Assembly: GCF_030380815.1 (NCBI RefSeq) | Contig: NZ_JAUDUY010000004.1 | Coordinates: 248,001-312,000, forward strand | DNA length: 64,000 bases | Origin: Robiginitalea aurantiaca | GTDB lineage: Bacteria > Bacteroidota > Bacteroidia > Flavobacteriales > Flavobacteriaceae | Direction of reading: 5' to 3' | Part shown: positions 1-64,000 of the stretch, piece after piece | Position numbering within the stretch: the stretch's first letter is position 1 | Layout: every line of letters starts with the position of its first letter | The notes under the pieces: model-generated | What the model was told of the DNA's origin: nothing | Database searches by the model: none | What the model saw: only the letters and a program-made list of their open reading frames with translations | Made by a program: the position numbers and the translations under genes

Positions 1-381
1 GCCGGTACCAATGACATTGCCGGAAATACCGGGCCAACAACACTGGATCAGATTCTCGACAACCTGATCTCCATGACCGAACTCGCCCTGGTAAATAAGG
101 TTGAACCCATATTGTGTTCTGTGCTGCCCGCCCGGAGGTACCATTGGAAGCCCTCCAAACAACCTGATAAAAAAATTCCGGAATTAAACGCCATGATCCG
201 GGATTACGCGGCCTCGCGAAACCTGATTTATGTCGACTATTTCGGGGCGATGGCAAATCCGGATAACGGATTGGATCCCAAACTGGCCCAGGACGGGGTG
301 CACCCAACCCCTGAAGGGTATGCCCTGATGGCTCCCCTGGCGGAAGCAGCGATCCTGAAAGCGATCAGCAGGAATCCCTGA
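1..381 (+). CDS. SGNH/GDSL-family hydrolase, C-terminal part (cut by window start)
   Basis: The reading frame is open from base 1, so the gene begins outside the window. Two family blocks are visible: G-T-N-D at codons 3-6 (block III, oxyanion-hole Asn) and D-G-V-H at about 292-303 (block V, catalytic Asp and His), followed by the usual P-x-x-x-G-Y. An ATG at 73 exists but lies after block III, so it is not the start. Family members are esterases or acetyl-hydrolases acting on lipids or carbohydrates; the substrate cannot be told here. A family 2 glycosyltransferase follows after 24 bp, so a role in glycan metabolism is possible. Confidence 0.85.
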   Translation, partial: AGTNDIAGNTGPTTLDQILDNLISMTELALVNKVEPILCSVLPARRYHWKPSKQPDKKIPELNAMIRDYAASRNLIYVDYFGAMANPDNGLDPKLAQDGVHPTPEGYALMAPLAEAAILKAISRNP

Positions 382-405
382 ATTGCGTCGATAAACCCCT
401 GCTCC

Positions 406-1410
406 ATGATCCCTCTTGTAAGCATACTCATGCCTTTTAAGAATACGGAGGACTTTCTGGTCGAATGCATCAGCTCCATTCACAGCCAGGACTTCTCGTC
501 CTGGGAACTCATCGCAGTCGACGATCATTCAACAGACAACAGCCGCGCCATTGTAAATGAATGGGCCAAAAAGGACCCCAGAATTAAAGTGATCTCAAAC
601 ATTGGAAGCGGGATTATACCAGCCCTGAGAACGGCTTTTGAAATTAGTGCGGGCACTATGGTCACCCGAATGGATTCCGATGACCGAATGGCCTCCGGGC
701 GGCTTTCTCAGATGGTATCGCAATTGGAAGCCCATGGATGCGGGAATATTGCCCTGGGACAGGTTAAGTACTTCTCCGATCGCGGTATTTCGGACGGATA
801 TGCGCGGTATGAACGGTGGCTGAACCAACTAATAGAAAAAGGGACCAATTTCAAGGAAATCTATAAGGAATGTGTCATCCCCTCGCCATGCTGGCTGGTA
901 TACCGGAGTGACCTGGAGGATTGCGGGGCTTTTGAACCTGATCGTTACCCGGAAGACTACGACCTCTGTTTCAGGTTTTACGCCAGGGGCCTGACCTGCC
1001 TGCCTTCTGGTCGCGTACTGCACTTTTGGAGAGATTACGACACCAGAACTTCCCGGACCTCTGAACACTACGCCCAGAACTACTTTCTGGACCTAAAGCT
1101 GGACTACTTCCTAAAGCTCGACTGGAATGACTCCAGGCCTCTGGCGCTTTGGGGGGCAGGATTTAAAGGCAAGCACCTTGCGAAGAGCCTTGTCCTCAAA
1201 GGAATAAAATTCGATTGGCTTTGCGACAACCCGAAAAAAATTGGAAAGACTATTTACGGGGTTCCCCTGTTGCATTTTGAGCACCTGAAGACGCTGAATA
1301 AACCACAAAGCCTTATTGCCGTGGCCAATGAATCGGCCCAGGGAGCAATCCGGAGCTTCCTTCTGCAGACCGATCAGGATCCGGGCAAAGACGCTTTCTT
1401 TTTTTGTTGA
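406..1410 (+). CDS. Family 2 glycosyltransferase with C-terminal nucleotide-binding-like domain
   Basis: The N-terminal 230 residues are a GT-A glycosyltransferase: V-S-I-L-M-P-F near the start, the AVDDHSTDNS segment at about 37-46, D-S-D at 90-92 (metal/nucleotide-sugar binding) and the E-D pair at 183-184 (catalytic base region). Residues 245-334 are an extra domain starting with L-W-G-A-G-F-K-G (GxGxxG at 250-255), like the Rossmann-type dinucleotide fold found at the end of some sugar-modifying enzymes. No membrane segment or signal is visible, so it is probably cytosolic. It starts 24 bp after the GDSL hydrolase. Donor and acceptor are unknown. Confidence 0.85.
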   Translation: MIPLVSILMPFKNTEDFLVECISSIHSQDFSSWELIAVDDHSTDNSRAIVNEWAKKDPRIKVISNIGSGIIPALRTAFEISAGTMVTRMDSDDRMASGRLSQMVSQLEAHGCGNIALGQVKYFSDRGISDGYARYERWLNQLIEKGTNFKEIYKECVIPSPCWLVYRSDLEDCGAFEPDRYPEDYDLCFRFYARGLTCLPSGRVLHFWRDYDTRTSRTSEHYAQNYFLDLKLDYFLKLDWNDSRPLALWGAGFKGKHLAKSLVLKGIKFDWLCDNPKKIGKTIYGVPLLHFEHLKTLNKPQSLIAVANESAQGAIRSFLLQTDQDPGKDAFFFC

Positions 1411-1493
1411 AATGCACAAGGGTGGCAGAAAAAAATAGCTTTAACTATTGTTCATTTATAGATTCGTTAATACGGTGTGGTAAACGAATTGGC

Positions 1494-1501
1494 TATATTT
1501 G
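1494..1501 (+). promoter_or_regulatory. -7 promoter element for the BatA-like operon
   Basis: TATATTTG matches the Bacteroidota -7 consensus TAnnTTTG exactly. Transcription would begin about 5 nt later, leaving a leader of roughly 14 nt before the ATG at 1520. This rules out a TTG start at 1499, which would lie inside the promoter. No clear -33 TTG is seen. Confidence 0.6.
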
Positions 1502-1519
1502 AACCTTTCCCTATTGTCT

Positions 1520-3436
1520 ATGCAACTACAGCACCCGGAACTTCTTTGGGGATTATGGCTTCTGATCATTCCGATTTTAGTGCATCTGCTACGTTTACGC
1601 AGGTACCGCAAAACCCCTTTCACCAATGTTAAGGTCCTCCGGAAAATCTTTTCGGAATCCAACCGGAGCAGCCAGTTAAAAAGATGGCTCTTGCTCTTCA
1701 CCCGCCTCGGTTTGATCGGCGCTTTGGTTATCGGTTTTTGCAAACCTTTTATACCTTCTGAAGGTCTTGATAATAAAAAGGATATAGTCGTTTATATCGA
1801 TAATTCATTTAGTATGCAGGCAAGGCTTGAAAATTCAAATCTTATGGAGTACGCCTGCCAGCAAGTCCTGCAAAATTTTCCGGAGGATTTCCAGTTTTCA
1901 CTGGTCACCCAGACTGAATCTTTTGAACAAGTCACTATAAAGGAATTGCAGCAGCAACTGCTCAATTTGGACTTCAGCCCGTCCACCCTTTCGTCAGATG
2001 AAATCAGGTTGCGTACTTCGGCCATGTATGCCTCTGCGGATTCTACGGACCGGGAACTCTGGGTTCTCTCTGACTTCAAGGGTTGGGATTCGGATGCATG
2101 GGAAAATCAGGATGGGATAACCTTAAAGGGCGTACAGCTGCAGACCGAGGCGCCGGCAAACATCTCCGTAGATTCGGCATATCTGCAAGCGGGGGATGCA
2201 GAGAACCTGGAGGTTGTAGTTGCATTAAACGCCACAACTAATCAGGAAAACGGGGCTGTTTCCCTATACAATGAAGGAGTCCTTATCGCAAAGACAGGAG
2301 TGGAAGAACTCCCGGACGGCAGTTTTCAGGCCCAATTCACCATCCCGGCAGACACAGAAATCAACGGTACCCTGCAGGTCACCGATAATGGTTTGTCTTA
2401 TGACAACACCTTGTACCTTACCCTAAACAAACCCGAAAAAATAAAGGTTCTCAGTATAGGGGAGGATCCCGCAGCTTACCTTGGGAGGATTTTTACGGAT
2501 GATGTCTTTACCCTGGTTCAGACCTCCCTGAGGGAACTGGATTACAGCAATCTGGAACAACAGCACTTAATTGTGCTCAATGAACTTGAAACCCTGCCCC
2601 TATCCCTGGGCAGTGCACTTAAGGAATTTGTAGATCAGGGGGGCAGCCTAATTGTCATTCCTTCCTCAAAATCGCCAGTCACTTCATTCAATAGCTTTTT
2701 AAAGGGATTTGAGATTGGGTATGGGCCACGCAGAACGGGTGTAAACCTGATTACTACCATCAATTTTGACCATCCGGTCTACCGCGAGGTTTTTGAACGT
2801 GCGATCGATAATTTCGAATATCCTCAGACTCAGGTATCCTATCCCCTCCAGGGCCCGCTTCAGCAGATCATAGGGTTTCAGGATGGGACTGCATTTCTTT
2901 CTGAAAGGAATGGCATCTATCTTTTCGCTGCCCCACTGAGTACTGAGAATAGCAATTTCACCAAGTCCCCATTGATTGTGCCCACCCTGTATTCCATCGG
3001 AGTCAAAAGTCTGCCCAGGCCCGACTTATATTTCGAAATCGGCAAAGAGGCGCTTCTGGATCTCGAAATAATCGTTCAGGAAGATGAAATCCTAAAACTA
3101 CAGGGACCCCGGTACGAGGTGATTCCACTTCAGCAGTCTTTCGCCCGAAAGACACGTCTGTATTTTGGAACGGAACCCTCTCTGAGCGGGAACTACCAGG
3201 TTACATATGGTGATGAATCGCTGCGTACGGTAAGCTTTAACTACCCCAGAAAGGAGAGTTTTCAGGCTGCATCCGCAGCAACAATTCCAGCATCTTTTAC
3301 AACCTATTCGGATGTCCCAAGCCTAATTTCCGAGTATCAAAACACGACCCGTGTAACTTCCCTTTGGAAATGGTTTATTATTTTAGCACTGCTATTTATG
3401 ATGGCTGAAATGATACTTCAAAAAACCATGCGATGA
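1520..3436 (+). CDS. BatA-domain membrane protein with von Willebrand A-like domain
   Basis: About 638 residues. The N-terminus has the BatA layout: a hydrophobic helix around residues 8-25 (LLWGLWLLIIPILVHLL), a short basic loop, and a second helix around 55-75. A MIDAS-like D-N-S-F-S follows at about residue 88, so a metal-binding vWA-like domain probably faces the periplasm. The central part is beta-rich and undefined, and one helix (WKWFIILALLFMMAEMIL) closes the C-terminus. Proteins with this N-terminus occur in Bat aerotolerance-type clusters, but no MoxR ATPase is nearby, so this is a stand-alone member. Its last four bases overlap the next start (ATGA), indicating translational coupling. 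Confidence 0.85.
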   Translation: MQLQHPELLWGLWLLIIPILVHLLRLRRYRKTPFTNVKVLRKIFSESNRSSQLKRWLLLFTRLGLIGALVIGFCKPFIPSEGLDNKKDIVVYIDNSFSMQARLENSNLMEYACQQVLQNFPEDFQFSLVTQTESFEQVTIKELQQQLLNLDFSPSTLSSDEIRLRTSAMYASADSTDRELWVLSDFKGWDSDAWENQDGITLKGVQLQTEAPANISVDSAYLQAGDAENLEVVVALNATTNQENGAVSLYNEGVLIAKTGVEELPDGSFQAQFTIPADTEINGTLQVTDNGLSYDNTLYLTLNKPEKIKVLSIGEDPAAYLGRIFTDDVFTLVQTSLRELDYSNLEQQHLIVLNELETLPLSLGSALKEFVDQGGSLIVIPSSKSPVTSFNSFLKGFEIGYGPRRTGVNLITTINFDHPVYREVFERAIDNFEYPQTQVSYPLQGPLQQIIGFQDGTAFLSERNGIYLFAAPLSTENSNFTKSPLIVPTLYSIGVKSLPRPDLYFEIGKEALLDLEIIVQEDEILKLQGPRYEVIPLQQSFARKTRLYFGTEPSLSGNYQVTYGDESLRTVSFNYPRKESFQAASAATIPASFTTYSDVPSLISEYQNTTRVTSLWKWFIILALLFMMAEMILQKTMR

Positions 3437-4686
3437 ATCTACTGATCAAATCCGCAACCATCATCGACAAATCCCAGCCGTCGCTACACTTAAAGAAAAG
3501 GGATATTCTCATTGAAAAAGGGCTGATACAAGCTATTGGAGTTCGTATTGAGGCGGGAAAGAAAACCCGGGTAATCGAGCTCAAAAATCTTCACGTTTCT
3601 CCGGGCTGGTTTGATAGTAGCGTAAGTTTTGGGGAGCCCGGATACGAAGAGCGGGAAACAATTTCCAACGGCCTGGAAGTAGCTGCATCAGCTGGTTTCA
3701 CCGGAATTGTATTAAACACCAACACCCACCCGAGTCCGGACACTAGTGGCGATATCGTCTTTCTAAAAGAAACGGGCAAAGGTCACAGTACATCCTTATA
3801 CCCCATGGGAACGGTAAGCATGGGCGCTAATGGGGCGGAACTCTCGGAAATGTACGATATGAGTCTTTCGGGAGCGGTAGCCTTCAGCGACTATAAACAC
3901 GCACTGGACAATCCAAACCTGTTAAAACTGGCCCTGCTATATACACAAAACTTCGATGCCCTTGTGTATTCATTCCCTCAGGACGGACAGTTGAGTCCGA
4001 AAGGTCAAATGCACGAAGGGGAGGTTTCCATGCGCCTGGGGTTGCGAGGAATTCCAACACTCACTGAAGAACTCCGGATAGCCCGCGATCTGGCCATCCT
4101 CCAATATACGGGAGGAAAACTGCATATTCCCACCATCTCAACAGCCTCATCGGTCAACCTGATCGCCGCCGCAAAAAAGAACGGCCTGGATGTGAGTTGC
4201 AGCGTTGCCATCCACCATTTGTGGTTTACCGATGAAGTCCTTGACGGATTTGACAGCCGGTATAAAACCCTGCCGCCCCTGAGAGGCAAAAAAGACTCTA
4301 AAGCCCTTCAAAAAGCACTGGCAGAAGGGGTTATCGATTTTGTCACCTCTGACCACTGCCCCCTGGATGTGGAAGAAAAACGCCGGGAATTTGACCAGGC
4401 GGCTTTCGGAGCTTTGGGGCTGGAGGAATCTTTTGGGGTTCTTAACCAGATTTACGGACCTGAAGTAGCCTCAGAAATCCTCGGAAGGGGTCGAAAGCGA
4501 TTTGGTCTCGCAGAGGCGAAGCTGGCCGCCGGCCAGCCGGCCGAACTGACTTTATTCGACCCGGAGGCCGAATACACTTTATCCCGCGAGAGTCTGTTGA
4601 GCACCTCCGGGAATTCAATGTTCCTTGGAATCCCTTTGAAGGGAAAAGCCTATGGCATCATTCGGGGTGAAAAAACAAGTATATAG
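3433..4686 (+). CDS. Dihydroorotase-like protein lacking the zinc ligands (probable pseudo-enzyme)
   Basis: 417 residues, the length of type I dihydroorotase, and alignable by eye along its whole length (SGAVAFSD, LGLRGIP, HHLWFTDE, PPLR, SDHCP). The metal site is gone. Where active enzymes read D-x-H-x-H-x-R-E-P-G, this protein has D61-S-S-V-S-F-G-E-P-G70, so both His and the substrate Arg are lost. The His of the H-x-E-D segment is Phe181, and the His of the LHIxHxST segment is Thr234. Asp153 and Asp307 remain. Known non-catalytic homologues (for example Pseudomonas PyrC') serve as structural partners of aspartate carbamoyltransferase. That role is inferred here, because pyrB is not in the window. 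It overlaps the BatA-like gene by 4 bp. Confidence 0.88.
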   Translation: MNLLIKSATIIDKSQPSLHLKKRDILIEKGLIQAIGVRIEAGKKTRVIELKNLHVSPGWFDSSVSFGEPGYEERETISNGLEVAASAGFTGIVLNTNTHPSPDTSGDIVFLKETGKGHSTSLYPMGTVSMGANGAELSEMYDMSLSGAVAFSDYKHALDNPNLLKLALLYTQNFDALVYSFPQDGQLSPKGQMHEGEVSMRLGLRGIPTLTEELRIARDLAILQYTGGKLHIPTISTASSVNLIAAAKKNGLDVSCSVAIHHLWFTDEVLDGFDSRYKTLPPLRGKKDSKALQKALAEGVIDFVTSDHCPLDVEEKRREFDQAAFGALGLEESFGVLNQIYGPEVASEILGRGRKRFGLAEAKLAAGQPAELTLFDPEAEYTLSRESLLSTSGNSMFLGIPLKGKAYGIIRGEKTSI

Positions 4687-5013
4687 ATGCAGCAACCGGA
4701 TTCCAATGGGAAAACCATCGCTATAATTTCCTATTTGACCATGGTTGGGGCGCTTATCGCCATCACCATGAATGCAGAACCCAAATACGATTTTGCCCGG
4801 TTTCATATTCGCCAGGCCTTCGGATTACACCTGGGATTTCTGGCGTTTGCACTTTTCCTGAGTCAATGGTGGCACCCTTATGCCTGGTTCGGCCTTTATC
4901 TCTGCTATTTTATCCTTTGGATCTATGGTTTTCTGGGTGCTGTTCAGGGGTACAAGCGATTGGTTCCCCTTGTTGGATCCCTTTTTCAGCGTTGGTTTTT
5001 ATTTATTAATTAA
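4687..5013 (+). CDS. Small membrane protein, DUF4870/Tic20-like
   Basis: 108 residues, starting on the base after the dihydroorotase-like stop. Three hydrophobic helices are visible (around residues 10-27, 45-62 and 65-88). A conserved-looking F-A-R-F-H-I-R-Q-A-F segment lies between helices 1 and 2; the F-H-x-x-Q-A/S motif is typical of DUF4870/YtjA-like import-component families. The function is unknown. The stop codon shares one base with the next ATG (TAATG), so it is probably translated together with the esterase gene. Confidence 0.75.
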   Translation: MQQPDSNGKTIAIISYLTMVGALIAITMNAEPKYDFARFHIRQAFGLHLGFLAFALFLSQWWHPYAWFGLYLCYFILWIYGFLGAVQGYKRLVPLVGSLFQRWFLFIN

Positions 5014-5681
5014 TGGCTTTACAAAACTCTGTTCAATTACCCCTGGAATACCTGATCCGGCCTGGTACAGGTGAAAAGGGGCCTTACCCCTGCCTTTTTA
5101 TGCTGCACGGATACGGAAGCAACGAGGCCGACCTGTTCTCCTTTGCAGCAGAATTACCCCAGGAGCTTTGTATCATCTCCCTAAGGGCACCCTATGATTT
5201 ACAGCCTTTTGGGCATGCGTGGTACGCCATTAACTTCGAGAGTTCCCAGGGGAAGTGGAATGATGTCCCCCAGGCAGTGGAGTCCAGAGATCTGGTCCTC
5301 AATACCATAGACCTTGCCATTGCCGGATATGACCTGGACCCGGAACGAATCAGTTTACTGGGTTTCAGCCAGGGCAGCATCCTGAGTTATTCCCTGGCCC
5401 TCTCCTACCCGGATCGGGTTAAATCGCTGATTGCCCTCAGCGGGTACATCGATCCTGAAATGCTTGTGAAAGGTTTTACATCAGGAGATTTGACTCAGCT
5501 GCAAATCTATGCTTCCCATGGCCAGGTAGATCCTATAATACCCTCTGCCTGGGCTCAGGAGTCCGTTGCCTTTCTAAAATCACATGGGATTACCGTTACT
5601 TACGAAGAATACCCTGTAGGACACGGGGTTTCTGCTGCAAACCTGTCTTCCTTCAAGAGATGGATGGCCGACAAATACTGA
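5013..5681 (+). CDS. Phospholipase/carboxylesterase-family alpha/beta hydrolase
   Basis: 222 residues. The catalytic triad can be read: Ser119 in G-F-S-Q-G, Asp173 in G-Q-V-D-P-I-I-P and His204 in V-G-H-G-V. The L-H-G-Y-G-S-N oxyanion loop sits near residue 31. The length and motifs fit the acyl-protein thioesterase/carboxylesterase family (PF02230). There is no signal peptide, so it is probably cytosolic. It is the last gene of the run that starts at 1520 and overlaps the preceding stop by one base. The physiological ester is unknown. Confidence 0.85.
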   Translation: MALQNSVQLPLEYLIRPGTGEKGPYPCLFMLHGYGSNEADLFSFAAELPQELCIISLRAPYDLQPFGHAWYAINFESSQGKWNDVPQAVESRDLVLNTIDLAIAGYDLDPERISLLGFSQGSILSYSLALSYPDRVKSLIALSGYIDPEMLVKGFTSGDLTQLQIYASHGQVDPIIPSAWAQESVAFLKSHGITVTYEEYPVGHGVSAANLSSFKRWMADKY

Positions 5682-6176
5682 TTATTGGCTCCGGGTATAT
5701 AAAAGGTGGTCTATCAGGGTGAAGTCGGCGCCGAGATCCTCTCGGATTTCATATCCGATAAGCAGTTCACCCCAGTATTTACCATCCGAGAAATCCGCAA
5801 TGATCCAGCGATGGTTCAGGAGTTTAATTTTGTTGATCTTAAAATCACCCTCCATACCTTCATACGGAACAAGGGGATTGTTTCCCGGCATCTCATTGGT
5901 TTCTAGTAGTTTATCAGCTATATACCGCATAGGATCCTCAAGCTCATATGGATCCGTATAGGCCAGGGCATCGTCGTTGTTTTCAAGGCTGAAGTATTGA
6001 AGGTCCTGAATGGTGAGCTGATACTCCTGAAGTGAATCCCGCAGATCGCGGGTGGTCTGCTGCAGCGCATCGATTTCAGCCTCCCGGCTCTTGAGTCTCC
6101 GCGAACCACTTACCGCAAGATAAAGCGCTACCAGGGCGGCGAAAACAAAAAGATATTGAAACAGGTTTTTTTTCAT
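5682..6176 (-). CDS. Membrane-anchored coiled-coil protein, unknown function
   Basis: 164 residues: an N-terminal hydrophobic segment (FQYLFVFAALVALYLAV, about 6-22), then a heptad-like region at about 25-60 rich in Arg, Glu, Leu and Gln that looks like a coiled coil, then a globular part (KLLNHRWIIADFSDGKYWGE) at about 115-137. This layout is common among uncharacterised flavobacterial proteins. It is convergent with the esterase gene with no spacer. It lies 4 bp downstream of the PhnP-like gene on the same strand, so the two are likely co-transcribed. Confidence 0.75.
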   Translation of the reverse strand: MKKNLFQYLFVFAALVALYLAVSGSRRLKSREAEIDALQQTTRDLRDSLQEYQLTIQDLQYFSLENNDDALAYTDPYELEDPMRYIADKLLETNEMPGNNPLVPYEGMEGDFKINKIKLLNHRWIIADFSDGKYWGELLIGYEIREDLGADFTLIDHLLYTRSQ

Positions 6177-6180
6177 GGGG

Positions 6181-6999
6181 TTACAGTGTTATGGTCAGAT
6201 TGTCGTAGGCCAGTCTTACGTGGTCAGGCAATTCCTTTTCAACAGCTTCGTGAAACCCCAATTTATGACTGATATGGGTTAGAAATGCACGCTCGGGTTT
6301 CACGCGGTCTATAAAAGCAAGTGCTTCCTCCAGATTGAAATGGGAATGATGTGATTCCTTTCTTAACGCATTTATTGTTAATACTTTAAGGCCTTCCAGG
6401 TATTGTATTTCTTCAGGCTCTATGGTCTTTACGTCCGTCAGATAGGCAAAATCCTTTATGCGATATCCAAAAACCTGAAGTCGGTTGTGCCAGGCCTCAA
6501 CCGGGGTAATCCATAGCCCGTCCAATTCAAAGGGCCGACCCCGTTGTACCTCGTGAATCTTTACCGCCGGGGCACCCGGATAGCGATTTTCTCCTGCAAA
6601 AATATAATCAAACCGATGTTGTAAAGAAGCTATCACACGTTTGTGAGCATAGACCGGAATATCACCCTGTTTAAAAAAATAGGGGCGGATATCGTCAATT
6701 CCAGCCGTGTGGTCTGCGTGTTCGTGAGTGAATAAAATGGCATCCAGCCGCTCGATGGGATTCCGCAGCATTTGCTGCCTGAAATCGGGTCCGCAATCTA
6801 TCACAAAATTGTAGCCATCGGTCTGCACCAGAACCGATACCCTTAATCGTTTATCCCTCGGATCTTCACTAAGACATACCGGATCTGAACTCCCGATAAC
6901 CGGGATGCCCTGAGATGTTCCGGTGCCCAAAAAAGTAATCTTCAACCGCTGGTCTATTTTATCCAAATTTATAACATATTTATTACTTGGATCGTTCAA
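6181..6999 (-). CDS. MBL-fold metallo-hydrolase, PhnP-like
   Basis: Metallo-beta-lactamase fold. The metal site H-E-H-A-D-H is at residues 92-97, preceded by the characteristic F-L-G-T-G-T-S-Q-G-I-P near residue 23. That start, and the C-L-S-E-D-P-R-D segment, place it with the PhnP/phosphoribosyl cyclic phosphodiesterase-like branch. No C-P lyase genes are nearby, so the substrate is uncertain. The ATG at 6999 gives 272 residues. A TTG at 6945 would begin just before the conserved core and cannot be excluded. It is divergent from the gene at 7034 and upstream of the coiled-coil gene by 4 bp. Confidence 0.82.
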   Translation of the reverse strand: MNDPSNKYVINLDKIDQRLKITFLGTGTSQGIPVIGSSDPVCLSEDPRDKRLRVSVLVQTDGYNFVIDCGPDFRQQMLRNPIERLDAILFTHEHADHTAGIDDIRPYFFKQGDIPVYAHKRVIASLQHRFDYIFAGENRYPGAPAVKIHEVQRGRPFELDGLWITPVEAWHNRLQVFGYRIKDFAYLTDVKTIEPEEIQYLEGLKVLTINALRKESHHSHFNLEEALAFIDRVKPERAFLTHISHKLGFHEAVEKELPDHVRLAYDNLTITL

Positions 7000-7005
7000 T
7001 CTTTA

Positions 7006-7013
7006 TACCTTTG
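7006..7013 (+). promoter_or_regulatory. -7 promoter element for the 7034 gene
   Basis: TACCTTTG matches TAnnTTTG exactly, with a TTG at 6987-6989 (16 bp upstream) as a possible -33 element. It lies 21 bp before the ATG at 7034, which supports that start over an ATG at 6923 inside the divergent gene. Confidence 0.6.
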
Positions 7014-7033
7014 TTTATTGTAATACCTCCAAT

Positions 7034-8494
7034 ATGGCCACTGTGCAAAAGAATGAATTTGCCTTTGAAAACGTTCCTTCCGTCAAAGCAAAGACGCTTC
7101 GCATTAATTTAAACCCCGATATCTATGGCACTTTTGCGGAAATAGGCGCCGGACAGGAAACAGCGCGTCATTTCTTTCGGGCTGGTGGTGCCTCTGGCAC
7201 TATAGCCAAGGCGATGAGCGCATATGACAAAGCATTCAGTGATGCTATTTACGGTGTGGAGGAAGATAATCGCTACGTTACCCAGAGCCGCCTGAAAAAA
7301 ATGCTTTCCCACGAAATGCGGCTTATGGAAGAGCGTATTCCACGTGCTGAGCATCCCGACCGTCTCTTCTTTGCCTATGCCAACACGGTGGCGACAATTG
7401 ATTTCACCAAACGGTATAAAGGCCACGGTTGGATGGGGATCCGGTTTCAGCTGGACCCGAAACAAAAAGAATTCGACGAAATTATTCTTCATGTTAGGTT
7501 TCGTCAGAACGAGGCCCGACTACAGCAAGAAACCCTGGGTATAATTGGGGTTAACCTGATTTATGGCGCTTTTTTCAAATACCACAAACCGCGTAAACTC
7601 CTGAAATACCTCTATGATCACATCGATAAGGATACCCTTGAAATCGATATGATCAATTTTTCCGGGCCGAGTTTTTCTGAGGTGGATAATCGACTGATGA
7701 GCCTGCAACTGATCAAAAACGGCATGACCGACGCGGTGATGTTCGGCTCTGATGGCAACAACCTCTTGCCTGCAGCTGTTCTTTACAAGAAAAATATCAT
7801 GGCTTTAAGGGGTAGTTTCCGCCCTGTGACCAAAGTCAACATGGACATGTTTAAAAAGTCCTATGATATCTTTATCCGGGAACAAACAGTTAAGGAAGAA
7901 AACACCATTGTGATTTTTGAAATTACCCTTTCCAACTTAAAGGCTTCAGGGGAAATCGATGAGCAGGACTTTATGGATCGGGCAGAATTGCTATGCTCCT
8001 TGGGGCATATGGTAATGATCTCTAACTTCCAGGAATATTTCAAACTTGTCGAATATTTCAATAACTACACCAAAGAGCGCATGGGGCTCACCATGGGCGT
8101 GAGCAACCTCATAGATGTTTTTGACGAAAAGTATTACCGCCATTTGAGCGGCGGTATTCTCGAGGCCTTCGGGAAGTTATTTTTCAAAAACCTCATCGTC
8201 TACCTCTATCCGATGCGGGATCCGGAAACCGGAAGAATCCTCACCAGCAATAACATCAAGGTACATCCGCGTATGAAGGAGCTCTATAAGTTCTTTAAGT
8301 ACAATGGGAAGGTTATGGACATCATTGACTACGACCCTGAGGTTCTCGATATATACTCCAGGGATGTATTGAAGAAAATTACCAACCACCAGGAAGGTTG
8401 GGAAGAAATGCTGCCTGACGGCGTGGCAAACACGATAAAGGAGAATCACTTATTCCTGCCCAAGAAAAATACGGCTACCCAGGAAGTTGAGTAA
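7034..8494 (+). CDS. Conserved flavobacterial protein of unknown function
   Basis: 486 residues with no signal peptide or membrane segment. I recognise it as a strongly conserved flavobacterial family (F-E-N-V-P-S-V-K-A-K-T-L-R-I near the start, GAGQETARHFFRAGGASGT at about 38-56). From memory, database entries sometimes label it TonB-dependent receptor or nicotinate-nucleotide adenylyltransferase. Nothing here supports either: there is no beta-barrel, no TonB box and no HxGH nucleotidyltransferase motif. An alpha/beta cytosolic protein is likely (GMTDAVMFGSDGNN, TIVIFEITLSNL). The start follows from the -7 element at 7006. Confidence 0.85.
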   Translation: MATVQKNEFAFENVPSVKAKTLRINLNPDIYGTFAEIGAGQETARHFFRAGGASGTIAKAMSAYDKAFSDAIYGVEEDNRYVTQSRLKKMLSHEMRLMEERIPRAEHPDRLFFAYANTVATIDFTKRYKGHGWMGIRFQLDPKQKEFDEIILHVRFRQNEARLQQETLGIIGVNLIYGAFFKYHKPRKLLKYLYDHIDKDTLEIDMINFSGPSFSEVDNRLMSLQLIKNGMTDAVMFGSDGNNLLPAAVLYKKNIMALRGSFRPVTKVNMDMFKKSYDIFIREQTVKEENTIVIFEITLSNLKASGEIDEQDFMDRAELLCSLGHMVMISNFQEYFKLVEYFNNYTKERMGLTMGVSNLIDVFDEKYYRHLSGGILEAFGKLFFKNLIVYLYPMRDPETGRILTSNNIKVHPRMKELYKFFKYNGKVMDIIDYDPEVLDIYSRDVLKKITNHQEGWEEMLPDGVANTIKENHLFLPKKNTATQEVE

Positions 8495-8524
8495 ATCCCG
8501 GGTAATCCGATTTCTTTAAGACTA

Positions 8525-8980
8525 TTACCCCTCGAGAATTTGAGCAGCGTGATCTTTTGTCTTGACCTTATCTATTACGCGGGTAACGGTTCCGGAACCA
8601 TCCACAATAAAGGTCTTACGGTGAATACCATCGAACTCCCTTCCCATAAATTTCTTAGGCCCCCAGACACCGAAAGCGTCGATTACCGTACGGTCCTCGT
8701 CGGCCAGAAGCGGAAATGGAAAATTGTATTTGTTCCGAAAATTAGCCTGCTTTTTTTCAGAATCGGCGCTGACACCCAATAGCGAATAGCCGGCCTCCTG
8801 GAGTTCGGCATAATGATCCCTTAGATTACATGCTTCTGCCGTACAGCCTGGGGTACTCGCCCTGGGATAAAAGAATACGACCAGATCCTGCCCCTTATAA
8901 TCGGAAAGGGAAACCACATTTCCGTCTTGGTCACTGGATTTAAAATCCGGTACTTTGTCACCGGCTTTGAGTGTGTTCAT
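8525..8980 (-). CDS. bcp: Thioredoxin-dependent thiol peroxidase (Bcp/PrxQ peroxiredoxin)
   Basis: 151 residues, the usual length for Bcp. The peroxidatic Cys46 lies in T-P-G-C-T and the resolving Cys51 five residues later in the same helix, the atypical 2-Cys PrxQ arrangement. V-F-F-Y-P-R-A precedes the active site. It reduces hydroperoxides with electrons from thioredoxin in the cytosol. It is divergent from nth across a short A/T-rich gap (8981-9025) and convergent with the 7034 gene, ending 30 bp from it. Confidence 0.93.
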   Translation of the reverse strand: MNTLKAGDKVPDFKSSDQDGNVVSLSDYKGQDLVVFFYPRASTPGCTAEACNLRDHYAELQEAGYSLLGVSADSEKKQANFRNKYNFPFPLLADEDRTVIDAFGVWGPKKFMGREFDGIHRKTFIVDGSGTVTRVIDKVKTKDHAAQILEG

Positions 8981-9025
8981 ACGTTTTTTTATTTGTTTAT
9001 TTATTTTTTTATAAAGTTAAACAAT

Positions 9026-9688
9026 ATGACCAAAAAAGAAAAGGCGGATTTTGTTGTATCTACATTGGAATCGATTTACCCGGAAGTCCCTGTACCTCTT
9101 GAACATAGGGACCCTTACACCCTGCTTATCGCCGTTTTACTGTCCGCTCAAAGTACGGATGTAAGGGTCAATAAAACCACACCTGCCCTATTTGAAAAAG
9201 CGGATAATCCCGAAGCCATGACGAAGTTGCCCGTCTCGCAAATCAGGGAAATCATCAAGCCGGTAGGACTTTCCCCCACAAAAGCCAGGGCGATTCACAG
9301 ATTATCGGAGCTCCTTCTTGAACATCATCAGGGAAAAGTACCTGCAGATCTCGAAGCCCTCGAAGCCCTTCCCGGAGTTGGACATAAAACTGCCAGTGTC
9401 GTTATTTCTCAGGCATTTGGGATACCGGCATTTCCTGTGGACACCCATATTCACAGACTGATGTTTCGCTGGGGGCTGTCGACCGGGAAAAATGTCATTC
9501 AGACTGAAAAAGATGCCAAACGCTTATTTCCAAGGGAATTATGGAATAAGTTGCACCTGCAGATCATTTGGTACGGCAGGGAATATTGCCCGGCAAGGGG
9601 CTGGAACCTTGAAAAAGACGTGATTACAAGTACTATTGGAAGGAAATCAGTACTCAATGCCTATAGGGCAAAAAAAAAGACCCGCTAG
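9026..9688 (+). CDS. nth: Endonuclease III-like DNA glycosylase without an Fe-S cluster
   Basis: 220 residues. The helix-hairpin-helix L-P-G-V-G-H-K-T-A carries the catalytic Lys121, and the catalytic Asp139 lies in V-D-T-H, matching E. coli Lys120 and Asp138. It should remove oxidised pyrimidines and cleave abasic sites. The C-terminal four-cysteine 4Fe-4S loop is absent: after Y-C188-P-A-R-G-W there is no further Cys, so only one Cys remains. The ATG at 9026 is chosen because the upstream in-frame extension runs through A/T-rich intergenic DNA into the divergent bcp gene. Confidence 0.9.
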   Translation: MTKKEKADFVVSTLESIYPEVPVPLEHRDPYTLLIAVLLSAQSTDVRVNKTTPALFEKADNPEAMTKLPVSQIREIIKPVGLSPTKARAIHRLSELLLEHHQGKVPADLEALEALPGVGHKTASVVISQAFGIPAFPVDTHIHRLMFRWGLSTGKNVIQTEKDAKRLFPRELWNKLHLQIIWYGREYCPARGWNLEKDVITSTIGRKSVLNAYRAKKKTR

Positions 9689-9695
9689 GCGGGTC
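9679..9695. terminator. Bidirectional terminator between nth and the 47-residue gene
   Basis: GACCCGC and GCGGGTC flank a 3-base loop (perfect 7-bp stem). On the minus strand the hairpin is followed by a run of about ten T, so it is a strong terminator for the sigma factor/small-protein module. The nth stop codon (9686-9688) lies in the loop, so nth ends in the same element. Confidence 0.85.
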
Positions 9696-9701
9696 TGTTG
9701 T

Positions 9702-9845
9702 TTAGTTTAAGCTGGCTTCAAATTTGAAGTCCTGATAGCCAGTCACATGAAGTGATCTCGAATATTGAAGCAAAAAATCTATCGTTTCCTGCTTAACCTT
9801 GCATCCTTTGCATGTATTGGCTTGTTCTGAGTAAATTCTTTCCAT
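9702..9845 (-). CDS. 47-residue protein downstream of ECF-like sigma factor (copy 1)
   Basis: A short ORF of 47 codons. It begins M-E-R-I-Y-S-E and carries a C-x-x-C (T-C-K-G-C-K, residues 11-16) and the segment E-T-I-D-F-L-L-Q-Y-S-R-S at 20-31. Evidence that it is real: the other sigma factor gene is followed by a second 47-codon ORF with the same C-terminal pattern (ET-DFLL--SRS---V-------FE--LN, 14 of the last 31 residues identical), and both stop a few bases before an intrinsic terminator. It starts 65 bp after the sigma factor stop, so it is probably co-transcribed. The function is unknown; a small modulator of the sigma factor is one possibility (inference). Confidence 0.75.
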   Translation of the reverse strand: MERIYSEQANTCKGCKVKQETIDFLLQYSRSLHVTGYQDFKFEASLN

Positions 9846-9910
9846 ATACCTAGAGTTCGTTACAACTAAATAACGCAACCCCTATGGAAATATTGCTCGG
9901 TATTCTATGA

Positions 9911-10495
9911 TTAGTAATTTGTTAAGACAATTTTGTTGCGCTGAATGATTTTCCTCAAGTTGATAAGTGCATAGCGCATGCGGCCGAGAGCAGTGTTAAT
10001 ACTGACTCCAGTAGACTCGGAAATTTCCTTAAAACTCATATCCTTGTAGATACGCATAATCAGAACTTCCCGCTGATCATCAGGTAATTCATCGATCAGA
10101 ATCCCAAGATCGCTATCGATCTGATCTTTGATCATTTGCTTTTCAGCATTTAGCTTGTCATCGCCAATGACCGAAAATATATTGAAATCCTCGCTCCCCT
10201 CAAATTTGGGCATTCGCTTGTTTTTCCGAAAATAGTCAATGATCAGGTTATGGGCAATTCGCATTACCCAGGGAAGAAATTTCCCTTCTTCACTGTAGTT
10301 CCCCTTTTTCAGTGTTTTGATAACCTTAATAAAGGTATCCTGAAAAATGTCTTCCGTAACATCCCTGTCCAGAACCTTAGAATAAATAAAGCTGGTGATG
10401 CGCTGGTTGTGTCTGTTGATTAGGACCTCGAGGGCTCTTTCTTTACCACTGATGTATTCCTTTACCAGGATTGAGTCTTCGATCTGTAGTTCCAT
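9911..10495 (-). CDS. ECF-like RNA polymerase sigma-70 family factor (copy 1)
   Basis: 194 residues. Region 2 is visible in F-I-Y-S-K-V-L-D-R-D-V-T-E-D-I-F-Q-D-T-F and W-V-M-R-I-A-H-N-L-I-I-D-Y-F-R-K. Region 4 has the helix-turn-helix M-S-F-K-E-I-S-E-S-T-G-V-S-I-N-T-A-L-G. It should direct RNA polymerase to a specific promoter set. It is a close paralogue of the 11038-11619 gene, identical over long stretches of regions 2 and 4. No transmembrane anti-sigma gene follows; instead there is a 47-residue ORF. A paired 21-bp-period operator (10610-10640) lies upstream, matching those near the LytTR/histidine kinase genes at 62 kb. Confidence 0.93.
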   Translation of the reverse strand: MELQIEDSILVKEYISGKERALEVLINRHNQRITSFIYSKVLDRDVTEDIFQDTFIKVIKTLKKGNYSEEGKFLPWVMRIAHNLIIDYFRKNKRMPKFEGSEDFNIFSVIGDDKLNAEKQMIKDQIDSDLGILIDELPDDQREVLIMRIYKDMSFKEISESTGVSINTALGRMRYALINLRKIIQRNKIVLTNY

Positions 10496-10574
10496 AGTTT
10501 TTTGTTCTGTTAAGGACCTTAAGCTGGTTTTGCTTCTGATGCTGTTTTCGGTTTGCTCGGTTTCAAATACAAAC

Positions 10575-10640
10575 TAAAATTAGCACAAGGGCCTGCCCAC
10601 GAAAAAACATTGTTGTAAAACCGCCGAATCTTGATGTAAA
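10575..10640 (-). promoter_or_regulatory. Operator and -7-like element upstream of the sigma factor gene
   Basis: Two direct repeats read on the + strand: TTGTTGTAAA at 10610-10619 and TTGATGTAAA at 10631-10640, starts 21 bp apart. On the minus strand the proximal repeat is followed by exactly 27 bp and then TAATTTTA (10582 to 10575), a 7/8 match to TAnnTTTG. The 21/27 geometry equals that of the three units at 61.9-62.5 kb. An alternative 7/8 -7 match (TTAGTTTG, 10570-10577) would give a different spacing. Transcription would leave a leader of about 75 nt before the ATG at 10495. Confidence 0.55.
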
Positions 10641-10725
10641 ACCCCGAATTTGAATTTTTAACAGGAATTGAAATCGAAAAGACCGTCCGGAAGCACGCCA
10701 ATTCGTTCCCCTGGATCCATAAAAA

Positions 10726-10747
10726 AGCCCGGTCGTCTGCCCGGGCT
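10726..10747 (-). terminator. Terminator after the second sigma factor/small-protein module
   Basis: AGCCCGG and CCGGGCT form a perfect 7-bp stem around an 8-base loop. On the minus strand it is followed by six T. It lies 26 bp after the stop of the 47-residue gene at 10774, the same position relative to the module as the terminator at 9679. Confidence 0.8.
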
Positions 10748-10773
10748 CATATTGTCGTTATGAAATGTTTGGA

Positions 10774-10917
10774 TCAGTTCAGGTTCCTTTCAAAAATAAG
10801 TCCCCCCGTTTCTACAACGCTGTAGGATCTGGAAAAGTCCAGTAGAAAGTCAACCGTTTCTTTAGAAGCCTTCAGAGTGTTGGTCTTCGTATTGGTATTG
10901 TAGTTGGTGTTCTCCAT
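10774..10917 (-). CDS. 47-residue protein downstream of ECF-like sigma factor (copy 2)
   Basis: A 47-codon ORF, the same length as the ORF at 9702 and in the same place relative to its sigma factor gene (120 bp after the stop). The N-terminal third is Asn/Thr-rich (M-E-N-T-N-Y-N-T-N-T-K-T-N-T) and lacks the C-x-x-C of its partner. The C-terminal part keeps E-T-V-D-F-L-L-D-F-S-R-S and ends F-E-R-N-L-N. Conservation of the C-terminal half with a diverged N-terminus suggests selection on a short helical segment. No known domain is recognised. It lies just before the terminator at 10726. Confidence 0.72.
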   Translation of the reverse strand: MENTNYNTNTKTNTLKASKETVDFLLDFSRSYSVVETGGLIFERNLN

Positions 10918-11037
10918 GAGATTGCTTTGTTTCTCAAAATAACGCAATCTGCCTGGAAAGCTGTTTGGCGGTTCGATCTAGGACATATTAATTCGTCCAA
11001 AAAACGCGGAGCGCCGGGTATATCGACCTACCACCAA

Positions 11038-11619
11038 TTAATCCGTTAAAACAATCTGGTTTTCCTCTATGAGTTTTCGCAGGTTGATAAGAGCATACCG
11101 CATGCGGCCCAGGGCGGTGTTAATACTAACCCCGGTATTATCTGCAATCTCTTTAAAACTCATATTCTGATACATCCGCATGCGAATGACATCCTGTTGC
11201 TCGCCGGGAAGCTTGCATACCAGTCCTCCCACATCCGAGGCGATCTGATCCTGAATAAGCTGCTTTTCGGCATTCAGGGCATCATCCTGCATTACGGAAA
11301 AGACATGGAATTCCGAACTTCCTTCGTATCTCGGCATACGGTTGCTCTTCCGGTAATAGTCTATAACCAGGTTATGGGCAATCCGCATAACCCAGGGTAG
11401 GAATTTTCCTTCTTCATTATATTTCCCAAGTTTCAGGGTGCGGATAACCTTTATAAAGGTATCCTGAAATATATCCTCGGTCACCTCGCGGTCGAATACC
11501 TTGGAATAAATAAAATTAAAAATTCGCTGATTATGGCGATCGATAAGAAATTCAAGCGAGCGTTCGTCGCCATTTAAATAATTTCGGATCAGAGAAGCGT
11601 CATCTACATGGAGTTCCAT
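11038..11619 (-). CDS. ECF-like RNA polymerase sigma-70 family factor (copy 2)
   Basis: 193 residues from the ATG at 11619, which aligns with the start of the paralogue at 10495 (M-E-L-x-x-x-D). An ATG at 11649 would add ten residues and is the alternative. Regions 2 and 4 are almost the same as in the paralogue (E-D-I-F-Q-D-T-F-I-K-V-I, E-G-K-F-L-P-W-V-M-R-I-A-H-N-L, T-G-V-S-I-N-T-A-L-G-R-M-R-Y-A-L-I-N-L-R-K), so the two may recognise similar promoters. It is followed by its own 47-residue ORF and terminator. Its upstream region has a perfect -7 element but no TTGTTGTGAA operator. Confidence 0.92.
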   Translation of the reverse strand: MELHVDDASLIRNYLNGDERSLEFLIDRHNQRIFNFIYSKVFDREVTEDIFQDTFIKVIRTLKLGKYNEEGKFLPWVMRIAHNLVIDYYRKSNRMPRYEGSSEFHVFSVMQDDALNAEKQLIQDQIASDVGGLVCKLPGEQQDVIRMRMYQNMSFKEIADNTGVSINTALGRMRYALINLRKLIEENQIVLTD

Positions 11620-11742
11620 ACACATTACTTTTTTGATTAAGTCTGACATCGCTCCTTTATAGGTAGCTGTCAGAGAAGCTATTTTAAATTCAAAAAAAGT
11701 AATAGTGCTTTATAGGCAGTAGATATTTTGTGTTAGACATTT

Positions 11743-11750
11743 CAAATATA
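11743..11750 (-). promoter_or_regulatory. -7 promoter element for the second sigma factor module
   Basis: On the minus strand TATATTTG, an exact TAnnTTTG match. It lies about 120 nt before the ATG at 11619, so the mRNA would have a leader of over 100 nt. No TTG is found at the usual -33 position. Confidence 0.45.
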
Positions 11751-11834
11751 GAAAAATTTTTACTGCATCGAAGAATACACCATCATTCTCCTTTAAAGAA
11801 TTAACAGCAGGTGGCTATTGGCACTTACAAATTG

Positions 11835-11842
11835 TATCTTTG
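11835..11842 (+). promoter_or_regulatory. -7 promoter element for uvrA
   Basis: TATCTTTG matches TAnnTTTG exactly and lies 17 bp before the ATG at 11860. It argues against a TTG start at 11818, which is upstream of it. Confidence 0.55.
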
Positions 11843-11859
11843 CACCTTATTTTCAGCGC

Positions 11860-14643
11860 ATGGATTCAATTGTCGAAACAGATCCCAAAAAGGCTATTCT
11901 TATCAAGGGGGCGCGCCTTCATAATCTTAAGAATATCGATGTCAGCATTCCCCGAAATCAACTGGTGGTTATAACGGGAATGTCCGGATCCGGCAAATCC
12001 ACGCTTGCTTTTGATACCTTATACGCTGAGGGACAACGGCGCTATGTCGAGAGTCTTTCCTCCTATGCACGCCAGTTTCTCGGGAAACTGGATAAACCGA
12101 AAGTAGATTATATCCGGGGCATTGCACCTGCTATTGCCATTGAGCAGAAAATCAACTCCACAAACCCGAGATCTACGGTGGGCACTTCCACTGAAATCTA
12201 CGACTATCTTAAATTGCTCTATGCGCGCATCGGAAAGACCTATTCTCCAATTTCCGGAAATGAGGTCGTAAAACACCGGGTAAGCGATGTAGTCGATTAT
12301 GTCCTCAGCCAGGAAAAGGACCGGAGATTCCTTTTATTGGCCCCCATTACCATATCCGATGACCGGGACATACAGAAATCCCTGGATCTGCTCTCCAAGC
12401 AGGGGTATGCGAGAATAAAACACAAGGGAGAAGTACTCCGTATAGGTCCCGAAATGACTGATATCGGCAGGTCTTTCGATCTGGTCGTCGACAGGGTGGT
12501 TGTAAAAAAAGAGGATGAAGATTTCATCAACAGGCTTGCTGGGGCCATAGATACCGCCTTTTTTGAAGGTAAGGGAACCTGCCTCATCGAAGAGGCCGAT
12601 GGAGATCAGCGAATCGCATTCAGCAATAAATTCGAGCTGGATGGCCTGGTTTTTCCAGAACCCAATGTCCATTTATTCAGTTTTAGCAATCCTTATGGGG
12701 CATGTCCTAAGTGCGAAGGATATGGGGATGTCATAGGTATTGACGAGGATCTGGTAATTCCGAATACGGAGCGGTCTGTCTACGATAATGCTATCGCCCC
12801 CTGGAAGGGAGAGAGTATGAGTGTGTACCGGGACGACCTGGTCAACAATGCATATACTTTCGACTTCCCCATCCATAAGCCCTGGTTTGAATTAACCCCT
12901 GAGCAGCGCAATTTAGTATGGGAGGGCAATAAGCACTTCACCGGCCTCAATGCGTTCTTCCAGAAACTCGAAGAAAAGAGTTACAAAATACAAAACCGGG
13001 TAATGCTTTCACGATACCGTGGTAAAACCCGGTGCAATCAGTGTTCAGGAACTCGCCTGAGAGCCGAAGCTTCCTATGTTAAGGTAGGCGGAAAATCGAT
13101 CACCGAACTGGTCGATATGCCGATTTACAAGCTTGCCAAATTTTTCGATGAACTGGAACTGGATCCGCACAGGACAGAAGTTTCAAAAAGGCTGTTGCTT
13201 GAAATCCGGAACCGGATCCGGTATCTGCTGAAGGTCGGGCTGAGCTATTTATCCCTAAACCGAAAGTCCAATTCGCTCTCCGGGGGCGAAAGCCAGCGCA
13301 TAAACCTGGCTACTTCGCTGGGAAGCAGTCTGGTCGGATCTATGTATATATTGGATGAACCCAGCGTGGGATTGCATCCGAGAGATTCTGAGAATCTGAT
13401 CGAAGTATTAAAGGCCCTGAAAGCACTGGGCAATACGGTAATCGTAGTGGAACACGACGAAGAGATGATGCGGGCAGCTGATCGCATAATCGATATCGGA
13501 CCTGAAGCGGGAACCCATGGAGGTGAAGTCGTTGCACAGGGAACCCTTTCAGAACTTTTGAAATCCGATTCCTATACCGCCCGTTACCTCAGCGGCGCCA
13601 TGGAAATACCCGTACCGGCCAAAAGGCGAAACGGAAAAGGGCATATAACGGTCCTCGGGGCCCGGCAACATAACCTGCAAAACATCGACGTGACCTTCCC
13701 CTTGCAAGTCCTTACAGTGGTTACCGGTGTTTCGGGAAGTGGCAAAAGCACTTTGGTCAACAAAATCCTCTATCCTGCGCTTCAGAAGAAGCTCGGCGGT
13801 TATGGACAAAAAGCGGGACATCACAAGACGCTGGAGGGTGAATTCGGGTTTATAAGTCATTTGGAGTTTGTCGATCAGAATCCCATAGGCCGTTCCTCCA
13901 GATCCAATCCCGTCACCTATCTTAAAGCCTATGACGATATCCGAAATCTTTTTGCCAGCCAGAAGCTCAGCAAACTCAGAGGTTATAAGTCCAAGCATTT
14001 TTCCTTTAATGTAGACGGGGGCCGATGCGAAAAGTGCAAAGGTGAGGGAGACATTACGGTCGAAATGCAATTCATGGCAGATGTGCACCTGGAATGCGAT
14101 CAGTGCAAAGGAAAGCGGTTTAAAAAGGAAATTCTGGAAGTACAATTCCATAAGGCTTCTATTAGCGATGTCCTGCAGATGACCGTCGACGAGGCCATTT
14201 CATTTTTCCAGGACCACAAAGCCGATAAAATTGCTTCAAGGCTCAAACCACTTCAGGACGTAGGACTGGGATATGTTGCCCTGGGCCAACCCTCCTCTAC
14301 CCTTTCCGGCGGAGAAGCGCAGCGCATTAAACTGGCTTCTTTTCTGGGCAAAGGTCAGGGGCGGGAAAAAGCGCTGTTTATCTTTGATGAACCCACTACA
14401 GGCCTGCATTTTCACGACATTCGTAAATTACTGGATTCCTTTAATGCACTTCTGGGTAAAGGACACTCCATTATTGTGATCGAACACAATATAGAACTGA
14501 TCAAAAGCGCAGATCACGTAATTGACCTCGGACCGGAAGGGGGGGATAAAGGAGGGCAGCTACTCGCCTTCGGAACTCCGGAGGAGGTCGCCAGCAACCC
14601 GGATTCCATCACAGGCAGGTATCTGAAGCAAAAGCTTAGATAG
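11860..14643 (+). CDS. uvrA: Excinuclease ABC subunit A
   Basis: 927 residues, the usual UvrA length. Two ABC ATPase modules are visible: Walker A G-M-S-G-S-G-K-S-T near residue 40 and V-S-G-S-G-K-S-T near 630, each with its own signature (L-S-G-G-E-S-Q-R and L-S-G-G-E-A-Q-R). Zinc-finger cysteines are present in C-P-K-C...C-N-Q-C and in C-E-K-C...C-D-Q-C. UvrA scans DNA for bulky lesions and loads UvrB in nucleotide excision repair. It is a single-gene unit, divergent from the sigma factor genes. The start is set by the -7 element at 11835. Confidence 0.97.
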   Translation: MDSIVETDPKKAILIKGARLHNLKNIDVSIPRNQLVVITGMSGSGKSTLAFDTLYAEGQRRYVESLSSYARQFLGKLDKPKVDYIRGIAPAIAIEQKINSTNPRSTVGTSTEIYDYLKLLYARIGKTYSPISGNEVVKHRVSDVVDYVLSQEKDRRFLLLAPITISDDRDIQKSLDLLSKQGYARIKHKGEVLRIGPEMTDIGRSFDLVVDRVVVKKEDEDFINRLAGAIDTAFFEGKGTCLIEEADGDQRIAFSNKFELDGLVFPEPNVHLFSFSNPYGACPKCEGYGDVIGIDEDLVIPNTERSVYDNAIAPWKGESMSVYRDDLVNNAYTFDFPIHKPWFELTPEQRNLVWEGNKHFTGLNAFFQKLEEKSYKIQNRVMLSRYRGKTRCNQCSGTRLRAEASYVKVGGKSITELVDMPIYKLAKFFDELELDPHRTEVSKRLLLEIRNRIRYLLKVGLSYLSLNRKSNSLSGGESQRINLATSLGSSLVGSMYILDEPSVGLHPRDSENLIEVLKALKALGNTVIVVEHDEEMMRAADRIIDIGPEAGTHGGEVVAQGTLSELLKSDSYTARYLSGAMEIPVPAKRRNGKGHITVLGARQHNLQNIDVTFPLQVLTVVTGVSGSGKSTLVNKILYPALQKKLGGYGQKAGHHKTLEGEFGFISHLEFVDQNPIGRSSRSNPVTYLKAYDDIRNLFASQKLSKLRGYKSKHFSFNVDGGRCEKCKGEGDITVEMQFMADVHLECDQCKGKRFKKEILEVQFHKASISDVLQMTVDEAISFFQDHKADKIASRLKPLQDVGLGYVALGQPSSTLSGGEAQRIKLASFLGKGQGREKALFIFDEPTTGLHFHDIRKLLDSFNALLGKGHSIIVIEHNIELIKSADHVIDLGPEGGDKGGQLLAFGTPEEVASNPDSITGRYLKQKLR

Positions 14644-14718
14644 GACACCACACTGCTCACTCCCCGGGTTAATCCTATCTTACTGTATTACAATATATTA
14701 CATAATCATATTCCATTT

Positions 14719-14733
14719 TGGCACGGTGATTGT
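14719..14733 (+). promoter_or_regulatory. Sigma-54-like -24/-12 promoter
   Basis: TTGGCACGGTGATTGT fits the sigma-54 pattern TGGCACG-N4-TTGC with the right GG-to-GC distance (10 bp between the dinucleotides, 14720-14721 and 14732-14733). The last base is T instead of C. Transcription would start near 14745, about 42 nt before the ATG at 14787. No enhancer site was identified. Confidence 0.5.
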
Positions 14734-14786
14734 TTCTCGTTGGGTGGATGTAAATCGTTTGCATCCCTAACTTAAAACCTATCGCC

Positions 14787-16016
14787 ATGAAAAATCTAGT
14801 CTTCTTTTTAACCGCGTTAGTATTCGGAACAGGAACCTCTTATGGAGCCGAGATGGCTGCCACAGTTTCCTCCGTAAACTCCAGGTCTTTTATTTTTACT
14901 GAAGGGGATATCACATTTTCGGTATACCCGGATGGTGAATTCGATTTTTACCTCAACAACCAGGTGGGGTTTCAAGCCGGGGTGATAGGAGGTCAGGGTG
15001 CAATATCCTTTAATGCAGGGTATAACTACAATCCCTACGTGCAGTACGACGATTTTGGGGCTGTCATCCAGATATCACAGCTTCCGGTCTATTACGATTA
15101 TTACGGAAGGGTCAACCGCATCGGGAACATACATATGACCTATAGAAATGGACGTTTATATCGCCTGGGCGGTATGCGTATATACTATAACGGATTCGGA
15201 TACTACAATTACCATCTGGGTTACATCAACCCGTATAACAGGGTTTATGTTTACCAGCCGTTCCACAGCTATTTTGTTAGACCAGCTGCCGCGTATTGTA
15301 TGGTTTATCCACAACCCTACAGACATTACTATAACCCTGTGCGATATACCTATTACAGGCCGTATCACAACAATGTCCGAAGAGCGTACGCACATGTAGG
15401 CAAACCTTACAAATACCAGAATCGTGCTGAGCGAAGCAGGGTATATAAAAATGATCGTCGGGTGGTTGCACGTAGTACTGCGGGAGCGCGCAGTAACTCG
15501 AGAAGTGTTGCGGGTCGCAGTAGCGGGGACCGCACAATAAAAGCAACCCGAACGCAGCGCGCATCGACAAGTCGTTCCAGCTCCGCAATACGGACCAAAG
15601 GCAACCTGAATAGCGGTCGGAGTTTGGCTGAAAACCGAACTAAGGGCCGTACGATAAGGGACAATGGAAAGTCTGGGAACCAGCGCAGCGTCGCCAGCAG
15701 TCGGACAAGTACCCGGACCGTTAAATCCAACGGTAATGCCTACAAAGGTCGAAGTATCGCGGGCAACCGGACAAGCGCCCGCAAAACAGGGAAGGTTTCC
15801 CCTCCTTCTAAAACTGTGAGCAAGCAAACGTTTTCACGGACGGCTAAGAAAGAAAGCGCAAGCAATGTAGCTGCTGCCAGGCGAAGTGGAAGTAAAATGA
15901 CAAAACGCAAGGATGGTATACGTACCTCTAATGCCAAGTCGAACCGGTCTGCTACAGCCTCCAGAAGCACAGATAGAAATTCTGGCCGTACCTCCAGAAG
16001 AAGTTCTGGATACTAA
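14787..16016 (+). CDS. Secreted Tyr-rich and Arg/Ser-rich low-complexity protein
   Basis: 409 residues. A signal peptide (M-K-N-L-V-F-F-L-T-A-L-V-F-G-T-G-T) ends near the A-E-M of residues 21-23. Residues 30-130 form a beta-like domain (FIFTEGDITFSVYPDGEFDF). Residues 110-200 are very rich in Tyr with Pro, His and Asn. Residues 200-409 are strongly basic and built of irregular short repeats of the G-R-S-[ILV]-A-[GE]-N-R-T kind. The tail resembles an RNA-, DNA- or polyanion-binding disordered region, or a surface/matrix protein. A sigma-54-like promoter precedes it, suggesting tight regulation. I know similar flavobacterial proteins but no assigned function. Confidence 0.8.
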   Translation: MKNLVFFLTALVFGTGTSYGAEMAATVSSVNSRSFIFTEGDITFSVYPDGEFDFYLNNQVGFQAGVIGGQGAISFNAGYNYNPYVQYDDFGAVIQISQLPVYYDYYGRVNRIGNIHMTYRNGRLYRLGGMRIYYNGFGYYNYHLGYINPYNRVYVYQPFHSYFVRPAAAYCMVYPQPYRHYYNPVRYTYYRPYHNNVRRAYAHVGKPYKYQNRAERSRVYKNDRRVVARSTAGARSNSRSVAGRSSGDRTIKATRTQRASTSRSSSAIRTKGNLNSGRSLAENRTKGRTIRDNGKSGNQRSVASSRTSTRTVKSNGNAYKGRSIAGNRTSARKTGKVSPPSKTVSKQTFSRTAKKESASNVAAARRSGSKMTKRKDGIRTSNAKSNRSATASRSTDRNSGRTSRRSSGY

Positions 16017-16045
16017 AACTTCTCAGTATTAGCTAAAGCATACAC

Positions 16046-16084
16046 AGGCCCCGTGGACAATTAAAATCTACGGGGCCTATTTTT
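16046..16084. terminator. Bidirectional terminator after the Tyr/Arg-rich gene
   Basis: AGGCCCCGT (16046-16054) pairs with ACGGGGCCT (16070-16078) around a 15-base loop, followed by ATTTTTT. It also overlaps the stop codon of the convergent flippase gene. Confidence 0.8.
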
Positions 16085-17531
16085 TCAAACCTTTTCGAAA
16101 GAGCTCCCAAAGATCTTCGGAAACCCTGAATTTTAAAAGTACCCCCAGATAAACAACTGCGATCAGCACACTTTTCAAGGTAATGTTAACTATCGGATGG
16201 AAGGGGAAATCCATCCAGTAAAACAAGACAAACGTCCCAAGGGCAATCCCAAAAACCTTGAGGCTCTCCAGGCTCCAGGGAGTCAATCCAAATTTCCACT
16301 TCACAAAGAGCATTTTGACGAAATTGTAAAGTCCTGCGGAGATAAGTGTCGCCATTGCAGCACCCGTTAGTCCATGGGTCGGGATAAGCCAGGCATTTAA
16401 TAAAATGGTAAGCAAAGCGAGGATAACCCCCATCATAAGCAAAGTCCCATAGTATTTTGAATTATAGAGGATGGCGGTGTTGATTCCCAGGAAGGCGTCA
16501 AAAAGACGTACCAGTCCCAAAAAGAGAACCACGTAATACCCGCCCCGATAGTTCTCCGGGAGCAGTAAATAAAGATCTCCCAGGTTTAGCAGGATACCGA
16601 TAAAAATAAGGGCAGTTATTGCCAGAAGGGTTAGGGAGCTGCGTTTATAGAGTTTTTTTAAGCCATCCAAATCCCCGGCATTCATAAGGGATGCGGTCAG
16701 CGGATAGGTGATTTGATTCATCGAACGGAAGGGTACAATAATGACCGTGGCGATAAAAACAGCGACAGTATAGTAGGCCACGTTTTCAATTCGGATGTAT
16801 TGATTTATCATAAATCGGTCAATTTCAAGAAGTACTACAGAAACTGATCCGCCCAAGATGATCAGACTGCTGTATTTCAGGACATCCCTGTATCCGTCAG
16901 GTAAGGCAAGGTGGAAATGAAACGGCTGTAACCTGAGGGCATGCCAGGCCATGAGAAGAACCCGAAATCCGTAAAGCGATACAAGCCAAATAAGGAATTG
17001 GCCCTCCGAAAGGTAGCCCATGTACAGGAGCAGCAACAGAATACTAACCCCAATGCGGATAAAGACCTCTTTCAGGAATGTTCCAAGCGTGGACTTCAAA
17101 CAGACTTTGCTCCAGGCGAAAAAAATTTCAAAATAGGCCATAAACAGGCCGATCCAGAAAATGTGCCAGACATAATCCCCAACGATAATATTCTTCCGGG
17201 CGAGGAAACCACCAATCACATCGTTTGCAAAATAGCTATATGCGCCGAGGGGAATGATAATGAGCAAAGGGAGGATAAATACAAGGCTCAAGAAATCCTG
17301 CAGGCCACCCCGCTCTTTATAGGCTGAATAGAACTTTACAAGGGTATTCGGAATCCCGAATGACATAACGGGCATTAAAAGTGTGGCCGTGGAGAGCAAA
17401 ACCCCTACCAGCCCGAAGTAGGCATCCGACATCACCCGTGTATACAAAAAGAGCGTATTTACAGCACCCAGGGCAAAACCCAGGTAGGTAATCGCCGTAT
17501 TGGCAGCGGTCTGTCGGAGTACTATACCCAT
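16077..17531 (-). CDS. Polysaccharide flippase (Wzx/MOP superfamily)
   Basis: 484 residues with about 12-14 hydrophobic helices across the whole length. The N-terminus (R-Q-T-A-A-N-T-A-I-T-Y-L-G-F-A-L-G) and the spacing of Arg/Lys-rich cytosolic loops match oligosaccharide flippases of the MOP superfamily. It would move lipid-linked glycan units across the inner membrane. Its start overlaps the end of the upstream glycosyltransferase gene by 10 bp, which ties it to that pathway. The glycan made is not known. Confidence 0.87.
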   Translation of the reverse strand: MGIVLRQTAANTAITYLGFALGAVNTLFLYTRVMSDAYFGLVGVLLSTATLLMPVMSFGIPNTLVKFYSAYKERGGLQDFLSLVFILPLLIIIPLGAYSYFANDVIGGFLARKNIIVGDYVWHIFWIGLFMAYFEIFFAWSKVCLKSTLGTFLKEVFIRIGVSILLLLLYMGYLSEGQFLIWLVSLYGFRVLLMAWHALRLQPFHFHLALPDGYRDVLKYSSLIILGGSVSVVLLEIDRFMINQYIRIENVAYYTVAVFIATVIIVPFRSMNQITYPLTASLMNAGDLDGLKKLYKRSSLTLLAITALIFIGILLNLGDLYLLLPENYRGGYYVVLFLGLVRLFDAFLGINTAILYNSKYYGTLLMMGVILALLTILLNAWLIPTHGLTGAAMATLISAGLYNFVKMLFVKWKFGLTPWSLESLKVFGIALGTFVLFYWMDFPFHPIVNITLKSVLIAVVYLGVLLKFRVSEDLWELFRKGLKK

Positions 17532-18802
17532 AGGACTTCCTTTACGAGTCGTTCAGTTAATGCCCTGCGATGGAAGCCATCCACGCCTTTAGCGGTTATC
17601 GTCAGGGCACCCTTTTTATACCGCTGGTACCAGTCACTCAGTACGCGTTCCATCTCTTGCTGGTCTCCGTATTCGAAAGCTTTACCACATTTGCACTGGT
17701 CAATGAGGGACGCCACCTCCCACTCCCTGGGACCGATGGCCAGAATCGGACGGGCAGCTGACAGGTACTCAAAAAACTTGCCCGGGATAATCCCGCGGGT
17801 TTCGGGACTGTCAATTTCGATCAGCAGTAATACCTGGGTATTCTGCTGTTCCTCAATTGCCTTTTCATGGGGAATATAATCTGTAAGGTGCAGGTGCTCC
17901 TCCAAATTTTCATCCCTGAGCGCTGCCAACACTTCACCACTGACCGGACCGATCAGATCTATCTGAAGGTCGCGCTCAAAGTCCTTATCCTTTTCCGAAA
18001 GCGACCTGAGGGCCTTCCAGAGCGCTTTGGGGTTTCGACCACTTAGCAGGCTGCCGATATGGGACAGCCGAAATGCGCCCTCGGGTTGTTTACTATCGCC
18101 CTGAGGTCCCGAAAAGCCATTGGTGATTACATGTATAGGGCGCGTCGTAAGGCCGCTGAACTCATCCCGGGTCAGGGAACTGGTGGTGATAAGGGCATCG
18201 GCACTATTGAGTACACTTTTTTCAAGAATACGATGTTTCTTTTGGGCCCACCGGCTCAAAAGCAGTGCCTTGTGATACCCTATCGTAGTCCATGGATCCC
18301 GGAAATCGGCAATCCACCTTACGTCCATTTGTTCTTTTAAGCCTTGCCCGATCAGATGGATACTGTGAGGTGGGCCTGTTGTAATTACGCTATCTATACC
18401 CTCCTGATTCAGGATACCCCTGAGATAGCGGACGGAGGGTTTTACCCAATATTTCCGGGCATCCGGAATAAAGAGGTTGCCCCTAACCCAAAGCATCAGG
18501 CGTTCCATACGCCCTGGATTATCGCGGTTAATGATGCCCGAACTTATTCGCTTTGTCCTTGAAGCACTCAGCCGTTCCGCCAATTGATAAGGTTCCCAGA
18601 TTTTTTGTTGGTACACCTTTATGCCCGCGGGGACATGCACTTCCAGAGATGGATCCTCGAGGGGGTAATGTGCATTTTCCGGAGTATATATCACAGGTTC
18701 CACCCCGAATTCACGCATATAGGAGGCGAAGTACAACCACCGCTGTACTCCGGGACCTCCCGCAGGGGGCCAGTAATACGTGACAATAAGTACTTTTTGC
18801 AT
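17522..18802 (-). CDS. Family 4-like glycosyltransferase
   Basis: 426 residues, GT-B fold. The N-terminal half opens with V-T-Y-Y-W-P-P-A-G-G-P-G-V-Q-R-W, the acceptor-side glycine loop common in flavobacterial GT4 enzymes. The C-terminal half has L-S-H-I-G-S-L-L-S-G-R-N-P-K-A-L and a K-F-F-E-Y-L-S-A-A-R-P-I donor-binding segment. It is cytosolic. It lies 3 bp after the YfhO-family gene and overlaps the flippase gene by 10 bp, forming a surface-glycan operon. Confidence 0.87.
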   Translation of the reverse strand: MQKVLIVTYYWPPAGGPGVQRWLYFASYMREFGVEPVIYTPENAHYPLEDPSLEVHVPAGIKVYQQKIWEPYQLAERLSASRTKRISSGIINRDNPGRMERLMLWVRGNLFIPDARKYWVKPSVRYLRGILNQEGIDSVITTGPPHSIHLIGQGLKEQMDVRWIADFRDPWTTIGYHKALLLSRWAQKKHRILEKSVLNSADALITTSSLTRDEFSGLTTRPIHVITNGFSGPQGDSKQPEGAFRLSHIGSLLSGRNPKALWKALRSLSEKDKDFERDLQIDLIGPVSGEVLAALRDENLEEHLHLTDYIPHEKAIEEQQNTQVLLLIEIDSPETRGIIPGKFFEYLSAARPILAIGPREWEVASLIDQCKCGKAFEYGDQQEMERVLSDWYQRYKKGALTITAKGVDGFHRRALTERLVKEVLWV

Positions 18803-18805
18803 CTG

Positions 18806-21241
18806 TTAAGCTTCCTGCTTTCTGCGTTTGCGCAACAGGGTAAATCCGGTTCCGCCGAGAAGCAAAAGGGCCAGTAATACATTACTTGCCAGACTGATCT
18901 GACTTCCCTTTTGGATCACTTCAGGCTCAAACCTGAATTCGATTTTATGGGTCCCTGGAGGAACCAGCATACCTCTGAGGGCGTAGTTTACGCGAAAGTG
19001 CGTATGGGGTTGCCCATCGAGATAAACCTGCCACCCCTGGGGGTAATACATCTCTGAGAAAACTGCCATCCCTGCATTGGGATTTTCTGACGTATACGTC
19101 AACGCATTCGCTTTATAGGAATCCAGGGTAATCCGGGAGGTGGAATCTACCGCGAAGGTACCTGGAGTTATATCGGTAAACTCCCTGGTATTGACAATCG
19201 CTTCCCTGCCCGGGAGTACGCTATCCAAGGCCTGAATCGCCTGATCGGGGGAAGAGACTCCCTTTACGCGCTCTACAAACCAGGCGTTTCCAAGGGCATC
19301 CGGATTTACCGAGGCCCGTGGGTTTCCATCTTCATCGGTCTGAATGATATATTTGGTGTTGAGCATATCCAAAACACGCCGGTTGTTTTTATAAATGTGG
19401 AATTCGAACAAATCCCGCAACCTTTGGGGTTTCGCCGCGTGATAACCGCCCAGTGATTTATGGAAATAAGAAGTCCTGGCTCCATTCAGACCCTCGCCGA
19501 GATTCAGGACCCTGTAATAGCCCGTATCCTGGAGAATTTGTTGATCGGCCTGAGTCATGGCAAAGCTATTCCCCAATTGCCTGCGGGAGACAAAGTCTTC
19601 CTTGTTTACATACCGAAGGTCCACTCCTACCAAATCGGTAACGATAAGAACACCAAGACCCAATATCATCCATTTCGCAGGTAAACGCTTTTTGAGATTC
19701 ATCCACAACAGGACTGCCGTAAGTGCAATAAAAACCATGGTACGGAACGTATCCTGTAAATAAACAGCCTCCCTGTCCCGACGAATCAAGCCGACGAGTT
19801 CTTCTCCGTAATAGCGTTTTAGCACTTCGTCACTGGCGCCTGTAAAGTCAAAAAATGACTTCGATATAAATAATAGAACTCCCAGACCAAGCATTGTGAT
19901 AAAACTAATGGTCAAAGCTTTTCGTTTCTTGTTTTCTGGGGTCTTGGGATCATTCCAGGCCCGTATGGCCAGAATTGCCAGTATGGGTGCACAGAGTTCC
20001 AGAATCACCTGTATAGAGGAAACCGCTCGAAACTTATTGTAAAGCGGGAAGTAATCGATCATCAGATCCGTAAGGGCGGAGAAATTTTTACCCCAGGACA
20101 ACATCAGGGCAATCAGCGCTGCGGCCATTAACCACCAACGGGCTCGCCCTCGCACCAGTAATAACCCCAATAAAAATAGAAATGAAACGACCGCACCTAT
20201 ATAAGCGGGGGCAGCCACAATGGGCTGATCGCCCCAATAGAGTTGGAGGTTGTTGCTGAAATCCAGGGCTTGAGATCTGGAAACCCCCTGATCTGTAAGA
20301 AACTCAAAGGTTCGCGATTCGTCACCAAGGGATTCCACAGAACCTCCGCCATAAAGCCTTGGAACCAACAGATTCAAGGATTCCGAGATCCCATAACTGT
20401 ATTGCGTAATATAGTCCTTATCCAGACCGTTCAGGTCGGCCTTGGGACTCCCATCCGGATTTATCGTCAAAACAGATGGCCCCCTCGTACTCCAGTCCGC
20501 ATACTCACGTGTTGCCATAAGGGACGTGGCATTGACTGCGATTCCGAGCAGTGCTGCTATTAGAAGCAGGCCTGTAGATGTGAAAAAAGCTTTGAGTTGT
20601 TTGTCTCGTATGGCATCTGCCAGGTAAACAATACCCAGAGGGATTGCCAAAAACAGAAAGTAAAAGGTCATCTGGTAATGGTTGGCCTGTATCTCAAGGC
20701 CAACGGCAACTGCCGTTAGCAGGAATCCCCAGAGGTAATTGCGCCTGAAAGTTAGGATAATACCTCCCAGGACCATCGGCAAATAACCAATCGCATGTGC
20801 TTTAGCATTATGCCCTACGCCCAGAATGATAATGAGGTAGGTGGAAAAACCAAAGGCAAGTGCACCGAGGATCGCCAGGCGGTATTCTACTTTCATACAG
20901 CACATCAGGATATAGAATCCCAGGAAGTACAGAAAGAGATAATCTGCCGGGCGGGGCAGAAAACGAATAATGCGATCGAGTTTTTTTATGTAATCGTCCG
21001 GGTATCGGGCACCCAGCTGATAGGTGGGCATACCCCCGAATGCACTGTTGGTCCAATAGGGTTCTTCATCGAACTGCCGGCGAAAATCCTCCTGTTCCTG
21101 GGCCATCCCCCTGTACTGAACAATGTCTGACTGGTAAATCACTTTACCCTGCAACACGGGATGGAAGTACAGTAGTGCTACTACGGCAAAAAAAGCGATC
21201 GCAAAAAAATGGGTGAGGAAATTCCTGAAAACTGGATTCAT
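18806..21241 (-). CDS. YfhO-family multi-pass membrane protein
   Basis: 811 residues. About a dozen membrane helices fill the first 540 residues, followed by a soluble region that holds beta-strand repeats (about 570-780), then a last helix and a basic tail (L-R-K-R-R-K-Q-E). This is the YfhO/PMT-like (GT-C fold) arrangement. The family includes proteins for glycosylation of lipoteichoic acid in Firmicutes, and the flavobacterial role is unknown. The acidic residues of the first loop expected for GT-C enzymes could lie in the segment after helix 1 (Y-Q-S-D-I-V-Q-Y). It is followed 3 bp later by the GT4-like gene. Confidence 0.85.
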   Translation of the reverse strand: MNPVFRNFLTHFFAIAFFAVVALLYFHPVLQGKVIYQSDIVQYRGMAQEQEDFRRQFDEEPYWTNSAFGGMPTYQLGARYPDDYIKKLDRIIRFLPRPADYLFLYFLGFYILMCCMKVEYRLAILGALAFGFSTYLIIILGVGHNAKAHAIGYLPMVLGGIILTFRRNYLWGFLLTAVAVGLEIQANHYQMTFYFLFLAIPLGIVYLADAIRDKQLKAFFTSTGLLLIAALLGIAVNATSLMATREYADWSTRGPSVLTINPDGSPKADLNGLDKDYITQYSYGISESLNLLVPRLYGGGSVESLGDESRTFEFLTDQGVSRSQALDFSNNLQLYWGDQPIVAAPAYIGAVVSFLFLLGLLLVRGRARWWLMAAALIALMLSWGKNFSALTDLMIDYFPLYNKFRAVSSIQVILELCAPILAILAIRAWNDPKTPENKKRKALTISFITMLGLGVLLFISKSFFDFTGASDEVLKRYYGEELVGLIRRDREAVYLQDTFRTMVFIALTAVLLWMNLKKRLPAKWMILGLGVLIVTDLVGVDLRYVNKEDFVSRRQLGNSFAMTQADQQILQDTGYYRVLNLGEGLNGARTSYFHKSLGGYHAAKPQRLRDLFEFHIYKNNRRVLDMLNTKYIIQTDEDGNPRASVNPDALGNAWFVERVKGVSSPDQAIQALDSVLPGREAIVNTREFTDITPGTFAVDSTSRITLDSYKANALTYTSENPNAGMAVFSEMYYPQGWQVYLDGQPHTHFRVNYALRGMLVPPGTHKIEFRFEPEVIQKGSQISLASNVLLALLLLGGTGFTLLRKRRKQEA

Positions 21242-21259
21242 AGAGGGGTTTAACCGAAA

Positions 21260-21520
21260 TTATTCAATCTCTTCATATTCTATGTACTCTCCAACTTTTT
21301 TTCCTGAACGGGTTCGTATCGGAGGTTTTTTATCAATGATAACTTCACCTTCAGGGGTAGGATGTGATTGGTAGTTCGGGCGGTTTGTCGATGCCTGTTG
21401 AAAAAACTCACTCGTCTTTTTACGGGCAAATGCCAGGAGCCATGGCCGAAGGAGCCTGCCAATTGCCTTTAGCAAAAAGTACCCCATAAGAATCCATAAA
21501 ACCGTTTTCAATACTCCCAT
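21260..21520 (-). CDS. DUF4834 family small membrane protein
   Basis: 86 residues: a membrane helix at about 5-20, a basic stretch, then a polar C-terminus with P-P-I-R-T-R-S-G-K-K-V-G-E-Y-I-E-Y-E-E. This matches the DUF4834 family, known from flavobacteria with no assigned function. It is the first gene of the four-gene operon with the YfhO protein (18 bp spacing), the glycosyltransferase and the flippase. Confidence 0.82.
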   Translation of the reverse strand: MGVLKTVLWILMGYFLLKAIGRLLRPWLLAFARKKTSEFFQQASTNRPNYQSHPTPEGEVIIDKKPPIRTRSGKKVGEYIEYEEIE

Positions 21521-21597
21521 TATCTCGATTCCATTTATATCAAAATTACAATTTGCGCGTTGTATATACCGTACAAATGTCCTAAAATATAATTAAT

Positions 21598-22626
21598 ATG
21601 GCAGTTTCCCACCGCAACAACATTTGGAAAACGCAGCTTTTCGGACTATTCGCACTGGCATTTCTCAGCAGTACGTTGAGTAATGCACAATATACTGAGG
21701 TCATCAATTCCAACCGGCCCGGAGAATCCGTAGGTGCTTTTGCCGTGGGAACAGGGGTTATTCAACTGGAATCGGGATTTTTCTATGAACAGAGAGACCA
21801 TTCCCTTTTAGAGACGGATTCCCAGATTTTTGGTCTTGGTGTAGCCCTCAGGTACGGGCTGATTTTTGAATCTCTTGAGCTCTTTTATGAAGGGGCCTAT
21901 CAGACTCAGAATATCACCTACAAAACTTCAGGGCTTGAGGATAAATTCAGCGACTTTGGAAGGAATCGCCTGGGGCTTAAATACCTGATCTTCGATCCTT
22001 TTAAAGATCCGGAGCGTTCCAAACCCAATTTGTACAGCTGGAGGGCCAACAACACTTTTCAATGGCGCAACCTCATCCCTGCTGTCTCCGTTTACGCGGG
22101 TGCCAATTTCCTGTTTGGGGATAATCCGTTCTTTGGGCCGGATGAGCCCAGTATTTCACCACGGGTTATGGTGGCCACCCAAAGCCTTCTTACCCCCAGA
22201 TTTGTACTGACCGGAAATATTATTTACGATCGCATCGGTACGGATTTCCCGGCATGGAGCTATGTGATTTCGCTTTCACATGCTCTGAGAAATCCCAGAT
22301 GGAGTGTTTTCGTTGAGAATCAGGGAATTAAAAGTGATCGCTATTCAGATGTGCTGCTCAGGGGAGGAACGGCCTATCTTTTTAGCAAAAATTTTCAGGC
22401 AGACCTTTTTGTCGGCGGCAGTTTTAAGAATACTCCAAGTCGATTCTTTGGCGCTGTAGGTGTATCTTATCGACTGGACAAACACCAGGATAAACTCAAG
22501 CCCATTGAAGATCAGGATCCAAAAATTGGACGCAAAGACATGCGTAAAAAACAAAAGGGATCCGACAAGCCTAAGAAAAAGAAGGGGAAAAAGAAGAAAA
22601 ATGACGCGTCAGAAATCGATTGGTAA
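21598..22626 (+). CDS. Outer-membrane protein of the MetA-pathway/transporter type
   Basis: 342 residues with a signal peptide (L-F-A-L-A-F-L-S-S-T-L-S-N-A-Q). The mature start, N-S-N-R-P-G-E-S-V-G-A-F-A-V-G-T-G-V, is the typical opening of PF13557-like outer-membrane proteins. The following region alternates amphipathic strands, consistent with a beta-barrel. The last 45 residues are strongly basic (K-K-K-K-G-K-K-K-K) and probably lie outside the barrel. Family members are loosely called phenol-degradation transporters, but nothing here supports that substrate. It is transcribed away from the polysaccharide operon. Confidence 0.75.
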   Translation: MAVSHRNNIWKTQLFGLFALAFLSSTLSNAQYTEVINSNRPGESVGAFAVGTGVIQLESGFFYEQRDHSLLETDSQIFGLGVALRYGLIFESLELFYEGAYQTQNITYKTSGLEDKFSDFGRNRLGLKYLIFDPFKDPERSKPNLYSWRANNTFQWRNLIPAVSVYAGANFLFGDNPFFGPDEPSISPRVMVATQSLLTPRFVLTGNIIYDRIGTDFPAWSYVISLSHALRNPRWSVFVENQGIKSDRYSDVLLRGGTAYLFSKNFQADLFVGGSFKNTPSRFFGAVGVSYRLDKHQDKLKPIEDQDPKIGRKDMRKKQKGSDKPKKKKGKKKKNDASEIDW

Positions 22627-22690
22627 TGCAAGCTGCATACCTAAAGATGCCATTTTCCAACCTTCCCTTCTCCCCCTTGACATTTATGCC

Positions 22691-22698
22691 TAATTTTG
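22691..22698 (+). promoter_or_regulatory. -7 promoter element for the GNAT-like gene
   Basis: TAATTTTG is an exact TAnnTTTG match 18 bp before the ATG at 22717, and it excludes the TTG at 22696 as a start. Confidence 0.5.
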
Positions 22699-22716
22699 CC
22701 TTTGAAACTAAAGGCA

Positions 22717-23838
22717 ATGCTCAGGATCAAAGAAGTCCATTCGAAAAAAGAATTCAAGGCATTTGTCACCTTTCCTTTTGCGCTCTATAAGGATTCCCCT
22801 TATTGGGTCCCCCCGATTATAAAAGATGAACTGGACAGTTTCAATCCTTCAATTAATCCTGTTTTTAAACAAGCCGAGGCGCGATTCTTCCTGGCATGGA
22901 AGGGAAAACGTATCGTGGGGCGGATAGCGGCTATCGTCAATTGGGTCGAAATAGAGCAACTGGGGTTTTCCAAGATGCGATTTGGCTGGATGGATTTTGA
23001 GGACGACCCCGAGGTATCAAAGGCATTGCTGAGCAAAGTTGAAGAAATCGGCAAGTCGCACAACCTGGAGTATATGGAAGGCCCCATGGGATTCTCAAAT
23101 CTGGACAAGGTCGGGGTCCTCACTGAGGGTTTTGAACACATCGGCAGCATGATTACCTGGTATAATCACCCCTATTACAAGACGCATTTACAGGACTTTG
23201 GCATGACTGTAGAAAAGGAATACATCGAGAGTAAATTTCCAATGTCAAATGTAGATCCCGTAAATTTCGTCCGGGTCCAGAAAGTGATTCGGAAGCGGTA
23301 TAACCTAAGGCCCCTCAATTTTAAAAAAACTTCCGAAATCCTGCCCTGGGCAGATGAAATGTTTGAGGTCTTCAACACCGCGTATTCCCGTCTGGCCTCC
23401 TTTGTACCTGTATCCGAGGAGCAGAAGGAGTACTTCAAAAAGAAATATCTTACGCTCATCGATCCGAGATACATCAAATTTGTCGTTGATCAGGACGATC
23501 GCCTTATTTCGTTTTCCATAGTCATGCCTTCGTTTTCAAGAGCGCTTCAGAAAGCCCGCGGCTCTTTGTTTCCCACAGGTTTTTATCACCTGTTAAAGGC
23601 CCGAAAACAAAGCAAAGAGGTATTTTTCTACCTGATTGGCATTCTTCCGGAATACCAAAAGAAAGGGGTTACCTCCATTATTTTCAATGAATACTACAAG
23701 GAATTTGACAGACGCGGAATCGAAATGGGATACCGCACCCCTGAACTCGCGGATAATATCGACGTGCATCAAATCTGGAAACACTTCAAACCGGAGATTT
23801 ACAAACGACGCTGCACATTCCGCAAATCCATAAACTAG
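22717..23838 (+). CDS. GNAT-like acyltransferase, possible role in sphingolipid synthesis
   Basis: 373 residues without signal or membrane helices. The C-terminal part resembles a GNAT fold (F-Y-L-I-G-I-L-P-E-Y-Q-K-K-G-V-T-S at about 305-321, the acyl-CoA-binding strand-helix). The N-terminal part has W-V-P-P-I-I-K-D-E-L and a V-G-R-I-A-A strand, suggesting a second GNAT-like half. It faces the serine palmitoyltransferase gene across a shared terminator. Bacterial ceramide synthase is a GNAT-like N-acyltransferase, so an N-acylation step on 3-ketosphinganine or sphinganine is plausible. This link is inference from gene neighbourhood. Confidence 0.7.
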   Translation: MLRIKEVHSKKEFKAFVTFPFALYKDSPYWVPPIIKDELDSFNPSINPVFKQAEARFFLAWKGKRIVGRIAAIVNWVEIEQLGFSKMRFGWMDFEDDPEVSKALLSKVEEIGKSHNLEYMEGPMGFSNLDKVGVLTEGFEHIGSMITWYNHPYYKTHLQDFGMTVEKEYIESKFPMSNVDPVNFVRVQKVIRKRYNLRPLNFKKTSEILPWADEMFEVFNTAYSRLASFVPVSEEQKEYFKKKYLTLIDPRYIKFVVDQDDRLISFSIVMPSFSRALQKARGSLFPTGFYHLLKARKQSKEVFFYLIGILPEYQKKGVTSIIFNEYYKEFDRRGIEMGYRTPELADNIDVHQIWKHFKPEIYKRRCTFRKSIN

Positions 23839-23992
23839 GCACCGAAGGATCCCGTATATCCTCTTAAGTTTATTCCGATGGGGTCTCCTGATTTTAAAAG
23901 GAAGCCGCACAAGTGGGTCGTCCCCCTTCAGTCTTCTAATCCAATCCGGCACAGGTTGGCAACGGAAATTTCCAAAACCTTGTGAAGACAAA

Positions 23993-24020
23993 AAAACCCC
24001 GGAAGTATTTCCGGGGTTTT
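23993..24020. terminator. Bidirectional terminator between the GNAT-like and spt genes
   Basis: AAAACCCCGGAA (23993-24004) and TTCCGGGGTTTT (24009-24020) form a perfect 12-bp stem with a 4-base loop and A/T ends on both sides. It serves both convergent genes. Confidence 0.88.
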
Positions 24021-24042
24021 CATAGTTGTATAACAGGATTCC

Positions 24043-25302
24043 CTATTCCCCCATTGCGGCAGCCACAGCAGCAGACAGACGTTTATACGTTCCGTTTTGC
24101 AGGCGCTCACGTATTGTGGAAAAAGCGATCAGTGTTTCTTCGATGTCCTCGGCCGTATGGGTTGCCGTTGGAATCATCCTAAGCAATATAAGGCCTTTTG
24201 GAATTACCGGGTAAACCACTATTGAGCAGAAAATACCGTGATTCTCCCGCAGATCTTTGACAAGAGCCATAGCTTCCGGGATGCTACCGTTCAGGTACAC
24301 AGGGGTGACACAGCTGGTGGTGGTTCCGATATCGAAACCGCGGTCTTTCAGGCCGTTCTGCAGCATATTGACATTTTCCCATAACTTGTTTTTGAGCTCG
24401 GGTCTGGTTTTTAACATGTCCAGACGCTTGAGTGCCCCTTTTACATAGATCATGGGAAGGGATTTAGCGAACATCTGAGAACGCATATTGTATTTCAGAT
24501 AATCGATAATCTCAGTGTCCGCTGCCAGGAATGCTCCAATTCCCGCCATGGATTTTGCAAAAGTGGCAAAATACACATCAATATCCTCCTGTATGCCCTG
24601 TTCTTCTCCAGCTCCGGCTCCGGTTTTTCCGAGGGTTCCAAAACCGTGGGCGTCATCCACGAGCAACCTAAAACTGTATTTTTCCTTCAGGGCTACGATC
24701 TCTTTAAGTTTCCCCTGCTCTCCGCGCATTCCGAATACACCCTCTGAAATCACCAGGATCCCACCCCCGGTCTGTTCTGCCATGCGGGTAGCCCTTTCGA
24801 GGTTTTTTTCGAGGGATTCAATATCGTTATGCTTAAAGGTGAAGCGCTTACCTAAATGAAGCCGGACTCCATCGATAATACAGGCATGCGAGTCTACATC
24901 ATAGACAATGATGTCATCCTTTGAAACAAGGGCATCAATTGCCGACATAATCCCCTGGTACCCGAAATTAAGAAGGTATGAAGACTGCTTCCCCACAAAT
25001 TCAGCCAGTTCTTTTTCCAGCTGTTCGTGAAATGAAGTATGACCGCTCATCATACGGGCGCCCATAGGATATGCCGCTCCGTATTCAAGTGCTGCTGCCC
25101 CATCTACTTCTTTAATTTCCGGCAAATTCGCCATTCCCAAATAGTCGTTGATACTCCAGGTAATCACATCTCTGCCCTGGAATTTCATCCGATTCGAAAT
25201 GGGTCCTTCCAGCTTCGGAAACACAAAATAGCCTTCAGCCTGAGCTGCCCATTTACCCAGTGGCCCTTTGTTTTCAATAATTCTATCAAATAAATCTCTC
25301 AT
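24043..25302 (-). CDS. spt: Serine palmitoyltransferase (alpha-oxoamine synthase family)
   Basis: 419 residues. It is a PLP enzyme: D-D-A-H-G-F-G at 216-222 (cofactor-stacking His219) and the lysine of T-F-A-K-S-M (Lys250) that forms the Schiff base. The start M-R-D-L-F-D-R-I-I-E-N and the segment S-I-N-D-Y-L-G-M-A are characteristic of the Bacteroidota serine palmitoyltransferase, which makes 3-ketosphinganine from serine and palmitoyl-CoA as the first step of sphingolipid synthesis. AONS/KBL paralogues are the alternative, but no biotin or threonine genes are adjacent. The ATG at 25302 is chosen over an upstream one because the family start matches. Confidence 0.83.
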   Translation of the reverse strand: MRDLFDRIIENKGPLGKWAAQAEGYFVFPKLEGPISNRMKFQGRDVITWSINDYLGMANLPEIKEVDGAAALEYGAAYPMGARMMSGHTSFHEQLEKELAEFVGKQSSYLLNFGYQGIMSAIDALVSKDDIIVYDVDSHACIIDGVRLHLGKRFTFKHNDIESLEKNLERATRMAEQTGGGILVISEGVFGMRGEQGKLKEIVALKEKYSFRLLVDDAHGFGTLGKTGAGAGEEQGIQEDIDVYFATFAKSMAGIGAFLAADTEIIDYLKYNMRSQMFAKSLPMIYVKGALKRLDMLKTRPELKNKLWENVNMLQNGLKDRGFDIGTTTSCVTPVYLNGSIPEAMALVKDLRENHGIFCSIVVYPVIPKGLILLRMIPTATHTAEDIEETLIAFSTIRERLQNGTYKRLSAAVAAAMGE

Positions 25303-25368
25303 GAATTCGCAGTAAGAATTTGTGCTCTTTTGGATTTTTCGTGCGCAAAAGCACGTGCCTTCAGGAGG

Positions 25369-25376
25369 CAAAAGTA
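25369..25376 (-). promoter_or_regulatory. -7 promoter element for spt
   Basis: On the minus strand TACTTTTG, an exact TAnnTTTG match, about 65 nt upstream of the ATG at 25302. The leader contains the inverted motif GCACGTGC. Confidence 0.45.
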
Positions 25377-25454
25377 GTTAAATTTATATAGGAATCATAG
25401 CACCGCAAAGGGATCCTTGCGGTCAGGGGTTTACTTAACTTTGAAAAGGAGGTA

Positions 25455-26498
25455 TTACTTTATAAATTCTACCTGTTCCACTTTTTCCTCCCCTTCCAGG
25501 GCCTCGTCGAATCCCTGGTCCTGCATCCATTGATCGCTGTAGATTTTACTCATATAGCGCGATCCGTGGTCGGGAAAGATCACAACCACCCTGCTGTCCG
25601 GGTTGAAAGTTCCTGCTTCCTTATATTGTTTCACAGCCTGCATGACTGCTCCACTTGTATAGCCTGCAAAAATTCCCTCAGTCTTGCAGATCTCCCGTGC
25701 CATGCGGGCACTTGCCTCATCTGTAACCTTAATAAACTTGTCGATAAGGTTAAAATCGGTAGCTTCTGGGATCAAGTTTTTGCCCAAACCTTCAATGCGA
25801 TAGGGATAAATCTCGTCCCTGTCCAATTCCCCTGTCTCGTGATACTTCTTAAGAACAGAGCCATAGGCATCCACCCCGAGTACCTGGATGTCAGGGTTTT
25901 GCTCCTTTAAAAATCTCGCTGTACCAGAGATCGTACCGCCTGTTCCGCTGCAGGCCACCAGATGGGTAATCTGTCCACCTGTCTGTTTCCAGATCTCGGG
26001 ACCGGTGGTCGCGTAATGTGCCTCAGAATTCAGGGCGTTGAAATACTGATTGATATATACCGAATCAGGGGTTTCTCTGTGAAGCCTCTTGGCAACTTCG
26101 TAATAAGACCTGGGATCGTCCGCGCTCACGTGGGCCGGGCATACATATACGCGTGCCCCCATGGTACGGAGCATATCGATCTTGTCCTTTGAAGATTTTG
26201 AACTCACGGCAAGGATACAGTTATATCCTTTGATGATGCTTACCATCGCAAGGCTGAATCCTGTATTACCAGAAGTGGTTTCGATAATCGTACTCCCGGG
26301 TTTGAGAATACCCTTTTTCTCCGCCGCTTCAATAATATAAGCAGCAATCCGATCCTTGGCTGAATGTCCCGGATTAAAGGATTCGAGTTTGGCATAATAT
26401 TCCCCGGGGTAGTCCGCAGCGATATTGCCGAGGTGCACCAAAGGAGTATTACCAATAAGATCTAGGAGATTCGCGTGGGCCTGTATTTTTGGATCCAT
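25455..26498 (-). CDS. PLP-dependent cysteine synthase / cystathionine beta-synthase-like enzyme
   Basis: 347 residues. It opens with [11 protein letters not shown]. The PLP lysine is Lys48 in G-H-S-A-K-D-R, and the phosphate-side loop is T-T-S-G-N-T-G at about 73-79. [11 protein letters not shown] (about 184-194) is the cofactor phosphate loop. There is no CBS-domain extension. It could make cysteine from O-acetylserine or cystathionine from serine and homocysteine; the P-G-H-S-A-K-D motif leans to the CBS-like branch. It is a single gene on its strand, transcribed away from the S9 peptidase end. Confidence 0.85.
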
Positions 26499-26568
26499 GC
26501 AATTTCAGGTTAGGCTGTGGACCGGAAAAAAGGTCCTGTTTCGGCTACAAAAGTAATATTTTTTTATT

Positions 26569-28704
26569 TTATGGGAGTTTTCCCTCAAGGTCGAGGATAA
26601 AGGTATACTCCCGGGCTGTTTCCTTCAGGGCATTAAACCGGCCGGAAGCCCCCCCATGCCCCGCTTCCATATTCGTATGAAGGAAAAGTTGGTTTTGATC
26701 CGTCTTCAGCCTCCTGAGTTTGGCAACCCACTTTGCAGGCTCCCAATACTGTACCTGAGAATCGTGTAATCCCGCCGTCACCAGCATATTTGGATAGGCC
26801 CGGGCTTCGACGTTGTCATAGGGGGAGTACGACTTCATATAATCGTAATACACTTTTTCCTCGGGATTCCCCCATTCATCGTATTCTCCGGTGGTCAGTG
26901 GAATCGATGCATCCAGCATTGTGGTGACTACATCTACAAAAGGTACCGCAGCTATGACCCCTTTATAGAGCTCGGGCTGCAAATTGACCACAACCCCCAT
27001 GAGCAGACCTCCGGCAGATCCGCCCATTGCATAGAGGTGCTCCGGGCTTGTGTACCTTTCGGAAATCAAATAGTTCGAGCAATCGATGAAATCGGTGAAA
27101 CTGTTCTTTTTATTGAGGAGTTTCCCGGATTCATACCAGGGGCGTCCGAGGTATTCCCCTCCCCTAACATGGGCTATTGCATAGATGAATCCCCGGTCCA
27201 GCAAACTCAGTCGTGGCGTTGAAAAAAAAGGATCAATGGTACTCCCGTAAGAACCATAGGCATACTGCAGCAAGGGACTTGTACCGTCTAACGGGGTATC
27301 CTTGTGATACACCAGGGAAATAGGAATCTCCACGCCATCCCTGGAAGGTGCCCAAATGCGCCGGGATCTGTAGTTTTCTTTCTTAAAGGCAGGATCGAGA
27401 ACCTCTTGTTCTTTTCGAACTACGGATTCCCTTGTTTTCATATTAAAGTCGATGATACTGTAAGGAGCCGTCATGGCGTTGTAAACGAATCTCAGTTCTT
27501 CGGTATCAAAGTCGAGATTTACGTAGGGATAGGCCACATAGGTTTCATTGTCAAAAGGGAGATAGTAGCTCTCCTTCTCATCCCATCGGTTCACCTGAAT
27601 TTTAGTGAGTCCCCTGTCCCGCTCTGAAATGACGTAATAGTCCTTGAAAATTTCGATATCCTCTATCAATACTTCCTCCCGATGAGGGATCCAGTCCTCC
27701 CAATTTTCGGACCGGGTCTGATCCTCCCGTGCTTTCATGACTTTGAAATTCCGGGCACCGTCTTTATTTGTGACGATATAAAAATGGTCTGCGTAGTGAT
27801 AAATGGAATATTCCATGCCCCTTTCACGCGGTGAGAATATCGCAAAACTGCCCTGTGGATTGTCAGCATGCAGTATCCGGTATTCCGAAGTCAGCGTACT
27901 GACGGAACCAATAATGATGTATTTTCTGGACTTGGATTTATAAACATAGGTGTTAAAGGTCTCATCTTTTTCCTCGAAAACGAGTTCATCTGCGGTGGCT
28001 TCAGTTCCTAAAACGTGTTTATATATGCGATCCGAGCGCAGTGTTTCAGGATCTTTCCGGGTATAAAAGAGGGTTTTGTTGTCCGCCGCCCAGACCGCAC
28101 TTCCCGTTGTATTCTCCAGTAAGTCTTCCAAAACTTCACCGGTTTCAAGGTTTTTGATGCGTATGTTATACTGTCTTCTCGATAGGGTATCCACACCAAA
28201 AGCGGACATCCGGTTATCCGGGCTTATCGAAATTCCCCTTAGGTCAAAAAACTCATACCCCTCGGCCATTTGATTTGCATCGAACAGAATTTCTTCGGGT
28301 GCACTCAGGATTTCTTTGTGCCGTGTGTAGACCGGATATTCCTTTCCTGTTTCAAAGCGGGTAACATACCAATATCCATTGCGTTTATAAGGCACGGAGG
28401 AATCATCTTCCTTTATCCGGGATTTCATCTCCTGAAAAAGCGATTCCTGAAAAGCATCGGTGGCCGAGGTCATTGCCTGGTAATAGTCGTTTTCAGCCTT
28501 TAAATAGTCCAGCACTGAATCGCTTTCCCGCTCCCGCAACCAGTAGTAGTCATCAATCCGAATGTCCCCGTGCTGCTCCATCGAATGTGGAATTACCGGG
28601 GCTATAGGAGGTGTGATTTCAGGCATCGCAGTGTGTGAATTTTGACAGGAAACCGCTAAAATAGCACATACTGCCAGAATGAGTAGTCTGTAGGTGGAAT
28701 TCAT
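26569..28704 (-). CDS. S9 family oligopeptidase B-like lipoprotein
   Basis: 711 residues. A lipoprotein signal (L-A-V-C-A-I-L-A-V-S-C, Cys about residue 21) places it in the cell envelope. A seven-bladed beta-propeller fills about residues 70-430. The C-terminal hydrolase domain has the nucleophile in G-G-S-A-G-G, the acid in H-D-S-Q-V and the His in E-A-G-H-G-G, the order of prolyl oligopeptidases. G-S-Y-G (Y-A-Y-G-S-Y-G) is the oxyanion region. It should cut short peptides, probably after basic residues as in oligopeptidase B. ATG 28704 is chosen over a TTG one codon earlier. Confidence 0.9.
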   Translation of the reverse strand: MNSTYRLLILAVCAILAVSCQNSHTAMPEITPPIAPVIPHSMEQHGDIRIDDYYWLRERESDSVLDYLKAENDYYQAMTSATDAFQESLFQEMKSRIKEDDSSVPYKRNGYWYVTRFETGKEYPVYTRHKEILSAPEEILFDANQMAEGYEFFDLRGISISPDNRMSAFGVDTLSRRQYNIRIKNLETGEVLEDLLENTTGSAVWAADNKTLFYTRKDPETLRSDRIYKHVLGTEATADELVFEEKDETFNTYVYKSKSRKYIIIGSVSTLTSEYRILHADNPQGSFAIFSPRERGMEYSIYHYADHFYIVTNKDGARNFKVMKAREDQTRSENWEDWIPHREEVLIEDIEIFKDYYVISERDRGLTKIQVNRWDEKESYYLPFDNETYVAYPYVNLDFDTEELRFVYNAMTAPYSIIDFNMKTRESVVRKEQEVLDPAFKKENYRSRRIWAPSRDGVEIPISLVYHKDTPLDGTSPLLQYAYGSYGSTIDPFFSTPRLSLLDRGFIYAIAHVRGGEYLGRPWYESGKLLNKKNSFTDFIDCSNYLISERYTSPEHLYAMGGSAGGLLMGVVVNLQPELYKGVIAAVPFVDVVTTMLDASIPLTTGEYDEWGNPEEKVYYDYMKSYSPYDNVEARAYPNMLVTAGLHDSQVQYWEPAKWVAKLRRLKTDQNQLFLHTNMEAGHGGASGRFNALKETAREYTFILDLEGKLP

Positions 28705-28715
28705 CAAAATGATTC

Positions 28716-28723
28716 TAACTTTG
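28716..28723 (+). promoter_or_regulatory. -7 promoter element for the YbaB gene
   Basis: TAACTTTG is an exact TAnnTTTG match, about 33 bp before the ATG at 28757. It lies in the short gap between the divergent S9 peptidase and ybaB genes. Confidence 0.5.
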
Positions 28724-28756
28724 TATAATTAATGTGTAACCTTATAAGAGCGTATA

Positions 28757-29080
28757 ATGTTTGGTGATTTAATGGGAATGATGGGTAAACTCAAAGAGAC
28801 CCAGGAAAAAGTAAAACTAACCAAAAAAAGACTTGAAACGGTAACGTTACAGGAATCCACTCCTGATGACACGCTCAGAATTGTAATTTCTGCAAGTCGC
28901 GAAATCCGGGAAATTCATATTGAGGATTCTCTTTTGCAGGACAAGGAACAACTCACCGACTACCTGGTGATTACCCTAAATCGGGCCCTTGAAAAGGCCG
29001 GGGAAATTCACGATGCCGAACTTGCAGCTGTCGCCAAAGAAGGTATGCCCAACATCCCTGGGCTGGATGCCTTGATGTAG
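28757..29080 (+). CDS. YbaB/EbfC-type nucleoid-associated protein
   Basis: 107 residues. [11 protein letters not shown] at the N-terminus and the helix-rich, K/E-heavy layout match the YbaB family, whose members form DNA-binding homodimers. The family usually sits beside dnaX and recR, but neither is here. It is divergent from the S9 peptidase gene and convergent with ltaE. The C-terminus ([12 protein letters not shown]) is close to the usual Gly/Pro-Gly ending. Confidence 0.87.
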
Positions 29081-29127
29081 GGGTTCGTTTCCCGAAACCC
29101 AACTTTGGTATTCCACGATTTCCGGGA

Positions 29128-30165
29128 TCAGCCTTTAACAGGCTCAAGCTCCCCTATTGTGGCAAGTACATATTCATGCATCTGCTCGGTATAATCCGAA
29201 TGGGTTACTAACCTGAGCTTGCCTTCTCCCATTCCAATCAGGCGAATACCCTTTTCGTTCAGGGCGGTCACCATTTCCGTATCTGAGGCCAGCTCCGGCT
29301 CCAGTTCGAATATCACAATATTGGTCTCAACCGGGGCAACGTGTTTTACGAATGTCCGGCTTGCAAGGGCCTGACCGATTTCCCGGGCCCTGCGATGGTC
29401 CTCCTTCAGGCGCTCCCGATTGTTTTCAAGGGCATACAGGCCGGCAGCTGCCAGATATCCCGCCTGCCGCATTCCCCCTCCCAGAACCTTGCGAATCCGC
29501 AGTGCTTTTTCCATCGCTTCTTCGGAACCAATCAACAGGGAACCGACCGGGCAACCCAAACCTTTACTCAGGCAGACGCTGATCGTATCAAAAAGAGCTC
29601 CATAGGCTTCGGGGCGTTCGGGTTTGGACGCCAGGGCATTCCAGATCCGAGCCCCGTCGAGATGAAATTTCAGTTGATGTTTCTCACATACCGATTTTAT
29701 CTGCTGGAGTTCCTTAAAATCCCAACAAGCCCCGCCTCCTTTGTTTGTTGTATTCTCAATACACACCAGTGTGGTTCTTGGACTGTGGTAGAAATCGGGT
29801 GGATTGATCGCTTTTTCCACCTGACCGGCCGTCATCATTCCCCGATTTCCATCGATTAGGCGACAGGACACCCCACTATTAAAACTTACTCCCCCGCCCT
29901 CATAGTTGTACACATGGGCATACTTATCACAAATAAGCTGGTCCCCCGGATCCGTATGGATTTTAATGCCGGTCTGGTTCGCCATCGTCCCGCTGGGAAA
30001 AAAAAGGGCAGATTCTTTACCAAAGAGACGGGCTACCTCAGCTTCCAGTTCGTTTACCGTGGGATCTTCCTTAAAAACATCATCTCCCACTGATGCATGC
30101 ATCATCGCTTTGAGCATTCCGGAGGACGGACGGGTGACGGTATCACTGATCAAATTTACTTCCAT
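29128..30165 (-). CDS. ltaE: L-threonine aldolase (low specificity)
   Basis: 345 residues. The start V-N-L-I-S-D-T-V-T-R-P-S is the family signature, with D-V-F-K-E-D-P-T-V-N near residue 35. The PLP lysine is in V-C-L-S-K-G-L-G-C-P-V (near residue 190), and the H-L-D-G-A-R-I-W-N segment holds the cofactor-binding Asp. It cleaves threonine or allo-threonine to glycine and acetaldehyde. The gene is 9 bp downstream of the metalloprotease on the same strand, so they form a pair. Confidence 0.92.
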   Translation of the reverse strand: MEVNLISDTVTRPSSGMLKAMMHASVGDDVFKEDPTVNELEAEVARLFGKESALFFPSGTMANQTGIKIHTDPGDQLICDKYAHVYNYEGGGVSFNSGVSCRLIDGNRGMMTAGQVEKAINPPDFYHSPRTTLVCIENTTNKGGGACWDFKELQQIKSVCEKHQLKFHLDGARIWNALASKPERPEAYGALFDTISVCLSKGLGCPVGSLLIGSEEAMEKALRIRKVLGGGMRQAGYLAAAGLYALENNRERLKEDHRRAREIGQALASRTFVKHVAPVETNIVIFELEPELASDTEMVTALNEKGIRLIGMGEGKLRLVTHSDYTEQMHEYVLATIGELEPVKG

Positions 30166-30174
30166 AATCGAGTA

Positions 30175-32580
30175 TTATTCTTGTGAACAGGCCATTCCGA
30201 TCGGCGACCCATCCGGAATCTTAGGTGCGGTCCCTGGCTTAAATTTCTCGGGGTGGGCTTCGAATTCGGAAATACGTCTGAGCATTTCCCGGGCCAGTGC
30301 ATTATCCCCTCCGGTTTTCAGCAAGGATTTTTTCTGTGCATTTATCGCCTCCAATGCGGCAGCATTGACCTGGGGATGTACCTCAGCGTGACTCGCCAGT
30401 ACCATGATATGTTTTAAAACCCTGAAATTAATGACCTGTTGAACACTGGATAAATAGGAATCTTTCTTTGGATTATCAATCGTTTCCGCAACAAGGGAGG
30501 TCAGGACCTCTTCCAGTCCCAGCTGGCCCGGTTCCAACCCCTTCTGATTCACAAGTCGGGAGGCCCGCTCCGGATTCAGAAGTAACCCAAGGGTCATATC
30601 AGCAGCTGTTTCTGCTGCGCCCAGGGCATCAAAACTCACGCCTGTCCGCCCCTTGAAGGATTCCCGCGTCTGGGAGTACCCAATCGCCCTGGGGGGAAAC
30701 CAATTGAGAATTCGGGGTGGAATGGCAAGTTGTTCCGCATCGAGTGTTACAAGGACACTTGAAAGGGCTTTTTCCTGATCTTTCCTGGGCAAAAATTCCC
30801 AGGGTTGGGTTCCGTCTTCACGAATGGCATAGCTGTAATCCATGCCACCGACCATTTTAACGGCTGCTTCGGTTTGATAACGATGGAAGAAATAAAGCGG
30901 GACAAAGACATCCTCCAGTACAGAATAGGGTTCGTCCGAACGGATGTTTGAGGGGGAAAACTGATCAATGGCAGCTTTTCGCACCTCCAGCACCCGGTCA
31001 AGTTCCTCTGAAGCACTTTTTCCATTATCCCAGAGATGCGCACTGGCATGGGCACCTCCCTGGGCCCGGGCATCCCTGTCCGAAATATAATTCAACCCCG
31101 CTGCCCGCGCAGAATTCAGGAGTTCATTTAAGGCGTTTCCGACGTCCGTTCCCTCCGGAAAGTCCGAGTATGAGTAAGCTACGGTTACTTTATCCCAATC
31201 CCCAATCCCGGTTTCATAGGCTTGTGAGAAATCGATTTTTCCACCGGTCAACCTAAAATCCGGATGGGGATAATCCATAACTGAGGTCTTTCCGGTACTG
31301 CTGGCAGCAAAATTATGGGCAAAGCCCAGGGTATGGCCAATTTCATGGGCAGAGAGCTGCCGAATCCTGGCCAGGGCCAGGTCGAGTAGCTGCTGATGAT
31401 TCGTATCGGAAGTCTCAAAGGGTTTATCAGCCAGAGCCTGGGCAATCATAAAGTCCTGCCGAATTCTGAGGCTGCCCAGACTCACGTGGCCCTTTATGAT
31501 TTCACCTGTTCGCGGATCGGTAATACTGCTGCCATAGCTCCATCCGCGGGTCGACCGGTGTACCCATTGGATGACGTTGTACCGGACATCAAGCGGATCG
31601 GCATCATCGGGAAGCATCTTTAATTGAAATGCATCCTTATAGCCTATCGCTTCAAAAGCCTGATTCCACCATCGACCCCCTTCGAGGAGTGCAGAACGCA
31701 CGGGTTCCGGCGTCCCGTTGTCCAGATAATAGACGATGGGCTCGACCGCCTCGCTCACGGCTGCTGATGCATCCTTTTTTTTCAGGCGGTGGCGGGTTAT
31801 ATATCGCTTCTGGATCGGGGACTCTACAGGGGTTGCATAATCGAAATACGAGAAAGGATAACTCCCGCATCCCGGATCAAATTCCCTCATTTGATAGCCA
31901 TCATCCGGTAATTTGATGAAGGAGTGGTGTTGGTTTACCGTGATCAGATTCGGATTCGGGGTTACGGACCTCACAAGCCTTCCTTTAGGTTCCCCTTTAA
32001 AAGTGAGGAGGGCATCAAACTCCACGTTCTCGGGAAAGGCCTTTGTCCGCTCCAGGTTAATTGCACTTCTGGAGGTATCCACCGAGTAACTTCCCTCCCC
32101 TGCCCTTTTCAGGCGAGCACTTACCCCATGGGAATCCTGCATAAGAAACCCTGTCAGGTCGATAAAATGGGAGGACCCTATGGTTTCCACTATCGGAAAC
32201 CCATAGATGACCGATTTGGCGAATGCCTGTTCCACCGACTTTTTCTCCAGGGTATTTTCGGTTAACGCCCGATAGTCCAGATTCGGTTGCACCAGAAGTA
32301 ATTTGTTACCGGCTTTCTTAAAGTAAACCACCTGTTCATTCCCCAGCTGGCCCCGGTCCAGCCCAATATCATTACTGCCCATGCCACTGCTGAGGGAATA
32401 CACATAGAGAAACTCAGTGTCAATGGAATTTACTTCGAGGTAGATTTTGTCTTCGGACTCATCGTAATAGTAGTTATAGAAGCCTTCGTACTTTTCATAT
32501 CCCTTGAGTTTTTCTGAGATCTGAGAAAATGAAACAACAGGAGTTAAAAGCAGAAGGAAAAGTATCGTTCTAAGTTGCAT
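30175..32580 (-). CDS. Zinc-dependent metalloprotease (DUF4953/DUF5117 family), secreted
   Basis: 801 residues from the ATG at 32580, which begins a clear signal peptide (M-Q-L-R-T-I-L-F-L-L-L-L-T-P-V-V-S-F-S). An ATG 39 codons upstream would place that peptide inside the protein. The zinc site H-E-I-G-H-T-L-G-F-A-H near residue 420 is HExxHxxGxxH, the metzincin form. An N-terminal domain (about 70-160) and a C-terminal helical domain flank it, as in the flavobacterial DUF5117-DUF4953 family. It probably degrades external protein. It lies upstream of ltaE in the same operon, 9 bp away. Confidence 0.9.
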   Translation of the reverse strand: MQLRTILFLLLLTPVVSFSQISEKLKGYEKYEGFYNYYYDESEDKIYLEVNSIDTEFLYVYSLSSGMGSNDIGLDRGQLGNEQVVYFKKAGNKLLLVQPNLDYRALTENTLEKKSVEQAFAKSVIYGFPIVETIGSSHFIDLTGFLMQDSHGVSARLKRAGEGSYSVDTSRSAINLERTKAFPENVEFDALLTFKGEPKGRLVRSVTPNPNLITVNQHHSFIKLPDDGYQMREFDPGCGSYPFSYFDYATPVESPIQKRYITRHRLKKKDASAAVSEAVEPIVYYLDNGTPEPVRSALLEGGRWWNQAFEAIGYKDAFQLKMLPDDADPLDVRYNVIQWVHRSTRGWSYGSSITDPRTGEIIKGHVSLGSLRIRQDFMIAQALADKPFETSDTNHQQLLDLALARIRQLSAHEIGHTLGFAHNFAASSTGKTSVMDYPHPDFRLTGGKIDFSQAYETGIGDWDKVTVAYSYSDFPEGTDVGNALNELLNSARAAGLNYISDRDARAQGGAHASAHLWDNGKSASEELDRVLEVRKAAIDQFSPSNIRSDEPYSVLEDVFVPLYFFHRYQTEAAVKMVGGMDYSYAIREDGTQPWEFLPRKDQEKALSSVLVTLDAEQLAIPPRILNWFPPRAIGYSQTRESFKGRTGVSFDALGAAETAADMTLGLLLNPERASRLVNQKGLEPGQLGLEEVLTSLVAETIDNPKKDSYLSSVQQVINFRVLKHIMVLASHAEVHPQVNAAALEAINAQKKSLLKTGGDNALAREMLRRISEFEAHPEKFKPGTAPKIPDGSPIGMACSQE

Positions 32581-32941
32581 ATGGGAAGGGGTTAAGAGAA
32601 TAATTTTGTTGCGGACCCTAAAATACATCCCCCGGCATAATCGACCAAAGGAGTCCCCCTTTTTTTCTGTCTTTTGTAACAACCGGTTCAGATCCACGCC
32701 TTGATCCGTGAGGAGGCTTGGGATTCTAAACTACGCTTTGATTTTGGATGGAATCGGGGTCTTTACCACATAAAGCTTAATAACAAAACCCTCATACAGC
32801 AGGCATTTCGGTCACTTTTGAGCACAAATTGCGAATTTTACATCCTGCCTGGCACTGCTCTTTTCATTACAACAAATACGGGGACCCTTTGCCTTTAATC
32901 GTTTGAAAGGGCGTATTTTTACCCATCTAAAATAGAAACGG
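32581..32941. other. Divergent intergenic region between the metalloprotease and prfB
   Basis: 361 bp without a convincing gene. A possible prfB promoter (see 32888-32921) is at the right end. A lone ATTACAACAA at 32866 resembles one half of the TTCACAACAA operator, but it has no partner 21 bp away and no -7 element 27 bp downstream. Short ORFs there lack a family pattern. Confidence 0.4.
32888..32921 (+). promoter_or_regulatory. Possible prfB promoter
   Basis: TTTG at 32888-32891 is followed by 22 bp and then TATTTTTA (32914-32921), a 7/8 match to TAnnTTTG. The ATG at 32942 is 20 bp downstream. Confidence 0.4.
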
Positions 32942-34034
32942 ATGCACGAAAAGCTTAAGTCACTTATTGAACGCCTTGGTGCGTTAAGGAGGTATCTTTG
33001 ACATAGATGCCAAACGCATCGAAATTCAAAATGAAGAGGAAAAGACTCTGGAACCCAATTTCTGGGATGACCCCAAGCGCGCCCAGGTAGTCATGAAACG
33101 CCTACAGGGGCAAAAGAACTGGGTAAAGGACTTTGAGGAGGCAGAAAGGCTCATTGGAGACTCCGAGGTACTGCTCGAATTCTTTGACCAGGGTGAAATC
33201 ACTGAAGCCGAAGTAGATAACCAGATTGAAAAGGCATCCAGGAGTATAGAAAACCTTGAATTCCGGAACATGCTCTCGGAAGAAGGTGACGATCTTACGG
33301 CCGTACTTCAAATTACAGCTGGGGCTGGTGGCACCGAGAGTTGCGACTGGGCTTCCATGCTTATGCGAATGTATATCATGTGGGCTGAAAAACAGGGCTT
33401 TAAAGTAAAGGAGCTCAATTATCAGGAAGGAGATGTCGCCGGGATCAAAACGGTAACCCTGGAAATCGAAGGGGACTTTGCCTTTGGATGGCTTAAAGGG
33501 GAAAATGGAGTCCACCGCCTGGTGCGTATTTCACCCTTCGACAGCAATGCCAAGAGACATACATCTTTTGCCTCGGTTTATGTATATCCGCTTGCGGACG
33601 ACTCTATCGAAATCGATATCAACCCGGCGGATATTGAAATCACCACAGCCCGTTCCAGTGGCGCGGGAGGTCAGAATGTGAATAAGGTGGAAACCAAAGT
33701 CCAATTGGTTCACAAACCCACGGGCATCCAGATTTCCTGTTCGGATTCCAGGTCCCAGCACGATAACCGGGCAACCGCCCTGAAGATGCTGAAATCCCAA
33801 TTGTATGAAATTGAATTGAGGAAGAAACAGGAGGCAAGGGATGCCATAGAGGCCACCAAGATGAAAATTGAATGGGGTTCTCAAATCCGGAATTACGTCA
33901 TGCACCCCTATAAATTAGTGAAAGATGTACGAACCGCAGCAGAAACCGGAAATGTGGATGCGGTAATGGATGGGGATATCGACGCCTTTTTGAAGGCCTA
34001 CCTGATGATGATGGGACAGAAAGACCCTGCCTAA
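32942..34034 (+). CDS. prfB: Peptide chain release factor 2, with programmed +1 frameshift
   Basis: The protein reads [19 protein letters not shown], meets an in-frame TGA at 32999-33001, and continues in the +1 frame from GAC at 33000 (D-I-D-A-K-R-I-E). The coding parts are 32942-32998 and 33000-34034, 363 residues in total, close to the usual 365. The stop-recognition tripeptide S-P-F (in I-S-P-F-D) and the peptidyl-hydrolysis G-G-Q (A-G-G-Q-N-V-N) are intact. RF2 ends translation at UGA and UAA. The frameshift autoregulates its synthesis: little RF2 favours the shift. Confidence 0.96.
32987..33002 (+). promoter_or_regulatory. Programmed +1 frameshift signal in prfB
   Basis: An internal Shine-Dalgarno AGGAGG (32987-32992), then TAT CTT TGA C. 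Slippage of CTT by one base at the TGA puts GAC in frame. The elements and spacing match the classical prfB site (AGGGGG-TAT-CTT-TGA-C). Confidence 0.95.
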
Positions 34035-34056
34035 GCCCACTTTTAAGCAAAAAAAA

Positions 34057-34398
34057 ATGATTCAAATTTACCACAACCCCAGATGCCGTAAATCGAGGGA
34101 AACCCTGGCCATGGTTGAATCGAGCGGACAGCCCTTTGAAGTAATTGAATATTTAAAGACCCCTCCAACCCCCGGGGAACTCAAAGCCTTGCTTCAAAAA
34201 TTGGAATTGGAAGCAAACCAGCTGGTGCGCAAGGGAGAAACGATCTGGAAAACACAATTCAAAGGGAAGGATCTAACGGAATCTGAAATTCTTTCCGCAA
34301 TGGCGCAATACCCTAAATTAATAGAACGGCCTATAGTTGTAAAAGGTCCGCGGGCCATACTTGGACGACCACCGGAAAACGTCAGGGATCTCCTCTGA
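34057..34398 (+). CDS. ArsC/Spx-family protein (arsenate reductase-like)
   Basis: 113 residues with a thioredoxin-like fold. N-P-R-C-R-K-S-R at residues 7-14 holds the family cysteine followed by an Arg two residues later. The C-terminal E-R-P-I-V-V-K-G-P-R-A-I-L-G-R-P matches the ArsC/YfgD group. It may be a glutaredoxin-linked arsenate reductase or a redox/stress protein of unknown target. It starts 22 bp after prfB, with no other arsenic genes near. A small inverted repeat (CAAGCC/GGCTTG at 34414-34428) follows but lacks a T-run. Confidence 0.85.
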   Translation: MIQIYHNPRCRKSRETLAMVESSGQPFEVIEYLKTPPTPGELKALLQKLELEANQLVRKGETIWKTQFKGKDLTESEILSAMAQYPKLIERPIVVKGPRAILGRPPENVRDLL

Positions 34399-34502
34399 AT
34401 TCAGATCGCTGATCAAGCCGATGGCTTGTGAATTCATTTAACAAACATTTAACGACGCCGGATTAAACCCAGCGCATATTATCCGGTCTAAAGCAGTGAC
34501 AA

Positions 34503-34958
34503 ATGAAAAAACTGATTCTTTTATTAACCCTATCCACTTTCTGGATTTGCAGTACCCAGGCACAAATGGGACGTTATGGGACCTTCGACTCCCAGCGCTC
34601 CGCCCTACCAAGGGGCCCGGGACCGGAAGCACAGAAAGAAGATCCAAAAACGGCTGAAGAACTCGTAGAAGAGCAAATGCCGAAGATTACCGAAGCCCTT
34701 GAACTCAACGCTTTTGAACAGGCCGTAGTGAACTCTATCCTCACAAAGTACGTCCAGCAGCGCATTGAGCTCAGGATCCTCGAATTGCCTAAAGACAAGG
34801 CAAGAGAAGCCTACGAGCGGATTGCCGATGCTCAGAAGGAGGAACTGAAACAGGGGCTGCCCCCTGAGAAGTTTGAGGAGTTCATGACGCTGATGGAAAA
34901 TGGATTTAATGCTAAAAAGGTTAAAAAGGATCGGAAAAAGAAAAAGAAGAAAACCTGA
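34503..34958 (+). CDS. Secreted basic-tailed protein upstream of a TonB-linked receptor
   Basis: 151 residues with a signal peptide (L-I-L-L-L-T-L-S-T-F-W-I-C-S-T-Q-A-Q). The mature part is helical (A-L-E-L-N-A-F-E-Q-A-V-V, Glu/Lys/Leu-rich) and ends in a strongly basic tail (K-K-V-K-K-D-R-K-K-K-K-K-K-T). The helical region is reminiscent of CpxP/Spy-like periplasmic proteins, but no LTxxQ motif can be confirmed. The stop is 7 bp before the next start, so it is coupled to the outer-membrane receptor gene. The function is unknown. Confidence 0.75.
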   Translation: MKKLILLLTLSTFWICSTQAQMGRYGTFDSQRSALPRGPGPEAQKEDPKTAEELVEEQMPKITEALELNAFEQAVVNSILTKYVQQRIELRILELPKDKAREAYERIADAQKEELKQGLPPEKFEEFMTLMENGFNAKKVKKDRKKKKKKT

Positions 34959-34965
34959 TCCCTTC

Positions 34966-37446
34966 ATGACCAAAATTCTCGTGCCGTTACTGGCGCTTTT
35001 TTGCCTCGGATTACACGCCCAGCGTCCAACTGCTTCCCAGGGCAGAAACATTACCCTAACGGGTACCGTAATGGACAAAGACACGGGAACTCCACTTGAA
35101 TTTGCCACTGTAGTGGTACAGAATGCAAACGATCCATCCAAAATCACCGGGGGAATGACGGATCTCGATGGAAAATTCTCGGTGGAAACTCCGGCCGGGG
35201 TTTACAACATTCGGGTCGAATATATTTCATATGAGTCCTATTCCATTGAATCTAAAGAACTAAGGCAGTCCCAGGACCTGGGGAATATCCGGATTTCCGT
35301 GAGCGCTACCCAGCTCGAAGCGGTTGAAGTCGTCGGTGAGAAGACCACTGTTGAGGTACGGCTGGATAAAAAAATATACAATATCGGCAAGGATATTACC
35401 ACAAGCGGGGGAACCGTTACAGATGCCCTGAACAATGTACCTTCAGTGGCGGTCGATGTAGAGGGAAACATCAGCCTTAGGGGTAACGACAACGTGCAAA
35501 TCCTGATCAATGGCCGACCCTCCGCCATTGCCGGTTTTGGGTCTACAGACGCCCTTCAGCAGCTCCCTGCCGACGCCATTGAAAAGGTTGAAGTCATCAC
35601 CAGTCCATCGGCCCGATACGATGCGGAGGGAACCGCGGGAATCCTGAACATCATTTTAAAGCGCGAAAAAACACTCGGATTCAACGGGTCGGTAAACTCG
35701 TTTATCGGGTATCCCACGACCAGTGGAATTACCTCCAATATCAATTTGCGTTCGGACAAATTCAATATTTTCAATACAACGGGCATCCGATACAGGTACT
35801 CACCGGGGAATGGATTTTTTGACAATACCTACTCCAGTGGCTCCTTCGACCGGATTACTGAAGATCGGGAAATCGATCGCAAAGACCGGAGTTTTAACAC
35901 CAACATCGGGATGGAGTATTTCATCAATGAGCGGTCGAGCATAACCGGAAGTTTTTTCTGGAGGTATTCAAAGGATGAGGATGTCACCTTAAACGAATCG
36001 GAGCGCTATGTAGAAGACAATATTCAGAGCCTGACCTTACGACAGCAAAACGAAACCGAGGATGACAACAGTTATCAGGTTTCCTTTAATTACCTCAACA
36101 AGTTTGACGACCAAGGGCATGTGCTAACGGCCGATGTGCAGTATTCAATCGACAAGGAAAACCAGGAGGCCGTCATCGAGGAACTGATCACTTTTCCATC
36201 CGACGACTTGCTCGCCCTGGAAAATGTGATGCAGGCCGATGACCAGACGGAGTGGCTCATACAGGCAGATTACGTCCGTCCTATGGAAGATGCCCAGTTC
36301 GAAGCAGGATTCCGCTCCAATATGGAGGAACAAATTACGGACTACCGCCTGGATTCCCTGGACCAGGCCACGGGAGAATTCGTGATAAATGAAGCCCTGA
36401 CCAACATTTTCACCTATAACGAAAACGTCCATGCAGTCTACACCCAGTATGGGGATAAATTCGGAAAGTTTTCCTTTCTCGCAGGGCTCCGCCTGGAATA
36501 TACCCAGCTCAAAGGGAATGTGGAATCCGAATTTGACCTGGAAGACCTGGAAGAAATCCTGGGTGATGATGTGGACTTTAATTTTGACAAGGAGTATCTC
36601 GGCTTATTCCCGACGATAAATCTGATCTACGAGCTGCAGGAAAACCAAAATATTACCCTTGGATACAACAGGCGTATCAACCGGCCGAGAGGCTGGTTTA
36701 TCAATCCCTTTCCTTCCCGAAGCAGCCGGACCAACGTCTTCCAGGGAAATCCCGATCTGGATCCTGCCTTTTCCGATGCCTTCGACCTGGGGTACCTGAA
36801 GCGATGGAATGAACTCACCCTGACCTCTTCTGTCTATTACCAAAGGGAGACCGGATCCTTTCAGCGTGTTCAGGAAGCCACAGGCATAACAACCCCCGAC
36901 GGGATTGAGATTATCAGGACCATACCGATCAACCTATCGACCAACCAGCGCTATGGGGCCGAAGCGGGAATCTTATACAACCCCACCCGATGGCTGCGCA
37001 TCAATAGCAGTTTTAATTTTTTCCGGTTTGTAACCGAGGGAGAATTCAACGATGTGGACTATGGTGCTGAGAATAACAGCTGGTTCGGCCGATTCAGTTC
37101 CAAAGTAACTTTGCCGGGCAAGGTGGACTGGCAGACCAACATGTTCTACCGGGGGCCTTCCAACAATGCGCAGACTGAATTTAAAGGGATCTTTTCCATG
37201 AATATGGCCTTAAGTAAGGATATCATGGACGGGAATGGAACGATATTACTAAATGTACAGGACTTGTTTAATTCCCGTAAGCGAAGGTCCTTTACGGAGA
37301 CGGAATTCTTTACCTCAGACAGCGAATTTCAATGGAGGGTGCGGTCTTTCAGGCTTTCTTTTGTGTACCGCTTCAACCAGCCTAAGAAACGCAACGGACG
37401 CGGGGGTGGTGAGAATTTCGAGGACGAAGGGGACTTCGGGAGCTAG
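34966..37446 (+). CDS. TonB-linked outer-membrane beta-barrel receptor (OMP_b-brl_3 type)
   Basis: 826 residues. A signal peptide (K-I-L-V-P-L-L-A-L-F-C-L-G-L-H-A-Q) is followed by a CarboxypepD_reg-like domain (about 30-110: L-T-G-T-V-M-D-K-D-T-G-T-P-L-E-F-A-T). A plug domain (about 140-225) contains L-R-G-N-D-N-V-Q-I-L-I-N-G-R-P and a P-S-A-R-Y-D-A-E-G-T-A-G-I-L-N-I-I-L-K ending. The remaining 600 residues have beta-barrel texture, ending with aromatic strands (F-R-L-S-F-V-Y-R-F-N). No SusD partner follows, so it is not a classical glycan-utilisation pair. The start is the ATG 7 bp after the preceding gene. Confidence 0.88.
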   Translation: MTKILVPLLALFCLGLHAQRPTASQGRNITLTGTVMDKDTGTPLEFATVVVQNANDPSKITGGMTDLDGKFSVETPAGVYNIRVEYISYESYSIESKELRQSQDLGNIRISVSATQLEAVEVVGEKTTVEVRLDKKIYNIGKDITTSGGTVTDALNNVPSVAVDVEGNISLRGNDNVQILINGRPSAIAGFGSTDALQQLPADAIEKVEVITSPSARYDAEGTAGILNIILKREKTLGFNGSVNSFIGYPTTSGITSNINLRSDKFNIFNTTGIRYRYSPGNGFFDNTYSSGSFDRITEDREIDRKDRSFNTNIGMEYFINERSSITGSFFWRYSKDEDVTLNESERYVEDNIQSLTLRQQNETEDDNSYQVSFNYLNKFDDQGHVLTADVQYSIDKENQEAVIEELITFPSDDLLALENVMQADDQTEWLIQADYVRPMEDAQFEAGFRSNMEEQITDYRLDSLDQATGEFVINEALTNIFTYNENVHAVYTQYGDKFGKFSFLAGLRLEYTQLKGNVESEFDLEDLEEILGDDVDFNFDKEYLGLFPTINLIYELQENQNITLGYNRRINRPRGWFINPFPSRSSRTNVFQGNPDLDPAFSDAFDLGYLKRWNELTLTSSVYYQRETGSFQRVQEATGITTPDGIEIIRTIPINLSTNQRYGAEAGILYNPTRWLRINSSFNFFRFVTEGEFNDVDYGAENNSWFGRFSSKVTLPGKVDWQTNMFYRGPSNNAQTEFKGIFSMNMALSKDIMDGNGTILLNVQDLFNSRKRRSFTETEFFTSDSEFQWRVRSFRLSFVYRFNQPKKRNGRGGGENFEDEGDFGS

Positions 37447-37464
37447 ACACCGGGGGTTTCAAAT

Positions 37465-37493
37465 AAAAAAAGCGGGATATCCCGCTTTTTTTT
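37465..37493. terminator. Bidirectional terminator after the outer-membrane receptor gene
   Basis: AAAAAAGCGGGA and TCCCGCTTTTTT flank a 2-base loop (near-palindrome AGCGGGATATCCCGCT), with T-runs on both strands. It overlaps the end of the convergent 57-residue gene. Confidence 0.88.
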
Positions 37494-37665
37494 ATGCTTC
37501 TCGTTCTGCTTTTTTTGCCTCTCTGCGCTCTTTCCAGAGTTCGATGAGGTTACCTCCCAACCAATATGGGACGACAAATAAGAGCAGGAACATCATTAAC
37601 CAGAAACCGATGGTAAGAATGGTTAGAAAGGCTAAAAATCCGAGATATTGATCAAATTCAAACAT
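37492..37665 (-). CDS. Small single-helix membrane protein, 57 residues
   Basis: The ATG at 37665 gives M-F-E-F-D-Q-Y-L-G-F-L-A-F, a long hydrophobic stretch (about 8-36, possibly a helical hairpin), then a charged tail (W-K-E-R-R-E-A-K-K-A-E-R-E-A). An upstream in-frame ATG would add 17 residues of no clear pattern. The gene stands alone, divergent from fumC and ending in the shared terminator. The function is unknown. Confidence 0.65.
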   Translation of the reverse strand: MFEFDQYLGFLAFLTILTIGFWLMMFLLLFVVPYWLGGNLIELWKERREAKKAEREA

Positions 37666-37751
37666 GCGAACCGCTTTTGAGGTACAAAGATAGCGGGTTT
37701 TGGTTAATTCTTCCAACTTCTTAAAAAAAAACTGTCAGCATACACCTCCGC

Positions 37752-37783
37752 TTGGCAGTCAGGGTCCGGAATCCGTACCTTTG
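37752..37783 (+). promoter_or_regulatory. fumC promoter
   Basis: A -33 TTG at 37752-37754, 21 bp spacer, then TACCTTTG at 37776-37783 (exact TAnnTTTG). The ATG at 37801 is 17 bp downstream. It is the best full-length -33/-7 promoter in the window. Confidence 0.7.
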
Positions 37784-37800
37784 TTTAAAATCACTTTCAT

Positions 37801-39201
37801 ATGGAATTCCGAATCGAAAAAGACACAATGGGCGAGGTAAAAGTACCGGCCGACAAGTACTGGGGCGCCCAGACGGAGCGGTCCCGGAATAATTTCAAAA
37901 TCGGCCCTTCTGCTTCCATGCCCAAAGACATTATTTACGGATTTGCCTATCTAAAAAAGGCAGCTGCCTACGCCAACTGCGACCTGGGGGTACTCCCCGA
38001 GGTGAAGCGGGACCAGATCAGCGCCGTATGTGACGAGATCCTCCAAGGGGTCCATGATGATCAGTTTCCGCTGGTCATTTGGCAAACCGGCTCGGGGACT
38101 CAGAGCAATATGAATGTCAACGAGGTAATTGCAAACAGAGCCCAAGAACTGGCCGGTAAAACCATAGGCGAAGGCGATAAAACGCTCCAGCCCAATGACG
38201 ATGTAAACAAATCCCAATCTTCCAATGATACTTTCCCAACCGGGATGCATATCGCGGTGTATAAGAAGATCATGGAAGTGACCATCCCCGGTGTTACCGC
38301 CCTGCGAGATACGCTTCAGAAGAAATCCGAAACCTTCATGGATGTGGTAAAAATAGGCCGGACCCACCTAATGGACGCCACTCCCCTGACCCTTGGCCAG
38401 GAATTTTCGGGTTATGTCGCCCAGCTGGACCACGGTCTGAAAGCCCTGCGCAATACACTGGACCATCTCGGAGAACTCGCCCTGGGCGGAACAGCTGTCG
38501 GAACCGGGCTCAATACCCCCGAAGGGTATGACCAGCTCGTGGCTAAGTATATCGCTGAATTTACAGGGCTCCCTTTTACATCTGCGCCCAATAAATTTGA
38601 AGCACTCGCGGCCCACGATGCAATCGTGGAAACCCATGGTGCTTTAAAACAATTAGCGGTTTCCCTGAACAAAATTGCAAACGACATTCGAATGATGGCC
38701 TCAGGGCCGCGTTCAGGTATAGGTGAAATCCTGATTCCGGCCAATGAGCCTGGCAGTTCAATTATGCCCGGAAAAGTGAACCCCACCCAATGTGAGGCAT
38801 TAACCATGGTGTGCGCCCAGGTAATGGGCAATGACGTCGCCATAACCGTCGGGGGTACACAGGGCCACTACGAACTCAACGTATTTAAACCCCTTATGGC
38901 GGCCAATGCACTTGAGTCTGCCACTTTACTCGGGGATGCATGCAGGAGTTTTGACGCCCATTGTGCTTCAGGCATCGAACCCAACAGGGATACGATCAAA
39001 AAGCTTCTGAACAATTCCCTGATGCTTGTAACCGCCCTGAACACCAAAATAGGATACTACAAGGCTGCGGAAATTGCGGTATCTGCCCATGCAAATGGCA
39101 CCACACTCAAGGAAGAGGCCATCCGCCTCGGTTATGTAACGGCCGAGCAATACGATTCATGGGTGCGACCGGAGGATATGGTAGGCAATTTAAAATCGTA
39201 A
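37801..39201 (+). CDS. fumC: Fumarate hydratase class II
   Basis: 466 residues, the usual length. The superfamily signature [11 protein letters not shown] (near residue 318) and the N-terminal W-G-A-Q-T-E-R-S motif are present, with the active-site region [11 protein letters not shown] near 187. It hydrates fumarate to L-malate in the TCA cycle and needs no Fe-S cluster. It has its own promoter and terminator. Confidence 0.96.
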
Positions 39202-39213
39202 CACTCCAAAAAA

Positions 39214-39242
39214 AAAAAGGGATCCGAAATGGATCCCTTTTT
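39214..39242. terminator. Bidirectional terminator after fumC
   Basis: AAAAAGGGATCC and GGATCCCTTTTT flank GAAAT, a perfect stem with T-runs on both strands, between fumC and the convergent 39262 gene. Confidence 0.88.
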
Positions 39243-39261
39243 ACATTCTTATAAGTCGCTC

Positions 39262-40149
39262 TTAATTCAACTCAAACTTCGAAGTTCCAAGAAGCTTCAG
39301 GCCGTCGTCATAGACATTGACCATATAGTTTCCTTTCTGAAACTCCCCGGCGTAGTTACTGATGTAGTCACATACATCCAGGGCAGCGTTTTCGTAGTAA
39401 AAATTCGTGTTCTTGGTATAGGTGATCGAAGGACCTTCTTCCAGAGTTTTGGCGTTTGTCCCACCCATCACGTTTCCGTTGGGATCCAAAACTTCAATAT
39501 AGAATTCCCGATCTCCGGCTTCAGCGATAACGTTGTCTGCAACCGTGAAACACACTTTCAAACGATCCGTTCTCCTGGCGCTCTTAGTTGAACGCAACGT
39601 CCCGTTGTTACGCTCGCGAACTGCGTCTACTACAAATCCCGTAAGATTAAGTGCAGAACCACGTTCTACGGCATCTGCCAATTGAGTGTTCTGAACAACC
39701 AGTGAGTCGTTGAACATGTTTTGTTTCTCAAGTTCAACAAATGTGCTGTCCCGCTGCATCGCAATCATGGTATTTGACTGCTTGAGAGAATCTACCTGCT
39801 TGAGCAGTTCCTCGCGCTCACGCTTAAGCACACTAACTTGCTGACGGTATCGGGAAAGAGAAGCCAGGTCCGCTTTCATACTGCTAACTGAATCGATGTA
39901 TTTAGCAATATTATCGCGGGCAGCCACCAATTCCTCATTGGTCTGGTTGCTCTCCATAATCGCCTTGTCGTATTCCGACTTCAGGCTTGTCAGGTCCTCT
40001 ACAACCAACTCTTTTTCTTTCAAGAGAATCGACTCATTCTTTTTTGAGTCCTGATAGAGATTGACCGCATAAATTATAGTACCCAAGAGGATTACTCCCA
40101 AAATACCGGCCAATACTTTAAGTCCGTTGTTGTTTTTTGTCTCTGCCAT
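39262..40149 (-). CDS. Membrane-anchored coiled-coil protein with C-terminal beta domain
   Basis: 295 residues. A single helix near residues 11-30 (V-L-A-G-I-L-G-V-I-L-L-G-T-I-I-Y) is followed by a long coiled coil (about 35-165, rich in Leu, Glu, Lys, Gln). A C-terminal domain (about 170-290, F-T-V-A-D-N-V-I-A-E-A-G-D-R-E-F-Y-I-E-V) looks like a small beta-sandwich. The anchor, stalk and head layout suggests an envelope scaffold. I recognise no family function. It is convergent with fumC and divergent from the lipoprotein MBL gene. Confidence 0.75.
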   Translation of the reverse strand: MAETKNNNGLKVLAGILGVILLGTIIYAVNLYQDSKKNESILLKEKELVVEDLTSLKSEYDKAIMESNQTNEELVAARDNIAKYIDSVSSMKADLASLSRYRQQVSVLKREREELLKQVDSLKQSNTMIAMQRDSTFVELEKQNMFNDSLVVQNTQLADAVERGSALNLTGFVVDAVRERNNGTLRSTKSARRTDRLKVCFTVADNVIAEAGDREFYIEVLDPNGNVMGGTNAKTLEEGPSITYTKNTNFYYENAALDVCDYISNYAGEFQKGNYMVNVYDDGLKLLGTSKFELN

Positions 40150-40308
40150 AAGTGTAAAAATTAATTTCTAAAACTTAAATTTTAAGTTGTTTACAGATTA
40201 TATACGGAGGAATTGGCGATTTAGATTTCAGCATTGAAAATATTTATTACCCTGTCCCTGTTGGGGAGGTACACCTTTGTACCTTTAAGGCAACCAGAAA
40301 CTCAGATC

Positions 40309-41112
40309 ATGAATCCTTTCCCGTTAAAAAATCTTTCAGCCCTGCTAACCTCCTTTTTTTTGGTGTCCTGCGCCTTTCAGTCTAAAGAGAAGCCCACCCC
40401 TGCAACCCAAAGCCAGGAGGCAGAAACTGTGGCAAAAACCGATGAGGTTAAGGTATATCCCGTTTCACATGCAACGGCCGTTCTGGATTGGGGAGGAACC
40501 ATTATTTATATTGATCCGGTTGGCGACCCCGATGCTTTTCAATCGCACCCCTCCCCCGACCTGATTCTGATTACCGATATTCATGGAGATCACTACAGCC
40601 TTGAAACCCTCGAGGCCCTGGACACAGAAAAAGCAAAGCTCATTGTACCAAAAGCGGTGGCGGAATTAATTCCTGAAGCTTTTGCTGCTCAAATTGATGT
40701 ACTCGACAACGGCGAAACAAAGGAACGCTTCGATATAGAGGTGACGGCTATTCCGATGTACAACCTGAGGCCGGAAGCCCAGAAGTTCCATGTTCCCGGG
40801 AGGGGAAATGGGTATGTCCTGGAAAAAGACGGGATGCGGATTTATTTTTCAGGAGATACCGAGGACATCCCTGAAATGCGTGACCTGAAGGATATCGATA
40901 AAGCCTTCGTATGCATGAACCTTCCCTACACCATGACTGTAGAGCGAGCGGCTGATGCCGTAATGGCCTTCGCTCCCAAAGAAGTATACCCCTATCATTA
41001 CAGGGGTAATCCGGATGTTAGCGATGTGGCGCGCTTTGCGGCTATCCTCGGTGAATCAAATTCGGATATCCGGGTCGTGCAATTAGATTGGTATCCCTCG
41101 GCTCCATATTAA
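40309..41112 (+). CDS. Lipoprotein MBL-fold metallo-hydrolase (UlaG/RomA-like)
   Basis: 267 residues from the ATG at 40309. It begins M-N-P-F-P-L-K and has a lipobox (F-F-L-V-S-C at about 17-22), so it is exported and lipid-anchored. The metal site H-G-D-H is in T-D-I-H-G-D-H-Y-S, and F-S-G-D-T-E-D-I-P carries the later Asp. A P-Y-H-Y-R-G segment near the end provides the final His. Substrate unknown; NAPE-PLD/UlaG-type MBL proteins are the nearest relatives. A TTG at 40234 would place 25 residues before the signal and is unlikely. Confidence 0.82.
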   Translation: MNPFPLKNLSALLTSFFLVSCAFQSKEKPTPATQSQEAETVAKTDEVKVYPVSHATAVLDWGGTIIYIDPVGDPDAFQSHPSPDLILITDIHGDHYSLETLEALDTEKAKLIVPKAVAELIPEAFAAQIDVLDNGETKERFDIEVTAIPMYNLRPEAQKFHVPGRGNGYVLEKDGMRIYFSGDTEDIPEMRDLKDIDKAFVCMNLPYTMTVERAADAVMAFAPKEVYPYHYRGNPDVSDVARFAAILGESNSDIRVVQLDWYPSAPY

Positions 41113-41199
41113 AGAAATCCGTGGAAATGTGTAACATGCTACCGATTCAGGCGACTTATACTGCATTTAAAACTACAACTACGCAATAAACCTAGATTT

Positions 41200-42600
41200 A
41201 TGATGACACGATTTGCAATTATGCGATTCTCCGCACTTTTTGGACTCTTGCTGCTGCTGGGCAGCTGTGCAGAGGAAAAAAGCAAAGAAGAAACCGCTTC
41301 AAAATTTGAAGTCCCCGTTACCTATTACACCCTGGACAATGGGTTAAAGGTAATCCTCTCGGAAGACACCACCTCCCCTACGGCTATTGTGGCGGTGTAT
41401 TACAATATCGGGTTTCGGAACGAACCCCGCGATCGCACTGGATTTGCACACCTTTTTGAACATATGATGTTCCAGGGCTCTGACAACCTGGGAAAAATGG
41501 AGTTCATAAAACTGGTTCAGGAAAACGGTGGGATTCTTAATGGGTCCACCCGATTCGACTTTACGAATTATTTCGAAATAATCCCTTCCCATAAACTGGA
41601 AACCATGTTATGGGCAGAGGCCGACCGGATGAAGGGGCTTAGTATCACACAGGAGAACCTGACAAACCAACAGGGCGTAGTTAAAAATGAGGTGAAGGTT
41701 AACGTCCTCAACCAGCCCTACGGAGGGTTTCCCTGGTTGGACATGCCTCAATACGCCAATGAGAACTGGTACAATGCCCACAATTTCTATGGGGATCTGG
41801 AAGACCTTGATGCGGCAAGTCTTGAGGATGTCGCCAGTTTTTTTGACACTTTTTACGCCCCTAATAACGCCGCAATCTCGGTTGTTGGCGATATTGATGT
41901 TGAGCAGACCAAAGCCTGGATCGAAACCTATTTCGGAAGTATTCCGGCCGCAACCTTACCCCCGACCCCGGACATCTCAGAACCGCGACAAGAGGAGGAA
42001 AAATATTTTGTTAAGAATGATTCCCTGGCGAATAAACCTGCGTTGGCCCTGGCCTACCACATGCCAGAGCGCAATACCCCGGAATACTATGCTATGGGGC
42101 TGCTGGACCAAATTCTGATTCAGGGTGATAACAGTCTTCTGGTTCAGAAACTGGAAAATGAAAAGGGCTTTACCTCGGATGTTGCCGGGGGCATCAATTA
42201 TCTTGGAAGCATGTTCAATTACAAAGGCCCCATGCTCTGGATGTACGATTTTACTTTTGACGATGCAGAAAGCAAGGAGGCAATCCTAAATGCTATCGAT
42301 GAGGTAATGACTGGGCTGAAAGGGCAAATTGACCAGAAAATGCTGGATCAGGCCGTTGTTAAAATACGGTCACAACTCTACGACGATATAGGAGGTACTT
42401 TTGGCCTTGGAAGGGCCGATTTGCTGTGCAGTTTTGCACTGTTCGATGACAACCCTGCCCGGATTAATACCCTGGAAGCGGAATTCAAAAAAATTGATGT
42501 AGAAACGGTTCAAAGGACCATTGATACTTTTCTGAGAGCCAGTAACCGCACGGTCCTCGAAGTCAATCCACTATTAGCTGCTAACGAAAAAACTCAATAA
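41200..42600 (+). CDS. M16 family zinc peptidase (active subunit), lipoprotein
   Basis: 466 residues with a lipobox (L-L-L-L-L-G-S-C). The inverted zinc motif H-x-x-E-H is present as H-L-F-E-H-M near residue 86, and N-E-V-K-V-N follows about 75 residues later with the third ligand Glu. The second half is the M16 C-domain. It degrades peptides in the envelope, probably together with the next gene product, which starts 1 bp after this stop. Confidence 0.9.
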   Translation: MMTRFAIMRFSALFGLLLLLGSCAEEKSKEETASKFEVPVTYYTLDNGLKVILSEDTTSPTAIVAVYYNIGFRNEPRDRTGFAHLFEHMMFQGSDNLGKMEFIKLVQENGGILNGSTRFDFTNYFEIIPSHKLETMLWAEADRMKGLSITQENLTNQQGVVKNEVKVNVLNQPYGGFPWLDMPQYANENWYNAHNFYGDLEDLDAASLEDVASFFDTFYAPNNAAISVVGDIDVEQTKAWIETYFGSIPAATLPPTPDISEPRQEEEKYFVKNDSLANKPALALAYHMPERNTPEYYAMGLLDQILIQGDNSLLVQKLENEKGFTSDVAGGINYLGSMFNYKGPMLWMYDFTFDDAESKEAILNAIDEVMTGLKGQIDQKMLDQAVVKIRSQLYDDIGGTFGLGRADLLCSFALFDDNPARINTLEAEFKKIDVETVQRTIDTFLRASNRTVLEVNPLLAANEKTQ

Positions 42601-42601
42601 A

Positions 42602-43993
42602 ATGACTGCATTACGATATATCATCGCCCTTGCACTTCTGCTGCCTTTGGGAATCCTCAGGGCACAGGAGAAAGAAACGCCCCCGGAGGGAGGAACGCCA
42701 AAGGACTTTACCCTTCCCGAAAAACAGGTTATTTCCTATGACAATGGCCTTACGCTGGTCATGATTCCCTATGGTTCCATTCCCAAAGCGAGTATCCGCT
42801 TTAACCTCAAGACAGGGAACATCAATGAGCTGGAGGATCAGGTATGGTTGGCCGATTTAATGGCAGACCTTTTGGAAGAAGGCAGTACTACCCGTACATC
42901 CCGTCAGATTGCAGACCAAATGGCCGCTATGGGTGGGAATCTGAATATCGGTATTGGGACACATACCGGGTCTTTGTCTACTTCGGTACTTTACGAATTC
43001 GCCCCGGAAGCCATTCGGGTAATGGCAGATGTCCTGCGAAACCCTAAATGGCCAGAGGAGGAAATGGATCGTTTAAAAAGCGATATGAAGCGGAATCTTG
43101 CCGTTCAACTCTCCCGTCCTGGAAACCAGGCTTTTAAAGAGTTTTATGCCGCCCTTTACCCGGATCACCCCTATGGAAGGGTGTTTCCGACTGAGGAAAT
43201 GATCGATTCCTATACGGTAGAAGACATCGCGGACTTCTACAATGAAAACCTCGGTGCCCGGCGGACGACAATCTACGTGGCCGGAAACTTTGATGCATCG
43301 GCAGTCCAGGCAGCCGTGGAAGAATCTATGGGTGACTGGCGTGAAGGTAAGGAAGCGGAGTATCCTATTGCTACACCGGCTACTTCGGCCGCGATTAAAA
43401 TCATCGACAGGCCGGGGGCACCCCAGTCTACGATCTATTACGGACTTCCTGTACCCGATCCGTCCAACCCCGATTATCTGGCTCTGGATGTGACCAACTC
43501 CATCCTCGGAGGGTCTTTTGCCTCCCGGATTACCAGTAATATCCGCGAGGATAAAGGGTATACCTATTCCCCTTATTCCTCCCTGACCTCGAATTACAAG
43601 ACGGGTATTTGGTATGAGGCGGCCGATGTGACCACAGAGCATACGGGCGCATCGCTCCAGGAGATCAAAAAGGAGATTGAAACCCTACAGAACGAGCCCC
43701 CGTCACAGAAAGAACTGGATGGGATCATCAATTATGAATCCGGAATTTTTGTGCTGCAGAATTCATCCCCCAATGGTATTATTGGGCAACTAATTTTCCT
43801 CGACACACATGATTTAGAAGAATCCTTCCTGAAGGATAAGGTAAAGAACATGCACGGCGTGACTCCTGAAAAAGTCATGGAAATGACCCGTAAATATATT
43901 CGGCCAGAGCAAATGACCCTTATCGTAGTAGGCGACAAAGAAAAGATTGAAAGCCAGATCGATCAAACCCTTGAAAAGCCTCTAAAACAATAG
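42602..43993 (+). CDS. M16 family peptidase-like protein (inactive subunit)
   Basis: 463 residues with a signal peptide (I-I-A-L-A-L-L-L-P-L-G-I-L-R-A-Q). Where the partner has H-x-x-E-H this protein has W-L-A-D-L-M-A-D-L-L-E-E-G, so no zinc site. It keeps the fold and the D-K-G-Y-T-Y-S segment of the C-domain that contributes to substrate binding. Pairs of an active and an inactive M16 protein form heterodimers in many bacteria (and in mitochondrial processing peptidase). The tight spacing suggests the same here. Confidence 0.88.
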   Translation: MTALRYIIALALLLPLGILRAQEKETPPEGGTPKDFTLPEKQVISYDNGLTLVMIPYGSIPKASIRFNLKTGNINELEDQVWLADLMADLLEEGSTTRTSRQIADQMAAMGGNLNIGIGTHTGSLSTSVLYEFAPEAIRVMADVLRNPKWPEEEMDRLKSDMKRNLAVQLSRPGNQAFKEFYAALYPDHPYGRVFPTEEMIDSYTVEDIADFYNENLGARRTTIYVAGNFDASAVQAAVEESMGDWREGKEAEYPIATPATSAAIKIIDRPGAPQSTIYYGLPVPDPSNPDYLALDVTNSILGGSFASRITSNIREDKGYTYSPYSSLTSNYKTGIWYEAADVTTEHTGASLQEIKKEIETLQNEPPSQKELDGIINYESGIFVLQNSSPNGIIGQLIFLDTHDLEESFLKDKVKNMHGVTPEKVMEMTRKYIRPEQMTLIVVGDKEKIESQIDQTLEKPLKQ

Positions 43994-44010
43994 GAGACAT
44001 TCAGATAAAA

Positions 44011-44040
44011 AAAAGCCCGGGAAATCCCGGGCTTTTTTTA
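44011..44040. terminator. Bidirectional terminator after the M16 pair
   Basis: AAAGCCCGGG (44012-44021) and CCCGGGCTTT (44026-44035) flank AAAT, with a run of T on each side. It also lies at the end of ettA on the minus strand. Confidence 0.9.
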
Positions 44041-45732
44041 TTCGCGAATGAGTTTTTTGTACTTAAGGCGTTTGGGTACGGCATCCCCTCCCAAACGTTT
44101 TTTGCGATTTTCTTCATAATCCGAGAAGGATCCCTCAAAGAAGTAAACCTGGGAATCCCCCTCAAAAGCCAGGATATGCGTACATACCCGATCCAGAAAC
44201 CAGCGGTCGTGGGAGATGATTACAGCACAACCCGCAAAACTGTCCAATCCCTCTTCCAGGGCACGAAGCGTGTTGACGTCCAGATCGTTCGTAGGTTCAT
44301 CCAAAAGCAAAACATTCCCCTCTTCCTTAAGTGTCATCGCCAGATGGAGGCGGTTGCGCTCTCCCCCTGAGAGCATGCTCACTTTCTTATTCTGTTCGCT
44401 TCCTGAAAAATTAAACCGACTCAGATAGGCTCGGGAATTGATCTGATTACCGCCCATTGCGATGAGCTCCTGCCCGTCGCTAAAATTTTCCCAAATCGAT
44501 TTATCCGGATCGATGTTTGAGTGGCTCTGGTCCACATAGGCGATTTTTGCCGTATCCCCTATGGTAAAAGATCCCTTATCCGGGGTTTCCTCTTCCATAA
44601 TCATTCTGAAGATGGTCGTTTTCCCAGCTCCGTTTGGGCCAATTATCCCAACGATTCCCGCCTGGGGCAGCTTAAAATTGAGATCCTCGTAGAGCAGTTT
44701 ATCTCCATAGGCTTTACTAACGCCCTTGGCTTCTATAACATTGGTGCCCAGGCGCGGGCCATTGGGAATATAGATCTCCAGTTTTTCATCGAGTTTTTTC
44801 TGGTCCTGGCTCAGTAATTTGTCGTAGTTGTTTAGTCGCGCTTTTTGTTTGGCGTGCCTGCCTTTGGGGCTTTGCCTTATCCATTCCAATTCGCGCTCCA
44901 GGGTCTTCTGTCGCTTGCTCGCCTGTTTTTGCTCCTGTGCCAGGCGCTTTGCTTTTTGCTCCAACCAGCTCGAATAATTTCCTTTCCAGGGTATCCCTTC
45001 CCCTCTGTCGAGTTCCAGGATCCAACCGGCAACATTATCGAGGAAATAGCGGTCGTGGGTTACCGCAATAACCGTACCCTTATACTGGGCCAGATGGTGT
45101 TCCAGCCATTGTACGGATTCCGCATCGAGATGGTTGGTGGGCTCATCGAGCAACAGCACATCCGGTTCCTGCAGGAGCAGCCGGCACAAGGCAACCCTTC
45201 GACGCTCTCCCCCTGAAAGGACGGAAATCTTTTTATCCGGTTCAGGAGTACGTAGGGCATCCATAGCCAGTTCAAGCTTAGAATCCAGCTCCCAGGCTCC
45301 GGAGGCATCGATCTGATCCTGAAGTTGCGCCTGCTTGTCCATCAGCTGCTGCATCTTATCCGGATTCTCATAAACCTCAGGCAGCCCGAATTGATCATTG
45401 ATCGCATTGTACTGATCGAGAATCGACACAATCTCAGCAACCCCCTCTTTTACGACCTCTATTACGGTTTTATCCGGGTCCAGTTTCGGCTCCTGCTCCA
45501 GCATTCCCACCTTATATCCCGGGGAAAAGACAACGTCTCCCTGGTAATTTGGGTCTGTACCCGCAATAATGCGCAACAGGGTGGATTTTCCGGAGCCGTT
45601 CAGCCCGAGGATCCCGATCTTGGCCCCGTAAAAAAAGCTCAGATAGATATTCTTAAGGACCGGGGTATTTGAATTTTTATAGGTTTTGGTTACTCCGGAC
45701 ATGGAGAAAATAACCTTTTTATCATCAGCCAT
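44038..45732 (-). CDS. ettA: Energy-dependent translational throttle protein EttA (ABC-F)
   Basis: 564 residues, the usual EttA length. Two ABC domains: Walker A G-L-N-G-S-G-K-S-T near 42 and G-P-N-G-A-G-K-T-T near 356, signatures L-S-G-G-E-R-R-R-V and L-S-G-G-E-R-N-R-L, and Walker B plus H-loops in each half. The linker between domains (K-G-R-H-A-K-Q-K-A-R-L) is the P-site tRNA-interaction motif. It binds the ribosomal E site and throttles translation when ATP is low. It is 33 bp downstream of the small membrane protein gene. Confidence 0.94.
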   Translation of the reverse strand: MADDKKVIFSMSGVTKTYKNSNTPVLKNIYLSFFYGAKIGILGLNGSGKSTLLRIIAGTDPNYQGDVVFSPGYKVGMLEQEPKLDPDKTVIEVVKEGVAEIVSILDQYNAINDQFGLPEVYENPDKMQQLMDKQAQLQDQIDASGAWELDSKLELAMDALRTPEPDKKISVLSGGERRRVALCRLLLQEPDVLLLDEPTNHLDAESVQWLEHHLAQYKGTVIAVTHDRYFLDNVAGWILELDRGEGIPWKGNYSSWLEQKAKRLAQEQKQASKRQKTLERELEWIRQSPKGRHAKQKARLNNYDKLLSQDQKKLDEKLEIYIPNGPRLGTNVIEAKGVSKAYGDKLLYEDLNFKLPQAGIVGIIGPNGAGKTTIFRMIMEEETPDKGSFTIGDTAKIAYVDQSHSNIDPDKSIWENFSDGQELIAMGGNQINSRAYLSRFNFSGSEQNKKVSMLSGGERNRLHLAMTLKEEGNVLLLDEPTNDLDVNTLRALEEGLDSFAGCAVIISHDRWFLDRVCTHILAFEGDSQVYFFEGSFSDYEENRKKRLGGDAVPKRLKYKKLIRE

Positions 45733-45765
45733 ATAAAGTCTCTTTTTAAAGAAAAAGCCCGGGGA

Positions 45766-45948
45766 TTACAGACGGCCCTTTAAAGCGTTGAAAACCCAGG
45801 CTACGGCAAAGAATCCGATGCCAACCGAGGCAAAGCCCCATCCGGCCACATCGTCATATCGGAATGCTCCGAGCGCAATCAGCCCAAGCCCAACTATAAT
45901 CATAATAATTGTGGCCCATGCCAGTATGGTGTTTTTATTCATCCCCAT
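45766..45948 (-). CDS. CAL67264-type small membrane protein
   Basis: 60 residues beginning M-G-M-N-K-N, with two hydrophobic helices (about 9-27 and 35-55) and the segment A-G-W-G-F-A-S-V-G-I-G-F-F-A-V. I recognise this as a conserved flavobacterial family without assigned function, named after a Gramella locus. The upstream in-frame ATG at 45975 is less likely. It probably shares a transcript with ettA (33 bp). Confidence 0.75.
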   Translation of the reverse strand: MGMNKNTILAWATIIMIIVGLGLIALGAFRYDDVAGWGFASVGIGFFAVAWVFNALKGRL

Positions 45949-46020
45949 GGTTTCAAAAGTTTGGTAAGAAAACAAATATCGGAAATTTTAAAGCAATTTT
46001 CAGTCCTGAGGATTACACTT

Positions 46021-47001
46021 TCAGGGTTTAGGGAAATCAATCCCTGCCAGACCCCTGATCTTATCCAATAGGGTGTGCAGGGCTATACTGTCTGCCCAGG
46101 TCCAAATTGGGCTCTCCAGGACCCCGGCACCCAGGCATCGGTGGACCTCCGCTATCTCATAGGTATATCCGAAACCCTCTGTAGGCCTGGATTCCTCGTG
46201 TACTTCCCCTCCCTTTTCCAGACGATAACTTTCGGTTTGATGCCATTTGGGATTCAGGAAAGCACTTCCGTCTTCACAGGAAATTTCCGCTTTCATTTCG
46301 CTTCGGGAAGAGAATCCACTGTACAACATGGCCATCGCATCCCCGTAATCAAAAATCATGGCAATTTGTTTTTCAACTCCCGTATGGTGGAAGTGTGCTG
46401 CCACTTTGATCGCTGCAGGAACCCCCAAAAACAAATAGGCAAGAAAAACAGGGTAAATCCCAATGTCGAGGAGGGAGCCTCCCGCCAGGGCGGGGTTCAA
46501 AAGGCGATCCTCCGGATTCCGGTTTAGGGCAGGAAAGGCAAAGTCCGCCCTGAGATAGGCAATCGCACCGAGATCTCCGGCTTTCACCCTTGCGTAGACC
46601 TCCTGGATACTGGGGTTAAAACGGCTCCAAAGTGCTTCCATCAAAAAGAGCCCTTTTTTGGAAGCGAGATCCGTCATTTGACGGACCTCTCCGGCATCGA
46701 TGCCCAGCGGTTTCTCACAGAGCACATGTTTTCCTGCCTCGAGGGCGGCTAAGGTATGCGCGCAATGAAAACTATGGGGTGTTGCGATATAGACCACATG
46801 TACCTGTGGATCATCAAAAAGTTCCCTGTAGCTGTCAAATGCCTTTTTAGAGCCGAATTCCTTCGCAAAATTATTGGCCTTCGCCATATCCCTGGAAGCC
46901 ACAGCTACCAGTTCAGATTCCGGAAAGCGTGCCAGATCACTGGCAAATTTTCCGGCGATATTCCCTAACCCAACGATGCCCCAACCAATCTTTGTACTCA
47001 T
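46021..47001 (-). CDS. Gfo/Idh/MocA-family NAD(P)-dependent oxidoreductase
   Basis: 326 residues. The N-terminal Rossmann motif G-I-V-G-L-G-N-I-A-G-K (near residue 10) and the family motif E-K-P-L-G (near 96) with an adjacent Asp/His region support the assignment. It oxidises or reduces a sugar-like or trans-dihydrodiol-type substrate; the substrate cannot be inferred. It is divergent from the carboxylase gene at 47086. Confidence 0.9.
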   Translation of the reverse strand: MSTKIGWGIVGLGNIAGKFASDLARFPESELVAVASRDMAKANNFAKEFGSKKAFDSYRELFDDPQVHVVYIATPHSFHCAHTLAALEAGKHVLCEKPLGIDAGEVRQMTDLASKKGLFLMEALWSRFNPSIQEVYARVKAGDLGAIAYLRADFAFPALNRNPEDRLLNPALAGGSLLDIGIYPVFLAYLFLGVPAAIKVAAHFHHTGVEKQIAMIFDYGDAMAMLYSGFSSRSEMKAEISCEDGSAFLNPKWHQTESYRLEKGGEVHEESRPTEGFGYTYEIAEVHRCLGAGVLESPIWTWADSIALHTLLDKIRGLAGIDFPKP

Positions 47002-47085
47002 TTGTCCTGCTTTAATACCTTAAAGGTACTCATAAATCCTCCGTATCTTTAGGGCTTAAAGTACATCGCTCAAAGAGAAAAACAC

Positions 47086-48714
47086 ATGGATCTTACCTTC
47101 AATAAAAATGAAGACCAGAACAAACTTGCCCTTGCAGACCTTAAAAAGAGGACTGCAGAGATCAAAAAAGGTGGGGGTGAAAAACGAATTCTAAAGCTGC
47201 ATAAGGAAGGAAAAATGACCGCGCGGGAACGTATCGAATACCTGCTGGACACCCCTGATAATGCTCTGGAAATAGGAGCCTTTGCGGGATTCGGGATGTA
47301 TGAGGAATACGGGGGCTGCCCTTCGGGAGGCGTTGTCGTGAAAATTGGACATGTCCAGGGACGGCTTTGTGTTGTGGTGGCCAATGATGCCACGGTCAAG
47401 GCAGGGGCATGGTTTCCGATTACCGGGAAGAAGAATCTTCGCGCCCAGGAAATCGCCATGGAAAATCACCTTCCGATAATTTATCTGGTGGACAGCGCCG
47501 GGGTATTCCTGCCCATGCAGGATGAAATTTTTCCGGATAAGGAGCATTTTGGCCGCATTTTCAGAAATAACGCCCAAATGAGCAGTATGGGAATCCCACA
47601 GATTGCGGCTGTTATGGGTAGTTGTGTGGCAGGAGGCGCATACCTGCCCATCATGAGCGACGAAGCCCTGATTGTGGACAAAACCGGGAGTATTTTTCTG
47701 GCTGGAAGTTACCTGGTCAAGGCCGCCATAGGTGAAAGTGTGGACAATGAAACCCTGGGTGGCGCAACAACCCACTGCGAAATTAGTGGGGTTACAGACT
47801 ACAAGGCCAAGGATGATAAAGACGCCCTGAATCGCATTAAAAACCTGATCGACAAGATGGGCGCCTTTCCAAAAGCAGGGTTTAACCGGGCGGTACCCGC
47901 AAAACCGGCCAAGGATAGTAAAGAGATTTTTGGCCTGTTACCCGGATCGCGTTCGGAACCTTATGATATGCTGGAGATCATTGAGCGTTTGGTGGACGAA
48001 TCTTCCTTTGAGCAATACAAAGAGGGGTACGGAAAAACACTGCTCACCGGGTATGCGCGAATAGACGGATGGGCCGTAGGAATTGTTGCCAACCAGCGTA
48101 AGGTGGTCAAGAATAAAAAGGGTGAAATGCAATTCGGGGGAGTCATCTACTCCGACTCCGCGGACAAGGCCACCCGGTTTATCGCAAATTGCAACCAAAA
48201 GAAAATCCCCCTGGTTTTTCTGCAGGATGTGACCGGTTTTATGGTGGGTAGCCAGAGTGAACACGGAGGAATTATTAAGGATGGGGCAAAAATGGTTAAT
48301 GCCGTGAGTAACTCGGTAGTGCCCAAATTCACCGTGGTGATCGGCAATAGCTATGGTGCCGGAAACTACGCCATGTGCGGCAAAGCGTATGACCCTCGCT
48401 TTATGGTGGCCTGGCCCAGTGCAAATCTGGCGGTAATGAGCGGGAATTCAGCAGCCAAAGTGCTCCTGCAAATTGAAAAAGCAAGGTTGGAGAAGTCCGG
48501 AGAGTCCATTGATGCGAAAAAGGAAACCGCTTTGTTTGAAAAGATAAAACAGAAATACGATACTCAAATTTCTCCCTATTACGCAGCGGCCCGTCTATGG
48601 ACAGATGCCATTATAGATCCTATGGATACCCGGCAATGGATTTCTACAGGGATCGAAGCGGCAGACCATGCACCAATCGAGAAACCCTTTAATATGGGAG
48701 TGCTTCAGGTTTGA
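47086..48714 (+). CDS. Acyl-CoA carboxylase beta (carboxyltransferase) subunit
   Basis: 542 residues with the two crotonase-like halves of the carboxyltransferase. G-S-C-V-A-G-G-A-Y-L-P and G-N-S-Y-G-A-G-N-Y-A-M-C-G are the two CoA- and biotin-side glycine-rich loops. It transfers CO2 from carboxybiotin to propionyl-CoA, methylcrotonyl-CoA or a related acyl-CoA; the substrate cannot be told from the sequence. No biotin carboxylase subunit is adjacent, so the partner must be elsewhere. Confidence 0.93.
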   Translation: MDLTFNKNEDQNKLALADLKKRTAEIKKGGGEKRILKLHKEGKMTARERIEYLLDTPDNALEIGAFAGFGMYEEYGGCPSGGVVVKIGHVQGRLCVVVANDATVKAGAWFPITGKKNLRAQEIAMENHLPIIYLVDSAGVFLPMQDEIFPDKEHFGRIFRNNAQMSSMGIPQIAAVMGSCVAGGAYLPIMSDEALIVDKTGSIFLAGSYLVKAAIGESVDNETLGGATTHCEISGVTDYKAKDDKDALNRIKNLIDKMGAFPKAGFNRAVPAKPAKDSKEIFGLLPGSRSEPYDMLEIIERLVDESSFEQYKEGYGKTLLTGYARIDGWAVGIVANQRKVVKNKKGEMQFGGVIYSDSADKATRFIANCNQKKIPLVFLQDVTGFMVGSQSEHGGIIKDGAKMVNAVSNSVVPKFTVVIGNSYGAGNYAMCGKAYDPRFMVAWPSANLAVMSGNSAAKVLLQIEKARLEKSGESIDAKKETALFEKIKQKYDTQISPYYAAARLWTDAIIDPMDTRQWISTGIEAADHAPIEKPFNMGVLQV

Positions 48715-48744
48715 TCTCTGGTACAGACTCCCCGGTAGGAGTGG

Positions 48745-49878
48745 TTATTCCCGCTGTAGCTGGAAATTGAAGTTACGCGCCTCCTCCACCTCTACCAAAA
48801 TCTGGAGCATTCCAGGATAATAAACGGAGAGCATATCCCCTCTTGATATTGTGGTGGTGTAGCGTCCCCACTTATCGGTTTCAGCGACTTCATTGCGGGT
48901 GTAATTGCGGACCAAAGCGCCCCGCAGGGGGTTCCCTGCATGAAATACATATCCGGAGATTTCCTTTTCGTTCTTTTGCCGTTTTCGTAAAACCCTGGCC
49001 TTTGGGAGTTTCCTTGGGTTGTCGGTATAAAGCGTACTTTGTATGGTAAAACCCACCACGGCTTCATCGATATGCTCCCAGGAATCCTGACTCGCATACC
49101 TCCTGTACGAATCTCCCCCTGTATACGCACCTGCAGGTAAGCTCAGGCCTACCCTATCGGTACCGAAGACACCCAATAGTTCCAGGCTAACGATGAAATC
49201 GTCTTTCGCCCAAATTTCAAAGGGTTTGAGGTCTATGGCCGTTAGGAGTTCGCCCTTTTTTAAGGTATACAGAATGTTTTGTCCACTCGTATTAAGGTTT
49301 GCTCCTGGTTTTCTGCTTTTTGCGTCCGTTTCGTATATATTGACCCGCAACCAAACGCTGTCCGACGGATTATCCAGGATGTGAAAGAAAAGGGCATTCA
49401 GCCTGCGCATACCTTTATCTATCCTGATCCGGGAACCGAGCTCTCCGCCCAGGGCCACACTGTCCTTCCAGTATCCTATTCCCCGGCCAATCAAGTCGGG
49501 ATAGCCCAATTCCTCTTCTACTTCAAACAATTCAGAAGTGGAAACCACGACTTCATTGAGGTCTATCGGGACAGGCCTGAGCCGAAACGTAAAGTGTTCT
49601 GTAGACTGCTGTAGCCGGCTTAGTGGCACTTCCTTTGGCTCATACCCCAGGGAAGAAATACGAAGTACATCCCCGGATTGCACCCGGTCCGGCCTGAATT
49701 CCAGGAGAAAATCACCCTCTTCATTACTTACCGTTCCGATCGCACGGTTAAGCACCCCGATATTTACAAACGGTATGGGATCCCCGGTGGAAGCGTCTAC
49801 AACCTTGCCTAGAAAGGCGAGCTGGGCCTGAACGGGCAGCGCAAGGACAAATAGTGCAGTGGCCAGAACACTTCTCAT
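48745..49878 (-). CDS. CarboxypepD_reg-like secreted protein, unknown function
   Basis: 377 residues with a signal peptide (L-F-V-L-A-L-P-V-Q-A-Q). Residues about 22-105 are a CarboxypepD_reg-like beta-sandwich (F-L-G-K-V-V-D-A-S-T-G-D-P-I-P-F-V-N-I). The rest (about 120-370) is beta-rich with no recognised family and ends in a second sandwich-like stretch. No plug or barrel is visible. It starts 3 bp after the stop of the plug/TPR gene at 49882 and is probably translationally coupled to it. Confidence 0.75.
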   Translation of the reverse strand: MRSVLATALFVLALPVQAQLAFLGKVVDASTGDPIPFVNIGVLNRAIGTVSNEEGDFLLEFRPDRVQSGDVLRISSLGYEPKEVPLSRLQQSTEHFTFRLRPVPIDLNEVVVSTSELFEVEEELGYPDLIGRGIGYWKDSVALGGELGSRIRIDKGMRRLNALFFHILDNPSDSVWLRVNIYETDAKSRKPGANLNTSGQNILYTLKKGELLTAIDLKPFEIWAKDDFIVSLELLGVFGTDRVGLSLPAGAYTGGDSYRRYASQDSWEHIDEAVVGFTIQSTLYTDNPRKLPKARVLRKRQKNEKEISGYVFHAGNPLRGALVRNYTRNEVAETDKWGRYTTTISRGDMLSVYYPGMLQILVEVEEARNFNFQLQRE

Positions 49879-49881
49879 TGA

Positions 49882-51624
49882 CTATCGCACGCGACTTATT
49901 CCCGGATTATTGATCGAAAGAAGTTTTTGCCAGTTATCCTTAAGCGAGAGCTTGAAGGTATATACCTCCTCTTTCTGATCGCGTTCACCGTAATTGTAAT
50001 ACGTGGTAACCTTCAGATAGGTTGGGGTAAGACTTTTATTCCCGTGGTACCTCACATTGACTTCCCAAAGGCCGGGTAAGGCATTATCGATAATATGCTC
50101 CTCCATGGAATACCCGGACATTTTTTCCTCGACAATTCGGTCTTCATTATCAACATAGGTGTGTTTCCAGGTGTGATACTGTCCTTCTGGATTTACGAAT
50201 TGCAATTCAAATTCCGCCTCTGTATCGTTCCACTCCACTACAACCCTTGTCGTATTCTGAACATAGGGGTCAGAGACAATTTTACGGGGATTCGCACCAA
50301 TCTGAGAAGCGTGTAACTGCAGCAGGTTGTCGCTTTCGTGTTGGATTATTTTAGAGAAGTCATCGGAAGGCAGGAGAAAGTTTTCGTCCACCAGGTATTT
50401 GTACCGTGCGTATATGGCTGCGGATTTATCGTAGGCGGCCACCTTCCTGTAGGCTTTGGCCAGATCCAGGTAGGACTGGCTGTAATTCGGTCTGAGTATA
50501 AAAACGTCTTTCAGGACTTCAAGCGCCAGCTTATCCCGGCCCTGTTCCTCATACATATAGGCAAGGGCCTTCAACATGGCCGCATTAGACCCGACCATCC
50601 GTTCGTTCTCCCGAATAATCTGATCTGCAAATTCGGGTGCCCCAGCCGTTTGATAGAAATAGCGATACGCATCCAGATAGAAGTAAGGAGAACTCTTGTA
50701 TTGGGATTCATACCGGTAATAAGCGGTGCGGGCTTCCTCGAAAGTCCCCGCCTCCCGGAAAGCAGACATATAAGTGGGTTCGCTGTTGGCGACAGCTGTT
50801 TCACCAAGGACCGGTTCTTTGACATAATTATTACGCAAGCGGGCCCGATCCACGATTTGATTGGATGCCGGGTTTCCTGAAAGCGTATTGATTACCACGA
50901 CTCCCCCACTACCTACCGCTCCGTATCGGGCAGTATAGGCTACGGAAGAGATCAATGCCATTCGCTTTATCTGGCTGACATCAATCCAAACGGGGACCTG
51001 CTGAAAAACAAGGCCATCCACATCAAAAATCCCTACCCTTTGATTGCTGACAGATCCGCCCCCTCTGAAGATCACTGCGCCGCCTTCCTGGCAGTTTCCG
51101 GTGGTACGGATCCCGGGAAAACGATTCCGAATCACATCCAGGATACATAGTGCGACGGGTAAAATCGAAGACTGGTCGAGCATGCGTACCTGGGCAGGGG
51201 CCGTATCCGCATCCAGGAGTCCAAAAGCAGTTTTGAGAATCCTGGGATTACTCTCATACTCCATAGCCAGGTCCTGCTGGGATTTTCGATTACTTCGGGT
51301 GACGGTTACCTCATCGAGTTCTTCCACATCCGGGATCATCACAAGATTCAGATATCGGGTGACGTCTTCTACCCGTACCAGGTAATCTTTCATACCGGTA
51401 TACGAATATTGCAGCAAGTCCCCTACCTCTGCTTCAATCTCATATTTACCCTCATCATCTGTAAATACACGTACCTCCTGCTTCCCCTGAATGGCGATAA
51501 GCACATCCTGCATTGGATTTGTTCCATCGGAAACACTCCCCCGTACGGTTCGGGTCTCCTGTGCAAAAGCATTGAGGGTCAATGCGAAAAAAACCAGTGC
51601 AAATACAATTTTCCCCTTTCTCAT
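49882..51624 (-). CDS. CarboxypepD_reg/TonB-plug-like/TPR protein (copy 2)
   Basis: 580 residues with a signal peptide (about 1-21). The order of parts: CarboxypepD_reg-like domain (about 25-105), a plug-like domain (about 110-265, with C-I-L-D-V-I-R-N-R-F-P-G, G-I-F-D-V-D-G and a Y-G-A-V-G-S-G-G-V-V-V-I-N-T end), TPR-like helices (about 285-410), and a C-terminal beta domain (about 430-575). The plug ends where a TonB receptor's 20-strand barrel would begin, but no barrel follows. It is a paralogue of the 51807 protein and, with the downstream 48745 gene, forms a three-gene run. Confidence 0.78.
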   Translation of the reverse strand: MRKGKIVFALVFFALTLNAFAQETRTVRGSVSDGTNPMQDVLIAIQGKQEVRVFTDDEGKYEIEAEVGDLLQYSYTGMKDYLVRVEDVTRYLNLVMIPDVEELDEVTVTRSNRKSQQDLAMEYESNPRILKTAFGLLDADTAPAQVRMLDQSSILPVALCILDVIRNRFPGIRTTGNCQEGGAVIFRGGGSVSNQRVGIFDVDGLVFQQVPVWIDVSQIKRMALISSVAYTARYGAVGSGGVVVINTLSGNPASNQIVDRARLRNNYVKEPVLGETAVANSEPTYMSAFREAGTFEEARTAYYRYESQYKSSPYFYLDAYRYFYQTAGAPEFADQIIRENERMVGSNAAMLKALAYMYEEQGRDKLALEVLKDVFILRPNYSQSYLDLAKAYRKVAAYDKSAAIYARYKYLVDENFLLPSDDFSKIIQHESDNLLQLHASQIGANPRKIVSDPYVQNTTRVVVEWNDTEAEFELQFVNPEGQYHTWKHTYVDNEDRIVEEKMSGYSMEEHIIDNALPGLWEVNVRYHGNKSLTPTYLKVTTYYNYGERDQKEEVYTFKLSLKDNWQKLLSINNPGISRVR

Positions 51625-51806
51625 AATTTCTGAACTTTAGAGTAAAATATAAAATTCACTCCATATATTTTTATATATATTTTAAAGCAATTGCATAAAA
51701 TATATTTATGCTAAAGGCTTACTAAATCTGTAGAAAAATAAGAAGTCCTGAAGCCTGAAGACCTGGTCCCGAAAAAAGGCTCAGCGTAATCAGGGAAGCC
51801 TCCCTG

Positions 51807-53639
51807 CTAATTCAGTGCTACCGTAGCCCCCTTGGTTAGGGTGAACAAACGCTGATTAACATCTTTCAGGCTTAATTTGAATACCCGCACCTCTTTGCGC
51901 TGTGACCGGCTCCCGTAATTGTCGTAAATCGTCACTTTGAGGTAGGTAGGGGTCAGGCTTTTGTTCCCGAGATATCTGACATTGACTTCCCAGGTTCCGG
52001 GCAAGGAGTCGTCTATCAGAAATTCCTCTGTGTTAAAGCCAATTTCCTTTTCCCTCATTATGCCATCAGCATCACTTGCCATGGAATGTTTCCAGATGTG
52101 ATACTGGTTTTCCGGATTGACAAACTGCAGATCGAACTCTGCTTCCCCGTCATTCCATTCAAAAACCAGCCGGGTTCCCTGAAAGGTCTCTTCTTCAACA
52201 TAAAGGGATTCCCGCTGGGCCGCGCTGACAATACCCGCCTGATGCAGGAATAACAGATTATTGTAATCCCGGTTCAGGATAGGTACAAAGTCTGTGCTGT
52301 CCACTGGGATCATATTCTCTTCAACGAGGTAGTCGTAACGCTTATACTGGGCCGCTGCCTTGTCATACCTCTCCAAATTGCGGTAGCTGTTCCCCAGATC
52401 CATATACGATTGCCCGTAATTGGGACGCATTCGCATTACCTCCTTATAGGCTTCATGCGATTTATTAAATCGCGACTGACTCTCATAAGTGTATGCGAGG
52501 GCTTTCATATTGACGGGGTTTCTATCGAACAGATAAGCCTTGCTGCTCACTATTTCGTCAGCGAATTCCTGATCCCCTCGTACTTCGTAAAAGTGCCGGT
52601 AGGCATCGAGCACAAAGTATGGGGCACTAGAATAGCGGGAGGCGTATTTCTCATAAACAGCCTTTGCATCTGCCGTGGAGGTGGCCGCATTGAGTTCCTG
52701 GTAGTAAGTGGGTTCTCCTGAGGCAACATCCGCCCGGGTCAGGATAGGGCCCGTCTGAAAATTATTTCGGAGCCTCGCAAAGTCCTTGAGTTTGCCACTT
52801 TTGGGACTCCCGGCCAGCGTATTGATAACAATGACCCCGCCTGCTCCCAGGTTCCCGTACTGGGTAGTGGTCGCAAAATTGTTGAGAATGGCCATGCGCT
52901 TTATCTGGTTGATGTCAAGCCAAATGGGAGGATCTGAAAAGATCTGTCCATCGACATCGAAGAGGGCTGCCCTTTGATTGAAAATAGATGAGGTCCCCCG
53001 GATGTACACCCGTTGTGGCCCCAGGTTGTCGAACTCCTCAAAGGAATCTGCATCGGATTGCCGCACCCCTTGTATATTGGTAATCTGTCCGTCAGACGGT
53101 GGAGCTCCGCCTCCGGCACAATCTCCAACGACACGAACCCCGGCAAACCGGCTTCTCAGCAAATCCAGGATACATACATAGATCGGGCTTATCTCCTCCT
53201 CTGTCATAAACCTGATATTTCCAGGCGCCGTATCCGCATTCAAATACCCGTATGCTGTGCGAATCAGGCGTTCATTTACCGCATATTCATTGGCCAAATC
53301 GCGTTGGCTCTTTCGATTGCTCCCAACGACCACCACTTCTTCCAATTCAGCCACATCAATGACCATGGTAGGACTGAGAATCCGGGTAACGTCTTCTACG
53401 CGAATCCGCAGGGTTTTCATTCCCTGGTAGGTATACCGGAGAACATCCCCGGGCTCGGCGGCAATGGTATACATCCCTGAGGCATCCGTAAACGTCGAAG
53501 CACCACCTTCCTCCACACTGATCGCCACATCAGCAAGGGGACTGGTTCCGTCTGTAACGGTACCCCGAATGGTCTTTTGATTTTGTTGGCCAAAAGTAAG
53601 CGGGCCGATTAATAAGAGGAGAATCCAGAACTTTTTCAT
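51807..53639 (-). CDS. CarboxypepD_reg/TonB-plug-like/TPR protein (copy 1)
   Basis: 610 residues with the same four-part order as the 580-residue neighbour. The plug-like part is longer, with an insert around residues 175-205 that is Gly- and Asp-rich, then V-Y-I-R-G-T-S-S-I and A-L-F-D-V-D-G, typical plug strands. It ends Y-G-N-L-G-A-G-G-V-I-V-I-N-T. The TPR-like segment and C-terminal domain (E-W-N-D-G-E-A-E-F-D-L-Q-F) match the paralogue. No barrel follows the plug, so it is not a transporter itself. It may act in the periplasm as an adaptor or decoy for TonB-linked receptors (inference). Confidence 0.78.
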   Translation of the reverse strand: MKKFWILLLLIGPLTFGQQNQKTIRGTVTDGTSPLADVAISVEEGGASTFTDASGMYTIAAEPGDVLRYTYQGMKTLRIRVEDVTRILSPTMVIDVAELEEVVVVGSNRKSQRDLANEYAVNERLIRTAYGYLNADTAPGNIRFMTEEEISPIYVCILDLLRSRFAGVRVVGDCAGGGAPPSDGQITNIQGVRQSDADSFEEFDNLGPQRVYIRGTSSIFNQRAALFDVDGQIFSDPPIWLDINQIKRMAILNNFATTTQYGNLGAGGVIVINTLAGSPKSGKLKDFARLRNNFQTGPILTRADVASGEPTYYQELNAATSTADAKAVYEKYASRYSSAPYFVLDAYRHFYEVRGDQEFADEIVSSKAYLFDRNPVNMKALAYTYESQSRFNKSHEAYKEVMRMRPNYGQSYMDLGNSYRNLERYDKAAAQYKRYDYLVEENMIPVDSTDFVPILNRDYNNLLFLHQAGIVSAAQRESLYVEEETFQGTRLVFEWNDGEAEFDLQFVNPENQYHIWKHSMASDADGIMREKEIGFNTEEFLIDDSLPGTWEVNVRYLGNKSLTPTYLKVTIYDNYGSRSQRKEVRVFKLSLKDVNQRLFTLTKGATVALN

Positions 53640-53831
53640 AGCAATACGGTTTTAACTACCTTAAAGATAAGGCTTTAAATGTTAAAAAAATTAAAATGCA
53701 AGGGTTTAACACCCTTTTATCTTTCAATAAAGAAGCGTGAAATCTAAAAAGGTTGCGCTCGTTTCCCGTCAAAGCCCAGGGCTTTCGTGAAGCATTATTC
53801 AAATTAAGAACCGAAGCTGCAGATTTCGGGA

Positions 53832-55157
53832 TTACCTGGGAATAAGGTATAAATCGGTTTGTCGTCCATTCACATACCTGAAACCATCTGGGCCGTAATA
53901 CCCGGCTTCCTCCAACATTACGCGAATATCCCTTTTCCATTCAGGAAGGGTAACCGTCGTATTTAACTCGATGGCATAAACGGTGCTTGGGTTCAAAGGA
54001 TATCCCATCCCGTCCTTCGTTTTGACCCCATTTTGGGCATCCCACATCCCTATGGTCGTCCCGGCGGAATGCCCATAGGTTCCGAGAGGGTGCGTATAGA
54101 TCGAAGGCTTAAGCCCCTCATCCCGGCCCTGGGCCAGGGCAGTAGCCAGAATATCATTTCCTGTCTTGCCTGCGATCATATTCCCGGTAAGCAGATCCTG
54201 TACCCGGTTACCATCCCTGAGGGCCTCTTTTAAATACCCGGGAGCTTCAGTTTCTCCGGGTTTTAAAACATAGGCCAGTTGCTGACAGTCTGTATTGAGT
54301 CGCAGATAGGTAATCCCAAAATCGCAGTGGAGTAAATCCCCCGGGGTTATGACCATACCTTCCGGCCTGTCCGAGAAGGAGTACAAATGCCCTTCGAGCT
54401 GGGCTGCCGTCCGCTGGATATCCACCGTGGGATGAAACCAGGTTTCGAGACCGAGATCCGTAACCTTCTGCCGCATCCACCATTCCACCTCGGTGGTCGT
54501 CGTGACTCCAGGAGTGATGACGGATGTCGAAAAAGCCTCCCCGATAATATTGTGCGTAATTTCGACCAGATGGGACATCAGGGTCATTTCCCTTGGGGTG
54601 CGGGTTTCAATCCATGAAACAGCCAGGTTTTCCGCCGATACCACTTTCGATCTATACCTTGAAGGGAGGTATTCCATAAACAGGTCGTAATCGGTCTTAT
54701 CCAGGCCATCGGCTATGTTGTGATCCTCAGAAAAATTAAGTCCGATTTTGTCGGGGTTTCGCTCCTCAATCAGGTCCATCAGACGACGCCATTGATCGGG
54801 TTGTTGTTCTTTATCCCAAGCCGACTGGATACTCTCACCAATATTGTACCGGGCCACAGCGAGTTTATCTATGGTACCCTTGGAGGCGTCCCTGTAAAAG
54901 AGCAGGATCGTCCTTCTCCGTGCATTTAGCCAGGTTGCCGGCAACATGGTTTTTAACACAGGATCCTCGTTGTATTCCCTGGAAATCAGTACCCACATAT
55001 CGATACCTGCCCGGTCCATCAAAACAGGTAGTAAGGAATCAAAGCGCTCTTTTAAAAGTTCATCGACCACCCTGGCACGATCCACTTCAGGAAGGATATC
55101 CTGAGAGCGAACCAAAAAACTGCCAAGCAAACAAATTATTACCAAAATTCCTCTCAT
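53832..55157 (-). CDS. M24 family metallopeptidase (Xaa-Pro aminopeptidase-like), secreted
   Basis: 441 residues with a signal peptide (I-C-L-L-G-S-F-L-V-R-S-Q). The metal-binding residues of the M24 fold are present in order: Asp in H-C-D-F-G, Asp in N-T-D-C-Q, His in T-Y-G-H-S-A-G, Glu in A-I-E-L-N and Glu in V-M-L-E-E. The N-terminal half is the creatinase/prolidase regulatory domain. It should remove Xaa from Xaa-Pro peptides outside the cytosol. It is 12 bp downstream of menE and likely in that operon. Confidence 0.9.
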   Translation of the reverse strand: MRGILVIICLLGSFLVRSQDILPEVDRARVVDELLKERFDSLLPVLMDRAGIDMWVLISREYNEDPVLKTMLPATWLNARRRTILLFYRDASKGTIDKLAVARYNIGESIQSAWDKEQQPDQWRRLMDLIEERNPDKIGLNFSEDHNIADGLDKTDYDLFMEYLPSRYRSKVVSAENLAVSWIETRTPREMTLMSHLVEITHNIIGEAFSTSVITPGVTTTTEVEWWMRQKVTDLGLETWFHPTVDIQRTAAQLEGHLYSFSDRPEGMVITPGDLLHCDFGITYLRLNTDCQQLAYVLKPGETEAPGYLKEALRDGNRVQDLLTGNMIAGKTGNDILATALAQGRDEGLKPSIYTHPLGTYGHSAGTTIGMWDAQNGVKTKDGMGYPLNPSTVYAIELNTTVTLPEWKRDIRVMLEEAGYYGPDGFRYVNGRQTDLYLIPR

Positions 55158-55169
55158 CGCAAATCCGTT

Positions 55170-56246
55170 TTAAATTAATTTTTGTGTGATCTCCGCACGG
55201 CTGATCTTACCCGATTTAGTTTCCTCAAAAGCGCTGAGGTAATGTACCGCTTTGGGAACCTCGTATTTCTCCAACCCGGAAATACGCTTTATCTCAGCTA
55301 TCAGGTCCCCCTCAGGTTCTCCCTCTACCACCAGTACCAATTTTTGCCCCAGTACCTTATCGGGCAGTCCCGTCAGGAAAAATCGCTGCTTTATAAAGGG
55401 TTGAAGTTTTGATTCCAGGAGTTCGGGCATCAATTTAACCCCTCCTGAATTCACTATGTTATCGGCACGCCCAAGCCAGTAAAATGAATTTTCTTCCGGC
55501 CTGGAAACCATATCATTCGTGCGAATGGAGGTTTCTGAGAGAAAAGGGGCATCGATAACAAGGCATCCGGTTTCATCCTGATCTACATGAATGCCTGGCA
55601 ACACCTGAAAAGGGGGCAGGGATCCGGACTTTGAAGCCTCGGGAAGCGGATTGAGTTTTCGCAAGGCGATATGGCTGGCGGTTTCACTCATCCCATAGCT
55701 TTCATAAACGATCGTATCCAATCCCATCAAGGCCTGCTGCAGATGTGCGCTAACCGGTGCGCCGCCAACAAGGACCATGGAGACCCGATCCATTTCTTTT
55801 AGCGAAGCCTCCAGCTGCATCGGTACCATGGCTACAAAATCAATGGTATCCTGCAGGGCCCATAGCGGTGTCCGCTCAGGGGCCACCATGGTGAGTTCCC
55901 AACCCAGAATCAAGGCGCGAACGAGCATCATTTTTCCTGCAATGCTGTTTACCGGCAAACACAAAACTGCTTTTGTCCCTTCGCCGAGTCCCAGGAAATC
56001 CCCCGTGATTCGTGCACTTTTCACCATGCCTTCTTTGGACAATACAATTTCTTTCGGAGTCCCTGTTGAGCCCGAAGTACGCTGTACAATAACCGGGGAC
56101 TCCGATATCCAGTCCAGGAGGAAATCCCCGATCTCGCGTTCGAAAGGCTCCCCTTCCTTTACCAGGCTGTAGGCTACTTCGCTCAGATCTGCATAGGCGA
56201 TCTGAAGGCCGTTTATTGAAAATGAGGTGTTGAATTCAGTTATCAT
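55170..56246 (-). CDS. menE: o-Succinylbenzoate-CoA ligase
   Basis: 358 residues, a short AMP-forming ligase. The ATP loop T-S-G-S-T-G-T-P-K is near residue 60, a Y-E-S-Y-G-M-S-E-T motif near 175, and the C-terminal K-Y-E-V-P-K-A-V-H with a K-S-G-K-I-S-R lysine. It activates o-succinylbenzoate with CoA in menaquinone synthesis; the assignment rests on menC in the same operon. Its length is below most MenE proteins but typical of Bacteroidota. It overlaps the CPBP gene by 4 bp (ATGA). Confidence 0.87.
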   Translation of the reverse strand: MITEFNTSFSINGLQIAYADLSEVAYSLVKEGEPFEREIGDFLLDWISESPVIVQRTSGSTGTPKEIVLSKEGMVKSARITGDFLGLGEGTKAVLCLPVNSIAGKMMLVRALILGWELTMVAPERTPLWALQDTIDFVAMVPMQLEASLKEMDRVSMVLVGGAPVSAHLQQALMGLDTIVYESYGMSETASHIALRKLNPLPEASKSGSLPPFQVLPGIHVDQDETGCLVIDAPFLSETSIRTNDMVSRPEENSFYWLGRADNIVNSGGVKLMPELLESKLQPFIKQRFFLTGLPDKVLGQKLVLVVEGEPEGDLIAEIKRISGLEKYEVPKAVHYLSAFEETKSGKISRAEITQKLI

Positions 56247-57175
56247 GATGTTTCTTCATTTAATAGGGGCATAGCCTCTGCTTTCGAAAGTACGCGCCCT
56301 GTGAGCCTTTCTTTCCAGTCTTGCCATCCATACCTGCGGCCGAAATAATAAAGCAGCAGGGGAAAGACAACAAATATAGGCAGGTATGCATCCCAGCTCA
56401 GGCCGGGTTCTGACACATCCTTTAGGATGGAATCCGTTTGAAAGGCCGTCCAGTCCGCTGTGACCAGAAGGGCAGTTATCAGGTTATTCGCCGCATGAAA
56501 CCCCAGAGCGAGCTCCAGACCTTCATCCATGAGCGTTATGATTCCCAGGAAAAAGCCGGTTCCAATATAAAAAACCATGATGCCGTATCCCAATTTCCCG
56601 ACTTCGGGGTTCCCAAGGTGCATTAACCCAAAAATAAGGGAAGTGACCACCAGGGGTACCCAGCGGTTCTTAAAGATAATACCCAGTCCCTGCATCATAT
56701 GCCCCCTGAAAAGGTATTCTTCAAAACTGGTCTGCAGGGGTATCAGCAGTATCCCAATTAGGGCGAGCTTCCAGAATGCAGACCAGTTAAAATTCAGCAC
56801 ATAACTGTCCGGGGAGATCACATAATCGAGCAAGGTTAGCCCTGAGGTAATCAATGCCCAAAGCCCAAATGCAAAAAACACCCGATTCCAATCGATTTTC
56901 CTGCGGGAGGTAGTCAGGGAACGAATGGATTGCGGATGCACGAGTTTTGTCCATCCCAAAACCAGGACAAGGCCAAAAGCCAACGGAAATAATAAAAGAA
57001 TCAAAACAATGTTGGTGCCCAGTTGGGCAATCATATCCGCCATCATCTGATCCACGCTGACCGGAGAATTCACAGTTGCAACGTAGTTGCCGACCATTAA
57101 GGCGATAAAGCCAAGAGGTAAGACAAAATACTTCCACAGACCGAGATCTCCTCGATACCCTTGTTCTATATACAT
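56243..57175 (-). CDS. CPBP-family intramembrane metalloprotease
   Basis: 310 residues, about eight hydrophobic helices. The CPBP motifs E-E-Y-L-F-R-G (about 170-176) and F-G-L-M-H-L-G-N (about 205-212) give the Glu-Glu and His residues of the zinc site. Family members include Rce1-type proteases and bacteriocin-related proteins; some act on lipoproteins or on unknown membrane substrates. It overlaps menC by 10 bp and menE by 4 bp, placing an intramembrane protease inside a menaquinone operon. Confidence 0.87.
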   Translation of the reverse strand: MYIEQGYRGDLGLWKYFVLPLGFIALMVGNYVATVNSPVSVDQMMADMIAQLGTNIVLILLLFPLAFGLVLVLGWTKLVHPQSIRSLTTSRRKIDWNRVFFAFGLWALITSGLTLLDYVISPDSYVLNFNWSAFWKLALIGILLIPLQTSFEEYLFRGHMMQGLGIIFKNRWVPLVVTSLIFGLMHLGNPEVGKLGYGIMVFYIGTGFFLGIITLMDEGLELALGFHAANNLITALLVTADWTAFQTDSILKDVSEPGLSWDAYLPIFVVFPLLLYYFGRRYGWQDWKERLTGRVLSKAEAMPLLNEETS

Positions 57176-58218
57176 AAGCTTTGAATTTTTTGAACATCCC
57201 AGGAGGCCCTGAAGTCATATCGAAGTGCCCCCCCGGCAACCTCCAATGGGCTGCTGATATTATTCGTAAACAAACTACCCGTTCCAAGCCCCTGTGGCAT
57301 ATGTACATCCAGGGATGAGGTCCATTGGGCAATAGCATTCAAACCAATATTGCTTTCCAGGGCACTGGTGACCCACCAGCCGATGCGTAGTTCCTCTGCC
57401 AACCGGATCCACTCCTCGCTCCCCGAAAAACCGCCCACCAAACTGGGCTTTAAAATAATGTACTGCGGTCGGATGGCTTTGAGCATCCTGGATTTATCCT
57501 CATACGGAATGCATCCGATCAATTCCTCGTCGAGCGCGATAGGCAGGGGTGTACCCGTACAGAGTTCAGCCATGGCATCGGGCTGGCCCGCCGCTATGGG
57601 TTGTTCAATAGAATGCAGGTCCAACGCCGCCAGGTGCTTCAGGCGTAAGAGAGCTTCACCTGCGGGAAAAGCGCCATTTGCATCTACCCGAATCTCCAGG
57701 TCCGCAGGGCCAAATTCGCTTCGGATTTCGCTCAGCATACGGAGTTCTTCTTCAAAATTGAGCGCTCCGATTTTGAGTTTCAGGCAGGTAAAACCTTGTT
57801 TTAACCTGTCCGCAATCTGCGCTTTCATAAACCCGATATCACCCATCCAGATCAGACCGTTGATCGGTATGGGATCGCCATTTAAAAAAGGGGCGTCCGG
57901 AAAAAGGCAAAAGGGATCAGGACTCTGAAAGGAGCGTACGGCCTGTTCCATACCAAAAACAATACTGGGGTATTCCTGGTATTTGAAAAGTGCACCTTCG
58001 AGATCCGTCTCCAGATCTTTACAGGCCAGGGCCAGCATGGCCTCATAATCCGGCCTGTCGTCGTAACTCAAGCCCCTGAAAAGTCCGGTTTCGCCTATCC
58101 CCCACTGGCCCGTGTCTTCCAATACGATAAAATAGGTATCCTTTTGGGTAAGCACCCCCCGGGAAGTGCCTCCGGGCTGTTTGAACTGGAGGGTGTATTT
58201 TAGGTAGGATGCTTTCAT
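57166..58218 (-). CDS. menC: o-Succinylbenzoate synthase
   Basis: 350 residues of the enolase superfamily (muconate-lactonizing subgroup). The K-x-K is in L-K-L-K-I-G, followed by acidic ligands in R-V-D-A-N, S-I-E-Q-P and A-L-D-E-E, and the second Lys in I-L-K-P-S. It dehydrates SHCHC to o-succinylbenzoate, the step before MenE. ATG 58218 is chosen; an upstream ATG at 58227 would overlap the -7 element at 58228-58235. It is nearly leaderless if that promoter is used. Confidence 0.9.
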   Translation of the reverse strand: MKASYLKYTLQFKQPGGTSRGVLTQKDTYFIVLEDTGQWGIGETGLFRGLSYDDRPDYEAMLALACKDLETDLEGALFKYQEYPSIVFGMEQAVRSFQSPDPFCLFPDAPFLNGDPIPINGLIWMGDIGFMKAQIADRLKQGFTCLKLKIGALNFEEELRMLSEIRSEFGPADLEIRVDANGAFPAGEALLRLKHLAALDLHSIEQPIAAGQPDAMAELCTGTPLPIALDEELIGCIPYEDKSRMLKAIRPQYIILKPSLVGGFSGSEEWIRLAEELRIGWWVTSALESNIGLNAIAQWTSSLDVHMPQGLGTGSLFTNNISSPLEVAGGALRYDFRASWDVQKIQSLCI

Positions 58219-58227
58219 ACAGGCCAT

Positions 58228-58235
58228 CAAATTTA
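58228..58235 (-). promoter_or_regulatory. -7 promoter element for menC
   Basis: On the minus strand TAAATTTG, an exact TAnnTTTG match 9 bp upstream of the ATG at 58218, so the leader would be only a few nucleotides. Confidence 0.5.
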
Positions 58236-58239
58236 CGTA

Positions 58240-58247
58240 TATTTTTG
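58240..58247 (+). promoter_or_regulatory. -7 promoter element for the SDR gene
   Basis: TATTTTTG is an exact TAnnTTTG match, 20 bp before the ATG at 58268. It lies 4 bp from the divergent menC -7 element. Confidence 0.5.
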
Positions 58248-58267
58248 ATCTGAAACAGCGGATAAAC

Positions 58268-59059
58268 ATGGAACTGAAAGATAAGGTGGTTTGGATCACA
58301 GGAGCATCCTCGGGTATTGGCAAGGCTCTGGCGCAACAGGCGGGAAAAAAAGGGGCAAGGCTGATCCTCTCGGGAAGGAATACAGCACGGTTACAGGAGG
58401 TTCAGAAATCGCTTTCGGATCCCGGAAATTCCAGGGTACTCCCCCTGGATCTCGCAAATTTAGAATCCTTTGACAGGATCGTGCAGGAAGCACTAAGCGC
58501 TTTCGGGACTGTCGATATCCTGGTCAATAATGCCGGGATCAGCCAGCGCTCCCTGATCGCTGAAACAGGCCTTGACGTTTATGAAAGATTGATGCACGTG
58601 AATTACCTGGGAACCATCGGACTTTCTAAAGCCCTGCTCCCCTACTTTGTGGAAAACCAAAAGGGGCATTTTGTAGTTGTAACCAGTTTGATGGGGAAAT
58701 TCGGCTCTCCGCTGCGCTCAGGATATTGCGGCGCCAAACACGCGCTCCACGGCTTTTTTGATGTGTTGCGGATGGAACATGAGAAGGATTCCATTGCCGT
58801 TACTCTGGTTTGTCCCGGATTTGTCAACACGGATATCGCCCGAAATGCGCTCACCGGGGATGGCAGTGCTCAGGAAAATCAGGATAACGCGACGGCCAAC
58901 GGAATGGATCCGGACCGATTTGCCCGTAAAATGCTCCATGCCATTCAAAGGCGCAAAATGGAGGTGAATATTGGAGGGAAAGAGGTGTCCGGAGCATACA
59001 TGAAGCGCTTTTTTCCAGGGCTGCTACACAAACTGGTGCTCCGCAGTCAGGTCGTCTAA
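58268..59059 (+). CDS. Short-chain dehydrogenase/reductase (SDR)
   Basis: 263 residues. The cofactor loop T-G-A-S-S-G-I-G near residue 11, N-N-A-G near 91 and the active site with Ser, then Y-C-G-A-K (Tyr and Lys of Y-x3-K, near 158-162) are intact. It uses NAD(P)H on an alcohol or ketone of unknown identity. The extended C-terminal 60 residues resemble the DHRS7-like branch. It is transcribed away from menC. Its stop codon overlaps the stop of the convergent UPF0173 gene (4 bp). Confidence 0.92.
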   Translation: MELKDKVVWITGASSGIGKALAQQAGKKGARLILSGRNTARLQEVQKSLSDPGNSRVLPLDLANLESFDRIVQEALSAFGTVDILVNNAGISQRSLIAETGLDVYERLMHVNYLGTIGLSKALLPYFVENQKGHFVVVTSLMGKFGSPLRSGYCGAKHALHGFFDVLRMEHEKDSIAVTLVCPGFVNTDIARNALTGDGSAQENQDNATANGMDPDRFARKMLHAIQRRKMEVNIGGKEVSGAYMKRFFPGLLHKLVLRSQVV

Positions 59060-59736
59060 ACGCTGACTGCTTCCCCGATATCGGGCAATAAAAGCGTTTT
59101 ACCACCCTGTTCGAAGGTTCGGACTGCCTGCTGCGTATCAATCTCAATATATCCGAAGGTATTGTAGTGGACGCCCATCACCCGGTCACAATTGACAAAT
59201 CCTGAGGCCTGAAGCGCATCTTCTACCCCCATTGTAAAATTGTCTCCAATGGGCAGTATGGCCAAATCCGGTGTTCCATAAAGGGGGATGAGTTTCATGT
59301 CCATATGGAGGGCGGTATCTCCGGCGATGTAGACCATTTTCCCATCGCTTTTCAGGAGAAAACCTCCGGGTTGCCCACCATAAGTTCCATCGGCAAAAGA
59401 CGAGGTATGAACGGCATTGACGTATTTCAGCCATCCAAAATCAAAATCACGGGCACCCCCATGATTCATCGGGTGACCTTCCAGGCCTTTATTCTGGTAG
59501 TATGTTACGATTTCGTAATTACTGATGATCAGGGCACCTGAGCTATGGGCAATGGTCTCAACATCCAGGACATGGTCCTGGTGGGCATGGGTGAGTAAAA
59601 TAAAATCAGGATTGAGGTCCGCTACGTCTATTTTCCCCTTTGCCTGCTCGTTCCCCGTAATAAATGGATCGATCAGTATACGGTGTTTGCTTGTTTGAAT
59701 AAGAAGGGCGGCATGCCCCAGGAAGGTAATTTTCAT
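59056..59736 (-). CDS. UPF0173 metal-dependent hydrolase (MBL fold)
   Basis: 226 residues. T-H-A-H-Q-D-H near residue 50 is the metal site, followed by A-G-D-T-A-L-H and a C-terminal G-V-H-Y-N-T-F. The length and the F-L-G-H-A-A start match UPF0173 proteins, whose substrate is unknown. It is convergent with the SDR gene, with interleaved stop codons (59056-59059). The histidine kinase gene lies 22 bp upstream on the same strand. Confidence 0.88.
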   Translation of the reverse strand: MKITFLGHAALLIQTSKHRILIDPFITGNEQAKGKIDVADLNPDFILLTHAHQDHVLDVETIAHSSGALIISNYEIVTYYQNKGLEGHPMNHGGARDFDFGWLKYVNAVHTSSFADGTYGGQPGGFLLKSDGKMVYIAGDTALHMDMKLIPLYGTPDLAILPIGDNFTMGVEDALQASGFVNCDRVMGVHYNTFGYIEIDTQQAVRTFEQGGKTLLLPDIGEAVSV

Positions 59737-59758
59737 GGAAGGGTTCTTTCTCCCAAAT

Positions 59759-61717
59759 TTATTTAAAATTGAACCAAAAACGAACCCCTTCAGCGGTTTT
59801 ATCGATATTCAGGTTAGATTGTAACTGATTGACCAGCCTTTTGATCAGCCGAATACCCATGGAGTTCTCGGCCCGGGTTTCCGTGTCTTCGGGAAGTCCG
59901 ACCCCGTTATCCGTATATTCAAAGAACCCGCCGTCTGTATTCTTCTGAATATGTATGTAGATCTTTCCGTTCTCGGAGGCTTCTGTAAAGGCGTATTTGA
60001 ACGAATTAGATACCAGCTCATTGAGAATCAAACCTATAGGTATGGCCCTGTCAATGTCCAGTTCAACGCCTTCAGCGTCAATAGTGATATTGATACTATG
60101 GCCTCCTTTGCGATAAACAGACTGAATGCTATTGATCAGGCTTTCGATATAGCCCTGCATTTCTATCACCGAAAGATCGTCGTTTTGATAGAGTTTCTGA
60201 TGGATCAGGGCCATGGCCTTTACACGGGTTTTGCCCTCCTCGAGGGCTTCTATGGCCGCCTTACTCCTTGTGTTTTTGGTTTGCAGGCTCAGCAGGCTCG
60301 AAACCATTTGCAGGTTGTTTTTTACCCGGTGGTGGATTTCCTTCAGCAGCGAATCCTTTTCGACCAGGGAATTTTCAATAATGCGTTTCTGTTCTGCGAT
60401 TAAGCGTTGATTCTTGATGCTTTTTAAATAGGCGTAAACCAAACCGGCAAAACCGAGGAGCGTAAAAACCAAAGAGATGAACACCAGGTTAATCCTCATG
60501 TCCTGGGCCTCCATCACTTCCCGGCCCTGCTCGAGCATCAATTCCTGTTCCTTGTTCTTTTCCTTCTCCTTTTCGAGTTCTTCACTGGCCACGATGGAAA
60601 CCAATCGCTCCTTCTGATTAAAGGCGTCCAGGGCATTAATGGAATCCTGAAGACGCATTGCATTTTTCAGGTAAATGGCTTCTCTTGAGCTGTCCCCGGT
60701 TGCTTTGTAATAATCCGCTAGTAGCCTATTGCGCCTTATGAGCAATTCCGGTTGAAAGGTATCCAGGTCCGCTGTGAGGTACTCGCGCGCCTTTCGATAG
60801 TTTTCGAGCTCCAGATAAGCAGAAGCCAGGGCGAGGGTGTTGATGGACTTCTCCTCATGGAAGGCCTCGGAAGACAGAGTACTAAGGACACCCAGGCTGT
60901 TTTCCAGATAGGGCAAAGCCTCTTCGTGCTCATTCTGAAGTATATGCGCTTTTCCGATATTTCCTTCGATAACTGCTTTTAGCAGACTTGCATTGTCTAT
61001 TTCCTCACGTGTACGTACCTGATTGATGTCGTTTACAAACACCACAATGTAACCCTGTGCCTTCTTAAAGTAAGCCATGGCTGTGGCGGAGGACTTTTCC
61101 TGCAGCAGGAACTTTCCGATCTGGTTGTTATACACCGCCAAATGATAAAAATCCGAAGAATCGATGGTTTTCTTGACCTCTTCAATATATTGTTCCATCG
61201 CCTTGCGGTGCAGGCCCAGATTGGAGTAGATGTCGTAAAAACTGATGTTATCCGAGATGCCAAATTGCAACTTTCGCTCTCTTATCTCAATTTGCTTGTC
61301 AAACTGCCTGAGTTTCCCGTAGTTTTCGTCCATCAGATCCAATAACCTCTGAAGGCTGACCTTTTCGAGGGACTCCAGTTCCGGGTACATTTCCTGAGTG
61401 AGGGATGCGGCGCGCTTGTAGTTGCCGAGATCGTAATAAATCTGAGCTCGAATAAGCTGATAGGTACGCATTGCAGTAGAGTCCTGTTGCTGGACAGCGG
61501 TATTGATATCGGAGTTGATACGGTCGAGCCAGTCGTAGGCCGAGTGATATGTATACCGATTGTCCGTCTCGAAAAAGTAGGACAATTTTTCTTCCGGGGA
61601 TTCCTTTTCAGTATACGTTTGCAGAAGGGACTCCGACGGTACGGCAAACTCCTGGGCCATTCCCATTGCGGGTAAGGCCATGCCTGCCAAATAACAAATG
61701 ATGAGTAATTTTTTCAT
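59759..61717 (-). CDS. TPR-sensor histidine kinase (HisKA_2 type)
   Basis: 652 residues. Signal peptide or first helix at 1-20 (I-I-C-Y-L-A-G-M-A-L-P-A-M-G), TPR-like helices at about 40-385, a coiled stretch with many Glu/Lys, a membrane helix near 405-428, and the HisKA_2 dimerisation helix with the phospho-accepting His in E-I-H-H-R-V-K-N-N-L-Q-M-V. The ATPase domain follows: N-box L-N-E-L-V-S-N-S-F-K-Y, G1 D-N-G-V-G-L-P and G2 S-M-G-I-R-L-I-K. The likely partner is the LytTR regulator on the same strand 824 bp upstream. Its promoter carries the half-site and 27-bp spacing of the small RNA units (see 61771). Confidence 0.92.
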   Translation of the reverse strand: MKKLLIICYLAGMALPAMGMAQEFAVPSESLLQTYTEKESPEEKLSYFFETDNRYTYHSAYDWLDRINSDINTAVQQQDSTAMRTYQLIRAQIYYDLGNYKRAASLTQEMYPELESLEKVSLQRLLDLMDENYGKLRQFDKQIEIRERKLQFGISDNISFYDIYSNLGLHRKAMEQYIEEVKKTIDSSDFYHLAVYNNQIGKFLLQEKSSATAMAYFKKAQGYIVVFVNDINQVRTREEIDNASLLKAVIEGNIGKAHILQNEHEEALPYLENSLGVLSTLSSEAFHEEKSINTLALASAYLELENYRKAREYLTADLDTFQPELLIRRNRLLADYYKATGDSSREAIYLKNAMRLQDSINALDAFNQKERLVSIVASEELEKEKEKNKEQELMLEQGREVMEAQDMRINLVFISLVFTLLGFAGLVYAYLKSIKNQRLIAEQKRIIENSLVEKDSLLKEIHHRVKNNLQMVSSLLSLQTKNTRSKAAIEALEEGKTRVKAMALIHQKLYQNDDLSVIEMQGYIESLINSIQSVYRKGGHSINITIDAEGVELDIDRAIPIGLILNELVSNSFKYAFTEASENGKIYIHIQKNTDGGFFEYTDNGVGLPEDTETRAENSMGIRLIKRLVNQLQSNLNIDKTAEGVRFWFNFK

Positions 61718-61770
61718 AAATCCGCCCTGCAGCAGTCGGATGCTATGGAGGCTGCTACATCAAGGTTGTT

Positions 61771-61836
61771 CAAACTTACCTCTAACTAACGGAAATTCGA
61801 ATCTTTTGTTGTCAAACGGGAACATTCTGTAGCCTT
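61771..61836 (-). promoter_or_regulatory. Histidine kinase promoter with operator half-site
   Basis: On the minus strand, TAAGTTTG (61778 to 61771) is an exact TAnnTTTG match. Exactly 27 bp upstream lies TTGTTGTCAA (61806-61815, + strand), one mismatch from TTGTTGTGAA. The place of the second half-site (61827-61836, CTGTAGCCTT) matches at only 4 of 10. The transcript would begin near 61766, about 50 nt before the ATG at 61717. Confidence 0.6.
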
Positions 61837-61865
61837 TAATAAGAAAGGGGAAGTCTGAGGGGTCA

Positions 61866-61940
61866 AAATAAGAAAAGGCCGTGCAAATAAATGCACAGCC
61901 TTTTCATCTACATGTAAGATTTGGGATCTTAACTAAAGAC
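61866..61940 (-). ncRNA. Candidate small RNA, unit A
   Basis: The operator and -7 element upstream predict a start near 61940. The RNA would hold a small stem (AAGAT/ATCTT) and end in a terminator hairpin at 61873-61904, about 75 nt long. It shares the layout of units B and C but not their sequence. A 14-codon ORF (61863-61907) runs through the hairpin and is probably chance. Confidence 0.55.
61873..61904 (-). terminator. Terminator of unit A
   Basis: AAAAGGC-C-GTGCA (61873-61885) pairs with TGCAC-A-GCCTTTT (61892-61904) with one mismatch. On the minus strand it is followed by CTTATTTTG, a short U-rich tail. Confidence 0.75.
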
Positions 61941-61944
61941 CCTC

Positions 61945-62010
61945 CAAAAATAGAATTTTGGATGACCCGCCCGCTGGTTTTGTTGTGTAAGCGCTCAGAA
62001 TTGTTGTGAA
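61945..62010 (-). promoter_or_regulatory. Operator and promoter of unit A
   Basis: On the + strand: TTGTTGTGTA at 61980-61989 and TTGTTGTGAA at 62001-62010, 21 bp start to start. On the minus strand the proximal repeat is followed by 27 bp and then TATTTTTG (61952 to 61945), an exact TAnnTTTG match. Confidence 0.75.
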
Positions 62011-62089
62011 ATTGGCTTTTGCGTCCCAAAGCTGCACTAAATCCAATGCTATCTGCCATTGATTTGCCAAAATTTCTACGATTGGCCGC

Positions 62090-62173
62090 AAAAGAAGAAA
62101 GAGTCTTGCCGCTTTGGCAAGACTCTTTCACGAGAACACTATATGAAAATGAAAAAATTTATCCTTAAATCCT
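62090..62173 (-). ncRNA. Candidate small RNA, unit B
   Basis: Predicted start near 62173, predicted end about 62090, about 84 nt. The 5' part is A/U-rich and single-stranded (with two AGGAT motifs), followed by a 13-bp hairpin (AAAGAGTCTTGCC) and a U-rich tail. No ATG in the minus-strand transcript. It is the direct repeat of unit C. Confidence 0.6.
62098..62128 (-). terminator. Terminator of unit B
   Basis: AAAGAGTCTTGCC and GGCAAGACTCTTT form a perfect 13-bp stem with loop GCTTT. On the minus strand the tail is CTTCTTTTG. Confidence 0.82.
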
Positions 62174-62177
62174 GAAA

Positions 62178-62243
62178 CGAATATACCCCGGATGCGGGCC
62201 GGAGCCAAGTCTTTGTTGTGAAGGGCGGAATTCTTGTTGTGAA
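62178..62243 (-). promoter_or_regulatory. Operator and promoter of unit B
   Basis: TTGTTGTGAA at 62213-62222 and again at 62234-62243 (+ strand), 21 bp start to start. On the minus strand 27 bp separate the proximal repeat from TATATTCG (62185 to 62178), one mismatch from TAnnTTTG. A TTG lies 20 bp before the -7 element. Confidence 0.72.
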
Positions 62244-62349
62244 CAAGCACGCAGTGTTGTTTTACCCCTATTTACAAACCTGTATGGAGACCTCGGAGTT
62301 CGGCTTCTGAACATTCCGCTGCTTGGACCAGGATTTTCCATACCCCCTG

Positions 62350-62433
62350 AAATCAGAAAGAGCCTTGCCGCTTTGGCAAGACTCTTTCACGAGAACACTA
62401 TATGAAAATGAAAAAAATTTATCCTTAAATCCT
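62350..62433 (-). ncRNA. Candidate small RNA, unit C
   Basis: Predicted start near 62433 and end about 62350. The body equals unit B apart from one extra A/T and a few substitutions. In the hairpin, the change relative to unit B turns an A-U pair into G-U, so the stem is kept. The tail after the stem is less U-rich than in unit B. Confidence 0.57.
62357..62387 (-). terminator. Terminator hairpin of unit C
   Basis: AAAGAGCCTTGCC and GGCAAGACTCTTT pair over 13 positions with one G-U wobble in the minus-strand RNA. The downstream tail (CTGATTTCAG) is weak in T. Confidence 0.65.
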
Positions 62434-62437
62434 GAAA

Positions 62438-62503
62438 CGAATATACCCAGGATGCAGGCCGGAGCCAAGTCTTTGTTGTGAAGGGTGGAATTCTTGTTGT
62501 AAA
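62438..62503 (-). promoter_or_regulatory. Operator and promoter of unit C
   Basis: TTGTTGTGAA at 62473-62482 and TTGTTGTAAA at 62494-62503 (+ strand), 21 bp start to start. On the minus strand 27 bp separate the proximal repeat from TATATTCG (62445 to 62438). A degenerate third half (CTGTTAGTCC) occurs at 62514. Confidence 0.72.
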
Positions 62504-62541
62504 AGTGGAAATCCTGTTAGTCCGCGCTGTTTATGCAGGTC

Positions 62542-63300
62542 TTAAGAATTCATGGCCGAGATAATAAACTCCTTAAAATCTTTAGAGATCGGGATAAGCG
62601 TCCCGTTGATCAGGATATCTCTGGTATTGATGCCATCGATATGGTCTACATTTACTATGTACGATTTATGCGCCCTGTAGAATTTATTCCTTGGCAATTT
62701 CTCAAGGTACGTTTTCAGCGGAGAGCGTACCAAAAACTTTTTGTCTTTTGTATTGACCTCCAAATAGACGTTATCCGCCTTGATATAATGGATGTCATCA
62801 AAATAAATCCTGTAATACAAATGCTGCTTCTTGACAAAGATGGAATCCTTTAAAACGGAATTGGACGTAAATCCTTCTCCTTCGACCTCATCTCCGGTGT
62901 CGGCACTCCTGGATTTTTTTCCCGGCTCAAAATTAGAAAGTGCGATTTCTATGGAAGTGTACAGATCCTGCTGCTCAAAAGGCTTTACCAAATACCCATT
63001 CGGCTGAACGGTCTTGGCGTTTTCCACCGTAGCCCGGTCCGAGTTTGAGGTGACGAAAATAAATGGGATGTCGTAGGCTTCGCGAATGTGCTTCCCGAGA
63101 TCTATACCCGTTTTATCCGAAGCAAGGATAATATCTATCAGCACCAGGTCTACCTGGTTATTTTTAAGGACCTCCACTGCCTGTTCGTAGACGATGACGT
63201 TATCGACAATCTCATAACCAATCTCCTCCAGCATGGACTGCATATCGTCGGCGATAATCACATTGTCCTCAACAATTAATATTTTGATAGGTTCTTCCAA
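62542..63300 (-). CDS. LytTR-family response regulator
   Basis: 252 residues. The receiver domain (about 5-125) holds the acidic pocket E-D-N, the phospho-acceptor Asp in L-V-L-I-D-I (about residue 55), T in F-V-T-S-N-S and K in Y-L-V-K-P-F. The LytTR DNA-binding domain (about 150-250) has F-V-K-K, D-D-I-H-Y-I-K-A, F-L-V-R-S-P-L-K-T and F-Y-R-A-H-K-S-Y-I-V-N. LytTR proteins typically bind pairs of about 9-10-bp direct repeats roughly two helical turns apart, as found in the adjacent array. It lies 33 bp downstream of menA; the kinase at 59759 is the likely partner. Confidence 0.94.
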   Translation of the reverse strand: MEEPIKILIVEDNVIIADDMQSMLEEIGYEIVDNVIVYEQAVEVLKNNQVDLVLIDIILASDKTGIDLGKHIREAYDIPFIFVTSNSDRATVENAKTVQPNGYLVKPFEQQDLYTSIEIALSNFEPGKKSRSADTGDEVEGEGFTSNSVLKDSIFVKKQHLYYRIYFDDIHYIKADNVYLEVNTKDKKFLVRSPLKTYLEKLPRNKFYRAHKSYIVNVDHIDGINTRDILINGTLIPISKDFKEFIISAMNS

Positions 63301-63333
63301 AATAATTCAGGTTTAGCAGTTATGATTATAAAG

Positions 63334-64000
63334 CTACGAAAAATAATAATTTACTACCAGAAGCAGCAGGCCAATACCAAAAGTACTCAGCGCCAATTTT
63401 TTCAGTTCGGGATCCAAATCTGCGGGATTCTGGCAGGAAAGCACTTTACGAAGGTGGCTCAATACGACCAGGAAAGGAGACAGACAAATCAGGTAACGCA
63501 AGGGGTATTCCTGTATAATGACATAGCACAACATACACAAAAATGCGGTAAGGCAAAGGAGTAAATGATAGCGGACGCCGTTTCTAAAACCCATTTGCAC
63601 CACAAGGGTGCGTTTGCCGGAGGCACGGTCGGATTCACTATCCCTCAAATTGTTCAGATTTAAAACCGCAGTACTCAGGGTCCCAATTGCTATGGCAGGG
63701 AGGAGGGCATCTGCTGTCACAGATCGGGTATATACAAACAAGGAGCCCAAAACACTGAGCAACCCGAAGAACAGAAATACAAAGAGATCCCCTAAACCGC
63801 GATATCCATAAGCATCGGATCCCACTGTATATTTTATAGAGGCCCAGATGGCTGCACTTCCCAGACCGAGGAATAAAAGAAGATAGCCAATGGATTCGGT
63901 TCCGAAGGCGTACACCAGTGTCCCCAGGGTGAGTAAGGCACTAAGGACAGCACTTATCCAGATCCCGTTTTTCAGACTCTCAGCGGACAGGGCACCGCTT
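63334..64000 (-). CDS. menA: 1,4-Dihydroxy-2-naphthoate polyprenyltransferase, C-terminal part (cut by window end)
   Basis: The reading frame is open through base 64000, so the start lies outside. Six or so membrane helices are visible. The second Asp-rich motif N-N-L-R-D-S-E-S-D-R-A-S-G-K-R-T-L is the UbiA/MenA signature. It attaches the polyprenyl side chain to DHNA, the membrane step of menaquinone synthesis. An internal GTG at 63915 is not the start. The response regulator gene follows after 33 bp. Confidence 0.92.
   Translation of the reverse strand, partial: SGALSAESLKNGIWISAVLSALLTLGTLVYAFGTESIGYLLLFLGLGSAAIWASIKYTVGSDAYGYRGLGDLFVFLFFGLLSVLGSLFVYTRSVTADALLPAIAIGTLSTAVLNLNNLRDSESDRASGKRTLVVQMGFRNGVRYHLLLCLTAFLCMLCYVIIQEYPLRYLICLSPFLVVLSHLRKVLSCQNPADLDPELKKLALSTFGIGLLLLVVNYYFS

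What the first reader, a model, noticed from the sequence alone, without database searches (positions are those of the whole stretch)
61866..62503. Three tandem small-RNA-like units under a paired operator, between a LytTR regulator and a histidine kinase
Seen: on the minus strand, three units share an exact layout: two 10-bp direct repeats (TTGTTGTGAA-type) 21 bp apart, exactly 27 bp, a -7-like element (TATTTTTG or TATATTCG), then about 75-85 nt with no convincing ORF, ending in a hairpin. Two units are near-identical 148-149-bp direct repeats; the third differs in sequence but keeps the geometry. Known: LytTR regulators bind direct repeats about two helical turns apart, upstream of promoters. 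Inference: the units are tandem small RNA genes activated by the adjacent LytTR protein, similar in logic to multi-copy sRNA systems such as Qrr or csRNAs. I know of no named family matching them.
Basis: partly seen in the sequence, partly recalled or inferred. Interest (0 to 1): 0.88.

Follow-up and report, generated by a model that had tools for sequence, protein, structure and literature searches.

The report
LytTR-linked tandem small RNAs, flavobacteria
Between a two-component kinase and its regulator in a marine flavobacterium lie three predicted small-RNA genes of two kinds, each behind the same paired operator; one kind matches the start codons of lipoprotein mRNAs and the other matches a separate small-RNA array, which points to an undescribed RNA regulatory circuit.

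Summary
Observation confirmed, and conserved. Three minus-strand units between a LytTR response regulator (RR) and a TPR/HisKA_2 kinase (HK) each have TTCACAACAA-N11-TTCACAACAA, 27 bp, a TAnnTTnG -7 box, a ~75-87 nt ORF-less RNA and a terminator. The HK promoter has the same layout, with a poor distal half. Among 164 distinct units from relatives the 27-bp spacer is exact in 159.

Two RNA classes. Type 1 (A, B, and a copy 144 kb away): near-frozen core, covarying terminator. In 149 genomes the core (0-1 mismatch) occurs in 20 of 20 with the close RR and 1 of 129 others, a 74% complete draft. 18 nt of core are exactly complementary to two lipoprotein start codons here; one, a CAP-domain lipoprotein, keeps the site in several other genera. 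Type 2 (C) is complementary over 10-15 nt, in 7 of 9 Robiginitalea genomes tested, to a separate tandem RNA array (type 3).

Best reading: RR-activated multicopy sRNAs; type 1 represses lipoproteins at the start codon, type 2 titrates type 3. Works like LhrC, csRNA, FopS; a member of none tested. No Rfam match; no Hfq found in the genus. Transcription and RR binding are untested.

The parts
62542..63300 (-). Response regulator with receiver and LytTR DNA-binding domain; candidate activator of the units
   Evidence: Pfam Response_reg 1.6e-20, LytTR 4.2e-18; orthologs in 9 of 10 genus genomes
62473..62503 (-). Unit A paired operator (TTTACAACAA-N11-TTCACAACAA)
62438..62445 (-). Unit A -7 box TATATTCG, exactly 27 bp from the operator
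62350..62436 (-). Unit A predicted type 1 small RNA (ends approximate)
62393..62410 (-). Type 1 core CAUUUUCAUAUAGUGUUC, complementary to lipoprotein start codons
62356..62388 (-). Unit A terminator hairpin
62213..62243 (-). Unit B paired operator (exact TTCACAACAA twice)
62178..62185 (-). Unit B -7 box TATATTCG
62090..62176 (-). Unit B predicted type 1 small RNA (core 62134-62151, hairpin 62097-62129)
61980..62010 (-). Unit C paired operator
61945..61952 (-). Unit C -7 box TATTTTTG
61865..61941 (-). Unit C predicted type 2 small RNA: UAAGAU-CCCAA-AUCUUA hairpin, terminator 61873-61905
61914..61925 (-). Type 2 core CCCAAAUCUUAC, complementary to the type 3 RNAs
61771..61815 (-). HK promoter with the same layout: TTGACAACAA, 27 bp, TAAGTTTG
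   Evidence: an HK-promoter unit was found in 11 of 19 RR-HK loci
59759..61717 (-). Histidine kinase: signal-peptide-like N-terminus (by eye), TPRs, HisKA_2 and HATPase_c
   Evidence: Pfam HisKA_2 6.6e-27, TPR_12, HATPase_c

Best explanation
The three units are trans-acting small RNA genes of a two-component regulon. The phosphorylated LytTR regulator binds the paired 10-bp repeats and activates the -7 promoters of the sRNAs and of the kinase gene. Type 1 RNA (units A, B and a distant copy) exposes a single-stranded U-rich core that base-pairs with the 5' leader and start codon of envelope lipoprotein mRNAs, above all a CAP-domain lipoprotein, and blocks translation initiation. Type 2 RNA (unit C) offers a CCCAA loop plus AUCUUAC that pairs with the exposed GUAAGAUUUGGG of three tandem type 3 RNAs made elsewhere, and so titrates them. 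Shown by sequence: geometry, conservation, terminators, complementarity, co-occurrence with the RR. Inferred: transcription, RR binding and activation, repression, titration, and the signal (envelope state).
For: Spacer exactly 27 in 159 of 164 distinct units; 47 operator/-7 units in 19 RR-HK intervals against 8 in 380,142 strand-bases of 60 other loci, two of which (L291, L295) are RR loci with real units. Core (0-1 mismatch) in 20 of 20 close-RR genomes and 1 of 129 others. Terminator stems: 11 of 14 and 8 of 10 pairs with double compensatory changes. Exact 18-nt complements on the start codons of two lipoproteins in this genome; reversed-pattern control 0 in 10 genomes. CAP site within 3 mismatches and registered on the ATG in 13 of 20 orthologs. 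Duplex type 1 x CAP -32.2 and x second lipoprotein -32.3 kcal/mol, 0 of 300 shuffles each as low; controls type 1 x type 2 (223 of 300), type 1 x type 3 (84 of 300), type 2 x CAP (153 of 300) unremarkable. Type 3 array found through its complement to type 2; type 2 x type 3 as low in 3, 0 and 0 of 300 shuffles. AgrA, a LytTR regulator, binds direct repeats upstream of the RNAIII promoter (passages of PMC4227749).
Against: No expression or binding data. The CAP site has decayed in G001, G003, G005, G006, G046, G059 and G065 (4 to 8 mismatches), and G066 has RR and core but no CAP match. Type 2 has a mismatch to type 3 in G002 and G007, leaving 7 contiguous nt, and no compensating change was seen. 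Five of 15 non-sRNA site matches lie on no convincing lipoprotein start. In 14 other genera the shorter 16-mer complement with one mismatch gave 41 matches but also 10 reversed-pattern controls; of the 30 loci read there, one was a CAP start and the rest sRNA genes, so targets beyond CAP were not found outside the genus. Of 42 changes in the 5' part of the CAP site, 20 are wobble-compatible: weak support. Six genomes with more distant RRs (41-73% identity) lack the core, although G086 and G039 keep operator units.
Confidence: 0.72

Rival explanations
1. The units are cis elements: serial terminators or attenuators that set read-through from the RR gene into the HK gene, without a trans role.
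For: All units lie on the same strand as RR and HK and end in terminators just before the HK gene.
Against: A third type 1 copy with its own operator half site and terminator lies 144 kb away beside an enoyl-CoA hydratase-family gene; relatives have 2-4 copies, many away from the RR; HK has its own promoter layout; the core, not only the terminator, is conserved.
Confidence: 0.07
2. The units encode very small peptides.
For: Short transcripts next to a two-component system can be peptide genes.
Against: Longest closed ATG ORF is 7 aa in 144 type 1 units and 10 aa in 20 type 2 units; 127 of 144 type 1 RNAs contain no ATG (GTG and TTG starts not counted); conservation is of nucleotides.
Confidence: 0.03
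3. They are sRNAs, but another regulator drives them; the LytTR neighbour is incidental.
For: No binding data; operator units persist near divergent RRs.
Against: 20 of 20 co-occurrence of core and close RR; operators sit in the RR-HK interval and at the HK promoter; paired direct repeats are the known target form of the LytTR protein AgrA.
Confidence: 0.15
4. Type 2 does not titrate type 3; instead type 3 controls type 2, or both act on shared mRNAs such as the CAP leader, which carries C-rich loops and CCUACUU sites.
For: CAP leaders are enriched for type 3 complements (CCTRCTTR, 18 occurrences in 14 of 20 leaders against 0.29 per shuffle); type 3 x CAP duplexes are moderately favourable (27 and 8 of 300 shuffles as low).
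Against: In every one of ten genus genomes the type 3 array is among the exact 11-nt complements of type 2; other, longer complements with mismatches were not searched for.
Confidence: 0.4

Closest known systems
LhrC family of Listeria (LisRK two-component system)
   Same: Multicopy sRNAs whose expression needs a two-component system; LhrC binds lapB mRNA and impedes its translation (abstract of PMC4132741; passages of PMC7602753)
   Different: LisR is an OmpR-type regulator (recalled); LhrC pairs through CU-rich sites; one RNA family; sequences not compared
FopS and GibS sRNAs of Bacteroides (RbpB-associated)
   Same: Multicopy Bacteroidota sRNAs, single-stranded 5' seed then terminator, pairing near start codons of surface proteins (passages of PMC11697453)
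   Different: Canonical sigma-ABfr promoters, with no two-component operator reported in the passages read; SusC targets; sequences not compared directly
AgrA-RNAIII and VirR-VR-RNA
   Same: AgrA, a LytTR regulator, binds direct repeats upstream of the P3 promoter that makes RNAIII (passages of PMC4227749); VR-RNA belongs to the VirS/VirR regulon. That VirR has a LytTR-like domain is recalled.
   Different: Larger RNAs (VR-RNA is 386 nt), Firmicutes; absence of tandem arrays there is recalled
Qrr and csRNA systems
   Same: Several homologous sRNAs under one response regulator; five csRNAs under CiaRH inhibit comC translation (passages of PMC7602753). Qrr is recalled.
   Different: Different regulators and hosts; Qrr uses Hfq (recalled), which was not found in this genus
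Rfp18 of Flavobacterium psychrophilum
   Same: sRNA in the same family with an effect on metalloprotease mRNAs (abstract and passages of PMC9723704)
   Different: Described as strongly folded and pairing by its third stem-loop, unlike the single-stranded core here; sequences were not compared

Membership tests
Two-component-regulated multicopy sRNAs (functional class) | Several homologous short non-coding RNAs, each with own promoter and terminator | tested here: met
   2-4 strong copies in each of 13 genomes of 395; terminators in 129 of 133 core matches; an operator half of at least 8/10 in 126 of 133; covariation. Transcription itself not shown
Two-component-regulated multicopy sRNAs (functional class) | Expression depends on the response regulator | not testable with these tools
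   Only indirect: operator and co-occurrence
LytTR-domain response regulators | Receiver plus LytTR DNA-binding domain | tested here: met
   Pfam
LytTR-domain response regulators | Binding to paired direct repeats upstream of the promoter | tested here: inconclusive
   Direct repeats with a 21-bp period are present and conserved; binding not tested
Any Rfam 15 family (FopS, Qrr, LhrC and others if held) | Match to the covariance model | tested here: not met
   0 matches at gathering in the window, 0 up to E 1 in 61700-62560, 0 at gathering for L317-L319 and L154; I did not check which of these families the library holds
Hfq-dependent sRNAs | Hfq encoded in the genome | tested here: not met
   PF17209 in 0 of 10 genus genomes; the same search rings in 5 of 14 control genomes, E. 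coli among them
sRNA sponges (functional class) | Base-pairing with another sRNA that lowers its activity | tested here: inconclusive
   Complementarity 10-15 nt in 7 of 9 genomes, interrupted in 2; activity untested

The most novel reading that the evidence does not exclude
One two-component system makes two functionally distinct RNAs from the same operator design: a start-codon antisense RNA against lipoprotein mRNAs and a decoy against a second, independently controlled tandem sRNA array that pairs with the same CAP leader. The CAP mRNA leader would be a hub read by two sRNA families, in a lineage without Hfq, with fused type 1/type 2 RNAs in some relatives as evolutionary intermediates.
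Probability: 0.4. Interest if true: 0.87.

Novelty: new variant of a known kind. Interest (0 to 1): 0.76.

Why it matters
Post-transcriptional control in Flavobacteriaceae, a major marine family, is little charted, and Hfq was not found in this genus. If true, this gives a conserved sRNA regulon with a named candidate regulator, an operator with near-invariant geometry, predicted targets with exact sites, and a second RNA array linked by complementarity. It would make the question of how base-pairing sRNAs work in Bacteroidota without Hfq testable in a cultivated genus.

Tried and rejected
Rfam at gathering and at E up to 1: nothing. Plasmid collection: no match for the interval. First type 2 target search with four G's: 7 weak hits against 4 control hits, discarded; the window's own core has three C's. 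R1 hits of 47 bits or less, in 34 genomes without a strong hit and many families, treated as chance. The 'target' labels printed are short spurious ORFs, not targets. Wobble test on the CAP site: suggestive only. Literature: nine searches listed nothing that I recognised as these RNAs; I read abstracts or passages of five papers only, and the library lacks most subscription papers and all preprints. The attenuator and peptide readings were rejected for the reasons given under rivals.

Rows dropped: of 36 diverse type 1 units picked (with A and B) went into alignment A1; among the 11 left out, three (the first L098 unit, L148, L162) depart from the 24-nt run that A1 shows as invariant. Alignment A2 used 19 of 20 type 2 units (L168 left out), and its L022 row holds a one-base typing slip at the unpaired 5' end, found; the model R2 built on A2 was never used in a search. 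The interval scan took 19 of 26 RR loci (L026, L029 and L030-L034 left out: no HK seen, or not oriented by my script).

Full report
WHAT IS THERE. The window lies in a genome of the genus Robiginitalea: its handle shares genus g1 with G005, whose contig C8 of 774,286 bases matches in length the R. sediminis record NZ_NGNR01000002.1 (an inference from contig length and shared handle). On the minus strand lie a UbiA-family gene, the LytTR response regulator (RR), three units A, B and C, and a TPR/HisKA_2 histidine kinase (HK). Each unit has two 10-bp repeats with a 21-bp period, 27 bp, a Bacteroidetes-type -7 box (recalled consensus TAnnTTTG), an RNA without ORF and a hairpin terminator (coordinates checked). 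Markov versions of the window never gave the combination (0 in 100; 3 observed). The HK promoter repeats the layout with TTGACAACAA, 27 bp, TAAGTTTG, although its distal half is poor in the window (4 of 10 matches).

CONSERVATION. RR orthologs were found in 9 of 10 genus genomes (the miss is a 74% complete draft) and, at E up to 1e-50, in 26 of 149 genomes, own included (at most 18 candidates per genome were scored, so weaker relatives may be missed). In 19 of the 26 RR loci the RR-HK interval could be scanned by script and held 47 operator/-7 units: 19 with a type 1 core, 11 with a type 2 core, 1 with both fused, 11 HK-promoter units, 5 other (the spacer was allowed to be 26-28 and was 27 in 41, 28 in 6). 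In 164 distinct units gathered from the held loci by core pattern (144 type 1, 20 type 2), with a permitted range of 25 to 32, the spacer was 27 in 159, 28 in 4, 25 in 1. L026 (G059) shows no HK and no units in the 1.5 kb held behind the RR, but its genome has three type 1 genes elsewhere.

TYPE 1 RNA. Of 133 matches in those stretches 129 have a terminator by my finder and 126 an operator half of at least 8/10 within 60-120 nt upstream. In an alignment of 27 units the run TTTTCATTTTCATATAGTGTTCTC is invariant; units were found by part of this core, and 11 of 36 picked units were left out, three of which depart from the run, so 'near-frozen' is the fair word. The terminator stem has 11 of 14 pairs with double compensatory changes. 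A covariance model gave strong hits (66 bits or more) in 13 of 395 genomes of the order, all in the same family, 2-4 copies each; 34 more genomes had only hits of 47 bits or less. In the same 149 genomes the core with 0-1 mismatch occurs in 21 and the close RR (E up to 2.4e-117) in 20; all 20 have the core, and the only core-bearing genome without the RR is the 74% complete G006. Five genomes of other families had a 2-mismatch match only, which I take for chance; the reversed control gave one match in all 149. The own genome has a third copy at C44:165975, convergent with an enoyl-CoA hydratase-family gene.

TARGETS OF TYPE 1. The other two core matches in the own genome (1 and 3 mismatches over 22 nt, none over the 18 nt GAACACTATATGAAAATG) are on the complementary strand at start codons: a 158-aa CAP-domain lipoprotein (Pfam CAP 1e-10) and a 216-aa lipoprotein without a Pfam match. 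The lipoprotein calls rest on recalled lipobox features. In ten genus genomes the 18-mer with up to 2 mismatches gave 36 matches and none for the reversed pattern. I read 21 as sRNA genes (terminator after the core in each; two in G008 lie at contig ends and may be one gene; in one, in G006, no operator half reaches 8/10) and 15 as other places: 6 CAP starts, 2 starts of the 216-aa protein, 2 leaders of a third lipoprotein (an upstream ATG, probably not the true start), and 5 unclear. G009 shows only one type 1 gene. In 14 relatives from other genera a 16-mer with up to 1 mismatch gave 41 matches against 10 for the reversed control; 30 loci were read and one, in G020, is the CAP start, the rest sRNA genes. 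The CAP ortholog at E up to 2.1e-47 exists in 20 of 149 genomes: 19 of the 20 close-RR genomes (not G066) plus G006; 44 more genomes have weaker homologs. The site, registered on the start codon, has 0 mismatches in 3 orthologs, 1 in 3, 2 in 4, 3 in 3, 4 in 1, 5 in 2, 6 in 3 and 8 in 1; ten of the 44 weaker homologs were read and had 6-9 mismatches and no registered site. Duplex energies were -32.2 and -32.3 kcal/mol, with 0 of 300 dinucleotide shuffles as low for each.

TYPE 2 AND TYPE 3. Type 2 has a hairpin with a CCCAA loop followed by a covarying terminator (8 of 10 pairs compensated). Searching ten genus genomes for its complement TAAGATTTGGG gave 66 matches against 6 for the reversed pattern, and among them, in nine genomes, three matches in a row, 184-225 and 202-243 bp apart; in G003 two lie at a contig end. 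These are predicted tandem RNA genes (type 3, 29 copies read): a TAnnTT box, then CCAUAGCAUAAGUAGGUUAAGUUCAUGGUAAGAUUUGGG or a close variant and a terminator, with GUAAGAUUUGGG largely unpaired in two of three folds; in the own genome they lie next to an iron/manganese superoxide dismutase gene. I saw no TTCACAACAA operator in the type 3 upstream sequence printed. Perfect complementarity of type 2 to type 3 is 10-15 nt in 7 of 9 genomes; in G002 and G007 a mismatch leaves 7 nt (G006 was not in that test). Type 2 x type 3 was as low in 3, 0 and 0 of 300 shuffles for the three copies. CAP leaders (20) are enriched in type 3 complements (CCTRCTTR: 18 occurrences in 14 leaders, 0.29 per shuffle), in CCCCA (18 in 15, 5.0 per shuffle), in GAACAC (20 in 15, 0.64) and in ACGAGAA (9 in 8, 0.23); three control words gave 0. 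The leaders are homologous, so these counts are not independent.

MECHANISM. Paired direct repeats upstream of suboptimally spaced promoters are the known target form of the LytTR regulator AgrA, which activates the regulatory RNA RNAIII (passages of PMC4227749). I infer that the RR activates the units and HK. Pairing over the start codon implies block of initiation, as shown for FopS near start codons in Bacteroides (passages of PMC11697453) and for LhrC on lapB (abstract of PMC4132741). No Hfq was found in the genus (0 of 10). The signal is unknown; the kinase has TPRs between a signal-peptide-like start and the HisKA_2 domain (the signal-peptide reading is by eye), so an envelope cue is a guess.

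NOVELTY. As a kind, two-component-controlled multicopy sRNAs are known. This family, the regulator/operator combination, the two-class array and the link to a second RNA array were not found in Rfam 15 or in nine literature searches (listed under tried and rejected). I therefore rate it a new variant of a known kind, with a more novel reading (a decoy plus antisense pair from one regulon) that the data allow but do not show.

Noticed in passing
window 9911-10640, minus strand: A sigma-70 family (ECF-like) gene at 9911-10495 is preceded by TTTACATCAA-N11-TTTACAACAA, 27 bp, TAATTTTA: a possible further regulon member.
   Followed up: partly
L317, G000:C33:144900-145400: Conserved tandem array of type 3 RNA genes next to a superoxide dismutase gene, three copies in nine of ten Robiginitalea genomes and two seen in G003.
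   Followed up: yes
L020, L098, L028: RNAs that fuse the type 2 core (CCCAAAUCUU or CCUCAAAUCUU) directly to the type 1 core, possible evolutionary intermediates.
   Followed up: no
L008, G000:C33:554763: Operator pair with 27 bp and TAATTTGG upstream of a small ORF beginning MNYKVKSLIYLF.
   Followed up: no
L327, G000:C11:295497: A stretch behind an open frame that by eye looks like a membrane protease gene matches the complement of type 3 over about 35 nt with a gap and wobble pairs.
   Followed up: no
L328, L296, L305, L315: CCCAAATCTTA a few bases upstream of an ATG in single genomes: possible type 3 targets.
   Followed up: no
L317-L322 upstream of the first type 3 unit; L011, L018, L020, L022: Recurring palindrome-like element (ATCGATGAAATGCAC with its inverse, or one arm of it) near these RNA genes; role unknown.
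   Followed up: no
L029 (G086): A genus with a more distant RR keeps operator units; two to three of their RNAs resemble type 2 and none shows the type 1 core.
   Followed up: no
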